From Acetatifactor sp. (GTDB taxonomy: Bacteria > Bacillota > Clostridia > Lachnospirales > Lachnospiraceae): DNA of 44,504 nt. The notes beneath the pieces were generated by a model, which made no database searches, was not told where the DNA came from, and saw only the letters and a list, made by a program, of their open reading frames with translations. The stretch lies in contig JAIDME010000217.1 of assembly GCA_029050705.1 (NCBI GenBank), forward strand, positions 1 through 44,504, written 5' to 3'. The position numbers and the translations under genes are program-made. Of the stretch, positions 1-44,504 are shown piece by piece. Within the stretch, counting starts at the first letter, position 1; each line of letters begins with the position of its first letter.

Positions 1-40
1 ACACACACAGATTGAAATGTATGAAATGCCTTTTCATCAT
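1..40 (-). CDS. potD: start of a gene, probably potD (partial at window edge)
   Basis: An AGAGGTG ribosome binding site precedes a double ATG at 40-38 and 37-35 on the minus strand, and the frame stays open to the window edge. It reads MMKRHFIHFNLCV. It lies directly after potC in the same direction, where the substrate-binding lipoprotein PotD is normally encoded, and a basic start running into hydrophobic residues would suit a lipoprotein signal. Only 13 codons are visible, so the identity rests on position in the operon. Confidence 0.45.
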   Translation of the reverse strand, partial: MMKRHFIHFNLCV

Positions 41-96
41 ACGTACACCTCTTTTCATACTTCCACAAATCCAACGGGATTTTACGATTCTTCTGT

Positions 97-171
97 GTGC
101 ATAGATTCTGCTTTGCGGAATCGTAGATTTTTTTAGCGGTTGTCCTTTAACCGCTTAGAAAATCTATGCAC
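97..171. repeat. complex palindrome overlapping the potC stop codon
   Basis: A perfect 11-base inverted repeat (GTGCATAGATT at 97-107, AATCTATGCAC at 161-171) encloses a GATTC/GAATC hairpin (104-122) and a central AGCGGTT/AACCGCT hairpin (135-155). The centre is framed by AGATTTT (125-131) and AAAATCT (159-165). The potC stop lies inside the right arm. It has no classical downstream T run on the minus strand, so it may be a processing or attenuation structure in the potC-potD gap rather than a full terminator. A related palindrome occurs at 15986-16040. Confidence 0.6.
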
Positions 172-955
172 GCTTGTCCCTGGCATTGCGGGCGTTGATA
201 ATGATCAGCAGCACCATCACCACCGCGAACATCATCGTGGACAACGCATTGATCTCCGGGCTGATACGTTTCCGGGTCATGGAGTAAATGTAAATAGGCA
301 GTGTCTGGGTGGTTCCGCTGGTAAAATAACTTATCACGAAATCATCAATGGAAAGCGTAAACGCCATGATCATCCCCGTTACAATTCCGGGCGTGATCTC
401 CGGCAGCACCACCTTGAAGAAAGCCTTCACCGGAGGACAGCCCAGATCCTGAGCCGCTTCATAAAGGTTAGGATCCATCTGACGCAGCTTGGGCAGTACG
501 GATAAGATCACATAGGGCAGGCAGAAAGTAATATGAGCCGCAAACAGCGATCCCATTCCCAGACTCCTCCCGCCGAAAATCCTGACTGCGAACACAAACA
601 GCAGCATCAGAGACACGCCGGTTACAATCTCGGGATTGACCATGGGAAAGTTTGTAATATTCATCATGATACGTCTGGGCAGGCGCTTCATGGAATTGAT
701 GCCGATCGCCGCCATGGTGCCCAGCACCGTGGATGCCGCCGCTGATACCACTGCGATGAGCAGTGTATTGCACAAAGCTTCCAGAATCAGCCTGTCCTCG
801 AAAAGCTTCCTGTACCAGCGCAGGGAAAATCCGCCCCATACCGTGCGGCTGGCAGTCTCCGTGTCATTGAAAGAGTACACGATCAGCACCAAAATAGGGG
901 CATATAAAAACAGAAAAATGAGAAAGGTATAAATACGCGCACCTGCCTTTTTCAT
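164..955 (-). CDS. potC: spermidine/putrescine ABC transporter permease PotC
   Basis: This is the second membrane permease of the polyamine importer. The 263-residue protein starts with a basic stretch and a membrane segment (about residues 8-30) and has roughly six hydrophobic segments. It carries the binding-protein-dependent permease (EAA) loop, seen as YEAAQDLGCPPVKAFFKVVLP, which contacts the ATPase. The length is typical of PotC. Its ATG overlaps the potB stop by four bases (ATGA), which implies translational coupling. Order potA-potB-potC followed by potD is the classical arrangement. Substrate choice between spermidine and putrescine cannot be read from the permease. Confidence 0.93.
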   Translation of the reverse strand: MKKAGARIYTFLIFLFLYAPILVLIVYSFNDTETASRTVWGGFSLRWYRKLFEDRLILEALCNTLLIAVVSAAASTVLGTMAAIGINSMKRLPRRIMMNITNFPMVNPEIVTGVSLMLLFVFAVRIFGGRSLGMGSLFAAHITFCLPYVILSVLPKLRQMDPNLYEAAQDLGCPPVKAFFKVVLPEITPGIVTGMIMAFTLSIDDFVISYFTSGTTQTLPIYIYSMTRKRISPEINALSTMMFAVVMVLLIIINARNARDKRA

Positions 956-1779
956 AGCAGCATACCTCCTCCTTCCACAGCCTCGCCGTCATCAAACTGA
1001 TTCATGATACCCATGCAGATCAGAATGATCACCATCAGCACCAGTGACACGGCGGAACCCAGATTGGGATTGTAGGCGCTGCCCAGAAACTGCATATCAA
1101 TCAGGTCGCCGATCAGCAGATTCCCGCCGCCGCCCAACATTTTTGATATGATAAACGTACTCACTGCCGGAACAAATACCATGGTGATGCCGGAGATCAC
1201 ACCGGGCATACTCAAAGGAATCACTACTTTCAAAAAAACTTCCCTGCTGTTGGCACCCAGATCCTGAGCCGCTTCTATCACACTCTTGTCAATTTTGGTC
1301 AGCACTGAATATAACGGCAGAATCATATACGGTATATAGTTGTAGACCATGCCAAGCACCACTGCTCCCGCTGTGTTGATCATATGTATCCGGGGAAGCC
1401 CTACAGCAGCCAATGCCGAATTGATCAGGCCGTTATCCTCCAGCAGTGTCATCCATGCATAGGTACGCAGCAGGAAATTCATCCACATGGGCAGCATCAC
1501 CAGCATCACCATGACATTCTGACGCCTGGCATTCATTTTGGCAATGATGTATGCCAGGGGATAACCCAGTCCCAGAGAAACCGCAGTTGCCACCGCCCCC
1601 AGCCAGATGGAACGTAAAAATACATTGGAATATTGTCCTACGCTTAAAATATTTTCTAAAGTAAAGCTGCCTGATTTATCCGTAAAGGCAAAGTATCCTA
1701 CCAACAGCATAGGCAGTACAATGAAAATGGTCATCCAGACAGTGTAAGGCGCAGAAAGCAATTTTGAATCAGACTTCAT
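952..1779 (-). CDS. potB: spermidine/putrescine ABC transporter permease PotB
   Basis: First permease subunit of the polyamine importer, 275 residues from the start chosen here. A longer open frame reaches 1899, but that would run 130 bases into potA. The ATG at 1779 has AGGAGG nine bases upstream inside the potA tail and gives a normal PotB beginning ([12 protein letters not shown]) followed by a membrane segment. A second possible ATG lies two codons upstream. The EAA loop is visible as [21 protein letters not shown]. The overlap with the potA stop at 1769 is 11 bases and the overlap with potC four, so the three are translated from one message. Confidence 0.92.
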
Positions 1780-2917
1780 CCTCATTGCCCTCCTCTTCCG
1801 CCAACGCCTCATTGGAAGCATTCCTGTCTTCTCCCATTTCATCACTGAAGGTACTGTAGTCTCCGAACATACCGGAATATTCTGACTTGGCCATGACATG
1901 AATATCGTTGGGAGTAAGGGACAGTCCTATGTGGTCACCTGTCTCACAGCATTCCGTAGACTGTATCATCCACTTAAAGCCCTCCACATCCACAATGATC
2001 TCATAGTGCACGCCCTTAAAGGTCACAGCCGTGACATCCCCGGTGATCAGGGTGGAATCAGGCTCCACTACCTTGATGTCCTCCGGGCGTATCACTACAT
2101 CCACAGGTGTATTTTTGCCAAAACCGGCATCCAGACAACGGAAATTATGCCCGGCAAACTTCACGGAATAGTCCTCCTGCATGACGCCGTCCAGTATGTT
2201 GGATTCCCCGATGAAATCAGCCACAAAAGCATTCCTTGGCTCATTATAAATATCCATGGGAGTGCCGATCTGCTGTATCATACCCTTGTCCATCACCACC
2301 ACGGTATCGGACATGGACAGGGCTTCCTCCTGATCATGAGTGACGAATATAAAGGTAATCCCTGTCTGCTGCTGTATCTTTTTCAGTTCCGCCTGCATAT
2401 CCTTGCGCAATTTCATATCCAGAGCGCCTAACGGCTCATCCAACAGCAAAACCTTAGGTTCATTGGCCAATGCCCGGGCAATGGCTACTCTTTGCTGCTG
2501 CCCGCCCGAGAGCTGACTGATGCCGCGATGAGCATAGCCGGACATATCCACCATAGCCAGCATTCTGTGCACAGTCTCCTTGATCTGCTTCTCGCTGCAT
2601 TTCTTCAGTCGCATACCAAAAGCGATATTGTCATAAACATTCAGGTGAGGAAACAAAGCATATTTCTGGAAAATTGTGTTGACTTCCCTCTTGTGCGGGG
2701 GTAGGTTGGTTATGTTTTTGTCATAAAAAAAGACATCCCCTGCATCCGGTCTGATGAAACCGGCAATGGTGCGAAGCGCTGTGGTCTTGCCGCATCCGGA
2801 GGGGCCTAACAGGGTAACAAACTCCCCATCATGTATCTCCAGATTAAAGCCTCCCAGAACCTGCTCCCCATCATAAGAAACAGTGATATCTTTTAAGGAA
2901 ATAATAGTATTTTTCAA
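1769..2917 (-). CDS. potA: spermidine/putrescine ABC transporter ATPase PotA
   Basis: ATP-hydrolysing subunit of the polyamine importer, 382 residues. Walker A is GPSGCGKTT (about residues 38-46), the signature is [15 protein letters not shown], Walker B is [11 protein letters not shown] and the switch histidine lies in [11 protein letters not shown]-terminal regulatory (TOBE-type) region follows to about residue 350. It ends in a very acidic tail, EEEGNEDEV, whose codons also carry the potB ribosome binding site. The initiation codon is TTG at 2917-2915, with AGGAG nine bases upstream. A good promoter lies 60-90 bases upstream. Assignment to polyamines rests on overall resemblance and on the potB/potC partners. 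Confidence 0.93.
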
Positions 2918-2976
2918 TTGCGGTATCTCCTTTGCGGTTTCAGCATGACTTTTTCAGATGTAAATGCAATGAGATA

Positions 2977-3005
2977 ACTATACGGGATATCAGGGGGGTT
3001 GTCAA
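2977..3005 (-). promoter_or_regulatory. promoter of the pot operon
   Basis: On the minus strand TTGACA (3005-3000), a 17-base spacer and TATAGT (2982-2977) make a near-consensus housekeeping promoter. Transcription would start about 50 bases upstream of the potA TTG codon. The plus strand across 2990-3022 also reads as a CAGGGG/CCCCTG hairpin followed by a T run, which could stop transcription coming from the left. Confidence 0.75.
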
Positions 3006-3051
3006 TCATTTCCCCTGTTTTTTGTATAAATTGGATATACATGCTGCTTCC

Positions 3052-3109
3052 TTAATCGGCTATACTCGCCGCTACGCACAGCGCTCCCTCAGCTCACTTA
3101 TGTCAAGTT
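3052..3109 (-). pseudogene. relic of an S8 peptidase gene 3' end (copy A)
   Basis: The minus strand reads GALCVAASIAD and then a TAA stop at 3054-3052. This matches the last residues of the intact S8 peptidase at 11119 (WGALCVASSLPG). The resemblance ends abruptly at an AACTTGACATAAG sequence (about 3097-3109). Two similar relics with comparable junctions lie at 4304 and 5691. No complete gene is attached, so this is a leftover of recombination or insertion. The rest of 3110-3231 shows no gene that can be supported. Confidence 0.55.
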
Positions 3110-3231
3110 GCGAAACCCTTGCAGAGAAATCATTTTATTACCTTCATGTTTTGTCATCCACAAAAACAAAAAATCCGATTTGAGAGCAATATGACACTGC
3201 TCGCCCTTGTGGATTTGCTCCATGCCTGTTC

Positions 3232-4164
3232 CTAATAGAAATTAGCAATTCTCCCCTCATTTATTCCATAAATAAGATAATGCTTATACAGCTCACCCCT
3301 GTCATATCCAAATGCTGCTTCTAAATCGGAATATCTGTCGGCATAATCTATATAATCAAATTTATCTATCGTTACTTCTGTTCCCCCGAAATTAGCAATT
3401 CTCCCCTCATTTATTCCGTAAGCGAAATAGTGTTCATAAAGTGCATCTCTGTCATACCCAAATGCAGCTTTTAAATCGGAATACCTGTCGGCATAATCTA
3501 TATAATCAAATTCGTGCATCCTTCCTCCAATGGAGGCATATGTATCTGCCAACCAGGGATTGTTGCTGTCAATATCTGTAGGATCCCAATTTCTGCAGGG
3601 AGAATCTTCCGGTATTTTGATTGCTGTAGGCTTTCCAAGTTCCAATTGTTCTTCGCTGTCAGAGTATACAACTACGGTTGTACCGCGTTTACAGTTATCA
3701 TATATCCATTTGGCATCCTCGACAGATACTCGGACGCATCCTAACGATGCGCCTTCTCCAAGTTTATTGTACTCTTCCCATTCCAAAGTATCAGGGGATG
3801 CAGACAAATAGGGTACGGAATGGAACAGGATTGATTTATTAAAGCGGACTGCATATCTTCCATAAGTGCCATCTACCATTAGACACCATTCATAATAATT
3901 GGAAGTTTCAAAACTACCTTCCGGAGTATCATGTCCCTCTCTTCCACAGGAACAGACCATTGCCTTAACAGCTGTCAGAGTGCCGTCTTCATTTTGCTGC
4001 CTGATCGTAATACAGTTTAGAGCTTTGTTTACATAAATAATATAATCAGGTCTTGTATCATCTGCGGTATTTAATTCTGCCGCACTTACATTGACTGCAG
4101 AAAATAACATAATCAAACATACAAAACTTACTAAACTTATGATGGACGCCTTAAATATTTTCAT
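3232..4164 (-). CDS. secreted L,D-transpeptidase (YkuD) with C-terminal repeats
   Basis: A 310-residue exported protein that probably forms 3-3 cross-links in peptidoglycan or attaches proteins to it. An N-terminal signal peptide (residues 1-28, ending SAA) is followed by a YkuD domain (about 40-168) with the active-site pattern: His115 in LFHSVPY, then Ser140-Leu-Gly-Cys143-Val-Arg145. Cys143 is the expected nucleophile. The tail holds two near-identical ~41-residue repeats (219-259 and 269-309) starting FDYIDYADRYSDL and ending YGINEGRIANF. This type of repeat is common in secreted clostridial proteins and is probably wall- or ligand-binding. The gene has its own promoter at 4210-4238 and an AAAAGGAA ribosome binding site. 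It stands alone between recombination scars. Confidence 0.88.
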   Translation of the reverse strand: MKIFKASIISLVSFVCLIMLFSAVNVSAAELNTADDTRPDYIIYVNKALNCITIRQQNEDGTLTAVKAMVCSCGREGHDTPEGSFETSNYYEWCLMVDGTYGRYAVRFNKSILFHSVPYLSASPDTLEWEEYNKLGEGASLGCVRVSVEDAKWIYDNCKRGTTVVVYSDSEEQLELGKPTAIKIPEDSPCRNWDPTDIDSNNPWLADTYASIGGRMHEFDYIDYADRYSDLKAAFGYDRDALYEHYFAYGINEGRIANFGGTEVTIDKFDYIDYADRYSDLEAAFGYDRGELYKHYLIYGINEGRIANFY

Positions 4165-4209
4165 ATTAACTTCATTCCTTTTCTCTTTTGCATTTGATGT
4201 AGCTTTGTA

Positions 4210-4238
4210 ATTCTATCATATTCTCAAAACAAACTCAA
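4210..4238 (-). promoter_or_regulatory. promoter of the L,D-transpeptidase gene
   Basis: On the minus strand TTGAGT (4238-4233), 17 bases, then TAGAAT (4215-4210), preceded by TGA to make an extended -10. Spacing to the ATG at 4164 is about 40 bases. Confidence 0.6.
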
Positions 4239-4303
4239 CATTCAATTTATTAAGATTTTCTACACTATTGACGCACTGAAGACGAACAGGATACTGTGTT
4301 AAC

Positions 4304-4454
4304 TCACTCCGGTATACTCTCTGCTACGCACAGCGCCCCCCAGCCAACCCGGTCGTTAGGCAATTCCGCCTCCCCTCTTAAGGGTCTCGCCCCTTTCCTC
4401 AGATACGCCTTCACCTTCTCCCCATACAAAAACGGGTCATTCCCCCGCACGATT
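4304..4454 (-). pseudogene. duplicated 3' end of an S8 peptidase gene (copy B)
   Basis: Bases 4323-4454 match 11138-11269, the end of the intact S8 peptidase gene, at 130 of 132 positions in the same orientation. The differences are at 4369 (C against T, giving Ala for Thr) and 4451 (G against A, silent). The frame continues to its own, different end (AESIPE, stop at 4306-4304, where the intact gene has ASSLPG). It is therefore the tail of a paralogue, not a copied identical end. Upstream, the match stops next to an ACTTGACA sequence (about 4463-4470). There is no start and no catalytic domain. The following 4455-4608 contains no supportable gene, only an imperfect repeat of GCTGGTGT around 4458 and 4530. 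Confidence 0.85.
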
Positions 4455-4608
4455 ACCGCTGGTGTCAAGTAATTGCTACAGATTTTTTTAACTTTTTGCC
4501 TCGATTTTCCTTGAAAAATCGTTGGCTGGTGTTAGCTTATTGCTGTTTTACCAGGAGGTGCTGTTACATTGTTGCTGCACATGCTCTACCATAAATTTCC
4601 AATAGCTA

Positions 4609-5211
4609 TTAATTTAGATTTGTGCTGTTTTCTATATGCGACTGCATACTAAATAAAGAAATTTCAAAATGCATTTCCAAAGCATCAATATACTCTCTAC
4701 ATTCAATTTCCATCGGACAAGCAAGAAGTAAACTCTTTCCTGTTACTTTACTAACCCCAATATGTATATCCCAATCTTTTAAAATATCCATTCCAATCAA
4801 GATATTTCCTTTTCGATCATAATTCAGGCATATCTTATCAGATGATATCTTTACTCCACCTATCATAAAATCAGATATTCCGTGCTCAAATTTCATGGCT
4901 GGACACTCCATTTTTTCATCATCCGTAACCAGAATTTCATGCCTTAATCCTCCAGATTCAATTCCATAACTGAGAAAATATGGTGTACCATTCATAACAT
5001 CTATCTTTTTCAATGTTTTGAACAATGTGTCAGAAACTTTTAGCCTTTTGAGCGGAATGGTACTGATCGAACAACCTGTATCAATTTTCACTTTAATATC
5101 ATAAAAAGGCGCTTTAAAATTATCTAGACAAAAACTGGCTTCTGTACTGAATGAACCGCCTATCCCACAAGTTGTAGGCAACATTTCAATCTCTATATAT
5201 TTATTCATCAT
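4609..5211 (-). CDS. retropepsin-like aspartyl protease-fold protein
   Basis: A 200-residue protein without a signal peptide. The only strong motif is IDTGCSIST at residues 43-51, the Asp-Thr-Gly-(Ala/Cys)-Ser flap-active-site pattern of single-domain (retroviral-type) aspartyl proteases. A second hydrophobic-Gly stretch (ILIGMDILKDWDI, about residues 137-149) matches the 'ILLGMDFL' strand seen near the end of this fold. Such domains usually work as dimers. The gene overlaps the end of the 93-codon gene upstream by 11 bases, so the two are probably translated together. The target is unknown. The pair lies in the patch bounded by S8 peptidase tails, close to the SIR2-kinase gene. An ATG one codon downstream is an equally good start. 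Confidence 0.65.
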   Translation of the reverse strand: MMNKYIEIEMLPTTCGIGGSFSTEASFCLDNFKAPFYDIKVKIDTGCSISTIPLKRLKVSDTLFKTLKKIDVMNGTPYFLSYGIESGGLRHEILVTDDEKMECPAMKFEHGISDFMIGGVKISSDKICLNYDRKGNILIGMDILKDWDIHIGVSKVTGKSLLLACPMEIECREYIDALEMHFEISLFSMQSHIENSTNLN

Positions 5212-5482
5212 ATACAGCCATATCCTTCAATTCCTCTTTATCATTATAAATAGGAATTATCGTTTTTGGCTGCATAACCCAACTATCATATTCCTGATTT
5301 TGCACATCTCCACAAAACACAAGTTTTCCAATCGCACTCTCTGTATCGTCAAATAATAAGATCATATACTCATTATATATTTCACTAAGTTGTTCCGCCT
5401 TTGCCATCATGCTAATATACAAATCTTTTAGTGTATACTTCTTTTTCAGATATAGCCATTCTTTCGTGCTCCTTCCCTGCAT
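5201..5482 (-). CDS. small protein paired with the aspartyl-protease-like gene
   Basis: A 93-residue acidic protein of unknown family. It has no membrane segment or recognised motif. Residues 20-45 look helical, and the end (about 60-93) is strand-rich with several Trp/Tyr. It is coupled to the downstream gene by an 11-base overlap. The start is uncertain: the ATG at 5482 has its purine-rich sequences either too far upstream (AGAAGGAA, about 20 bases) or downstream of it (GGAAGGAG at about 5475). The latter would initiate a different frame that stops after 15 codons. Internal ATGs at codons 25-26 are alternatives. A promoter with an extended -10 (TGGTATAAT) lies at 5539-5547. Confidence 0.55.
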   Translation of the reverse strand: MQGRSTKEWLYLKKKYTLKDLYISMMAKAEQLSEIYNEYMILLFDDTESAIGKLVFCGDVQNQEYDSWVMQPKTIIPIYNDKEELKDMAVYDE

Positions 5483-5548
5483 ATATACATTCAGCTACAT
5501 TATTTCCTTCTATGCTTCTTATTATGTTCTCTCTCAGAATTATACCAT

Positions 5549-5584
5549 AAAGCAGGCGAATATAAAATCATCTTCGCCTGCTTT
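5549..5584. terminator. bidirectional hairpin terminator
   Basis: A perfect 12-base stem, AAAGCAGGCGAA (5549-5560) and TTCGCCTGCTTT (5573-5584), with a 12-base loop and T-rich sequence at both ends. On the minus strand it would end transcripts coming from the SIR2-kinase gene just before the promoter of the small two-gene operon. Confidence 0.7.
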
Positions 5585-5690
5585 ATTCTTCTCTCCACGT
5601 TCTCTCATTTTTCGGTCAATAAAGTTATTCTATTTCAAAGCAACAAACCAACTTGACGTGTTCGCCACAAAAATATGAATCTGCATTAAC

Positions 5691-5750
5691 TCACTCGGCA
5701 GACTCGAACTGACTCACAGCCCGCCCCAGCCCTCTTATGTCAAGTTAATG
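5691..5750 (-). pseudogene. relic of an S8 peptidase gene 3' end (copy C)
   Basis: The minus strand shows GGCTGGGGCGGGCTGTGAGT followed by a stretch ending GCCGAGTGAGTTAA. It aligns, with small gaps, to the tail of copy B (GGCTGGGGGGCGCTGTGCGT ... CCGGAGTGAGTTAA). It is out of frame and degraded. Just upstream stands AACTTGACATAAG (about 5738-5750), the same junction as in copy A. The alignment is short and was made by eye. Confidence 0.45.
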
Positions 5751-5943
5751 TCTCAAACTTTTTTGAAGTAAAATCGCTGAAACTCACATAACTTCGTTGG
5801 GTGTACGGTTAATTATTGCTAAGTTAGGGCAAAATAATGGTGATTATTGTCCAACAGTTTTTAAGTTAAATCAACTTTACCAATAGATATTTCTAAACAA
5901 AAGCCCCTCAACCCCTCCCTCAGATACTGGTTTGCCACTTCTC

Positions 5944-8322
5944 CTACTTCAATTCTAGTTCAGTTCGAATAACTTTTATATTCTGTGCCATCTGAACAAT
6001 TGTCTCATGCGTGATGGCCTTTGAAAGCTTTGCCTCCAAATCGATTAGAACTTCACTCATAAGTATGTTACCTTTACTGTTTCGGAATAGCGAAGAATCT
6101 ACTTTAGACAACGCTTTATTTTTTGCATTTTCCAAATATTTTTCTGTTTTGGTCCGATTTTCCATTCCCATGCGCAATTTTCCAATCTGAATCTGAAGCA
6201 AAACATCGTTATTCCGCTGTGCCAATTTCATATGAATCTTTTTTCCTAACGTATTTGTCTCTAGCAGTATTTCTCGCCCGAAGTCAGAGACTTTATAGCT
6301 ATTGTCATCATCAATCTGGGCTACCAGTTCCCGTAGTAATAATACATTCGTACTTGAAAGGTTATCCGAAAGAAACATGTTCAAAGCCAAATCTATATTT
6401 GCCAGATATGCGTTCAGAGACAGGCGATCAGAAGCCTTTTGCATAGTAGCTTTCACCACGGTTTCCGCAAGCAAATTTGGCAGACATTTCCAGCCAATCT
6501 TTTTATACTTATCTTCAATGTTCCTCACCAATTCATCCTTAAAATTAGGGAAACACTGCTGATTGGGCACAGGATTTCTACCCGTTAACACATAATAAGT
6601 AATCATCCCAATGCTGAATACATCCACTGCCGTATTTCTGGTACCAGTTTCATGCTCATCCGTCTGCTCTGGTGCCATAAATCCCTGAGACATCTTACCT
6701 AAAGCCACCGTCAATTCCGTTGCACCTTTATGCCATGATAAGTCGAAATCCAAAATCACCACTTCTGGTATGTCATCTGAATATTCCCCATAAAAATCTT
6801 TAAGTATCACATTTTCCGGTTTTAAATCCCGATGCAAGATGCATTCCTCCAGATTATGGGACTGACAAATAATCTCAGCCATCTTTTTCAGAACTTGTAA
6901 TTTCTTATGAAATGACTGAAGCGCTTTTTTATCTATCGCATCACGAATTGTATATCCATCCACAAAATCCATAACTATACATGCTGGCACCTCATAAGAA
7001 GAATGTATTTTTACCATACCCTCCACATCATGCTCTTTCAATATTTTCATGGATCGGATTCCTCTACGGAAACAGCTTAAATATCTTACTTCATCCTTTA
7101 CTTCGGGAAGCAGAATCTTCACAGCAAATCTCTCTCCAGCGCCATTATATGCCTCATACACATTGCCAAATGCACCTCTTCCTACCGGTCTTTTTAACAG
7201 ATATCCATGCAGAATCTGTCCGTCATTGGAATCAACTTTCACATACCACGCTGCATAGAGCTGCATTGAATATGTTTTGTAGAATTCTTGCAATTTTTTT
7301 ATCTGTTCATTGGTTGGCACTGTATCAGCAGGTAAAATTTGTGCAATATTCCCATTTAATATATCCCTTAATTTATCCAACCCTATATCCAAACATTTCA
7401 TTGCTTCCGGGATATCTTCAGGTGCATATATTTTTCCTTCATATACCGTAGGATACTCTATGTCTTTCGGCAAATATTTGTGGATACTTTTAAGTATTTC
7501 CTCAATATCAGAATGATTCTCGTCTTCTGGGGTAGGAGAATATGAAATACAACTGATACCATAATCTCCAAACTTTCTCATATCCTCTGGTAAAATATTC
7601 GCACCAATATAATAATTATCATTTCCGGCAATCATTCCCTCTATTGAGATATCATTCAGCAATGACAGAAAACTATTTTCCCTTATATCAAAACCAACAA
7701 TCACCAGATTCTTTCCATTCAGTAATGTATTCAACACACTTTTAAGATTTCTGTCCCTATATGTCTCTCTTTTCTCCTCCTCTGTAAACACCCATGAAGA
7801 TGCATCGCTAATTTCACCATGAGGGAAGAAGACAAATTTCTCATTACTGGTGGGAAAATTGTTATATTTTAAAAATTCCTTTCTTGTGGCAAAGTCAACA
7901 GCAGTCCGATATACGTTAGAATAAGCATTAAGAATCAATTTATCTATATTAAATGTTATAACTCCACATACATCCAACTGCCAAATCAATTTGTAATTGA
8001 CTGGAATCGGACGATCTTTGTCAGATAAACGTTCCATAATATATTTTTTATATTCATTTTGAGGCAAAAGTTTTTTTAGTTCTTCAAAAACAGTCCAATA
8101 ATTCTCCGATGCCCTCAGCCTCTTTATCCTCTCCTCTGTAGAATCTATGGAATCCTGCATCATTTGCTCATAATTATCAATCATACCTTGTGCCAACTCT
8201 GACCACAAAGGCATTCCGGCAGGACGGGACATACCAGCACCTAAAACAAAAAGAAAGCTTTGCGGATTTTCCTTTATCTTTTTTGTAAGACGCAATAAAT
8301 TTTTATCAGTAGTATTATACAC
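5944..8322 (-). CDS. SIR2-like / Ser-Thr protein kinase fusion, candidate defence protein
   Basis: A 792-residue cytoplasmic protein with three parts. Residues ~15-285 form a SIR2-like domain: GAGMSRPAGMP at 28-38 (NAD-binding loop), FNID at 124-127 (matching the T-Q-N-I-D strand), HG at 168-169 in FFPHGEI (catalytic His), and VIVGFDIREN at 207-216. Residues ~373-640 form a eukaryotic-like kinase: GRGAFGNV at 381-388, Lys402 in AVK, HRDLKPEN at 497-504 with Asp499, DFD at 525-527 in place of DFG, and APE at 550-552. The last ~150 residues are helical and unassigned. SIR2 domains in bacterial defence act as NAD-depleting effectors, and kinases occur as sensors or switches. The fusion suggests infection-triggered NADase activity controlled by phosphorylation, which is inference. 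The ribosome binding site AAAGGAG is well placed. It sits in a patch with IS relics and repeats. Confidence 0.85.
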   Translation of the reverse strand: MYNTTDKNLLRLTKKIKENPQSFLFVLGAGMSRPAGMPLWSELAQGMIDNYEQMMQDSIDSTEERIKRLRASENYWTVFEELKKLLPQNEYKKYIMERLSDKDRPIPVNYKLIWQLDVCGVITFNIDKLILNAYSNVYRTAVDFATRKEFLKYNNFPTSNEKFVFFPHGEISDASSWVFTEEEKRETYRDRNLKSVLNTLLNGKNLVIVGFDIRENSFLSLLNDISIEGMIAGNDNYYIGANILPEDMRKFGDYGISCISYSPTPEDENHSDIEEILKSIHKYLPKDIEYPTVYEGKIYAPEDIPEAMKCLDIGLDKLRDILNGNIAQILPADTVPTNEQIKKLQEFYKTYSMQLYAAWYVKVDSNDGQILHGYLLKRPVGRGAFGNVYEAYNGAGERFAVKILLPEVKDEVRYLSCFRRGIRSMKILKEHDVEGMVKIHSSYEVPACIVMDFVDGYTIRDAIDKKALQSFHKKLQVLKKMAEIICQSHNLEECILHRDLKPENVILKDFYGEYSDDIPEVVILDFDLSWHKGATELTVALGKMSQGFMAPEQTDEHETGTRNTAVDVFSIGMITYYVLTGRNPVPNQQCFPNFKDELVRNIEDKYKKIGWKCLPNLLAETVVKATMQKASDRLSLNAYLANIDLALNMFLSDNLSSTNVLLLRELVAQIDDDNSYKVSDFGREILLETNTLGKKIHMKLAQRNNDVLLQIQIGKLRMGMENRTKTEKYLENAKNKALSKVDSSLFRNSKGNILMSEVLIDLEAKLSKAITHETIVQMAQNIKVIRTELELK

Positions 8323-8376
8323 GCTCTTTTCTCCTTTATCATTATTACAATATTAGCAAAACACTTTATTTGAAAA

Positions 8377-8402
8377 AGTATATCATATACACCAGTTTAC
8401 AA
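8377..8402 (-). promoter_or_regulatory. probable promoter of the SIR2-kinase gene at an IS end
   Basis: On the minus strand an extended -10 (TGA then TATACT at 8382-8377) lies about 55 bases before the ATG. The region where a -35 would sit falls inside the left terminal repeat of the IS4-type element starting at 8386. An alternative reading is TTCAAA, 17 bases, TATGAT. Both place part of the promoter within the IS end. Confidence 0.45.
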
Positions 8403-8407
8403 CTTTT
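8386..8407 (+). repeat. left terminal inverted repeat of the IS4-type element
   Basis: Begins TATACACCAGTTTA and pairs with 10653-10674, with about 20 of 22 positions matching and the first 14 perfect. Confidence 0.6.
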
Positions 8408-8439
8408 GAATACTTTTAAAACCCGACAAAATATAGCGC

Positions 8440-8640
8440 TCAATTATTTTAATTCAGGAAGCTTAATTTCTTTATAGTTTCGAGTTTTCTACAAAACTGC
8501 TGAACATTATGCTGGCCTGAATTTATTGTTCAATACCAAAACGGGGTTCCTCTACGCTGGCAACCTGGTAGCATGAAAAGGCTTCCTCACTAAATGAGCG
8601 CAGCGTCATGGCGCTATTACTTCGGCAGTTAAATCCCGCA
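8440..8640 (-). pseudogene. C-terminal piece of the IS4-type transposase
   Basis: The minus strand reads SAMTLRSFSEEAFSCYQ, then VASVEEPRFGIEQ, a TAA stop, and IQASIMFSSFVENSK. This is the typical end of clostridial IS4-family transposases. It lies beyond the IS630 insertion from the N-terminal piece, so the original gene was cut by that insertion. It has in-frame stops and no start. Confidence 0.6.
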
Positions 8641-8644
8641 ACCT

Positions 8645-9691
8645 TTAACAACCATATTTTTCAATATAATTTAGTTTCCTATGCTTGAACAAACTTGCGA
8701 CTCTTTCCTTATGTTCCTGCAATCTATGCATATAAGCCTCTGTCTTTTGCTGATTCTGCACTTTAGTGTGCGGAATTATTCCGCTATGTATATTTTGTTT
8801 AAGGTTATGGTTAAGGTACTCATCCGGATTTATTTCCGGCGAATATGGCGACGTATAGAATATCTCTATCTCATCTTTGTGTGAATCCAGCCACTCGTTT
8901 ACGATCTTTTCATGATGTACCTTCAGGTTATCCACTATGAACAAGACTTTTAGTCGGCATCTTTTACAAGGCGCTCCATAAGGTCAATAAAAAACTGCTG
9001 GATCATATTTTCTTCATAGCATATGAAGCGGCAGGTTCCATGGTTGGTGATTGCATAAACCATGTTAATTTTTTCTATCTTGTTATAGGCTACTATTTCA
9101 GGCGTCCTCCCTTTGGTTGAATAGCCTTTGACATGGTATACCTGGTTGTTGATGCCTGTTTCATCACCCTAGTATATTTCCGCATCCTCCTTCTCGACTT
9201 TTTCAACGATGCCGGAATATGTCTCATGCATAAATGCATTGAATTTGACATTATCCTGAAAATAAGCTTTCCTTGTCGGACACTGGCAGATCATCCCCCA
9301 ACATTTGCGGTACTCGCTCATGTTCCTAGGGGGTTATAGTAATGCCGTATTTATCATATATGATTTCACAGACTGCTACACGAATCCAAAGCATGAAATT
9401 CAATTTCAACTGGTCAGAATGTTTGTCAATTAATATGCCCTGGATTTCCTTTTCCTGTCCAGGTGATAACTGACGTTTTTCACCCAGTTTACGGCTGCGT
9501 GTCTTTTCTTTAAGGCACTTAGCGCCCTCCCTATTATAGACGCCTAAAAAACGGTCAACAGCATATTTGAAAATGCCCCATGCTTCAACAATATCTTTAT
9601 GTTTGATCCCCTTCTTAAGCATAGAGACTGCCTGTTTTTTAATAACTTCTCTTGTATCCAGATTTTCTGATGTAAGGTTTATATTTTCCAT
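8645..9691 (-). pseudogene. IS630-family transposase, inactivated
   Basis: Reading down from the ATG at 9691: a helix-turn-helix part (LDTREVIKKQAVSMLKKGIK ... LSPGQEKEIQGIL), an in-frame TAG at 9328-9326 with a frameshift, then the DDE core from MSEYRKCWGMICQ. The core includes IVEKVEKEDAEIY-stop-GDETGINNQ, where TAG at 9171-9169 replaces the usual Trp. A second frameshift falls near 8950, after which VDNLKVHHEKIVNEWL and YSPEINPDEYLN lead to the stop at 8645. At least four lesions make it a dead gene. It sits inside the IS4-type transposase gene, in the same orientation. Confidence 0.85.
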
Positions 9692-10553
9692 TCCCGCTTT
9701 TCGGGAGCGTAACAATGGCATAGCCCCCCGTTCTCCCCACAGCTTGGTGAGCACTGGGCGCATGCCTGTCTTCCAGTCCCCGGTTTTTGGAGATTCAAGC
9801 TCGGATTTTTCCGGTGATAGACGTTCGCCATATTTCTTTGGCCGGCCACGTTTCCCCGTGCGTTCAGGCGGGAGATCATACATGACAATGTCAATCCTGA
9901 CGTTACAGATGATGTCAAGGTAATGGAACTCATTTACAAGACCTGCAACGCACTCTTTTGGATACCAGCTGTCACAGAGCAGGAACACCTGCCTGTCCGG
10001 ACCGATCTTATCCATTGCGCGTCCCACAATCTCCGCGGCATTTCCAGCTTTGTCGTTTTTTGTTCCAAAGTCGGCAGCCCAGCGGGACAGATAGATAGCG
10101 AATGGAACCATCAGCCATAACAGGGAATGACAGCAGGATGCTTACCATGCAGAGTCATCCAGATAATTGGAGCCGTTATACGCGACATGGTCGAAGAGCC
10201 TTGAGTGGATTTCAAGCTTTTCGCCTTCCTTTTCCACCATAGTGTCATCAATGGGAAGAAAAAGCGGCTGCTCCTTTAAATAGTCAGGCACCGTCCTCAA
10301 CACTTTGGATAGTGTCACATTCCTCCAGAATTCGTGGTCCAGCCTGTCGGTTTTAATCGCATAGTAGCATGCATTCAGTGATGTGTCTGAAAGATTTGAG
10401 AGCACATGCCTGTGTGCAAATCGTACAGACCGAAAAAAACAGCGCCAATATGGAAACAACAATAAGGAACAGGTTCCTAGTAGTAGGTTTTGTTGCATCG
10501 GAAAAATATTCATCAAAATAAGGTTTCAGTTTGTCCAAGACAGAACTTTTCAT
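9692..10553 (-). pseudogene. N-terminal and core part of an IS4-type transposase, frameshifted
   Basis: Starts MKSSVLDKLKPYFDEYFSDA at 10553, shifts frame around 10430-10450, and continues as RHVLSNLSDTSLNACYYAIK ... PLFLPIDDTMVEKEGEKL (first catalytic Asp region). It shifts again near 10140 and reads HYLDIICNVRID, YDLPPERTGKRGRPKKYGER and TGMRPVLTKLWGER before another shift at about 9725. There the IS630 sequence takes over. The family is identified by the DDT and ICNVR/RTGKRGRP motifs. An open frame that runs through into the IS630 part is a chance fusion, not a gene. Confidence 0.75.
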
Positions 10554-10652
10554 GTATAATAAGCGGTAGAAACAAACTCATCTCTTTTCGTAGGGTTTTG
10601 CTCAACGCTTTATTCACGCAATGAAGAACATGTGTTTGTGTCTTTATTTTAA

Positions 10653-10674
10653 AATAGTTTTAAACTGGTGTATA
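10653..10674 (-). repeat. right terminal inverted repeat of the IS4-type element
   Basis: Its complement begins TATACACCAGTTTA, matching 8386-8399 exactly. It lies about 100 bases upstream of the transposase start, a normal distance for an IS end. Confidence 0.6.
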
Positions 10675-11118
10675 ATTATGTTACAATGGAAAATATAGTT
10701 TTTCCATATTATTTCATCGACAAAATTCGACATTTTCAGACAATTATCTTTTTTTGTGGACATTATTTCACCGTTTAAAATCATTCTTAAACCTTTTTCA
10801 TATATACTAATTTTTCTTCTGCCTAATTATCCATATAAAAGAATTCGCATTATCACATCAAATCCCTTTTCTTACTTTCAACAAGCCCCCTCACTTATGT
10901 ACTTTATCCAAATCATTTTTTCACTTAGTTAAAGCCAGTATATGGTTCAGTAAACTATTTTATCCATTTACAGTCCGCATACTTTAAGGAATTGGCAGAA
11001 CAAAAATATGCCCACCACCCATTTACAGGCTAACACTTTTCATGCTTTAATAATAAATACACGTTTTAAAAAATAAAGGAATCAGTTCGATTCATCTGTC
11101 CCATAAACATTATCCATT
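10675..11118. other. AT-rich intergenic stretch without recognisable genes
   Basis: About 440 bases of AT-rich sequence between the IS end and the S8 peptidase stop. A short GGAAAA/TTTTCC hairpin lies at about 10687-10704. I see no convincing open frame, promoter or structured RNA. Confidence 0.5.
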
Positions 11119-13113
11119 TCACCCCGGAAGACTTGAGGCTACGCACAGCGCCCCCCAGCCAACCCGGTCGTTAGGCAATTCCGTCTCCCCTCTTAAGGGT
11201 CTCGCCCCTTTCCTCAGATACGCCTTCACCTTCTCCCCATACAAAAACGGGTCATTCCCCCGCACAATTCCCCACTCCATGAGCAGGGCCGCCGCCCCGG
11301 TGACTATGGGAGTGGCAAAGGAAGTTCCTGTGACGGGCAGATAGCTGCCGTAAATGTCCGGTGCCGTCACTCCCACTCCCGGCGCCACCAGGTCCGGCTT
11401 CACCAGCCCGGAGGTCACAACTCCTATGGTCCGGTCCGCGTCCGCATACCCTCTGCCTGAAAAATCCGCATAGGCATCATAGGTGCTGTCATAGGCCCCC
11501 ACTGTGATGACCTTTGCCGCCGTGGAGGGAATGGTCAGGGTCACCTCCGGTGTGGGACGGTAAAAACCGGTTGTCGCGCTGCGGGCGGCCGCGCTGGGCA
11601 GATAAAAATAATACTGTCCGGTTACGATTTCAATGCCTTCCAGGCGCACCATCCACACCCCACTGTTGATGTACCGCCGCCCGGAGGGGATCAGTTCCAG
11701 ATAGATTTCCTGTGCTGCCGCGTAGGGCGTGGGTTCCCCCATGTAGACCAGCACCTCCGTCTGCTCCAGTCGCAATGTATACTTTCCATTCTCCACAGAC
11801 AGCGGCAGTTCCGACTCCTGCCCTCCGGGTGCGCGCAGCCGAATCCTATATACGTCACTGTAATTTTTCCACAGCTGAATGCTCAGAGAACTCTCGTACT
11901 CTCCCACCGCAATCTCCACATCTGCCGTGCGGGCTGCTGTGCTGATTCCAGATACCGTTCTACCGATTCCGGACGCTGATGTGCCAACACCCTGCATCGT
12001 CTGTCCGCTCCCTGCTCCTGCCCCGTCGATTCTTCCCAGTCTTCCGGCCAGATGACCGGCACTTGCTCCGTCATTTCCGCTGCCTACGCAGATGACCGTC
12101 CTGCCGATCTCCGCCGCATTATCCATGAACCGCTCCAGAAGGGAACTGCCGTCATGGGCTCCGTAGCTGTTGCCGAAGCTTAGATTAATGGCCAGAGGCA
12201 TCTGCAGTTCCTGAGCCTTTCTCACTGCCCAGGTCACTCCCCGCATGATCTCCGTAGTCCTGGGAAAGGATGCTGCGTCCGGCAGCCCAAGCTTCACGAT
12301 CAGCAGCTCCGCCTCAGGCGCCGCCCCGCTGTAGTACTGCGCACCACCAAAAGGACTGGTGTTTCCGCCTCCTCCGCTGTACCCGGCGGCAATTCCGGCC
12401 ACCGCCGTGCCGTGGCCGCTTGTGTCCACCGTGGGAAGAAGCATAAACTGCTGCTGCGGTGTATCCGCCTGTAACGCTGCATTAATCTGTGCCGCGCCAA
12501 ATTCCACCCCCTGCCGAAATCCCGCAGGGGGACGACGCGCAGATTCAACGAATTCCGCCGACATGCCATCATCCCCTATCCCTGTGGATCCGCCCTCCGT
12601 CCCCAGACGCCTTTCTTCGCCCCCGATATCAACATCGGAAAAAGTATCAGACCGCAGAGTCTGATCCCACAGATAACGAATCCTTGTGCTGCCGTCGGAA
12701 TGCCGGAAAACCGGCAGCCGATAATCGATGCCGCTGTCCAGAACCGCCACCAGCACCCCCTTTCCCGTCAGAGAAAAACCCTGCCCGGATAACTGCTGTA
12801 TGCAGGAATCCGCGACAGGGTTCGTCACCTCATAGAAAAAGCGTTTGGGCTTTTCCACATATTCAATTTCCTCCAGTTCCACAACGCGCTCAACCAGTCC
12901 CTCCGGAACGGTAAGCACGGCATATCCTGCAATCAGATACTCAATCTGCACATTTAAAACCGACAGCACATCCAGACTTCCGTGATACTTTACAATCAGC
13001 TCCCAGGTCCTCTCAATGCCGTTAAATCCTACATTCAACTCCTCCGTACGCTCTCTTGTCTCCTCCGATGTCTGCAGCGCCAGCTGCAAAAGGTCCTCCA
13101 GCTTCTGATTCAT
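11119..13113 (-). CDS. S8 family (subtilisin-like, Csp-type) serine peptidase
   Basis: A 664-residue protease with the full catalytic triad of the subtilase family: Asp126 in AVLDSGID, His234 in TSGHGTAVAGIAAG, and Ser598 in GTSFATPIVTGAA. The oxyanion Asn is near 347 in GSGNDG. About 100 residues of prodomain-like sequence precede the core, and a ~130-residue insert (about 370-530) separates the His and Ser parts. This matches the clostridial CspA/B/C layout involved in spore germination or other processing. No signal peptide is seen. The start was moved to 13113 because GGAGG lies six bases before this ATG, while the upstream frame start at 13158 has none. The last 132 bases are duplicated at 4323-4454. 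Confidence 0.88.
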   Translation of the reverse strand: MNQKLEDLLQLALQTSEETRERTEELNVGFNGIERTWELIVKYHGSLDVLSVLNVQIEYLIAGYAVLTVPEGLVERVVELEEIEYVEKPKRFFYEVTNPVADSCIQQLSGQGFSLTGKGVLVAVLDSGIDYRLPVFRHSDGSTRIRYLWDQTLRSDTFSDVDIGGEERRLGTEGGSTGIGDDGMSAEFVESARRPPAGFRQGVEFGAAQINAALQADTPQQQFMLLPTVDTSGHGTAVAGIAAGYSGGGGNTSPFGGAQYYSGAAPEAELLIVKLGLPDAASFPRTTEIMRGVTWAVRKAQELQMPLAINLSFGNSYGAHDGSSLLERFMDNAAEIGRTVICVGSGNDGASAGHLAGRLGRIDGAGAGSGQTMQGVGTSASGIGRTVSGISTAARTADVEIAVGEYESSLSIQLWKNYSDVYRIRLRAPGGQESELPLSVENGKYTLRLEQTEVLVYMGEPTPYAAAQEIYLELIPSGRRYINSGVWMVRLEGIEIVTGQYYFYLPSAAARSATTGFYRPTPEVTLTIPSTAAKVITVGAYDSTYDAYADFSGRGYADADRTIGVVTSGLVKPDLVAPGVGVTAPDIYGSYLPVTGTSFATPIVTGAAALLMEWGIVRGNDPFLYGEKVKAYLRKGARPLRGETELPNDRVGWGALCVASSLPG

Positions 13114-13236
13114 GTCACGCCTCCGTGCCGCCGGTGGCGGCACACTCTTTTCTCTCACAGAAGCCTATGCGTGGGAGTCCGGGCCTAGTACACCCCGCGC
13201 CAATTAATCATATGTTTCCCTTATCTAAAAATCATA

Positions 13237-14547
13237 TCAGTTTCCGTAAAACACTTTCAACACATCCACTGCGTACTTTGTGTCTTTCACTCCTCCGGTC
13301 TCCACTGCCGAGTGCATGGCCAGCTGAGGCAGTCCGATATCAACGCTGGACACAGATACATGGGCTGTGGAAATATTTCCCAGGGTGGAACCTCCGGGGA
13401 TATCGGAACGGTTCGCATAAGACTGAAAGGGCACACCCGCCTGACTGCAAAGTTCCTTCATCCGCGCCGCAGACAGTGCATCCGTTGCATATTTCTGACT
13501 GCCATGGTACTTGATGACAATACCCCCGTTTAAATAAGGCCTGTTAGTGGGGTCCGCCTTCTCCGGATGATTGGGATGTACTGCATGAGCGTTGTCCGCC
13601 GAGATCAAAAAGCTTCCCGCGACCCACTTCAGATATTCACTTCTGCCGGCTCCCAGGCTCTCCGCAATTCTCCACAGAGTATCCTCCAGAAAGGTGGAAT
13701 CCGCTCCCTGCTTCGTTCCGCTGCCCACCTCCTCATTGTCAAACACGGCACACACATTGATATAGTGTTCCGGTTCACTCTCGGCAAAAGCCTTCACTGC
13801 AGCGAAGACACACTGCAGATCGTCCAGTCTGGGAGAAAGCACAAACTCCCCGTTCTCCCCCAGAATGCGCCCCTTCTCCCTTGTATACAGAAACAGATCA
13901 TGGCCTAAAATGTCCTCCTGCTTCACGCCTGCTGCCTTTGCCACTCGCTTCATCAGCCCGTTTTTCGTTTTTCCCTCGCTGCAGTCTGCAAACAGAGGCA
14001 GCATATCCACCTGAGGATTATATGCCACTCCGTTATTCATGTCCCGGTTCATGTGAATGGCCACATTCGGGATCACCAGAATGTCTTTGTCAATATTGAC
14101 TAACTTAGTCAGTATGTTATTCTTCTCCTTCACCGCTATCCGTCCTGCCACGGAAAGAGCTCTGTCCAGCCAGGTTGAAAGGATCATGCCCCCGTACTTC
14201 TCCGTGTTCAGACGTACATAATGATCTTCCACCATGCTTTCCGGAGACTCCTTTACCTTAAATGCGGGAGAATCGCTGTGGGCCGCAACAATATGAAATC
14301 CGACAGTGCCCGAAACAGAACTCCCGAACAAGTCTGCCGCAGGCAGCCGAAACGCTATGACAGAGGAATCGTTTCTGGTGACATAATAGCCTTCGCCGGC
14401 TTCCGGCACCCAGTCCTCTCTCTCTTTCAGCTCCGTAAATCCATGTTCATCCAGAATCGCCTTTACATTTGCCACCGCATGAAAACAGCTGGGACTTTTC
14501 TCAATAAACTCAAGCATCTCTTTGGCGCACTTCTGATATTCCTTCAT
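13237..14547 (-). CDS. M18 family metallo-aminopeptidase
   Basis: A 436-residue cytosolic aminopeptidase of the M18 (aspartyl aminopeptidase/ApeB) family, which removes N-terminal residues with two metal ions. Visible family marks are the first metal His90 in AAHSDSPAFK, an early SCFHAVANVK segment, the NEEVGSGTKQGADS stretch (metal Glu and catalytic Glu), and the C-terminal GGSTLGNISTAHVSVSSVDIG followed by LAMHSAVETGG. The last contains a metal His. The length is typical. AAGGAG precedes the ATG. It lies 50 bases after the guanylyltransferase gene in the same direction and may share its transcript, although the function is general peptide turnover. Confidence 0.92.
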   Translation of the reverse strand: MKEYQKCAKEMLEFIEKSPSCFHAVANVKAILDEHGFTELKEREDWVPEAGEGYYVTRNDSSVIAFRLPAADLFGSSVSGTVGFHIVAAHSDSPAFKVKESPESMVEDHYVRLNTEKYGGMILSTWLDRALSVAGRIAVKEKNNILTKLVNIDKDILVIPNVAIHMNRDMNNGVAYNPQVDMLPLFADCSEGKTKNGLMKRVAKAAGVKQEDILGHDLFLYTREKGRILGENGEFVLSPRLDDLQCVFAAVKAFAESEPEHYINVCAVFDNEEVGSGTKQGADSTFLEDTLWRIAESLGAGRSEYLKWVAGSFLISADNAHAVHPNHPEKADPTNRPYLNGGIVIKYHGSQKYATDALSAARMKELCSQAGVPFQSYANRSDIPGGSTLGNISTAHVSVSSVDIGLPQLAMHSAVETGGVKDTKYAVDVLKVFYGN

Positions 14548-14597
14548 TTCCGGTCTCCTTACTTTATATCATGGCTTATGCGAATCAGCGCCTCCAT

Positions 14598-15914
14598 TCA
14601 CAGGCTGCACTCATATTTCTGCTTGTCTTCCACAGAAATCTCCCTGCCCAGCTGAACCTCAATCAGCTGCAGCTCTGTTTCCGCATATACCGTATGTTTA
14701 CAGCCCGCCGGCATGGATACCACATCCCCGGTTGACACTTTCTTCTTTTCCCCGTCAAGAATCACCGTCCCTGTGCCCTTTGCCACTGTCCACACCTCGT
14801 CCCGATGTTCATGACTGTGATAATGGAGGCTGTTTCCCGGCTTCAGCACCACTCTGATGGTCATGCTCTCCTCCTGAACATCCAGAACGGTAAAACTGCC
14901 CCAGGACTTCTCCGCATATCTGACCTGTCCGGTCATTTCCTCCACAAAAGGCTTGATATAACTGCTCTGCTCCTTGTCCGAAACAAGAATGCCATCACCG
15001 CTGGCTGCAATTATCATATTTTTACAGCCCATGCACAGAATAGGAATATTCAGTTCATTGACCACATGAGTATTTTCGCATCGCTCATTCAACGTAACAC
15101 GTCCCAGCGTCATTCTGTCCATAGTCTCCGCAAACGTGTTCCATGTTCCGATATCCTTCCATGTCCCCCCGTAATGAAGCACACAGATGCTCTTCTCCCT
15201 CTCTGCCACCGCATAGTCGAAGCTGATTTTCTCCTGCGCCGTATACTTTTCATATAAATCCCTGTAATTCGAAAAATCAAGCCGCTCATGTGCTTTTTTC
15301 AGCAGATACCCTAATTTACAGGCAAAAACGCCGCCGTTCCACAGAGCCCCCTGACGCAGATATTCCCGGGCGGTCTCCAGGTCAGGCTTCTCGCGAAAGG
15401 TCTTCACACCGCTGACATGTTCCCTGCTGTTCGGAATAATATACCCGTACTTCTCACTGGGATAGGTAGGTTCCATACCCATCAGCACCAAATCTGCCCG
15501 GCCTTCCTCCGCCAGCCGTGCCAGTTCCTGCATAGCCTGAAAATAGGGAAGCTCCACATAAGGGTCTACGGGACAGATTACCACTGCCTCCTCCTCCGGA
15601 ATTCCCTGTTCATCCTTTAGGTAGCTGGCCGCCAGGCAGATTGCAGGAAAGGTATCCCGCCTGTCCGGTTCCACACATATATTCACTTTATCTCCCAGTT
15701 GGTTCCTGATAGCGCTGACCTGCTTCTTTCCGGTAGCGATCGTGACCTCCGCCCGGCTGTCAACGGCCTTAATCTGCCGATACACGCGCATGATCATAGA
15801 CTCCGGCTGTCCCTCTTCCCCGGGCAGCATCTTCAGAAACTGCTTGGAGCGTACCTCATTGGACAGCGGCCACAGTCTCTTGCCGCTTCCCCCTGACAAT
15901 ATAATGAACTGCAT
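14598..15914 (-). CDS. manC: mannose-1-phosphate guanylyltransferase with C-terminal cupin
   Basis: Makes GDP-mannose from mannose-1-phosphate and GTP. It is 438 residues long. The nucleotidyltransferase domain has the signature LSGGSGKRLWPLS (7-19) with SKQFL (about 24-28) and EPDRRDTFPAI. It is followed by a mannose-6-phosphate-isomerase type II cupin (about 330-430) with HYHSHEHRDEVW and GTVILDG. The cupin may add isomerase activity (type II bifunctional enzyme). Downstream enzymes of the same route, gmd and fcl, lie just upstream, so the cluster makes GDP-L-fucose from mannose-phosphate. A structured 127-base gap separates it from fcl, which may tune its expression. Confidence 0.9.
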   Translation of the reverse strand: MQFIILSGGSGKRLWPLSNEVRSKQFLKMLPGEEGQPESMIMRVYRQIKAVDSRAEVTIATGKKQVSAIRNQLGDKVNICVEPDRRDTFPAICLAASYLKDEQGIPEEEAVVICPVDPYVELPYFQAMQELARLAEEGRADLVLMGMEPTYPSEKYGYIIPNSREHVSGVKTFREKPDLETAREYLRQGALWNGGVFACKLGYLLKKAHERLDFSNYRDLYEKYTAQEKISFDYAVAEREKSICVLHYGGTWKDIGTWNTFAETMDRMTLGRVTLNERCENTHVVNELNIPILCMGCKNMIIAASGDGILVSDKEQSSYIKPFVEEMTGQVRYAEKSWGSFTVLDVQEESMTIRVVLKPGNSLHYHSHEHRDEVWTVAKGTGTVILDGEKKKVSTGDVVSMPAGCKHTVYAETELQLIEVQLGREISVEDKQKYECSL

Positions 15915-15957
15915 GCTCGTACCCCCTCGTGTACTTCGGTACGCAACTAACCACCAT

Positions 15958-16040
15958 GAAGAATGCCGGCTCTTGGCATTCTTCGAGGCGAAACTTAGAT
16001 TTTATTAGGTGTTTTTACACCTTAGAAAATCTTTTCGCCT
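15958..16040. repeat. tandem hairpins in the fcl-manC gap
   Basis: A perfect 10-base hairpin (GAAGAATGCC, 7-base loop, GGCATTCTTC at 15958-15984) is followed by a nested palindrome. That palindrome is AGGCGAAA (15986-15993) with TTTCGCCT (16033-16040), AGATTTT (15997-16003) with AAAATCT (16026-16032), and AGGTGT (16007-16012) with ACACCT (16017-16022). The AGATTTT..TTAG/CTTAGAAAATCT frame is the same as in the palindrome at 124-166, with a different central stem. It lies just after the fcl stop and before the manC start. Confidence 0.65.
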
Positions 16041-16041
16041 T

Positions 16042-16986
16042 TTAGCGTTCCGCCCGCACAGGATTATTCAGGAAATCCTGGTATGTCAGCCTGATTCCCT
16101 CTTCCAGCTCTGTAGTATAATGATACCCCAGCGCCTCCAGCTTGCTCACATCCAGAAGCTTCCTGGGTGTGCCGTCAGGCTTGGATGCATCCCAGCGGAT
16201 TTCTCCGGTATACCCCACCACCTTTGCCACCATCTCTGCAAGCTCTCTGATCGTCAGATCCTTGCCTGTTCCCAGATTGACGGTCTCATCACCGCTGTAT
16301 GTATTCATCAGGTACACACAGGCATCCGCCATATCATCCACATACAGAAACTCCCGCAGCACAGAACCGCTTCCCCAGCAGACCACCTCCGCCGCTCCGG
16401 ACACCTTTGCCTCATGGAAACGGCGAATCATCGCCGGCAGCACATGGCTGTGAGTAGGGTGATAATTGTCATTGGGCCCGTACAGATTGGTAGGCATGAC
16501 GCTGATGTAATCCGTCCCGTACTGCCTGTTCAGGTATTCGCAATATTTCAGTCCCGAAATTTTTGCCAGCGCATATGCCTCGTTAGTCTTTTCCAATTCA
16601 GAAGTCAGCAGGCAGCTCTCTTTCATGGGCTGAGGCGCCATTTTGGGATAAATACAGCTGCTGCCCAAAAACATCAGCTTCTTACAGCCGTTCTGCCATG
16701 CGGAGTGAATCACATTCATCTCCAGGATCATATTGTCATACATGAAATCCGCAAGTGCTTCACTGTTTGCGACAATGCCGCCAACCTTCGCCGCTGCAAG
16801 AAATACATAATCCGGTTTTTCCTGTCGGAAAAAGTCTTCCACCTCATCCTGCCTGCACAGATTCAACTCCCCGTGGCTTCGCGTGACGAGGTTGTGATAC
16901 CCTTTCTTTTCCAGAACACGGCAGATAGCGCTCCCCACCATACCTTTGTGCCCTGCCACATATATTTTCGCTTCTTTTTCCATCAT
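16042..16986 (-). CDS. fcl: GDP-L-fucose synthase
   Basis: Converts GDP-4-keto-6-deoxymannose to GDP-L-fucose by 3,5-epimerisation and NADPH reduction. It is 314 residues long with the short-chain dehydrogenase fold: nucleotide loop GHKGMVGSAI (about 13-22), SSCIYPKMAPQPMKE, the Tyr-x3-Lys pair in YALAKISGLKYCEYL, and PTNLYGPNDNYHP, all characteristic of this enzyme. It begins 16 bases after gmd ends, so the two are cotranscribed. Two adjacent ATGs could serve as start. GDP-fucose is used for surface glycans, but no fucosyltransferase is present in the window. Confidence 0.95.
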   Translation of the reverse strand: MMEKEAKIYVAGHKGMVGSAICRVLEKKGYHNLVTRSHGELNLCRQDEVEDFFRQEKPDYVFLAAAKVGGIVANSEALADFMYDNMILEMNVIHSAWQNGCKKLMFLGSSCIYPKMAPQPMKESCLLTSELEKTNEAYALAKISGLKYCEYLNRQYGTDYISVMPTNLYGPNDNYHPTHSHVLPAMIRRFHEAKVSGAAEVVCWGSGSVLREFLYVDDMADACVYLMNTYSGDETVNLGTGKDLTIRELAEMVAKVVGYTGEIRWDASKPDGTPRKLLDVSKLEALGYHYTTELEEGIRLTYQDFLNNPVRAER

Positions 16987-17002
16987 AGCCTTATCCTCTT
17001 CA

Positions 17003-18046
17003 TCAGCCCCTTAACCTTTTCTCCTGTCTGGCAAGCTCCAGATCATGCTCCGCCATAATGCGGCAAAGCTCCTCATAGCTTGTCTTCTGAGGATTCCAGC
17101 CCAACACCGTCTTTGCCTTAGTGGGATCTCCCCAGAGATTGATGACATCAGTAGGCCTGTAAAATTCCTTGCTCACCTCTACCAGTACCCGCCCGTCAGC
17201 CTTGTCGATACCTCTCTCCTCCATGCCTTTCCCCTGCCATTCCAGCTCAATTCCCGCATAACGGAAAGCGAGAGTGGTAAACTCTCTGACTGTATGCTGC
17301 ACACCCGTAGCAATGACAAAGTCATCCGGCTCCTCCGCCTGCAGCATCAGCCACATACATTCCACATAATCCTTTGCATAGCCCCAATCCCTGAGCGCGT
17401 CCAGGTTCCCCAGCAACAGCTTCTCCTGCAGTCCGCAGGCAATGCGCCCTGCCGCAAGCGTAATCTTCCGGGTTACAAAATTCTCACCTCTGCGCTCTGA
17501 TTCATGGTTAAACAGGATTCCGTTGACCGCGAACATGCCGTAGGCATCCCGATACTCTTTTACAATCCAGTAGCCATACTGTTTTGCCACCGCATAGGGG
17601 CTGTAAGGGTGAAACGGTGTCTTCTCATTCTGAGGCACCTCCTCCACTTTTCCATACAGCTCCGAGGTGGAAGCCTGATAAATCCGGCAGCGATCCGTCA
17701 GTCCCGTAATTCTCACCGCCTCCAGAATACGCAGTACACCCAGCGCGTCCACATCTCCGGAATACTCCGGCGCGTCAAAGCTGACATGCACATGGCTCTG
17801 GGCCGCCAGATTATAAATCTCATCCGGCTTCACCTCGCCTACAATGCGGATGATACTGGAGGAATCCGACAGATCTCCCTCATGCAGCCTGACCCTGTTC
17901 TCCGCAATCAGATGGTCAATGCGGGCGGTGTTGCTGACGGATGCCCGCCGCACAATCCCGTGTACCTCATAACCCTTCTCCAGCAGAAATTCCGCCAGAT
18001 ATGAGCCATCCTGCCCTGTAATACCTGTAATCAATGCTTTTTTCAT
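17003..18046 (-). CDS. gmd: GDP-mannose 4,6-dehydratase
   Basis: Converts GDP-mannose to GDP-4-keto-6-deoxymannose, the first committed step to GDP-L-fucose. It is 347 residues long. Family marks are the start [20 protein letters not shown], the [20 protein letters not shown] segment, [20 protein letters not shown] with the active-site Glu/Thr region, [13 protein letters not shown] (Tyr-x3-Lys), and [16 protein letters not shown]. The start lies only 36 bases after the DJ-1 gene stop, with GGAGG somewhat far (13 bases) from the ATG, so it may be cotranscribed with that gene. It is followed by fcl and manC. Confidence 0.96.
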
Positions 18047-18082
18047 TTTAATGTCTCAGCCTCCAACCTTACCCTCATGCCG

Positions 18083-18637
18083 TCAACAGCACCTGTACAC
18101 AATTCCCTTTGCCAGCTCATCCGCCCTCTCCGATCCGCAGAAAATGCTCAGTATGGCAAGTCCAAAATCGATTGCAGTTCCCATACCTCTGGATGTGATG
18201 ACATTACCTGAAACCTCCACCGGACCGGAAGTCACCTCCGCACCCTCCAGGTGGCTCTCAAAGGAAGGGTAACTGCACGCGCGCTTCCCCCTGAGAATAC
18301 CCTTGTGCCCAAAAATGCTGGGGGCTGCACATATTGCCCCGATGTACTTCCCCTTCGCGTAAAAATCATCCACCTGCGCCATCAAACCCGAATGCGCCTC
18401 CAGATTCTTCGTTCCCGGCATACCTCCGGGCAGCACGATCATATCGTATTCTCCGAAATCAACTTCCTCAAATTTTTTATCCGTTTTCACGGAAATACCA
18501 TAGGATCCGGTAACCTCACTCTCTCCTGTCACCGACACCATATCCGTCTCCACTCCGCCTCTGCGGCAGATGTCAACCACGGTCAGCGCCTCTATTTCCT
18601 CAAAACCCTGTGCCAAAAAAACAGCCAGCCTGCTCAT
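18083..18637 (-). CDS. DJ-1/PfpI family protein
   Basis: A 184-residue single-domain protein of the DJ-1/ThiJ/PfpI superfamily. The nucleophile-elbow cysteine is Cys103 in GAICAAP, with the partner Glu in the FEEIE segment near residues 12-16 and a closing SRGMGTAIDFGLAIL. Members act as glyoxalase-type or protein-repair enzymes, or as thiol stress proteins, and the exact reaction is not readable here. AGGAGGAAG precedes the ATG, and a near-consensus promoter lies at 18676-18704. It stands just upstream of gmd in the same direction. Confidence 0.88.
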   Translation of the reverse strand: MSRLAVFLAQGFEEIEALTVVDICRRGGVETDMVSVTGESEVTGSYGISVKTDKKFEEVDFGEYDMIVLPGGMPGTKNLEAHSGLMAQVDDFYAKGKYIGAICAAPSIFGHKGILRGKRACSYPSFESHLEGAEVTSGPVEVSGNVITSRGMGTAIDFGLAILSIFCGSERADELAKGIVYRCC

Positions 18638-18675
18638 TGCCTCTTCCTCCTGTTCTCAAATACTTCAATAGTTAC

Positions 18676-18704
18676 AGTATATACATTTTTAGAAAATATT
18701 TCAA
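18676..18704 (-). promoter_or_regulatory. promoter of the DJ-1 gene (and perhaps gmd-fcl-manC)
   Basis: Minus strand TTGAAA (18704-18699), 17-base spacer, TATACT (18681-18676). No better promoter is obvious before gmd, so this may also drive the GDP-fucose genes. Confidence 0.65.
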
Positions 18705-18722
18705 TTAATTATGGGGAATTCA

Positions 18723-18751
18723 TGGAAAAACACCTGAAATCATGATATAAT
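18723..18751 (+). promoter_or_regulatory. promoter of the CYTH-domain gene
   Basis: TGGAAA (18723-18728), 17 bases, then TATAAT (18746-18751) with TGA before it (extended -10). It faces away from the DJ-1 promoter, so the two genes are divergent. Confidence 0.6.
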
Positions 18752-18796
18752 AACTGCAGAAGAAAAACAAGCGACTGCGAAGAAGGAACTACAGAC

Positions 18797-19285
18797 ATGG
18801 AAATTGAACGTAAATTTACAATAAAACAGCTTCCCGACAACCTGGAGGAATATCCCTCCCACCACATAGAGCAGGCGTATCTCTGCACCACTCCTGTAGT
18901 CCGCGTACGCAAGGAGGATAATGATTACATCCTGACCTACAAGGGCAGCGGCATGATGGCACGGGAAGAACATAACCTGGCGCTGAATGAGGAGGCATAT
19001 TACCATCTCCGCGCAAAGGCAGACGGAAACATTATCTCCAAGAGACGCTATTTGATTCCTCTGGTAAACCCCACGTTTCAGGAGGGTTTTCCCACTCCGC
19101 CCGCAGATTATGAGCTTACCATCGAATTGGATGTCTTTGCTCCTCCCTTCGCACCCCTGGTCATGGCCGAGGTGGAGTTCGGAAGCAGGGAGGCCGCAGA
19201 AGCCTTTGTCCCCCCTGCATGGTTCGACGAAGATGTAACCTACCGCCAGGAGTACCACAATTCCTACATGGCGCTTCGGTTCTGA
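18797..19285 (+). CDS. CYTH domain protein (tripolyphosphatase-like)
   Basis: A 162-residue protein made of one CYTH domain. The signature E-x-E-x-K is at the start, EIERKF at residues 2-7. Further charged strands line the tunnel (VRVRKEDNDYILTYKG, ISKRRYLIPL, LTIELDVF, MAEVEFGS). The family binds triphosphates with metal ions, and bacterial single-domain members are usually inorganic triphosphatases. The exact substrate is unknown. AAGGA stands ten bases before the ATG. Its end overlaps the end of the convergent diguanylate cyclase gene by 22 bases. Confidence 0.88.
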   Translation: MEIERKFTIKQLPDNLEEYPSHHIEQAYLCTTPVVRVRKEDNDYILTYKGSGMMAREEHNLALNEEAYYHLRAKADGNIISKRRYLIPLVNPTFQEGFPTPPADYELTIELDVFAPPFAPLVMAEVEFGSREAAEAFVPPAWFDEDVTYRQEYHNSYMALRF

Positions 19286-20901
19286 TGCTTCATTCTGAAC
19301 TTTTTCTCATACATCATCTTGTCCGCACGGCGCAGGGTATCGTTTATGTCATAGTCAATCCTGCTGTCAAAGACCTCATACCCACAGGCTATCCCAATCC
19401 GGATGTCCTCGTGGGTTTTATTGTATTCTTCCGCCAGCTTTTCTATGCGTTCCACGCTTTTCTCACATTCCCGCAGGGAACAACCCTGGAGCAGCGCACA
19501 GAACTCATCCCCGCCCATGCGATAGCAGGAACCCAGATTCAAAAGGCACTCATTGATGATCCTGGCACTCTCACAGATATACTTGTCCCCCACTTCATGT
19601 CCAAAGGTATCATTATAATACTTCAGGTTATTCAGGTCAAACATCACAACAACACATTTATCCGGTTCGAATTCCTCTGAAGCGATACACTCCGCAAAGG
19701 CAGTCCTGTTGTTCAGACCGGTAAGCTGATCGTGGAATGCCTTATTCTCCAGCTTCTTCGCCTGCATACCGATTGCCATAAGCGCCTTCGCATCCCTGAC
19801 GGAATACATCCCGAGAACCAAATTGTATGTAGTAAAGCCCAGCAGACCAAGCGCAGTCTGAGTCATCCCTCTGCTGATGTAATACACTCCCATGTCCAGA
19901 ATCAGTCCCAGAAAACATAATGCGATACAGGTTACATTAATCTTCAGACGCTTGCTCCAACCCCTTGTCATAATCTCCCTGACAATCAAAAACACATCAA
20001 CTGCACACAAGATAAAAAGAGACAAATGGGTCAGCCAAAGCGTCTCACGCAAATCCGCAATTTTCAACAGCTGCAGCCCCAGCTGCACCACCGCGCTGCC
20101 AAGGCAGAAAAAGCAGGGGAGATACCAGCCAAGCTTTTCCGATGAACTATGCAGGCTCTTGATGAAAAAGTTAAAAGGAATCACAACCAGCATCAATGTA
20201 AAATACGGCGCATAGGACACGGCAATGCTTTGGGGAAACAAAATGTGGATCGCATCCACATCCGCGATCTTCCAGAGCCCGACCTGCATGGAAAACAGCC
20301 CCAGCATCATGAGGCTTCTGTCCACCTCCGTATTTCTCCTGTTATAAAGAATGTAAGCCACAAAAGCCAATCCAAGAATGACGGAGACTGCTGCCAGAAA
20401 CAGTGCGGGTAAGTCCTCCATGATCTTGTCCCTGCATATGTCATACTTGCTTCCGTACAGGAAATCGGGGACAATATCCATGGAACTCCTGTAAACCGGT
20501 TCCAATTCTACTTCCACCGTCTTTCCCAGATCCTCGTCCCTTATAGTAATGAAATTCCATTCGCAGCCCGGGGTCCTTCCAAAAGGATTTCTTTCATCCA
20601 CCCGCATCTGATAGACCGTATCACCATCGATCCTGACCTTCACGTTCTGATGATATGATGAGAAAACCAGCGTCCTGTCAGCCACGTTTTCTCCATCCGG
20701 CACAAGAGTACACCTCAGCAGCTGTCCCAGCTGTGCCTTACTGTCCTGCACTGTTTCTATGTTGCAATCCTGCAGAATAACATATCCGGACGTGTCATCA
20801 CGCTGCTGTATATTCAGCCGAAATGATCCAAGCATGAAAAAAAACAGCAATATGATCACAAAACTGCATATCAGATACCCTATTTTTACAAACCGGTTCA
20901 T
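19264..20901 (-). CDS. membrane-bound diguanylate cyclase
   Basis: A 545-residue enzyme that makes cyclic di-GMP. A first membrane segment (about 7-26) leads to an extracytoplasmic domain (about 30-160), then about seven membrane segments (165-365), a short helical linker, and a GGDEF domain (about 388-540). GGDEF is intact at 463-467, and FDLNNLKYYND is the metal/substrate region. The usual RxxD inhibitory site before the motif is absent, so product feedback is probably weak. The outer domain suggests ligand sensing. It starts 24 bases after the CaCA exchanger gene and is probably on the same riboswitch-controlled message. A matching EAL phosphodiesterase lies just upstream of the exchanger. 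Confidence 0.9.
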   Translation of the reverse strand: MNRFVKIGYLICSFVIILLFFFMLGSFRLNIQQRDDTSGYVILQDCNIETVQDSKAQLGQLLRCTLVPDGENVADRTLVFSSYHQNVKVRIDGDTVYQMRVDERNPFGRTPGCEWNFITIRDEDLGKTVEVELEPVYRSSMDIVPDFLYGSKYDICRDKIMEDLPALFLAAVSVILGLAFVAYILYNRRNTEVDRSLMMLGLFSMQVGLWKIADVDAIHILFPQSIAVSYAPYFTLMLVVIPFNFFIKSLHSSSEKLGWYLPCFFCLGSAVVQLGLQLLKIADLRETLWLTHLSLFILCAVDVFLIVREIMTRGWSKRLKINVTCIALCFLGLILDMGVYYISRGMTQTALGLLGFTTYNLVLGMYSVRDAKALMAIGMQAKKLENKAFHDQLTGLNNRTAFAECIASEEFEPDKCVVVMFDLNNLKYYNDTFGHEVGDKYICESARIINECLLNLGSCYRMGGDEFCALLQGCSLRECEKSVERIEKLAEEYNKTHEDIRIGIACGYEVFDSRIDYDINDTLRRADKMMYEKKFRMKHQNRSAM

Positions 20902-20925
20902 CCGGATACCCCCTTTTAAATAAGG

Positions 20926-21864
20926 TCATTTTACCATAAAGGATGATACAACATATCCCGCATAAATCGCCAGCAGAGCGCCTCCCTGAAGGCGATACGC
21001 ACGCTGCTTTATCATCAGCGGCACAGTCAGAACCGCCATTACAGCGACTCCCAAGACCGCGTCTACTCTGATCGTGCTGGGATTTAAGCTGATTCCCGTA
21101 ATGGCTGCGGGAATTCCCATGACCAGCACCAGATTCATGATATTCGCCCCCACAATATTGCCAAGTCCCACATTGCCGTAACCCTTGATGATAGAAGCAA
21201 GGGAAGTCACCAGCTCCGGCAGAGAGGTTCCGAGAGCAATAAATGTCACCGCAATAACACGCTCCGGCACCCCCATCGCATCCGCCAGTATAATACCGTT
21301 ATCCACCAGAAGCTTTGCCCCGAAATACAGAAGCACCGCACACACCGCCAGGGTCAGAAGCTGCACCCACAGGGAACCCTGCTTTTCTTCCTTTTTCTCC
21401 CCTTCATCCTCACCGCCCGGAAACTTCACGTTGGCCACGGCATAGACGCAGAAGCATACCAGAAGCGCAATCCCCGTGATGCGGTTAAATTTACCAGTAA
21501 AGAGTCCCACAGCAATCAGTCCCATGGAAATGGCAAAAAACATAGCTGCCCGCCAGGTGATGGAAGACCGTGTCACCTTTTTGGAAGGTGCAAGCAGCTG
21601 GGTCAGCCCGGCAATCAGCGCCGTGTTGCAGATAATGGAGCCAAATGCATTTCCTGCGCTGATATCGGCATTGCCCTTCAACGCCGCCGTGGTAGACACC
21701 AGAACTTCCGGCAGAGTAGTTCCTATGCTGACAATGGTGGCTCCCACAACAATCTCAGGAATCTTCAGCCGCTTGGCAATGGCCACCGCCGAATCCACCA
21801 GCCTGTCCCCGCCCAGACAGATCAGGACTAATCCCAACACAAACAACGCTACAACCTTAACCAT
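20926..21864 (-). CDS. CaCA family sodium/calcium-type cation exchanger
   Basis: A 312-residue inner-membrane exchanger of the CaCA (YrbG-like) family with about ten membrane segments. The two inverted alpha-repeats are clear: VSIGTTLPEVLVS with GNAFGSIICN, and IALGTSLPELVTS with GNIVGANIMN. These carry the ion-binding acidic and polar residues. A loop rich in Glu/Lys (about residues 160-175) divides the halves. The start at 21864 has GAGGAG at the right distance. A longer open frame from 21993 would begin inside the leader terminator and is rejected. The yybP-ykoY-type leader points to control by Mn2+, so the natural cargo may be Mn2+ or Ca2+. Confidence 0.9.
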   Translation of the reverse strand: MVKVVALFVLGLVLICLGGDRLVDSAVAIAKRLKIPEIVVGATIVSIGTTLPEVLVSTTAALKGNADISAGNAFGSIICNTALIAGLTQLLAPSKKVTRSSITWRAAMFFAISMGLIAVGLFTGKFNRITGIALLVCFCVYAVANVKFPGGEDEGEKKEEKQGSLWVQLLTLAVCAVLLYFGAKLLVDNGIILADAMGVPERVIAVTFIALGTSLPELVTSLASIIKGYGNVGLGNIVGANIMNLVLVMGIPAAITGISLNPSTIRVDAVLGVAVMAVLTVPLMIKQRAYRLQGGALLAIYAGYVVSSFMVK

Positions 21865-21929
21865 AACAAACTCCTCTCTTCTGCCAAACAGGCAAACATG
21901 CTCAACAAATGGAAGTTTCCAGTCCGAAT

Positions 21930-21965
21930 AAAAAAAGACTCCCAGCACATGTGTGCTAAAAGTCT
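21930..21965 (-). terminator. riboswitch expression-platform terminator
   Basis: Stem GACTtttAGCACA / TGTGCTgggAGTC on the minus strand with a 2-4 base loop, followed by seven or eight T residues, about 65 bases before the exchanger ATG. Confidence 0.8.
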
Positions 21966-22060
21966 CGTTCTTTCTGAACCAGAAAGCGTGCACACACGGC
22001 GGCCTGCGCCGGGATATGTTGCCTGCACGTTGTAACTACTCCCCTTTAACTTAAGAAAAA
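21930..22060 (-). ncRNA. yybP-ykoY-type (Mn2+) riboswitch with intrinsic terminator
   Basis: The leader of the exchanger gene contains AAAGGGGAGTAG (core at 22044-22036 on the minus strand), the hallmark loop of yybP-ykoY riboswitches. It then has a GCAACATAT segment (about 22022-22014) like the second conserved loop, with GC-rich arms between. It ends in a terminator: GACT...AGCACA / TGTGCT...AGTC at 21964-21937 followed by a T run at 21936-21930. In this family Mn2+ binding stabilises the aptamer and lets transcription continue. The gene order fits a metal exporter. Pairing was judged by eye. Confidence 0.8.
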
Positions 22061-22083
22061 GTTACCACTTCATGCAAAAAATG

Positions 22084-23988
22084 TCAAGCCGTTTCTAATT
22101 TTGCCAGAAAATCTGCTTCCGCCACAGGCTTGGAAAAAAAGTAACCCTGAAGATATTCGCAGCCCATTTCCTTCAGAAGATCTCTCTGCTCCGCAGTCTC
22201 AACGCCTTCCGCCACAATATTCATCTCCAGATCACGCATCATCGTAACCGTGTGGCGAAGCGCCTTCATGGCCTGCTCGTTTTCCATGGCATACCACACC
22301 ATGGACTTGTCCAGCTTGACAATGCTGAAGGGATATTTCAGCACATTGGAGAGATTTGAATATCCCGTTCCGTAATCATCCAGAGAGAAAGTGACTCCTC
22401 CTACCGCCATACGTTCCATCGTATTAAGCAGAATATCCGTGGCTAATATTGTTTCCGTCACTTCAAGATTAATGCACCCGTAGGGAACACCAAACTCATC
22501 CATAATGCCGTAGAGCATCTCGCAGATATCCTCCTGCATACACTGCACCACAGACAGATTTACTTCTATGTAATCAATTCCCTTTTCCCAAATCTTTTCC
22601 CGCGCTATCATCTCACAGGCAGACCGAAATACAAATTCTCCGATTTTCAAGATCATGCCGTTTTTTTCCGCTATGGGAATAAATTCCTCCGGACTGATAA
22701 ATCCCATTTCATCGTCAAAAAGCCTTACCAGAGCCTCGGCACAGTTAAAGCGTCCTTTTGAGGAGGAATAAATCGGTTGATAATATACCTGAAAGGTCCC
22801 GTTCGCCAGCGCCTGCTGCATAATCTGCTGAATCCTGTTCTCCCGCTTCCTGTTCTCCAGTATCTGGCCGCTCATGTGCCGTACTTCCCCGGCGCTGCTC
22901 TCAAAAGGCACCGTTGTGAAATAATCCACAGAATCCATAATGTCTTCCAGCGTTCCGACTTCTTCCGGGTAATCCAGCTGCATCAGCATAATCTCAAGCT
23001 GAATGCTCATATCCCCTCCTGTCACCGGCCGGCTGAATATATCCTGCATGACTTTCACCACACGATCCAGTTCTTCCTCGCTGTCCTCCACGATTACAGC
23101 CAGCTTACCGTCTGCCAGACCATACAGCTCCGCAGGACGCAGTTCTCCCTTCAGTCCCTCCACCAGCTGTTTCAGCAGGATGCGGCCGGAATCCAGTCCC
23201 ACCGCCTCCCGGATCGGAAAGTAATTTGTAATATTCGCAACTATTAAATGAAAGGGAATCTGTTTTTCCACTTCATCCTTGACCACTTTCTCAAAACCAC
23301 GGTGATTGTATATTCCCAGCAGCTTGTCCTCATCGTCATCAGGACTCTCCAGGGACATATAAAGAAGCAGCAAAGCTAACGAAACCGCAAACTGCAGCAG
23401 CAGGATATTCGGAAATAACACCTGCAGGATAATCCCCGTCAGCGATGCCAACAGATAGAAATATACCGAGGTTTTCTGCCATCCGGTGAGAACAGAGCGA
23501 TATTTCACCACGACAGTCATAGTTGCCGCCATATAGATTGCCGTTGCCACATAAAGCAGCACGAACCCGGGACCATGGCAGTAGCCCTCCTCCAGGTTGT
23601 AGTAAAATATCAGTTTTGTAGCCGGGGATGTGAGAATGAGCAGCATCGTCCAGGAAACCGGAGCATAAAGCACCAGTTTATCCCTCCACGACCAGGTGTC
23701 TTTGTCCTCGCCCGTGGCCGTAAACAGATACAGATAATACAGAAAAGGCAGCACATTAAACGTAATCAGATAAATTACATTTACTAAATTAACGATAACC
23801 GGCATCAAACGATATTCATCGATGACTACCGTGACAATATCCAGCACGTCCGTAATAAGTGAAATCCATACCAGCCAGACAAACACAACCGTCTGGGATA
23901 CGCGAATACTTTTCTTATGATAAAAATGAATGAGAATAATGACGGTAAGAACTAATGCCGCCACGTCATAATGCAGAACATACTTCAT
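22084..23988 (-). CDS. membrane cyclic di-GMP phosphodiesterase (degenerate GGDEF + EAL)
   Basis: A 634-residue protein. About seven membrane segments (residues 5-215) resemble the 7TM sensor region of some histidine kinases. A GGDEF-like domain (about 225-370) has lost its motif (GLADG in place of GGDEF), so it cannot make c-di-GMP. An EAL domain (about 390-630) follows, with EAL at 418-420 in CAEALVRL, the metal Asp pair in SLDDYGTGYSNL, and EVTET. It should hydrolyse c-di-GMP. The start at 23988 has AGGAG six bases upstream. The longer frame from 24036 lacks one. It precedes the riboswitch and exchanger and mirrors the cyclase downstream. Confidence 0.9.
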   Translation of the reverse strand: MKYVLHYDVAALVLTVIILIHFYHKKSIRVSQTVVFVWLVWISLITDVLDIVTVVIDEYRLMPVIVNLVNVIYLITFNVLPFLYYLYLFTATGEDKDTWSWRDKLVLYAPVSWTMLLILTSPATKLIFYYNLEEGYCHGPGFVLLYVATAIYMAATMTVVVKYRSVLTGWQKTSVYFYLLASLTGIILQVLFPNILLLQFAVSLALLLLYMSLESPDDDEDKLLGIYNHRGFEKVVKDEVEKQIPFHLIVANITNYFPIREAVGLDSGRILLKQLVEGLKGELRPAELYGLADGKLAVIVEDSEEELDRVVKVMQDIFSRPVTGGDMSIQLEIMLMQLDYPEEVGTLEDIMDSVDYFTTVPFESSAGEVRHMSGQILENRKRENRIQQIMQQALANGTFQVYYQPIYSSSKGRFNCAEALVRLFDDEMGFISPEEFIPIAEKNGMILKIGEFVFRSACEMIAREKIWEKGIDYIEVNLSVVQCMQEDICEMLYGIMDEFGVPYGCINLEVTETILATDILLNTMERMAVGGVTFSLDDYGTGYSNLSNVLKYPFSIVKLDKSMVWYAMENEQAMKALRHTVTMMRDLEMNIVAEGVETAEQRDLLKEMGCEYLQGYFFSKPVAEADFLAKLETA

Positions 23989-24020
23989 CTTCTTCTCCTG
24001 TTTTGCTCTTGTATAAACAA

Positions 24021-24046
24021 GGGGGGCAAAATCCAAAACGCCCCCC
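24021..24046 (-). terminator. terminator after tRNA-Leu
   Basis: Minus strand GGGGGGCG, loop, GCCCCCC followed by TTGTTT, directly after the tRNA-Leu 3' end and before the EAL gene. Confidence 0.85.
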
Positions 24047-24057
24047 TGTCTTCAGCA

Positions 24058-24139
24058 TGCGGATAACAGGACTTGAACCTGCACGTCTGCTGACACCAGA
24101 ACCTAAATCTGGCGCGTCTGCCAATTCCGCCATATCCGC
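24058..24139 (-). tRNA. tRNA-Leu (UAG)
   Basis: An 82-base cloverleaf with acceptor arms GCGGATA/TATCCGC and discriminator A. The anticodon stem-loop is CCAGA-TTTAGGT-TCTGG, giving anticodon TAG. A long variable arm (class II) and T loop TTCAAGT fit leucine. No CCA is encoded. It has its own promoter and terminator. Confidence 0.96.
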
Positions 24140-24157
24140 TTATAAATACTATAAAAT

Positions 24158-24187
24158 ATTATACAGTGAAGCCTTCTGTCTTGTCAA
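24158..24187 (-). promoter_or_regulatory. promoter of tRNA-Leu
   Basis: Minus strand TTGACA (24187-24182), 18 bases, TATAAT (24163-24158), ending 19 bases before the mature tRNA. Confidence 0.8.
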
Positions 24188-24234
24188 CAAAGTTTCCGGC
24201 TTGCCCGGCATGCTGTACAGCATAAGTATAATTC

Positions 24235-24274
24235 AAAACCGCCCAACCTCTCATCCGGAGTTTGGACGGTTTTT
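24235..24274 (-). terminator. terminator of the four-tRNA unit
   Basis: Minus strand AAAACCGTCCAA...CTC / GAG...TTGGGCGGTTTT, just after tRNA-Lys. It separates the Arg-His-Gln-Lys unit from tRNA-Leu. Confidence 0.75.
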
Positions 24275-24276
24275 CA

Positions 24277-24349
24277 TGAGACATAGGAGACTCGAACTCC
24301 CGACACCTTGATTAAAAGTCAAGTGCTCTACCAACTGAGCTAATGTCCC
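24277..24349 (-). tRNA. tRNA-Lys (UUU)
   Basis: A 73-base cloverleaf. The acceptor arms GGGACAT/ATGTCTC contain one G-U pair. The anticodon loop CTTTTAA lies between CTTGA and TCAAG, giving TTT, and the T arm is GGGAG-TTCGAGT-CTCCT. No CCA is encoded. Confidence 0.96.
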
Positions 24350-24373
24350 ATATTATTACCAAAAAGTAACAAG

Positions 24374-24445
24374 CAGGGCTAGCTGGATTCGAACCAGCGA
24401 CTGCAGCAGTCAAAGTGCTGTGCCTTACCGCTTGGCGATAGCCCT
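24374..24445 (-). tRNA. tRNA-Gln (UUG)
   Basis: A 72-base cloverleaf. Acceptor arms AGGGCTA/TAGCCCT with discriminator G. The anticodon stem-loop CAGCA-CTTTGAC-TGCTG gives TTG. The D arm GCCAAGCGGTAAGGC and T loop TTCGAAT are standard. Confidence 0.95.
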
Positions 24446-24490
24446 GTATATGACACCAAACGTACTACCACAACGCGATGTTTTCATCAG

Positions 24491-24565
24491 GGTGGATAAA
24501 GGGATTCGAACCCTTGGCCTCCAGAGCCACAATCTGGCGCGCTAACCAACTGCGCTATACCCACC
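24491..24565 (-). tRNA. tRNA-His (GUG)
   Basis: A 75-base cloverleaf with the extra 5' G paired to C73, as expected for histidine. The body of the acceptor is GTGGGTA/TATCCAC with one G-U pair. The anticodon stem-loop CCAGA-TTGTGGC-TCTGG gives GTG. Confidence 0.95.
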
Positions 24566-24629
24566 ATATAAGCATCTCAACAGAGGTGCCCGTGCCGTTC
24601 CTCATCCTGAGCAGAGAGAGCATCGGCAG

Positions 24630-24703
<74 letters not shown>

Positions 24704-24733
24704 AAAAAGATTGCACATAAACCGACAAGGCAT

Positions 24734-24762
24734 ATTGTATCTTATTCTTATGCAAATGTCAA
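24734..24762 (-). promoter_or_regulatory. promoter of the Arg-His-Gln-Lys tRNA unit
   Basis: Minus strand TTGACA (24762-24757), 17 bases, TACAAT (24739-24734), about 30 bases before tRNA-Arg. The -35 lies only a few bases after the stop codon of the membrane protein gene. Confidence 0.85.
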
Positions 24763-24768
24763 CTCATT

Positions 24769-26103
24769 TCAAAAAGGATTTATTTTTTTCTGTTCAAATC
24801 CCACAATCATGATGCTTCCCGCAATCCATAGCTGGTTTACCCAGACAGTATATTTATAATCCATAATTCCCGCACCCTGCATGGTAAAAAAGAGAACAAG
24901 TACCCCCGCCGAAATTACAACTGCAAAAAAGGGAAATACCCCCGCCAGACGCTCTCTCCACGCTTTGGCAGATTTCCGCGTCTGTGAAAATCTCCCGATA
25001 CAGTCCAACACTACCGCCCCTGCCAGAAGCACAAGCGAAACCGTAAACCAACCGCATGACACCTTCACATAATATTTTGCCAGAATCGGCGTCCCGTTCC
25101 GCATCATCTCATAGTTTCTGCCCGAGTAGGAATCATACGCATCCCCCTCCAGCTGCAAAGGCAGAATCACCGGCGTCACGCTGTAACCAAGCACATCCCA
25201 GCCAATCTGCCTCACCACCATGGGATAATGTTTACTCCACGCACGGCTCACCATTTTTCTCATGACAGACTCAGCAGTTTCCGGTGTCATGGCATCCAGT
25301 TCCGGTTTCAAATACACATCCATATTGTTCGGATAATAGCCGATAACCCATATCGTTTTACTTGTAGCCAGATTGAACGTCTCCGGTTCTCCGCCCCAGT
25401 CCCCCCAGATTGTAGGCCAGCAGAACCGCTTTACAAGCAGCCAGTCCAGGCCTGAGGTATTGCTCCTGCCGTCTTCCCCGCTGCGCTCCGCACCGTATCC
25501 GGCCGCTGCCACTGCCAGAAAGCAGACTGCAGCCAGCAATCCCCTGAACCGACACTCTCTTTTTCGAAGCATTCCGGGCAGTCTTCTCAAAAGCAGTAAA
25601 AGAGGCAGAACCGCCCCCGGTATACAATATTTCGGCCAAAGGAGGCACTGTGCCGTAAAACAGGCAATGCTCCCCCACAAGGCCTTTTCACCGAGCATGT
25701 CCTTCTCCCCTGCCGATTGGCACACACAGGAAATCTCCAGAAGCTCCAGTGAACCGACCAGTGAATAAGGAAGCAGCGCCAGATGACATTGCATTGCCAT
25801 GGGCAGCGTCATCATTGCAAGACTGCCCCACAGACAAATTCGCATATCTCCGACATGCAGACTATTCAGCAGCCTGTAACCTGCATACAAAGCAGCGCCC
25901 AGCTGCAGCAAATAGATCAAACCGTACCCTCTTCCCGCCAAGCGCAGAAAAAACGGATACACTCCCATGTCAACAGGCGTAAAGTCCTGAACTTTCGCGA
26001 AATTACCAGCCATCCAGAAAAAGCCCAGGATTATCTGCACAGTAAAACCTATAAAAAGTATATATTTAATTACAAGCCGTACCGCTCCTGCCGCTTTTCT
26101 CAT
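24769..26103 (-). CDS. polytopic membrane protein of unknown function
   Basis: About 444 residues with roughly ten hydrophobic segments. Four or five are in the first 190 residues. A ~150-residue hydrophilic stretch (about 215-345, with many Trp/Tyr such as WLLVKRFCWPTIWGDWGGEP) probably faces outside. Three or four more segments follow toward the end. The layout resembles membrane glycosyltransferases of the GT-C type or polymer-export proteins, but I see no diagnostic motif and make no assignment. The ATG at 26103 has GGGAG ten bases upstream. A GTG two codons earlier (26109) is an alternative. It is divergent from the AraC-type regulator gene. Confidence 0.75.
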   Translation of the reverse strand: MRKAAGAVRLVIKYILFIGFTVQIILGFFWMAGNFAKVQDFTPVDMGVYPFFLRLAGRGYGLIYLLQLGAALYAGYRLLNSLHVGDMRICLWGSLAMMTLPMAMQCHLALLPYSLVGSLELLEISCVCQSAGEKDMLGEKALWGSIACFTAQCLLWPKYCIPGAVLPLLLLLRRLPGMLRKRECRFRGLLAAVCFLAVAAAGYGAERSGEDGRSNTSGLDWLLVKRFCWPTIWGDWGGEPETFNLATSKTIWVIGYYPNNMDVYLKPELDAMTPETAESVMRKMVSRAWSKHYPMVVRQIGWDVLGYSVTPVILPLQLEGDAYDSYSGRNYEMMRNGTPILAKYYVKVSCGWFTVSLVLLAGAVVLDCIGRFSQTRKSAKAWRERLAGVFPFFAVVISAGVLVLFFTMQGAGIMDYKYTVWVNQLWIAGSIMIVGFEQKKINPF

Positions 26104-26240
26104 AAACACAATTCTCCCGCATTTTCATTCTAGCATTTTCCACCGTCATTTACAAGTCCTCCGATTTCCATAAAAAAGTCAAGCCATCCTGCAATGGGAA
26201 TGCTATACTGATACCACATCGCGATGAGAAAGGAAACAAA

Positions 26241-27704
26241 ATGAGCTATTCAGCACTGGCACATGCAATGATCAGTTATGTGGAATGTCATCTGGATAAT
26301 TTCAGTCTTTCTGAAATGTCCAAGTGCTTCGGCTTTTCAGAAATCTATCTTCGGGAACTGTTTCTGAAAAGTGTCCATACGCCCATTATGCAGTATTACC
26401 GAAAAAGACGGACAATCGTCTCGGCTTTTGAGCTGCTGCACTCCGGCAAAACAATTATGGATATTGCGTTAGATAACGGTTTTTCCAATCATGAATCCTA
26501 TACCAGAGCCTTTCGGAGGATTTTGGGCATGTCGCCCAGCCAGTTTCGGCTGAGCAGACCGCTGATGGGCGGATCACAGCTGGATACGGGTGTCTTCGGT
26601 CTGGAGCAGCTCACTGAAAAAAAGAAAAGGAGTGATGTATTTATGGTCGAACAACGTGACAACAGTACGATCCTGTACGGCATCCGGGAAATCAAATTCG
26701 GTGCCTACGATAGCAATACCATGTTTCCGATCTGCGTCAAAGCAGTATCCGAATATCTGGGAGATGACATCTCCTATGCCTTCATTATGGCGGCAACTGG
26801 CGCGGCTTTCCGCCTGATATGGAATCAGAATGAATGGGATTTAAGCAATATTGATCTCTATCACACGTTAAGAGACTCCAATGAGATATACGGATACGGA
26901 GCAAAAGCCCTGGGAAGAGACTTCTCTTTTCTCGGAAGAGATGCTGATACTGCAAAAGAAGATTTTACGGAATATATCAAATCAAATCTGGCAAAAGGCT
27001 GCCCTGTGATCGCTCTGGGAATCATCGGCCCGCCGGAGCCCTGTATCATCGCCGGATATGACGAGGCACAGGACGCGGTCATGGGCTGGAATTTCTTCCA
27101 GCATGACCCCGAATTTGCATCCGCAGTCAACACCATGGCAAACGGCTATTTCAGCTGTACTGCCTGGTGGGAAAATACGGATACCCAGGCAGTAATGTGT
27201 ATCGGCCCGTTGGCAGATTCCCCTCGCAGCCACAGGGAGATCATCAAAATGGCCGCAGACATTATGGAACCACGGTATGAGGGTCCCTATGCTAAGGGGC
27301 TGACGGCTTATGATGCATGGAAAGATATGCTGCTGGACGAAAAATGGTTTGAACGCAGCGGCAGCTTCGATTCCCTGTTTCCCATGCTGCTGGTTCAGAA
27401 TGATGCCATGACCTGTATCGGCGATGGGCGGAAATGGGGTGCGGAATATTTTAGGGAACTGGCCGGGACATACGAAAAAACAGAGGCTTCCCTGTGCTCT
27501 GACATCGCGGAAGCTTTCCGCAAAGTCAGCGATATTGCAAACGAAATGAACAGTCTGATCGGATACTGGGATGACACTGAAAATATGATTAAGAATCTCA
27601 GCAGCCGCTCTGTCCGCGAAAAGCTCGGCGGATTGATCGACCGCGCCAGGCTTGAAGACACACTGGCCTATAAACAGATCAAAACGTTACTGAAACATAT
27701 CTGA
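26241..27704 (+). CDS. AraC family regulator with large C-terminal BtrH-like domain
   Basis: A 487-residue protein. Residues about 8-105 form the two-helix-turn-helix AraC DNA-binding domain, with the typical second motif IMDIALDNGFSNHESYTRAFRRILGMSPSQFR. It stands at the N terminus, whereas in most AraC regulators it is last. The remaining ~350 residues hold a cysteine-peptidase-like/BtrH-type region (residues ~155-310, with SYAFIMAATGAAFRLIW and CIIAGYDEAQDAVMGWNFFQ) and a helical tail. The region probably binds a ligand. The BtrH resemblance is from memory of the family and is moderate. AAAGGAA precedes the ATG. Targets are unknown. The divergent membrane protein gene is the nearest candidate. 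Confidence 0.8.
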   Translation: MSYSALAHAMISYVECHLDNFSLSEMSKCFGFSEIYLRELFLKSVHTPIMQYYRKRRTIVSAFELLHSGKTIMDIALDNGFSNHESYTRAFRRILGMSPSQFRLSRPLMGGSQLDTGVFGLEQLTEKKKRSDVFMVEQRDNSTILYGIREIKFGAYDSNTMFPICVKAVSEYLGDDISYAFIMAATGAAFRLIWNQNEWDLSNIDLYHTLRDSNEIYGYGAKALGRDFSFLGRDADTAKEDFTEYIKSNLAKGCPVIALGIIGPPEPCIIAGYDEAQDAVMGWNFFQHDPEFASAVNTMANGYFSCTAWWENTDTQAVMCIGPLADSPRSHREIIKMAADIMEPRYEGPYAKGLTAYDAWKDMLLDEKWFERSGSFDSLFPMLLVQNDAMTCIGDGRKWGAEYFRELAGTYEKTEASLCSDIAEAFRKVSDIANEMNSLIGYWDDTENMIKNLSSRSVREKLGGLIDRARLEDTLAYKQIKTLLKHI

Positions 27705-27766
27705 TATATTTTTGCTGTGAACATCAGAGGGCCGGTTATTTCTCCGCATTTATCCGGCTCTCCGAT

Positions 27767-28684
27767 TTATCGTATTAATATTCCGTCAAAGAATTTCTCC
27801 TGAAATTCTATCTGACACAGTATCTCATCATCAGAAAAATCATTCCCTTCTGATGCCACGATCCATTTATCCTCATTATCGTTATACCTGTGATAAACCG
27901 CAATTACTATCCCCGTAAATGTACTTAAAGGCTTGTCCTCCCCTAAAATATATACATCCTGCTCCGCTCCGTCTCCGGCCAATATACCCTTAACATAACC
28001 ATAATTGATCGGATAGTAAATATTTTTGTGCCTTGGATGAAAGCTTCCAAGAGGGCGATCCACTATACCTTCTACTGTAGAACCGATTATCTTTGAATAA
28101 TCCAGCTCAGTCGGTTCCTTATTAACAGTTGCTTCAATGTAATAATGACACCTTTCCCTGCTCTCACCTTCTCCCATATCACAATCCTTTATATGACGAA
28201 CTTTCTCAAAGGAATAATCGTGAAACAACATTTTTAAAGCATCTTTATCTGCAAAAAATGCGGAACACAGAGTTAAAAACACTTTTCCGCCCGGTTTTAA
28301 AACTCTGGTAATTTCGTTGATTACCTTCCTGACTCCCTCTGTGTCCTGATGCGAGATCACATGATAGGAAAACACACGGTCAAAAGCGTCATTGGCAAAA
28401 GGAAGCTTCATCATATCTGCTGCTTTACACAAAAAATCCACCTGGTTTTCCCTCATCTTTTTCTGTGTAATCTCTATGGCCTCCTTCGACAGATCAACTG
28501 CCGTGACTTTGTATCCTTTCTTCGCGAAAAAAACAGCATGTCTGCCTAATCCACAGCCCAGATCCAGTATGGAACGTGCCCCTTCACCGGCCCACTTATC
28601 CGCAAGATAAATACTGTCCTCCGACGGAACCATCCATTTTTCTTTTTCAGCACTGTTCCAGTCCCATTCCTTTGATTGAACCAT
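27767..28684 (-). CDS. SAM methyltransferase fused to a pyrophosphatase-like domain
   Basis: A 305-residue protein of two parts. Residues about 1-190 are a class I methyltransferase with ILDLGCGLGRHAVFF (39-53), VDLS and the VLKPGGKVFLTL strand (129-139). Residues about 197-305 resemble class I inorganic pyrophosphatases: VDRPLGSFHPRHKNIYYP, NYGYVKG (227-233), DGAEQDVYILG (238-248) and NEDKW (270-274). These line up with the family's YPxNYG, DGDPLDVLVL and DDK motifs. The DGDxxD acidic set is only partly kept, so activity is uncertain. The methyl acceptor is unknown. GGAGGAAG precedes the ATG. A second gene 0.8 kb away has the same kind of C-terminal domain. Confidence 0.85.
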   Translation of the reverse strand: MVQSKEWDWNSAEKEKWMVPSEDSIYLADKWAGEGARSILDLGCGLGRHAVFFAKKGYKVTAVDLSKEAIEITQKKMRENQVDFLCKAADMMKLPFANDAFDRVFSYHVISHQDTEGVRKVINEITRVLKPGGKVFLTLCSAFFADKDALKMLFHDYSFEKVRHIKDCDMGEGESRERCHYYIEATVNKEPTELDYSKIIGSTVEGIVDRPLGSFHPRHKNIYYPINYGYVKGILAGDGAEQDVYILGEDKPLSTFTGIVIAVYHRYNDNEDKWIVASEGNDFSDDEILCQIEFQEKFFDGILIR

Positions 28685-28724
28685 TGCGCTTCCTCCGCAG
28701 CTTGTCGCTCTTAATAATGCATAT

Positions 28725-28860
28725 ATTATACCATGTCAGCAGGAAATCAAGCGCGAACGCAGTGAGCATTTGATTTCACCTGACATGGTAACGAAAGAAT
28801 CTTTGAGCGCGAAGCGCGGCAGACGCGCAGCGGCTGGATTCTTGAGTGTATTATACCATA
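28725..28860. repeat. palindromic repeat element bounded by a direct repeat
   Basis: ATTATACCAT occurs at 28725-28734 and again at 28850-28859. Between them lies a long hairpin (ACCATGTCAG at 28730-28739 with CTGACATGGT at 28780-28789, plus inner GAAATCAA/TTGATTTC). A second one follows (AAGAATC near 28795, GATTCTT near 28843) around GCGCGAAGCGCG-rich sequence. Read on the minus strand, both direct repeats give TGGTATAAT, an extended -10. It looks like a REP/MITE-type insertion that duplicated a promoter element in front of the methyltransferase gene. Confidence 0.6.
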
Positions 28861-28907
28861 CTTTTTGACAATTTGGGTAACAGTTCAGCCAACCGACATG
28901 AAAACAA

Positions 28908-28936
28908 TTGCATTTTTAAGGCATGTAAATTATAAT
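28908..28936 (+). promoter_or_regulatory. promoter of the small membrane protein gene
   Basis: TTGCAT (28908-28913), 17 bases, TATAAT (28931-28936), 45 bases before the ATG at 28982. Confidence 0.65.
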
Positions 28937-28981
28937 ATTGGAAAACCAGTAAACGGAATAAAAAGGAGAATGTGAGAAAAA

Positions 28982-29422
28982 ATGAAAAAAGTTTATGCAT
29001 GCGGAATCATCACCATCATCTGTATCGTGGCAACGGTGCTGCTGAGAGGACCCATGGACAATATGGAGCTTGATTATACGGAAGTAAAAGCAATGGTGGT
29101 CAGCTCGGATACCAGCACCACAACGATCAAGACCGGGACCTCAAGATCTACGGTGAACTCATATGAGGTCTATGTCAGCTATATGGGAAAAGTGTATAAG
29201 CTGAAAAATGCCCATAATTCCTATTCCTATCGCGAGGGTTCAACCGTTACCGCTTATCTTTCCGGCGGCAAGTTATATGCAAATGTGGAGGGCGTTCGGA
29301 CTTCTACGCCAATAGCTTATGCGTATTTTACAGCGCTCATCGGTTCCTTTGTCATGCTGCTTGTGACGCTCTGTCTGTGGGCCAATGCTGCACAGGCGAA
29401 GCGGCGTGCAAATAAGCAGTAG
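28982..29422 (+). CDS. small membrane protein, DUF3592-like
   Basis: A 146-residue protein with one membrane segment at each end (about 5-22 and 110-135). The loop between them (about 30-105) is strand-rich and Ser/Thr-rich, with SYEVYVSYMGKVYKL and EGSTVTAYLSGGKLYA. This layout of two helices flanking a small beta domain is like DUF3592-type proteins of unknown role. A Lys/Arg-rich tail follows the last helix. AAAAGGAG lies upstream and a strong terminator follows the stop. Confidence 0.75.
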   Translation: MKKVYACGIITIICIVATVLLRGPMDNMELDYTEVKAMVVSSDTSTTTIKTGTSRSTVNSYEVYVSYMGKVYKLKNAHNSYSYREGSTVTAYLSGGKLYANVEGVRTSTPIAYAYFTALIGSFVMLLVTLCLWANAAQAKRRANKQ

Positions 29423-29453
29423 CGCGAAACAGCTTTTCGTTCTGCACATTCAG

Positions 29454-29492
29454 GAGCCGGATAATTGCCTGCACTTATCCGGCTCTTATTCT
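29454..29492. terminator. terminator between convergent genes
   Basis: Perfect 11-base stem GAGCCGGATAA (29454-29464) and TTATCCGGCTC (29475-29485) followed by TTATTCTCTC. It follows the small membrane protein gene and faces the GNAT fusion gene. Confidence 0.8.
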
Positions 29493-29505
29493 CTCTAAAT
29501 TCCTT

Positions 29506-30414
29506 TTATTTTTTCCCGAAAAACTCTCTTAATATTTCTTCTGCGCACTCACGCCCGAACCATCCTTCTCCCGCATCCGCTCTGGGATAAAGACGGTGCG
29601 TATCCTCTATTTCCGTTTCTGTTAATTCGGAAAAGTCATTTATATCCCTGTCTTCAAGCACTCCCACAAGCTTATGGTCACCATCATTCCGCCTGAAAAC
29701 TCCGATTATTTTTATACGGTCCTCATCTCCAAGCTCGTATTCTTTATCTGTCATGACAATAACATCAAGATGCTCGCAAGGCGGCGTCCCGGACTCTTTG
29801 ATCCAGCCATAGGGCTGGCGGACGTTTCTCGCATAAAAAATACTTTTTACATCCTTTTCAATAAATGAATCAGTTTCGGCAATATACTTGATTCGATTAG
29901 AATAATGATAAGTTTGTTCAATTTTTACTGTGTAATGTACCTTTTGAAAAGCAATCCGCGGTTCGCCGTTCTCCAGATGAATTTTCCCGCAATAGCGAAA
30001 ACCGTTTTTCTTAAGCATATTTTGCATGGGAATATTATCCTCATGGGTATCGATTCGAATATTGCCGGTCTGCTGAAATGCCCATTCCATACAAAATGAA
30101 GCCGCTCCCCTGATGGTTCCGGCGGATGCGATTCTGTGCACCACTCCATAAGGTTCATCATTTAACCACGCGCCGTCTTCAATAATGCGGTAAGCGGGAT
30201 CCTCCTCCGCTGCAAAATAGAACACTGCGGCAATACTTCCCTCTGTACAAACATACAGTTTTTCCTGAGCAATATCATCCAGAAGCAGTTCTTCCCGGGG
30301 ATTGGTTGTTCCCCACTGACCTGCATTGCCATGTTCCGCCATAAATTGTCTCGCACCGGCGTAAATTTTCCGTATTTCTTCCCAATCGCTCATGGACGCT
30401 TTTCTTATTTCCAT
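29506..30414 (-). CDS. GNAT acetyltransferase fused to a pyrophosphatase-like domain
   Basis: A protein of 302 residues from the start chosen. Residues about 1-160 form a GNAT N-acyltransferase domain (MEIRKASMSDWEEIRKIYAG at the start, VHRIASAGTIRGAASFCMEWA for the acetyl-CoA loop, NGFRYCGKI near its end). Residues about 164-302 resemble class I inorganic pyrophosphatase-type proteins of Firmicutes: GWIKESGTPPCEHLDVIVM, KEYELGDED, IIGVFRRNDGDHKLV, and GEGWFGRECAEEIL. The ATG at 30414 begins a normal GNAT start and has GAGGAG ten bases upstream. An ATG 12 codons earlier (30450) is possible. It could be a natural fusion of two once-separate genes. Confidence 0.82.
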   Translation of the reverse strand: MEIRKASMSDWEEIRKIYAGARQFMAEHGNAGQWGTTNPREELLLDDIAQEKLYVCTEGSIAAVFYFAAEEDPAYRIIEDGAWLNDEPYGVVHRIASAGTIRGAASFCMEWAFQQTGNIRIDTHEDNIPMQNMLKKNGFRYCGKIHLENGEPRIAFQKVHYTVKIEQTYHYSNRIKYIAETDSFIEKDVKSIFYARNVRQPYGWIKESGTPPCEHLDVIVMTDKEYELGDEDRIKIIGVFRRNDGDHKLVGVLEDRDINDFSELTETEIEDTHRLYPRADAGEGWFGRECAEEILREFFGKK

Positions 30415-30671
30415 GTTATATAGTCTCCTCAGAATTCCCTCTTTTGTCATTCAACCCGCCTGACATCTGCTTATAAATTCATTTAATTTTATATTCAAAG
30501 CAACACCTCTCTTATAGATTCTGCCTGTTATCTTTTCTATTACATATTAGCCCTCTCTCGCAAAACAAATCAAAATCCCGATTGTTCCACTATTTTTATT
30601 GTATCAAAAGCTTCTTGCGTTTACCACAAAATTCTTATAAAACTTCATTGTGCGTCTTTTTTTATTTTTCA

Positions 30672-30697
30672 TGTGACATTTACGCTCCGTTGCCGTC
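30672..30697 (+). promoter_or_regulatory. possible ECF-type autoregulatory promoter
   Basis: TGTGAC (30672-30677), 16 bases, CGTC (30694-30697). This is close to the ECF sigma pattern of TGNAAC/CGTC with the same spacing, and it stands about 40 bases before the sigma factor ATG. ECF factors commonly control themselves, and here that is inference. Confidence 0.4.
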
Positions 30698-30737
30698 TTA
30701 TTTTATGAAAGCTTTCAATTCAAAGGATGGAAAGATT

Positions 30738-31295
30738 ATGACGGATGATAAAATTATAGAATGTTACTGGCGGAGAGAAGAATGCGCGATCCGGGAATCC
30801 GACGCCAAATACGGCAGATACTGTCTCGCTATTGCCGACAACATTCTGTACAACCGGGAAGATTCGGAAGAATGTGTCAATGATACGTGGCTTCGGGCAT
30901 GGCATGCGATGCCGCCTGTGCGTCCGGCAAAGCTGAAACTATACTTTGCGAAGATCACACGAAATCTTGCATTGAGCAGATATGCGGCCAGGACTGCCAG
31001 GAAACGCGGCGGCGGCGAGGTTGCACTGATATTGGATGAACTCTCGGAAGTTCTGAGGGAACCGGATGAAGTGGAGTCCCAGTATATGGCGAAAGAACTT
31101 GCAGCGGCGGTGAATTCCTTTGTGCACACTCTGCCTGAACGGGAATGTAATGTATTTGTCCGGAGATATTTCTATTCGGAGGAGATTCCGGAGATTGCGG
31201 AACGATACGGGATATCCGCCCGCAATGTCACGGTCATGCTCAGCCGTACAAGAGGAAAATTAAAGCAGTACCTGGAAAAGGAGGGATTTGTATGA
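30738..31295 (+). CDS. ECF-like sigma-70 family RNA polymerase sigma factor
   Basis: A 185-residue sigma factor with regions 2 and 4 only. Region 2 is the -10-binding part (ADNILYNREDSEECVNDTWL, AWHAMPP). Region 4 is the -35-binding helix-turn-helix (LPERECNVFVRRYFYSEEIP, EIAERYGISARNVTVMLSRT). The start at 30738 has AAAGGATGG upstream. A longer frame begins at 30582 but encodes an unrelated Phe/Tyr-rich stretch and crosses the promoter. The stop overlaps the next gene's ATG (ATGA). That gene encodes a single-pass membrane protein, as expected for an anti-sigma partner. Confidence 0.9.
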   Translation: MTDDKIIECYWRREECAIRESDAKYGRYCLAIADNILYNREDSEECVNDTWLRAWHAMPPVRPAKLKLYFAKITRNLALSRYAARTARKRGGGEVALILDELSEVLREPDEVESQYMAKELAAAVNSFVHTLPERECNVFVRRYFYSEEIPEIAERYGISARNVTVMLSRTRGKLKQYLEKEGFV

Positions 31296-32365
31296 AAAAG
31301 TTTGCTTTATATGAAAGCTTTGGTTCTATTGATGACGAGATTCTGGAACGCAGTGAGAAACGAACAAAAAAAAGAGTTTCTGGCAAACTGACAAGATGGG
31401 GAACGCTGGCTGCATGTGCCTGCCTTGCGGTGGTCACGGCGTTCTCCGCACTGGAGTTCTTTGTGCCGGATAGCCGGTACGATACGGAGAATTATACGGG
31501 GCAGCCAACCGATGTGGCTGTAAGCGATATCACCGCGTCTGAAGGCATGTATGTGGCAGGCAATGATGCGCTGGGTTATGATGCACCCGAACACGACGGT
31601 GAGTCTGTGAACAACACCCCGGGTACACCTGATATCGAGCCTGTGATCGGCACCCCGGGCACGCCTGACGGTGAGCCTGTGACCGGCACTCCGGATACTC
31701 CTGATGCCACGCCTGTGACCGGCACTCCGGGTACGCCTGATGTTGAACCTGTGATCAACGAGACTGCTCCCAGTGTTGAATCCGTACCCGGCAACGGGTC
31801 TGTGGCAGACAAACATGTGTCAGTGGAGAGTGCGAAGAAAGAGGGCCGCCTCAGAGACAACAGAGAAACGCTGACCCTTCAGGAAGGTCTGGAAACGGAG
31901 ACCTTGGGCGCTTACCTGCTTGCGGAAGAACCCAGGGGATTTCGGTTGGAATCCCTCAAGAGGACATTGGAAGGCGATATGCTGTTCGGCATCTGGATTA
32001 AATCGGGCGCTTATGATGAGATAGACTGGAAGGTGTCTCTTTACAGTGAGGCCGATGCCGCACGGGTGACGGCGGCTGCCGACACCCGGAATTATGATCT
32101 AAGTCTCTATTCGATTCCCCTTTGTGATTCCGTGCCGGAAGAACTTCGGCAGATCGTTGACCATCCGATCTTTTCTATCGACGAACTGACCCAGGATGTG
32201 GTCAACCGAAGAGCCTACTATGTCAATGACAGCGGCGATACAGCCGGAGCGCGCATGACCTTTGGAGTCCTTTACGGGGAAGTGCTGGTCGAAGTCACCA
32301 CGAAAGGCGTTTCACCGGAATGGGTGTATGAACAGCTGAACAGCCTCAAATCAGATACTCCGTAG
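31292..32365 (+). CDS. single-pass membrane partner of the sigma factor
   Basis: A 357-residue protein of no certain family. A ~35-residue basic cytoplasmic start (ERSEKRTKKRVSGK) is followed by one membrane segment (about 37-57). A Thr/Pro-rich linker comes next, with four 12-residue repeats (108-155) of the form GTPGTPDxEPVx. The outer domain (about 175-357) is rich in strands. The coupling to the sigma gene (ATGA) and topology suggest an anti-sigma factor with an external sensor, as in RsgI-like systems, although the cytoplasmic part is short and shows no classic anti-sigma motif. It converges on the GH9 gene. Confidence 0.75.
   Translation: MKKFALYESFGSIDDEILERSEKRTKKRVSGKLTRWGTLAACACLAVVTAFSALEFFVPDSRYDTENYTGQPTDVAVSDITASEGMYVAGNDALGYDAPEHDGESVNNTPGTPDIEPVIGTPGTPDGEPVTGTPDTPDATPVTGTPGTPDVEPVINETAPSVESVPGNGSVADKHVSVESAKKEGRLRDNRETLTLQEGLETETLGAYLLAEEPRGFRLESLKRTLEGDMLFGIWIKSGAYDEIDWKVSLYSEADAARVTAAADTRNYDLSLYSIPLCDSVPEELRQIVDHPIFSIDELTQDVVNRRAYYVNDSGDTAGARMTFGVLYGEVLVEVTTKGVSPEWVYEQLNSLKSDTP
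31613..31756 (+). repeat. four tandem 36-base repeats within the coding sequence
   Basis: Four units encoding NTPGTPDIEPVI, GTPGTPDGEPVT, GTPDTPDATPVT and GTPGTPDVEPVI. They form a Pro-rich linker between the membrane segment and the outer domain. Such repeats can change in number by slippage. Confidence 0.85.
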
Positions 32366-32453
32366 CAAAGCTCAATGCATCTTCGATGCATGGGGTATTT
32401 GGTCTTCGCTCCGCTGCGGTCAGCGCTGTGCAGGTGCCGCTGGTGCTTTGCGC

Positions 32454-34085
32454 TCACGCCGTCACGGAAGAGAGCAGTTGAAGAAGTGCCGAGTTCCAGT
32501 AGATGGTGACCTCGTTGGTGGAGTAGCTTCCTGTCATATCTACCAAACATCTCGCCGGGGCGGGATGCGCCTCCTTCGTGAACATGCTCTTTATGGTCTC
32601 ATCCGCAATCCAGCTGCAGGGGCCGCCGGAAAGCATGCCGGGCATGGCCTTGCCGCGGAAGCCGGAAGGTCTGTGGTGGGGATGCTTGATAGCATTGGTT
32701 CCGCAGCCTGTGACGAAGCAGAGGCCCATGCAGTTGCGCCCCAAAAGATAATGGAGCTGGGCCGCGGCAGCATCCAGATATTTCTGCTCTCCGGTGAGTT
32801 TCCATGCATCATAGAGATGCAGGCCGTTGTTTGCAACGCTCAGATTGCTGCCCCAGATATACTGTTTTTCGGTCAGGGCAGTGCCGTAACCATCGGCTTC
32901 GGCTATATTAATAAGTTTGTCGGCAAGGGAAAGCATGGCTTGCCGAATGGCCTCCCTTAAAGTGTCATCTGTGGGGCGTTCCGTGTTCAGATAGGCCAGG
33001 TTGCCATAGCTTCCCATATCACTCCAGCCATATCCCTGGTAAATCTTCTCCCGGGCGATGGTCTCGAAATCCGTCCTGTATTGCTCATCCCCGAAGGCAT
33101 TGTACAGCTCCGCTGCCGCCCAGTAGCGCTCATCTGTGTCACAAACGTCGCCGTACTCGCCGGTGGTTATCTCTTTCGGGTTTTTAAAGCCGCCGGAAAG
33201 CTCCATCCCTTTCATGGCTTCGTAGGCTTTTCTGGATGCCTCTTCCAGCCTGCGGGCATAATTCTCGTCGTATTTCCGGTAAAAGCGCACTGCCATGGCG
33301 CACACTGCCGCGAAATCGCCTGTGGCGGTGACGGAGACGGGGCTCAGCACCATTTCTTCGGTCTCGTCCTCAGGCATAATAAAGGAGCAGAAATTATGGC
33401 AGGTCGCCTTGTGGTACAGGGCGCCATCCTCACGCTGCATCTTCATCATCCAGTCCAGCTCATATTTCAGTTCCTCCAGATAATCGGAAACCGCCGCTGT
33501 GGAGGCATCCGGGCTTCCTGTGGCAAAGCCGTCTCTCTCCGGACATTGATAGCTGTTACAGAGGACTTCGTTTCGCTCCGCTGCATATAGGAGTTGTGCC
33601 ACTGCCATGGCGCCGGGACCCACATAGCGGCCGTAGTCACCGGCATCGTGCCAGCCTCCGGTCACATCCCTGGTCTCACTGCTTTGGAAGGCATGGCCAA
33701 TCTGGGTGTGACAGGCCTTGTGTCCATAACATCCTGCGGCGCTTTCCGGAATGTCATATCCGCAGCGCTGGAGATAGAAGAATGTCATGGATTTTCGGAA
33801 CAAATCCGCATATGTGTCTTCTCCCACGGCAAAGGTGTCGGACTCGCCCAGACCGTCTGCGACGATGTAATAGAAACCGCTCTCTGTGACGGCGGAAAAG
33901 TCACCCACATAATCCGTCTCACCCGCGGAGGCATTCTCCACCCTCCTGTCGGCCCTGCCTGTGTACACGCAGGCACCGCTGCTTTTCAGCACGGTGAAGG
34001 ATACGGGTTTATCGGTGCGAATGGTGACATGCTTCCGCATTCCGGGCAGATAACCACACTGGTTTACAAAAATATTCTTGTACAT
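32454..34085 (-). CDS. glycoside hydrolase family 9 protein, no signal peptide
   Basis: A 543-residue beta-glucanase-type enzyme. An N-terminal Ig-like cellulase domain (about 4-85, starting IFVNQCGYLP) precedes the GH9 (alpha/alpha)6 barrel (about 92-540). Catalytic marks are DAGD at 147-150 in GGWHDAGDYGRY, the HHRPSGFRG motif near 470, and the proton-donor Glu525 in STNEVTIYWN. There is no signal peptide, dockerin or carbohydrate module, so it is probably cytoplasmic and acts on imported short oligosaccharides. GH9 also includes exo-beta-glucosaminidases, so the sugar is uncertain. It is convergent with the sigma/anti-sigma-like pair. The 88-base gap has a GCATC/GATGC hairpin. Confidence 0.9.
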   Translation of the reverse strand: MYKNIFVNQCGYLPGMRKHVTIRTDKPVSFTVLKSSGACVYTGRADRRVENASAGETDYVGDFSAVTESGFYYIVADGLGESDTFAVGEDTYADLFRKSMTFFYLQRCGYDIPESAAGCYGHKACHTQIGHAFQSSETRDVTGGWHDAGDYGRYVGPGAMAVAQLLYAAERNEVLCNSYQCPERDGFATGSPDASTAAVSDYLEELKYELDWMMKMQREDGALYHKATCHNFCSFIMPEDETEEMVLSPVSVTATGDFAAVCAMAVRFYRKYDENYARRLEEASRKAYEAMKGMELSGGFKNPKEITTGEYGDVCDTDERYWAAAELYNAFGDEQYRTDFETIAREKIYQGYGWSDMGSYGNLAYLNTERPTDDTLREAIRQAMLSLADKLINIAEADGYGTALTEKQYIWGSNLSVANNGLHLYDAWKLTGEQKYLDAAAAQLHYLLGRNCMGLCFVTGCGTNAIKHPHHRPSGFRGKAMPGMLSGGPCSWIADETIKSMFTKEAHPAPARCLVDMTGSYSTNEVTIYWNSALLQLLSSVTA

Positions 34086-34152
34086 AGGAAACCTCTTTTC
34101 CGGAGCCCGCTCTCTGTGGTGAACTCCATTTTTTTATTATAAACTTTATTGG

Positions 34153-34743
34153 TTATGACAATATATTCATAAGTTCCTCAAAATTATCAACCATGTCTCC
34201 TTCATAGGGTACGTTTCTGCTATTAAACAAAATCGTATTCATTCCCACCTTTCCGGCACCCCCCAAATATCCCCTCCTGTCATCTATGTACAAACATTCC
34301 TCTGCTTTCACTGCCAGTTTTTCCATGGTGAGCCGGAAAATGCGCTCATCCGGTTTCCGAATCTTCAGGTCTCCGCTGATGCTGATCACATCAAAATATT
34401 GATTTATATTAAATTTCTCACGCAGATACTTACTCCACCTGCTGGAGTCATTTGACAAAATGGCTAACTTATATTTCTTTTTGACAGCTTTGATAAAATC
34501 CAAAAAGCCATCGTTCAGTTCTATAGTATCCAGATAATCCTTTTCAATTTTTTCCAAATCACCCTGAAATCCCAGCGCCGCCCATATCTCCAAAGAACTC
34601 CATTCTCCCATATCGGCTTTATTCCATGGTTTATATATTTCTTCCGGACTAAGATCAGGAAAAGTCTGCTGAACATATGGAACAAAATCATCTCCTGTTT
34701 GTTTTACTATCACACCATACATGTCCAATATTATAGCTTTCAT
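34153..34743 (-). CDS. HAD superfamily hydrolase
   Basis: A 196-residue phosphatase-type protein. The nucleophile loop is AIILDMYGVIV near the start, where the second Asp of DxD is replaced by Tyr, as in some epoxide-hydrolase/YihX-like HAD members. Motif II is ILSNDSS, motif III Lys lies in KIRKPDERIF, and motif IV is CLYIDDRRGYLGGA. A small helical cap follows motif I. The ATG at 34743 is preferred, since it begins directly before the nucleophile strand and has AAAGGA upstream. A GTG 11 codons earlier is possible. The substrate is unknown. Confidence 0.85.
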   Translation of the reverse strand: MKAIILDMYGVIVKQTGDDFVPYVQQTFPDLSPEEIYKPWNKADMGEWSSLEIWAALGFQGDLEKIEKDYLDTIELNDGFLDFIKAVKKKYKLAILSNDSSRWSKYLREKFNINQYFDVISISGDLKIRKPDERIFRLTMEKLAVKAEECLYIDDRRGYLGGAGKVGMNTILFNSRNVPYEGDMVDNFEELMNILS

Positions 34744-34799
34744 CCCATCTGTTTCCTTTCTGTTATCCTTTGACACTTCAGAGAAATACTCGCCGGTTT

Positions 34800-35077
34800 C
34801 ATCAAATGCTGTTATTCAAATATTTATATATCTTGCCCCTTATGCCGTATTTTTGAATGCAGATGAAACAAATTATGTGGAACCTGACATTTCTGTTATA
34901 TGCGACAAAAGCAAGTTGGATGAACGCGGCTGTAATGGCGCACCGGACTGGATCATTGAGGTTGTTTCCCCCAGCACCGAACGGATGGATTATGGGATAA
35001 AGCTTTTCAAATACCGTTCTGCCGGAGTTCGGGAATATTGGATCGTTAATCCTTTCACACACAGTAAATGTCTATGA
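34800..35077 (+). pseudogene. fragment of a Uma2-family nuclease-fold gene
   Basis: The plus strand reads FLNADETNYVEPDISVICDK, then GAPDWIIEVVSPSTERMDYG and FKYRSAGVREYWIVNP. These are the core motifs of the Uma2 (DUF820, PD-(D/E)xK fold) family, including the E-P-D and I-E-V-x-S-P-S sites. The family N terminus (about 70 residues) is absent. The open frame in front runs antisense through the HAD gene start instead. The end is frameshifted after WIVNPFTH, with a possible continuation YRRGVASASP in another frame. It is a remnant. Confidence 0.75.
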
Positions 35078-35430
35078 CCTTGAACATGATAAAGGCACCC
35101 ACAATCAATCTTTATCGTCGTGGTGTTGCATCCGCATCGCCGCAAATAGTTGATGAGCGACTGCTATTCTATTCATACGACACAATATGCGTAATTTCAT
35201 TTGGTATATTCTTTACTGCTGTCTTCAAAAAAGCGGGAACCAGATTTATCATGAATAACCAATCCCGCTGACCGCAAAGAAAAATCACCACTTGAAGTTT
35301 TAAAACCAATATCCATACTTTTTCTCCTGCATTCTGACAAAGTCTTGAACTGCAAATCTGACTGCCCATGCAAAACACTACATATAGCTTCGCAAATTGG
35401 AAGTTCATCCTTTCATTTACATATATACCT
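35078..35430. other. remnant sequence after the Uma2 fragment
   Basis: About 350 bases. Two open frames of 67 and 93 codons (35068-35271 plus, 35169-35450 minus) have no recognisable family. The minus one overlaps the phosphatase end and lacks a convincing ribosome binding site. I treat this as decayed sequence. Confidence 0.4.
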
Positions 35431-35443
35431 CTATGTAAATGAA
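35412..35443. repeat. perfect 12-base inverted repeat at the phosphatase gene end
   Basis: TTCATTTACATA (35412-35423) and TATGTAAATGAA (35432-35443) with an 8-base spacer. It contains the last codons of the histidine phosphatase gene. There is no T run on either side, so it could be a protein-binding site or an RNA 3'-end structure. Confidence 0.55.
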
Positions 35444-35991
35444 TACTCACAATCTGCTTGTCCCTTCTGATATGTACATTCGATTATTTCGCCGGGACGC
35501 ATTTTTTCAATATATGTCAAACACCGAAAAATCATCCCATGACCAACAAAAATAACCTTGTCATAATCTGCATACTTGTCTGCCACACGTCGTATTCTTT
35601 GTTTCATATGACTAAGAGATTCCCATCTGAATATCTCATCCGGCGGATACTCTCCATTATATTTAGTGAATTCTCTCGCAAGTTCAAAGCTTTCTTCTGA
35701 TGTTTTATATTGATTATTTTGATCCGGTATCCATTCATGTAAATCAATATCAACTTCAACGCGTATCCCTGTCTCTCTTGAAATAATCTGAGCCGTCTGC
35801 AATGCTCTTGTATACGGAGAAGATACAATAATTTCCGCGCTTTTAAGACGAATATCTTTAGCTGTTATTTCGACCTGTTCTTTTCCTTTTTCAGATAAAG
35901 GTGCAAAATCTCTCCCAAATCCCCAAAATCCGTTTTCAAGCATATGGTCATAAACCGGCTCTCCATGCCTTATAAGATAAAATACTGCCAT
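35431..35991 (-). CDS. histidine phosphatase family protein
   Basis: A 186-residue phosphoglycerate-mutase-type phosphatase. The phospho-accepting His9 lies in the RHGE motif at residues 8-11 (FYLIRHGEP). A second Arg is in SSPYTRALQTAQII, and the second catalytic His is in VGHGMIFRCL. Such proteins remove phosphate from small metabolites or nucleotides, and the substrate cannot be read. GGAGGTGA stands before the ATG. The gene end is inside a perfect inverted repeat. Confidence 0.9.
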   Translation of the reverse strand: MAVFYLIRHGEPVYDHMLENGFWGFGRDFAPLSEKGKEQVEITAKDIRLKSAEIIVSSPYTRALQTAQIISRETGIRVEVDIDLHEWIPDQNNQYKTSEESFELAREFTKYNGEYPPDEIFRWESLSHMKQRIRRVADKYADYDKVIFVGHGMIFRCLTYIEKMRPGEIIECTYQKGQADCEYSFT

Positions 35992-36197
35992 GATTTCACC
36001 TCCAAAAGCGTCACAGTAAAAATCTGTGACAAATCATCTTAGAATCGTCTCATAGATTTACATAAAGATGTGCCATGTGCTGCTGTCAAATCTTGCGTTT
36101 ACAAAGTCACTCTTCTCTAACAATGCTTTATATTTGGACTAAACATAGATTTTAAGCAACTGGCAGATAACTGTCTGTTATACTTCATGACTATCAC

Positions 36198-36869
36198 CTA
36201 TACATACTGTAAAATATCAAGAGGTTCTTCCGCTGTTAAAAAACCTTCCATACTGTCACGTTTATGCGGAAATTGATTGGTATACCACTTGGCTTGAATC
36301 GCCTTCATTCCGGCCATTTGGGCACCTTCAAGCTCATTACTGAGCCCATCTCCTATAAAAATACACTCGTCCGCAGTAACGCCCAAAAGATCGGCACCCG
36401 CTTTATAGATACGAATATCCGGTTTTTGCATTTTTACCTCATAAGATAGTACTACCTGATCAAAATACTTATATAGCTTGCTTTGTCTGATAACTTTTAC
36501 TTCTTCAGAAGAACAATTGCTTATTATAGCCAACCGCAGACCCATTGTTTTTAGATGATCCAATAAATGATATACATCCGGATTAACGTATTCAAAACAT
36601 AGTGATTTCGTACTTATCCTTTTATCAATAATTCCGGACAGCGTCAGATCATCAATCTGCTTACTGCATTTTTCACATACATATCGTATTGAGTCCGCAA
36701 AGCATATTTCACCTGAATTTCTGTCTTTTTGCTTTTCATTCCAATATACATCGAATATTTCTCTTTCTATGCCCAAATCAGAACACATTTCATTTTTTGT
36801 ATATTTTTTATGCCCCCATTCAGTGATCAGGGTTTCAAACAAATCAAAGATGACAGCTTTATATTTCAT
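36198..36869 (-). CDS. HAD superfamily hydrolase
   Basis: A 223-residue HAD phosphatase with all four motifs: KAVIFDLFETL (nucleophile Asp, second Asp replaced by Phe as in the haloacid dehalogenase branch), IISNCSSEE, VKMQKPDIRIY (Lys), and CIFIGDGLSNELEGA (metal acids). A helical cap lies between about residues 15 and 85. The ATG at 36869 has GAGGA seven bases upstream. A frame from 36902 lacks one. It begins 43 bases after the APH-like gene, in the same direction, so the two may be cotranscribed. Confidence 0.88.
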   Translation of the reverse strand: MKYKAVIFDLFETLITEWGHKKYTKNEMCSDLGIEREIFDVYWNEKQKDRNSGEICFADSIRYVCEKCSKQIDDLTLSGIIDKRISTKSLCFEYVNPDVYHLLDHLKTMGLRLAIISNCSSEEVKVIRQSKLYKYFDQVVLSYEVKMQKPDIRIYKAGADLLGVTADECIFIGDGLSNELEGAQMAGMKAIQAKWYTNQFPHKRDSMEGFLTAEEPLDILQYV

Positions 36870-36912
36870 GAATGAATCCTCTTTATCATGATGTCTTCTC
36901 ATCTTTTAATCT

Positions 36913-37740
36913 TCAACAAAATCCCTCATGACTGACCAGGGAATCCGCCAGTTCCAGCTCCTGCCTGTTCATTTCTTCACCGTCCTCCAGGCACCAGATA
37001 TTTTCCAGAACGGTTTCCATGTAAAAAAGCTTCCTGATATCTGCCGCCGGATACCCCGACTGCTCGCCAAGCAGTCGGATAACCTCCTCAATGTGCTGCC
37101 TGTCCGGACACACATGAGCAGTATCCGGTTCATTTACTATAAATCTCGGCAGATCCATAATGGCAGGGCCGACAACACCCTTAGGATCAATCATGGCATA
37201 GCTTCCGTCTGTTCTCAGCAGCAGATTATCATGATGCAGATCACCGTGAAGAAGTACCCTGTCCGGATATTTTTCAAACATTTCCGAACAAAATAAGTGC
37301 GCGCGGGAAGCCATATCCTCCTCCACCTGATGACTCACACAATATTCACAGATCTGTTCCAGCCAGTTCAGATAAGTTGTGCCGGAGTCCGCGGGCATAT
37401 GTATCTCCCGGAATACCTGTAAAAACGCCCGAATCCTTTTTTCCAGAGACGTTTCCCGGCGCAGTACCGTCCCTGGGAAAATACGTTCCTCCAAAAGGAG
37501 TCCGGCGCTTTCGTCAAACGCATATACCTTACAGCTATAATGCCCCGACAGCCGCGCCAGCATCTGATACTCGGATTCCAGTTGCGATTTATGCTGATTG
37601 ATCTTCAGGATAACAGGCCCGAAATTCTTTGACTCGGCAGAGAAAACACCATTTGCCGGATGCTCATAGATTACTTCAAGATGATCCAATTCCCATTTTT
37701 TTATTGCATAATTTATTTTGTCCTTCATATCAGGTTCCAT
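36913..37740 (-). CDS. APH(6)/streptomycin-kinase-like phosphotransferase
   Basis: A 275-residue protein of the aminoglycoside phosphotransferase superfamily. The catalytic loop is HGDLHHDN at 165-172 and the metal Asp is in IDPKG at 184-188. The IDPKGVVG form is that of the APH(6)/hydroxyurea-kinase branch. The N-terminal ATP lobe has PVILKIN with the Lys. Acquired streptomycin 6-kinases are in this branch, but most chromosomal relatives phosphorylate unknown small molecules, so resistance is only a possibility. AGGAGG lies 11 bases before the ATG. A second ATG four codons in is an alternative. Confidence 0.82.
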   Translation of the reverse strand: MEPDMKDKINYAIKKWELDHLEVIYEHPANGVFSAESKNFGPVILKINQHKSQLESEYQMLARLSGHYSCKVYAFDESAGLLLEERIFPGTVLRRETSLEKRIRAFLQVFREIHMPADSGTTYLNWLEQICEYCVSHQVEEDMASRAHLFCSEMFEKYPDRVLLHGDLHHDNLLLRTDGSYAMIDPKGVVGPAIMDLPRFIVNEPDTAHVCPDRQHIEEVIRLLGEQSGYPAADIRKLFYMETVLENIWCLEDGEEMNRQELELADSLVSHEGFC

Positions 37741-37816
37741 TTATATTGCCACCTCCTGACCCATGCATTTCATAGCCTTTCAATTCCCGCATTGAGCGAC
37801 GGATTGTATATCTGCC

Positions 37817-38383
37817 CTAACTAAAATAATCTTCAGCCAGTATTGCATATATTACTTTGTCAAATATTCCGTTATTACATTTACCTCCTTGCCGCAGTGT
37901 CCCTTCCCACTTCATACCGGCCTTTTCCTGCATTTTCCCTGAAGCAGGATTTTCATTCGCATGCCATGCATATACTCGATTCATTCCTACTTCTTTAAAG
38001 AAAAATTCAATAACCTTTTTTGTCGCTTCTGTCATAAGACCTTGATTCCACCAATTTTTCCCAATCTCACATGCTAATTCCACCTGACGCAGTTCATCAT
38101 CCGGATGCATTCCAAAATAGCGTCCGATAACTTCACCAGTCTCCTTTAGTTGAATTGCCCAACTATAACGATCCATTTTTTCATATGCATTTAGCCAATT
38201 ATGCGTAAACATATTTGCATTTGTCAACACATCTGCAATACAGTTCATGGGCGCATAATTTGTCCATTTCCAAACATCCTTATCATTCCAGCAATTGTAA
38301 TAAATCTGTTCAAGGTCTTCTTTTTGAAAGCGTCGTAATATCAGGCGTGGTGTTTCGAGATAAACCGTCCCTTTGTGTGTCAT
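37817..38383 (-). CDS. GNAT family N-acetyltransferase (RimJ/RimL-like)
   Basis: A 188-residue acetyltransferase. It begins THKGTVYLETPRLILRRFQ, the classical start of the RimJ/RimL branch. The acetyl-CoA region is VELACEIGKNWWNQGLMTEATK, and the closing part is NENPASGKMQEKAGMKWEG. The targets could be protein N termini, small amines or antibiotics. The ATG at 38383 is preferred because GGAGG stands 11 bases upstream within the end of the HD gene. A GTG four codons earlier sits too close to it. The 9-base distance from the upstream stop implies coupling. Confidence 0.88.
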   Translation of the reverse strand: MTHKGTVYLETPRLILRRFQKEDLEQIYYNCWNDKDVWKWTNYAPMNCIADVLTNANMFTHNWLNAYEKMDRYSWAIQLKETGEVIGRYFGMHPDDELRQVELACEIGKNWWNQGLMTEATKKVIEFFFKEVGMNRVYAWHANENPASGKMQEKAGMKWEGTLRQGGKCNNGIFDKVIYAILAEDYFS

Positions 38384-38391
38384 TGCTCCAA

Positions 38392-39003
38392 TCACCTCCG
38401 AGTATTCAGCTGTTCATACGCTGCAATGAAGTTGTCATGGGGACATAGAATCATATTATTGTCAACCATGTATTTCATATATTCATAACATGCCGATTCT
38501 AGTGATATATCAAGCGCAGCATCAACAACATCATAATAAGGGGGTTTTCCCTCTCTGTCCCATGCAAGCTTGTCCGCAATAAAAAGCGACATTTCATATT
38601 TGGAAGCGTCTTTCTTTAATGTAGTATGACATTCTATAGCCGATAATATATCTTCGTCAATTATATTAAAATATTCAGCGGCACATATTTTAGATATGCG
38701 CTGATGAAGCAAAAAAGGATATTTTTTCTCCGCTTCGCATATGTCAAAATTATTTTCATATGCATACTTAAACATATCCGCCGGCTTGATTATTGCACTT
38801 ATATCATGCAAAAGTCCTCCGATAACACACTTATCCCGGTCTAAACCATATCTTTCCGAGATAAATACATTTCTTTCTGCCACATTTGATACATGAATAT
38901 AAGTATTATATTTACCGTTAATCGAAAGAATGCTTTTTACATCTGTCTGAATATCTCCGCTAAGCGTTTCTGTTTTGATATAGGCGAAATTATCAAATAT
39001 CAT
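38392..39003 (-). CDS. HD domain hydrolase (YqeK-like)
   Basis: A 203-residue metal-dependent phosphohydrolase. The HD pair is His66-Asp67 in GGLLHDIS. A first His37 lies in TYIHVSNVAER, a His in ECHTTL, and an Asp in FIADKLAW. This set and spacing match YqeK-type HD enzymes, which split diadenosine tetraphosphate. The visible pattern supports the fold more firmly than the substrate. GGAGAGG precedes the ATG. The next gene (GNAT) starts just at its end. Confidence 0.8.
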   Translation of the reverse strand: MIFDNFAYIKTETLSGDIQTDVKSILSINGKYNTYIHVSNVAERNVFISERYGLDRDKCVIGGLLHDISAIIKPADMFKYAYENNFDICEAEKKYPFLLHQRISKICAAEYFNIIDEDILSAIECHTTLKKDASKYEMSLFIADKLAWDREGKPPYYDVVDAALDISLESACYEYMKYMVDNNMILCPHDNFIAAYEQLNTRR

Positions 39004-39025
39004 TTCAACCTCTCCTCTTCTGATT

Positions 39026-39337
39026 TTACCCTTCCAAAAGTATCGCTGTAGATTTGCTCATGAATCGCTTTTGTATATACAATATGATAACTGTTTTAAT
39101 GCTTCCGAATAAATCCTCTTCGCTTACAACATGACTAATATAACTTAACGGCACATAGTCACTGACGCCATTTCTAACCATTTCAACACAAAGATTTGAC
39201 ATAAGGACTTTTCCTTTACTCCCTGCACCTGATGCACCGTCAGCCAATACGAATGTCGTTTGATCCGGGGATATGTAATATGCATCACCATTTATGCCAC
39301 TCGTTCCTACAATACTGTAACCTTCACATAATGCAAT
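39026..39337 (-). pseudogene. N-terminal fragment resembling a PP2C-type phosphatase
   Basis: The frame reads ALCEGYSIVGTSGINGDAYY, then FVLADGASGAGSKGKVLMSN, then leaves any recognisable pattern and stops at 39026. The DGASGAGxxG and GDAYY stretches resemble the start of PP2C/SpoIIE-like phosphatases. It is far too short for a working domain and has no ATG before the motif. The only in-frame options are an ATT or an internal ATG. It is in the same frame as the lipoprotein gene, directly after that gene's TGA. Confidence 0.4.
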
Positions 39338-39352
39338 TTTCCCACCTGCTAA

Positions 39353-39922
39353 TCAGTAACTCTTTCCGAAGACAATTTCCACGGTAATCTCATTTACCAG
39401 ACCACTTTCTTCGTCAAACTCAAAGAAATATTTATATTTACCATCATCATAGCGCAGAGTGCCCCAGTCGGTCTCTATGCCAAGCTTGTAGTCGGCCATG
39501 GCCTCTTTGACTCCGGCAGAATCCAACGTGGAGAAATCAATGCCATTAACCAACGCATGAGTGTCCTCCATGGAAAAGGTCAGTTTTGAAATAGGACAAA
39601 GAGACAGCATTTTGGACTCCCTGCCGGGATTATATACCATTACTGTAATACACGGGTGGTCATCCTTGTATATATGGATCAGATCATCGCAATAAGAATT
39701 TGCATCCAAATCTCCATAGGGAATCGCGCCCACGGCGCCGGCTTTGTAGAGCCGTTCCTCATAACCATCATCGGTTTTAGTCAGTGTATACATGTAAGAT
39801 TCTCCAATAATGAGATCTGTGCCGTTAACCGTTACCACCGGAGCAACTCCGCTGCCGCCGCAGCTCGTCAGGAACACAACCAGCAGAAGTAGAGTGCCTA
39901 TAATAGATAGTTTTGCTTTCAT
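39353..39922 (-). CDS. small lipoprotein of unknown function
   Basis: A 189-residue exported lipoprotein. The N terminus has two Lys, a hydrophobic stretch and the lipobox LTSC (18-21), so Cys21 would be lipidated. The mature part is acidic, with VTVNGTDLIIGESYMYTLTK and an alternating strand pattern. No known domain was recognised. The start at 39922 has AAGGAA upstream and gives a clean signal peptide. A longer frame from 40072 would bury it. The neighbouring phosphatase fragment follows in the same frame. Confidence 0.8.
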   Translation of the reverse strand: MKAKLSIIGTLLLLVVFLTSCGGSGVAPVVTVNGTDLIIGESYMYTLTKTDDGYEERLYKAGAVGAIPYGDLDANSYCDDLIHIYKDDHPCITVMVYNPGRESKMLSLCPISKLTFSMEDTHALVNGIDFSTLDSAGVKEAMADYKLGIETDWGTLRYDDGKYKYFFEFDEESGLVNEITVEIVFGKSY

Positions 39923-40060
39923 ATCGTTTCCTTTCTTTTTGTATTTATTATATGTTTTCCATTCGCATACACTATACACTATTTTGGGAGAAACCGCAAT
40001 TCCCCAATACATTTGAGTTTCCCCATTTTTTCCAGGGATTAATTTTATTTTATAAAAGAA

Positions 40061-40177
40061 ATGGAAAAACACAAAACCTTTGTTATAATTAAATCACCAC
40101 AATCAACCAATGCAATTGAGACGGAAACTTTAGTTAAAGCATTTGCAAATATATCGCAAGCATTATTATTAAAATAA
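40061..40177 (+). CDS. possible 38-residue small protein
   Basis: An ATG-initiated frame, MEKHKTFVIIKSPQSTNAIE followed by 18 more residues ending in SQALLLK, closes at TAA 40175-40177, 28 bases before the methyltransferase. It is AT-rich like its neighbour. The upstream purine tract is weak. It may be a real small protein, the tail of a lost mobile-element gene, or chance. Confidence 0.3.
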   Translation: MEKHKTFVIIKSPQSTNAIETETLVKAFANISQALLLK

Positions 40178-40205
40178 TTTATATATATGAAAGGATGGAA
40201 TTGTA

Positions 40206-40967
40206 ATGAGTATAATTGATGTTAACAGGGATTCATGGAATAAACAAGCAGATCGATATCAAGAAAATGCGACGTTTTCTTTTGATGAGGTTGACTATGG
40301 TAATAGTTCTTGTCCAAAAGAAAAAGATCTAAAATTAATTGGTGATGTAAAGGGGAAAAAGATACTTGAATTAGGCTGCGGAGGTGCAAATTGTGGTATA
40401 GCGCTTGCGAAGCAAGGCGCAAAAATGACTTGCTTAGACCTATCATCAGAGCAAATTAAGTGTGCACAAAATTATGCTAAGAGAGAAAATGTGGACATAC
40501 GATTTATAACGTCTGCTATCGAAGAGACGAGTAACTTTGAATCAAAAGAATTCGATAAAGTAATATCTATTTGTGCATTTATGTATGTCAAAGATATTGA
40601 TAAGGTATTTCAAGAAGTAAATCGAATGTTAAAATTAGGTGGAACATTTGTATTTAGCTTAAATGACCCGATTTTTTATTCGGTAGCTTTCGGATCCATT
40701 TGGAAGGAAGATGGAATTAGTGATAATTATTTTTATAGTGGAGAAGAAAGATGGAAGTGGTTAGATAGTGATGATTTTGATTTTATTACGTATCGAAGAC
40801 CCATTTATGAATATATTAATTTTTTAGTAGATGCAGGATTTAGTCTTGAACGGTTTTATGAATTTGGATCAGCGAAGCAAAATGCCTCAGAAGAGGAAAT
40901 AGCACTTTATAAAAAGTATCCATCTCTAATGGTATTTAAAGCAAATAAGGTACGAGAATGCAATTAG
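40206..40967 (+). CDS. class I SAM-dependent methyltransferase, AT-rich
   Basis: A 253-residue methyltransferase. Motif I is ILELGCGGANCGIAL (53-67), the post-I Asp is in TCLDLSSE, motif II is near KVISICAFMYV, and motif III is LKLGGTFVFSLN. The end, with Phe/Tyr/Trp-rich segments, probably sets the acceptor, which is unknown. Codons are strikingly AT-rich (AAA, ATT, GAT, TTT dominate) compared with the GC-balanced genes around it, a sign of transfer. AAAGGATGG precedes the ATG. It lies next to an integrase remnant and tRNA-Pro. Confidence 0.88.
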   Translation: MSIIDVNRDSWNKQADRYQENATFSFDEVDYGNSSCPKEKDLKLIGDVKGKKILELGCGGANCGIALAKQGAKMTCLDLSSEQIKCAQNYAKRENVDIRFITSAIEETSNFESKEFDKVISICAFMYVKDIDKVFQEVNRMLKLGGTFVFSLNDPIFYSVAFGSIWKEDGISDNYFYSGEERWKWLDSDDFDFITYRRPIYEYINFLVDAGFSLERFYEFGSAKQNASEEEIALYKKYPSLMVFKANKVRECN

Positions 40968-40988
40968 ACTATAAGCGGCTTTATAACG

Positions 40989-41606
40989 ACTGTTTTAGGA
41001 CGTTTTAGACCTAACCTTAAAATTAGTACCACTCTGCCGCAAAAGGTCAAGAATGAGCCGTATATACCTTCCCGGAAGGATGTAAAGAGGATACTTGAGG
41101 AAATAAAAGATTCTCCGTTCGAGATTCCCATTACTCTGGCCTGCTACGGAATGCGGCGTTCTGAAATTTGTGCCCTGTAGCCTGAGGACATAGACGGTGA
41201 TATTGTGCACATATCAAAAAGTATGGTACAAGACGCACAAAAGAAGTGGGTAGTCAAAACTACAAAGACGACGGAAAGCACCCGGGAAATCATCATCCCC
41301 GCGGAACTGGCGGAGAAAATAAGAGCACAGGGCTACATTTACAAAGGACATCCAAATTCTATCACGAAGCATCTTAAGCGCGTGGAGGATGCACTGGATA
41401 TACCACGCTTCCCTCTCCACAAGTTCCGACACTATTTTGCCAGTCAGATGTCCGCTCTTGGGGTGCCGGATGCAGATATACTCAAAATGGGAGGCTGGGA
41501 GACGGATCATGTGATGAAATCCGTATACCGACATTCTATGTTGGAAAAGGAAGAACAGGCCAAGAGGGAGGCAGCTGAAAAGTTTCGAAGCACCCTTTTT
41601 TCTTAG
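40989..41606 (+). pseudogene. tyrosine recombinase (integrase) remnant
   Basis: Catalytic-domain remains of a phage/ICE-type integrase. It reads EPYIPSRKDVKRILEEIK, then ACYGMRRSEICAL (first Arg box), then a TAG at 41178-41180. The same frame continues with PEDIDGDIVHISKSMVQ, HKFRHYFASQM (H-x-x-R box), KMGGWETDHVM and VYRHSM (Tyr nucleophile). The N-terminal arm and core-binding domains are missing. The frame upstream joins directly to the methyltransferase stop. Its end lies 134 bases from the 3' end of tRNA-Pro, the usual seat of such elements. Confidence 0.85.
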
Positions 41607-41680
41607 ACTATTTCATGACAAAAAATTCATAAATCTATGCTTTAACATATTAAAACAGAGCTTTATAAATAGCCGACGAA

Positions 41681-41733
41681 AAAGCCGCAAATCCTTGATT
41701 TCACTAAACAAATCATGGATTTGCGGCTTTCAT
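41681..41733. terminator. terminator of tRNA-Pro
   Basis: A 14-base perfect stem, AAAGCCGCAAATCC (41681-41694) and GGATTTGCGGCTTT (41717-41730), with an inner TGATTT/AAATCA pair. On the minus strand it follows tRNA-Pro and ends in TTTTT. It would also stop transcription from the integrase remnant. Confidence 0.85.
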
Positions 41734-41740
41734 TAAGTAG

Positions 41741-41815
41741 TCGGGGTGACAGGATTCGAACCTGCGACCTCCTGGTCCCAAACCAGGCGCTCTAGCCAAA
41801 CTGAGCCACACCCCG
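41741..41815 (-). tRNA. tRNA-Pro (UGG)
   Basis: A 75-base cloverleaf. Acceptor arms CGGGGTG/CACCCCG with discriminator A. The anticodon stem-loop CCTGG-TTTGGGA-CCAGG gives TGG, and the T loop is TTCGAAT. No CCA is encoded. It has its own promoter in the end of the metallophosphoesterase gene and a terminator. Confidence 0.96.
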
Positions 41816-41845
41816 AAGACAAAACAGTGAAACACTGTGTTGTTC

Positions 41846-41875
41846 ATTATATCCCATTTTATCGAACACTGTCAA
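41846..41875 (-). promoter_or_regulatory. promoter of tRNA-Pro
   Basis: Minus strand TTGACA (41875-41870), 18 bases, TATAAT (41851-41846). The -35 overlaps the last codons of the metallophosphoesterase gene. Confidence 0.8.
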
Positions 41876-42347
41876 GGTATTCGATGCTAAAATGAAGCTT
41901 GTTCTCTTTGTCCAGTTCCATGATTATGTACGATGGTTTGTGCCCTTCCTGTCTGGGATAAGACAGACTGCCCGGATTTATAGCCGTAACATTTTTATCC
42001 TTATCCACTACCGGTCTGTGGGTATGGCCGTACATCACAATGTCTGCCTCTCTGGCCACCGCTTCCCGCTTCAGCACTTCATTTCCCATAGACACATAAT
42101 AATTGTGCCCGTGCACAACCCACACCTTGTAGGGCCCAATGTCCAGCATCAGTTCCCTGGGCAGATCCGAGAAGAAGTCGTTGTTCCCCAGAACAATCTG
42201 CACCGGACAGTCAGCCGCCTGAGTCAGGGCATACTCGCTGCCCTCCGCATCCCCGCAGTGAATCACCATGTCAGGCTTCTGCTTCTTCAGCACCCGGAAG
42301 TAATTGTCATTCATCTTGTGTGTGTCACTGACAATCAGTATTTTCAT
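41859..42347 (-). CDS. YfcE/MJ0936-type metallophosphoesterase
   Basis: A 162-residue phosphodiesterase. All metal-binding blocks of the family are present: SDTH (7-10), HCGDAEG, GNND, VVHGHNYY and YGHTHRP. Members cleave phosphodiesters, and the natural substrate is usually unknown. The start is 21 bases after rdgB, so it is the last gene of the rlmL-like/amidase-like/rdgB unit. A tRNA-Pro promoter lies within its end. Confidence 0.93.
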   Translation of the reverse strand: MKILIVSDTHKMNDNYFRVLKKQKPDMVIHCGDAEGSEYALTQAADCPVQIVLGNNDFFSDLPRELMLDIGPYKVWVVHGHNYYVSMGNEVLKREAVAREADIVMYGHTHRPVVDKDKNVTAINPGSLSYPRQEGHKPSYIIMELDKENKLHFSIEYLDSVR

Positions 42348-42368
42348 TCTTTTTCCAATCCTCTTTCA

Positions 42369-42974
42369 TCAGCCGAAATATTTTTCATATTTTTTCAATT
42401 CTTCCTTCATCAGCTGAAGTGCCTTTCCTCTGTGGCTCACAAGATTTTTCTCCTCACCGGTAAGCTCGGCAGTGGTTTTATGCAGCTCCGGGACATAAAA
42501 AATCGGGTCATAGCCAAATCCACCATTTCCCTTTTCCTCATATCCGATCCTGCCCTCTATGGCCGCCCTGGTAGTCAGTTCCTGTCCCCCCGGCAGCACC
42601 GCCGCAATAGCACATACAAATCTGGCCGTGCGCCTCTCATCCGGTACTCCCTGCAGCCGCTGAATCAGATTGGCATTTTTCACACTGTAAGATGTGTCCT
42701 CACCCAAATATCTTGCAGAATAAACCCCCGGCTCTCTGTTCAGATAATCAATCTCCAATCCGGAATCGTCGGCAAGCACGATGGCATTCGTACGGGCTGC
42801 TACCGCTCTCGCCTTTTTCAATGCGTTCTCCTCATAGGTACTTCCGTTCTCTTCTATGTCGATAGTGATGCCGGCTTCCTTCATGGACCGTACTTCCAAC
42901 CCAAGGTCCGCAAGTATCATTCTGACTTCTTTCATTTTTCCGGCATTGCCGGTTGCAAACACGATTCTTTTCAT
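42369..42974 (-). CDS. rdgB: XTP/dITP diphosphatase
   Basis: Removes non-canonical purine triphosphates (XTP, dITP) from the nucleotide pool. It is 201 residues long. The Ham1/RdgB marks are FATGNAGKMKEV at the start, ADDSGLEIDYLNREPGVYSA, and NGGFGYDPIFYVPE followed by LTGEEKNLVSHRGKAL. The length is typical. It starts 20 bases after the amidase-like gene. GGAGG is somewhat far (13 bases) from the ATG. Confidence 0.96.
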   Translation of the reverse strand: MKRIVFATGNAGKMKEVRMILADLGLEVRSMKEAGITIDIEENGSTYEENALKKARAVAARTNAIVLADDSGLEIDYLNREPGVYSARYLGEDTSYSVKNANLIQRLQGVPDERRTARFVCAIAAVLPGGQELTTRAAIEGRIGYEEKGNGGFGYDPIFYVPELHKTTAELTGEEKNLVSHRGKALQLMKEELKKYEKYFG

Positions 42975-42994
42975 TTTATGAACATTTTCCTCCG

Positions 42995-44080
42995 TTATTC
43001 CTCTGTTGCTGCCAGTGCCTCCACAGCCTTTGAAATTGCCGACACAAATCCGCCCGCAAGCTTCTCCTGATAACTCCCCTGGCCCAGCAGATACTCCTCC
43101 TTGGGATTAGACAGGAAGCCCAGGGAAATCTCCGCCGCAGGTATTTTCAGCTGCTTCAAAACGCTCTCTTCATCTGCCGCCTTCAGTCCCACAGCCCGGT
43201 TACTGGCTGCGATAGTGACTTCCCTGGTAAGAACATCCGCCCAATCCGGATTGCCAAATCCCGGAATATAATAATCCTCATTATAAAATCCCGTGATTCC
43301 ATAAGCTTCAGTATCTGCCTGGTCCGCGTCTGCACACAGTCGGATATAGAAATCCGCCTCCACCTCCTCCGCAAACCGCACCCTTTCTTCGGATGGAATA
43401 TCCGAATCCTCAGTCCTGGTACAGTAAATACGGACATTCTGAAGGTTAAACTGCTTTTGTATCTGCCTTGCCACCTGCAGTGTGACATCCTTCTCCATCA
43501 GGCTGTAATCAGCAATTCCCGCCTCACTTCCCCCGCCGGCCGGGTCAAGCACAACAATGTAATCGTAAAGCTCCGTGGGTTCATACCAGTTGATCGTCAG
43601 TCCGCGGCTGTCCATGGTACTCCGATACTCCAGCACGCGGTTCATCTCAATTCTCAGCAGTATACCGTCCTCCTGCACCTCACACTGCGCCGCAAGCAGA
43701 GGTGCAATGTCGCCGTTTATATGATTCTCCTCGTAAAATTCTTCCTCTCCGCCATGAATATACAGAAGAAGCTCTCTGTCCACATATCGGTTCTCTATGG
43801 TCACATTTTCCGCCCTGACTCCCTTTGACAGCGGCACACAGAAGGAACCCTGTATGCTGTCATTCGCCTGCAGCACGAGCGTCCTGTCCCCCGCCGTTTC
43901 TCCCTGCTGCCCTGAATTCACAGGCACACCGGAGGGGTCCTGAGACACATCCGCAATCACAATGGTCTTGTTGGCTGCAAAGAAAAGCATTGACGTCATA
44001 CAAGTCAGAAAAATAAAAGTCCAAACTACACAGACCGCTATCATGTTTTCACTTTTTTTCCTGTCATCGTTCCGTTCCAT
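42995..44080 (-). CDS. Amidase_3 family protein lacking zinc ligands (probable pseudoenzyme)
   Basis: A 361-residue membrane-anchored protein. A basic start and one membrane segment (about 13-36) place the rest outside. Residues about 65-155 form a strand-rich domain, and 172-355 match N-acetylmuramoyl-L-alanine amidase (Amidase_3). The zinc site is damaged: the usual DPGHGG is DPAGGG at 179-184 (no His), and the usual S-I-H-x-N is RLCAD at 247-251 (no His). The middle ligand Glu196 (LMEKDVTL) and catalytic Glu317 (AAEISLGF) remain. It should therefore not cleave peptidoglycan and may bind it or regulate an amidase. Its ATG overlaps the upstream stop by 17 bases. Confidence 0.85.
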   Translation of the reverse strand: MERNDDRKKSENMIAVCVVWTFIFLTCMTSMLFFAANKTIVIADVSQDPSGVPVNSGQQGETAGDRTLVLQANDSIQGSFCVPLSKGVRAENVTIENRYVDRELLLYIHGGEEEFYEENHINGDIAPLLAAQCEVQEDGILLRIEMNRVLEYRSTMDSRGLTINWYEPTELYDYIVVLDPAGGGSEAGIADYSLMEKDVTLQVARQIQKQFNLQNVRIYCTRTEDSDIPSEERVRFAEEVEADFYIRLCADADQADTEAYGITGFYNEDYYIPGFGNPDWADVLTREVTIAASNRAVGLKAADEESVLKQLKIPAAEISLGFLSNPKEEYLLGQGSYQEKLAGGFVSAISKAVEALAATEE

Positions 44081-44504
44081 CGTTATGAGTCTTCCTCGCC
44101 TTCGGCGGCCTTGGGCCTAAAAACTGGTAATAATATGTCTTCATCATACCGTTGTATATCTTCCGATTCTTATCGGCTTTTCTGCCAATATCTCTTTCTG
44201 CGTTCTCGTACGCCGTAATCATATACAGACTCCAGGAATCCAGCGCTCTGTACCTCTCCCCCAGGCAGGCATACAGTGCGGGCAGTTCCTCCTTTTCCTG
44301 CATCCTCTCCCCATATGGAGGATTGGTAATCAGAAATCCATACTTTTTCGGATGGCTCAAATCCGCCACACTTCGCCTTTGAAAATGAATCAGTCCGTCT
44401 ACCCCCGCGAGCCTTGCATTCTGCCTTGCAATGCTTACCATTTGCTCATCAATATCATATCCCTGAATATCCGGTGCCGCCGACATATCCACCATCTCCC
44501 GGGC
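44064..44504 (-). CDS. RlmL/YpsC-type 23S rRNA guanine methyltransferase (partial)
   Basis: The C-terminal 146 residues of a class I methyltransferase whose start lies beyond the window. It reads IQGYDIDEQMVSIARQNARL (SAM-binding acid), then LITNPPYGERM, the N-P-P-Y motif of N-methylating RNA enzymes. It ends in a short basic tail. The NPPYGER form and the tail fit the THUMP-domain RlmL N-half family (m2G on 23S rRNA). The THUMP domain itself is not visible. It is first in a unit with the amidase-like, rdgB and phosphoesterase genes. Confidence 0.85.
   Translation of the reverse strand, partial: AREMVDMSAAPDIQGYDIDEQMVSIARQNARLAGVDGLIHFQRRSVADLSHPKKYGFLITNPPYGERMQEKEELPALYACLGERYRALDSWSLYMITAYENAERDIGRKADKNRKIYNGMMKTYYYQFLGPRPPKARKTHNDGTER

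Follow-up and report, generated by a model that had tools for sequence, protein, structure and literature searches.

Recombinase-free segments with S8 peptidase tails at an S8 gene of Acetatifactor sp. and their probable link to large serine recombinase triplets

The S8 locus and its displaced gene ends

The window, the whole stretch of 44,504 nucleotides (nt) of Acetatifactor sp. DNA analysed here, holds three decayed segments free of large serine recombinase (LSR) genes between an intact S8 peptidase gene and potABC. Read in the minus sense, the S8 gene (13158–11119), which encodes a CspB prodomain and a Peptidase_S8 domain, is followed by transposase-like relics, a SIR2–kinase gene (8322–5944), an A-type end and an S8 tail; by two open reading frames (ORFs), a B-type end and a tail; and by an L,D-transpeptidase gene, an A-type end and a tail that adjoins potABC. 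Each segment has an S8 3′ tail at its start and an end carrying ACTTGACA at its finish, and no LSR gene was found in the window. The features are:

11119–13158, minus strand: intact S8 peptidase gene, the target (attB) gene, with its native 3′ end whole (Pfam PF00082, PF18425)
5944–8322, minus strand: gene for a 792-aa protein with a SIR2-like domain and a protein kinase, cargo of the S8-proximal segment (Pfam SIR2_2, Pkinase)
5730–5849, minus strand: A-type right end, complete, about 120 bp, terminating in ACTTGACATAAGAGG at the GG core (profile E=2.5e-31, this copy being among the profile's 7 sequences)
5691–5733, minus strand: displaced S8 3′ tail cut at site A (GWG), with which the middle segment begins on its left (S8 tail profile, sequence)
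5547–5586, no strand assigned: hairpin ATAAAGCAGGCGAA...TTCGCCTGCTTTAT behind the tail, resembling the S8 terminator (sequence)
5201–5482, minus strand: cargo ORF of the middle segment, 93 aa (copies in G085 and G073)
4609–5211, minus strand: cargo ORF of the middle segment, 200 aa (copies in G085 and G073)
4456–4568, minus strand: B-type right end, nearly complete, terminating in ACTTGACACCAGCGG at the core (B-type profile E=3.2e-25, this copy being included in the profile)
4307–4457, minus strand: displaced S8 3′ tail, site B, 48 codons (94% identity to the live S8 gene)
3232–4164, minus strand: L,D-transpeptidase (YkuD), gene of the oldest segment (PF03734)
3095–3109, minus strand: A-type right end, decayed to its last 15 bp, AACTTGACATAAG plus core (profile E=0.65, 13-mer exact)
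3052–3094, minus strand: displaced S8 3′ tail, site A, adjoining potA (sequence; weak S8 tail profile match)

A first-pass annotation had placed ACTTGACA just upstream of three S8 tail relics, in two cases within a longer form, and each part of this description was recovered. Exact matches to ACTTGACA number three in the window, all on the minus strand (3101–3108, 4463–4470 and 5738–5745), the longer form AACTTGACATAAG occurs twice (3097–3109 and 5734–5746), and a profile of the S8 tail matched the intact S8 3′ end and exactly the same three relics. The number of copies is not significant (shuffles of the 44.5-kb window gave a mean of 1.13, with at least three copies in 12 of 100); their placement is not that of chance, with all three lying within 15 bp upstream of S8 tail relics in one orientation. 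The relic at 4304–4457 matches the 3′ end of the live S8 gene at 94% identity over 154 bp and translates as IVRGNDPFLYGEKVKAYLRKGARPLRGEAELPNDRVGWGALCVAESIPE followed by a stop, that at 3052–3094 reads GALCVAASIAD followed by a stop, and that at 5691–5733 has a GWGGLCVSSSLPS-like end whose stop comes from a TGC-to-TGA change. The relics had been described as cut at different points. This is true of the 4304 relic, cut at MEWG/IVRG (site B; the slash marks the junction), about 35 codons earlier than site A, but the relics at 3052 and 5691 share site A, both being truncated at one codon position immediately ahead of GWG; the cut points in the window are two, not three.

In the sister genome G036 (locus L037), an S8 orthologue stands at the equal place, the sequence of the site-B tail (4307–4457) is continuous with S8, and the L,D-transpeptidase gene adjoins it; S8 also lies upstream of potA in both L037 and L039. 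Because S8, the transpeptidase gene and potA are adjacent in G036, the 4304 relic is a displaced S8 end. The tail at 3052–3094, beside potA, is the original gene end. Under the best explanation set out below, the segment adjoining potABC is the oldest, and decay of the ends grows with distance from S8 (E=2.5e-31, 3.2e-25 and 0.65), the first two values being partly circular as window copies helped to build those profiles. Between the window and G036, potA, potB and fcl are more than 99% identical and apeB, S8 and the transpeptidase gene about 94% identical; this disparity, about 6% against less than 1% divergence, indicates that homologous recombination also reshaped the locus. A tandem S8 duplication followed by deletion was rejected, as the stretches between the relics contain no remnant of an S8 5′ part.

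The SIR2–kinase gene, which matches mad6 and the PD-T4-6 kinase in PADLOC, is predicted to be a defence-type gene. It has no second copy among the 138 genomes of the genus that were searched, on which ground we rejected the idea that it is a travelling cassette. Both middle-segment ORFs recur in G085, where they stand between S8 and potA, and in G073, where they follow S8; the 200-aa ORF had no match in Pfam. The hairpin at 5547–5586 is also found after S8 in G073 (L180).

Element ends, recombinase triplets and target sites

The junctions had been suggested to mark the end of a mobile element inserting into S8 genes, an idea borne out by LSR elements with this end in related genomes. A search of the assembly yielded one further AACTTGACATAAG, on contig 181, again beside an S8-type tail, and alignment of the flanks extended the common sequence well beyond 10 bp, to about 120 bp at 5730–5849 and about 113 bp at 4456–4568, and each stretch has counterparts in a family of ends from other genomes. 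Copies of the 120 bp that lie upstream of the junction at 5746 recur within the same genome and in further members of the genus; aligned, these ends have recurring AACTTGACA-like motifs and a CNACGAAGTTATGCGG block and finish with AACTTGACATnAGnGGG. The end at 5730–5849 scored E=2.9e-28 in a covariance search whose model, like the profile, had this copy among its 7 sequences, and it matches other copies directly, models aside; the end at 4456–4568 can be aligned to those of B-clade LSR elements (L098/L100). Covariance searches, made with the end sequence up to the core only, located the A-type end in 33 of the genus's 138 genomes; in the sample of 334 genera drawn from the family, 15 had it.

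The neighbours of these ends in relatives are site-specific LSRs. Three adjacent LSR genes lie near the element end in L028, L029, L032, L150, L152, L155, L165 and other loci, and in L029 all three proteins have Resolvase, Recombinase and Zn-ribbon domains. The third of the tandem genes stops about 120 bp before the conserved end in L016/L028 and L017/L029, and triplets in relatives end shortly before ACTTGACAnnAGnGGG, which is joined at the GG core to S8 or M23 peptidase sequence. A search of 84,980 genomes with an alignment of the LSRs picked out 80 loci, nearly all of them in Lachnospiraceae or relatives, and in many of these ACTTGACA follows the LSR by 20–350 bp and is fused to protease codons. 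A plasmid or phage source of the LSRs was rejected, relatives in both collections being only distant (about 35% identity or less). As part of the whole explanation developed below, ACTTGACA is probably the core-adjacent arm of the right end in a family of LSR-moved elements. The one recognizable LSR triplet of the Acetatifactor genome itself, on contig 92, is decayed and lies inside a deacetylase gene, not S8.

Element ends and targets have only a run of G (the GG core) in common. The loci that were fetched contain 92 distinct A-type ends, of which 86 are followed by S8 or M23 codons, a proportion that is not unbiased, the ends having been gathered partly through S8-related searches. Sorted by pattern, the junctions comprise 75 at site A of S8, 3 at site B of S8, 5 in M23 genes and 9 unclassified, among which 3 further S8 tails were recognized by eye. 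B-type ends join S8 at MEWG/IVRGND and D-type ends at the catalytic SG/IDY, and the junction of C-type ends lies at LYGEKVK. On a tree of 52 LSRs, the target-site labels change 4 times, against a possible minimum of 3 and a mean of 18.4 after shuffling, and none of 200 shuffles was as low as 4. Site labels thus track LSR clades, and the differing truncation points therefore reflect different recombinase clades; in the window, site A (3052 and 5691) and site B (4304) would be the targets of two of them. Repeated one-ended transposition, which the first-pass annotation had offered as an alternative, left no sign: the junctions coincide with a GG core whose position within conserved codons is fixed.

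Six loci (L100, L104, L110, L069, L070 and L093) contain a split target gene together with both junctions. In the first three, S8 is split at site B, its 5′ part terminating in GGGG/GGAGGGAGTTATAATAAGG or a close variant and its 3′ part following the LSR triplet and ACTTGACACC or a close variant. A-type left ends in L069, L070, L074 and L085 read GGGG/CTTATGGTATAATAGTGTCAAGTTAG or close variants and supply an in-frame substitute S8 end (GIIVSS or GNIVSS before the stop); these left ends show that ACTTGACA stands in opposite orientation at either end of an A-type element. TTGACA at the junctions had also been proposed to provide a −35 box. No −10 lies 16–18 bp after TTGACA in the window, and a sigma-70 promoter at the junctions as they stand was rejected for that reason. 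When left and right ends were joined, with the G count of the core assumed from the codons of uninterrupted relatives, 6 of 7 pairs had TTGACA or TTAACA, 17 bp, then TATAAT, TATTAT or TAATAT, and the outcome for the seventh (L074) depends on the assumed count. The proposal fits the inferred excised circle, in which TTGACA would stand 17 bp from the TATAAT-like −10 of the left end (TTGACA-N17-TATAAT).

Recombinase-free segments and how they may have arisen

The layout of the window, in which an S8 or M23 gene with its native tail is followed by LSR-free cargo, a right end and a displaced tail, recurs in L033, L151, L157, L159, L164, L180, L228, L234, L235 and the second part of L032. The native tail was present in 11 of 11 LSR-free loci versus 1 of 11 LSR-bearing loci, the other 10 having a substitute gene end (p=3e-5; a tally made by hand after seeing the data, in which L084 allowed no easy call). 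No LSR was present in any of the 14 segments between consecutive ends that were examined, and recombinase-free segments range from 1.3 to 8.5 kb. The array of Parablautia intestinalis D8-82 consists of a single LSR triplet with three cassettes and four ends behind it, and the LSR-free segments there have intact ends. Nineteen sequences that follow a junction, taken from several species and aligned, have the S8 tail and stop codon in common, with a hairpin behind in most, so that cassettes with unlike cargo have a common left end.

One segment, in L042 and L068, is 99.8% identical over 5,633 bp from core to core, with flanks at background (about 50–56% identity). As this near-identical segment occurs in two hosts beside LSRs that are only 66% identical, such units appear to move. 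Its cargo, a 689-aa ATPase-like protein and a UvrD-like helicase, may be read as the two Gabija genes, GajB having been assigned by PADLOC on the Parablautia homologue and GajA by reading the sequence only. Cassettes often carry anti-phage defence genes. Another segment, shared by G092 and G111, is 97.9% identical over 3.58 kb and has its right limit at the core; its left limit lies about 25 bp inside the tail, the first 25 bp or so of which are only about 73% identical. A left limit always exactly at the core was accordingly rejected, L042/L068 fitting within about 15 bp and G092/G111 not.

Sequence comparison thus documents the ends, the fixed sites, the link between clade and site, the LSR-free segments, their arrays and one segment in two hosts. 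The best explanation, which we consider likely, combines a family of LSR-triplet elements with LSR-free segments, each built from a 3′ tail of S8, its cargo and a right end, that were serially inserted at S8. The triplets would cut at a GG core within conserved codons of S8 and M23 peptidase genes. The recombinase-free units would enter at the S8 gene one after another; the S8 tail brought by each would keep the gene intact and restore the site, and each arrival would push the previous tail downstream. We infer that movement of the segments is the work of LSRs from elsewhere in the cell: on a circular unit, the junction of right end and tail would be recombined with the S8 site by a triplet acting in trans. 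This is not a standard LSR reaction, which counts against the explanation, and we know of no LSR that pairs a right-end/tail junction with a target-gene site. Also counted against it are the decayed state of the genome's own triplet and its position in a deacetylase gene, the inexact left limit in G092/G111, and homologous recombination at the window locus, where S8 differs by about 6% from the sister genome.

The main rival is that complete LSR elements inserted serially and lost their recombinases and left ends, as in CIMEs, S8 being repaired by homologous recombination with an incoming S8. Accretion with decay has been described as the way in which tandem integrated elements arise (PMC5704250), the window's right ends are themselves decayed, and the contrast of apeB, S8 and the transpeptidase gene with potA, potB and fcl attests that recombination acted here. 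Yet S8 would have to be repaired in all 11 LSR-free loci with cargo and right end left behind, through a second crossover without homology to guide it, and the intact ends in Parablautia and the 5.63-kb LSR-free segment, 99.8% identical in two hosts and limited at the core, also speak against it; we regard this course of events as unlikely. Far less probable is an IS21-like DDE insertion sequence (TGT...ACA) with a preference for S8 genes, whose end this would be. The TGTCAAGT...ACTTGACA ends with their internal repeats do resemble IS21 ends, but in relatives the end is accompanied by genes for LSRs, recognized by their Resolvase, Recombinase and Zn-ribbon domains, the genome has only two weak IstB-domain matches, both on other contigs, and the GG core at which the junctions stand is fixed, as are the S8 or M23 codons that hold it, with no variety of targets; we therefore rejected an IS21 end. 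Least probable of all, to the point of being negligible, is a chance association of a promoter-like octamer with three S8 pseudogene fragments: three copies in 44.5 kb are not unusual by count, but all stand at S8 break points in one orientation, two belong to family ends of 113–120 bp, and the same junction was found again in many genomes.

Relation to known systems and biological meaning

LSR triplets and tandem accretion are already known. Serine-integrase triplets occur in Streptococcus ICEs inserted in mutT, traG and hsdM (PMC4701971). The elements described here likewise have three tandem LSR genes in one orientation near one end, protein-coding targets and very short direct repeats; they differ in targeting S8 and M23 peptidases and in the recombinase-free gene-tail cassettes arrayed behind them. 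Two complete elements (L165 and L167) measure 8–11 kb, and their ORFs, read by eye, included no recognized conjugation or mobilisation gene, most other elements extending past the fetched DNA. In SCC, CcrAB and CcrC act in rlmH and CcrDE in rimL, and action of the CcrDE recombinase in trans has been reported (PMC10581047). Shared features are LSRs and insertion in a gene whose end is kept or replaced, whereas a triplet here takes the place of a Ccr pair, segments are short (1.3–8.5 kb), a single gene can have several sites, and the targets are S8 and M23 peptidase genes and not the rlmH 3′ end. Composite arrays and defence cargo are known from SCC.

Tandem accretion of integrated elements and CIMEs has been described (PMC5704250). 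Recombinase-free segments flanked by att-like sites and stacked at one gene, as in the window and 14 segments of relatives, resemble CIMEs; unlike CIMEs, the units here are apparently mobile, with intact ends and a left end that copies the target-gene end. Tn4451-type elements (TnpX) are clostridial LSR elements with a 2-bp target (PMC3158075). The present elements are like them in both respects and differ in having a triplet where those have a single recombinase. Lyras and Rood reportedly described, in 2000, a promoter formed on the circle of a Tn4451-type element, in which the excised circle here would resemble it. Multi-targeting LSRs have also been described (PMC10083194). Our search of open-licence papers returned triplets, SCC and accretion, and neither S8 or M23 targets nor arrays of tail-carrying recombinase-free cassettes.

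An integron has its recombinase at one end of a row of recombinase-free cassettes, of which the proximal one is newest. The layout here is alike, but the recombinase is a serine and not a tyrosine enzyme (no IntI), the attI-like site is a protease gene, and the cassette ends are the S8 tail and the ACTTGACA end. We tentatively raise, with the doubt somewhat outweighing the case for it, a serine-recombinase counterpart of the integron, in which LSR triplets would insert and shuffle LSR-free, often defence-carrying cassettes at protease genes, each cassette bringing the target 3′ end and a terminator. The system yields pairs of recombinase and site for several conserved gene motifs, and ACTTGACAnnAGnGGG next to an S8 tail offers a search handle that marks new defence candidates by position. 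If true, the explanation would account for the gain and loss of phage-defence genes at fixed chromosomal places in gut Lachnospiraceae.

Cargo genes in the window and in relatives

The window holds the following cargo and relics:

4609-5211, minus strand: cargo ORF of 200 aa with a DTG motif (KIDTGCSISTIPL)
8645-10516, minus strand: transposase-like relics between the S8 peptidase gene and the SIR2-kinase gene, recognized from sequence alone

The DTG motif makes the product of the 200-aa ORF possibly a retropepsin-like aspartic protease, and a Pfam search with this ORF gave no match. Two-gene cargo was observed in the relatives' loci L159 (5026-6998), where the genes are PDC-M31A/B candidates with a very strong PADLOC match, and L151 (11312-13009), which carries an AbiLi/AriA-like ATPase and an unnamed partner.

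Repeated target-gene tails

At locus L033, two M23 peptidase tails (7990-8476 and 9764-10225) that border one segment, whose single gene is PBECR4, are identical over a stretch of some 460 bp, beyond which their similarity breaks off sharply. In L055, L069, L164 and L206, an extra short S8-like end lies right behind the first stop of the S8 tail or is inserted in it, as if the tail had been replaced more than once. Another array-like site besides the window occurs in the same genome on contig 181 (L036, 1192-1440), where an A-type end is followed by an S8-type tail (reading GYGQLDLQGTFDVMIGV and a stop). Within 100 bp the ACTTGACATAA junction recurs there, joined to a further S8 tail.

Targets of the element family

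A decayed large serine recombinase triplet was observed on contig 92 of the window's own genome (L240, reverse strand, about 1246-6212), whose terminal junction, TTGACACGAGCTGAGGG|ACACTTAATCGG, lies within a polysaccharide deacetylase-like gene, judging by the GHLIGNHTYSH motif. Because A-type ends are also fused to genes other than S8 and M23 in L135, L137 and L142 and in L024, L187 and L146 (reading GIETLVYNRYGEAARLA and GLKAMEELAKLEA), the target range of the element family exceeds these two peptidases.
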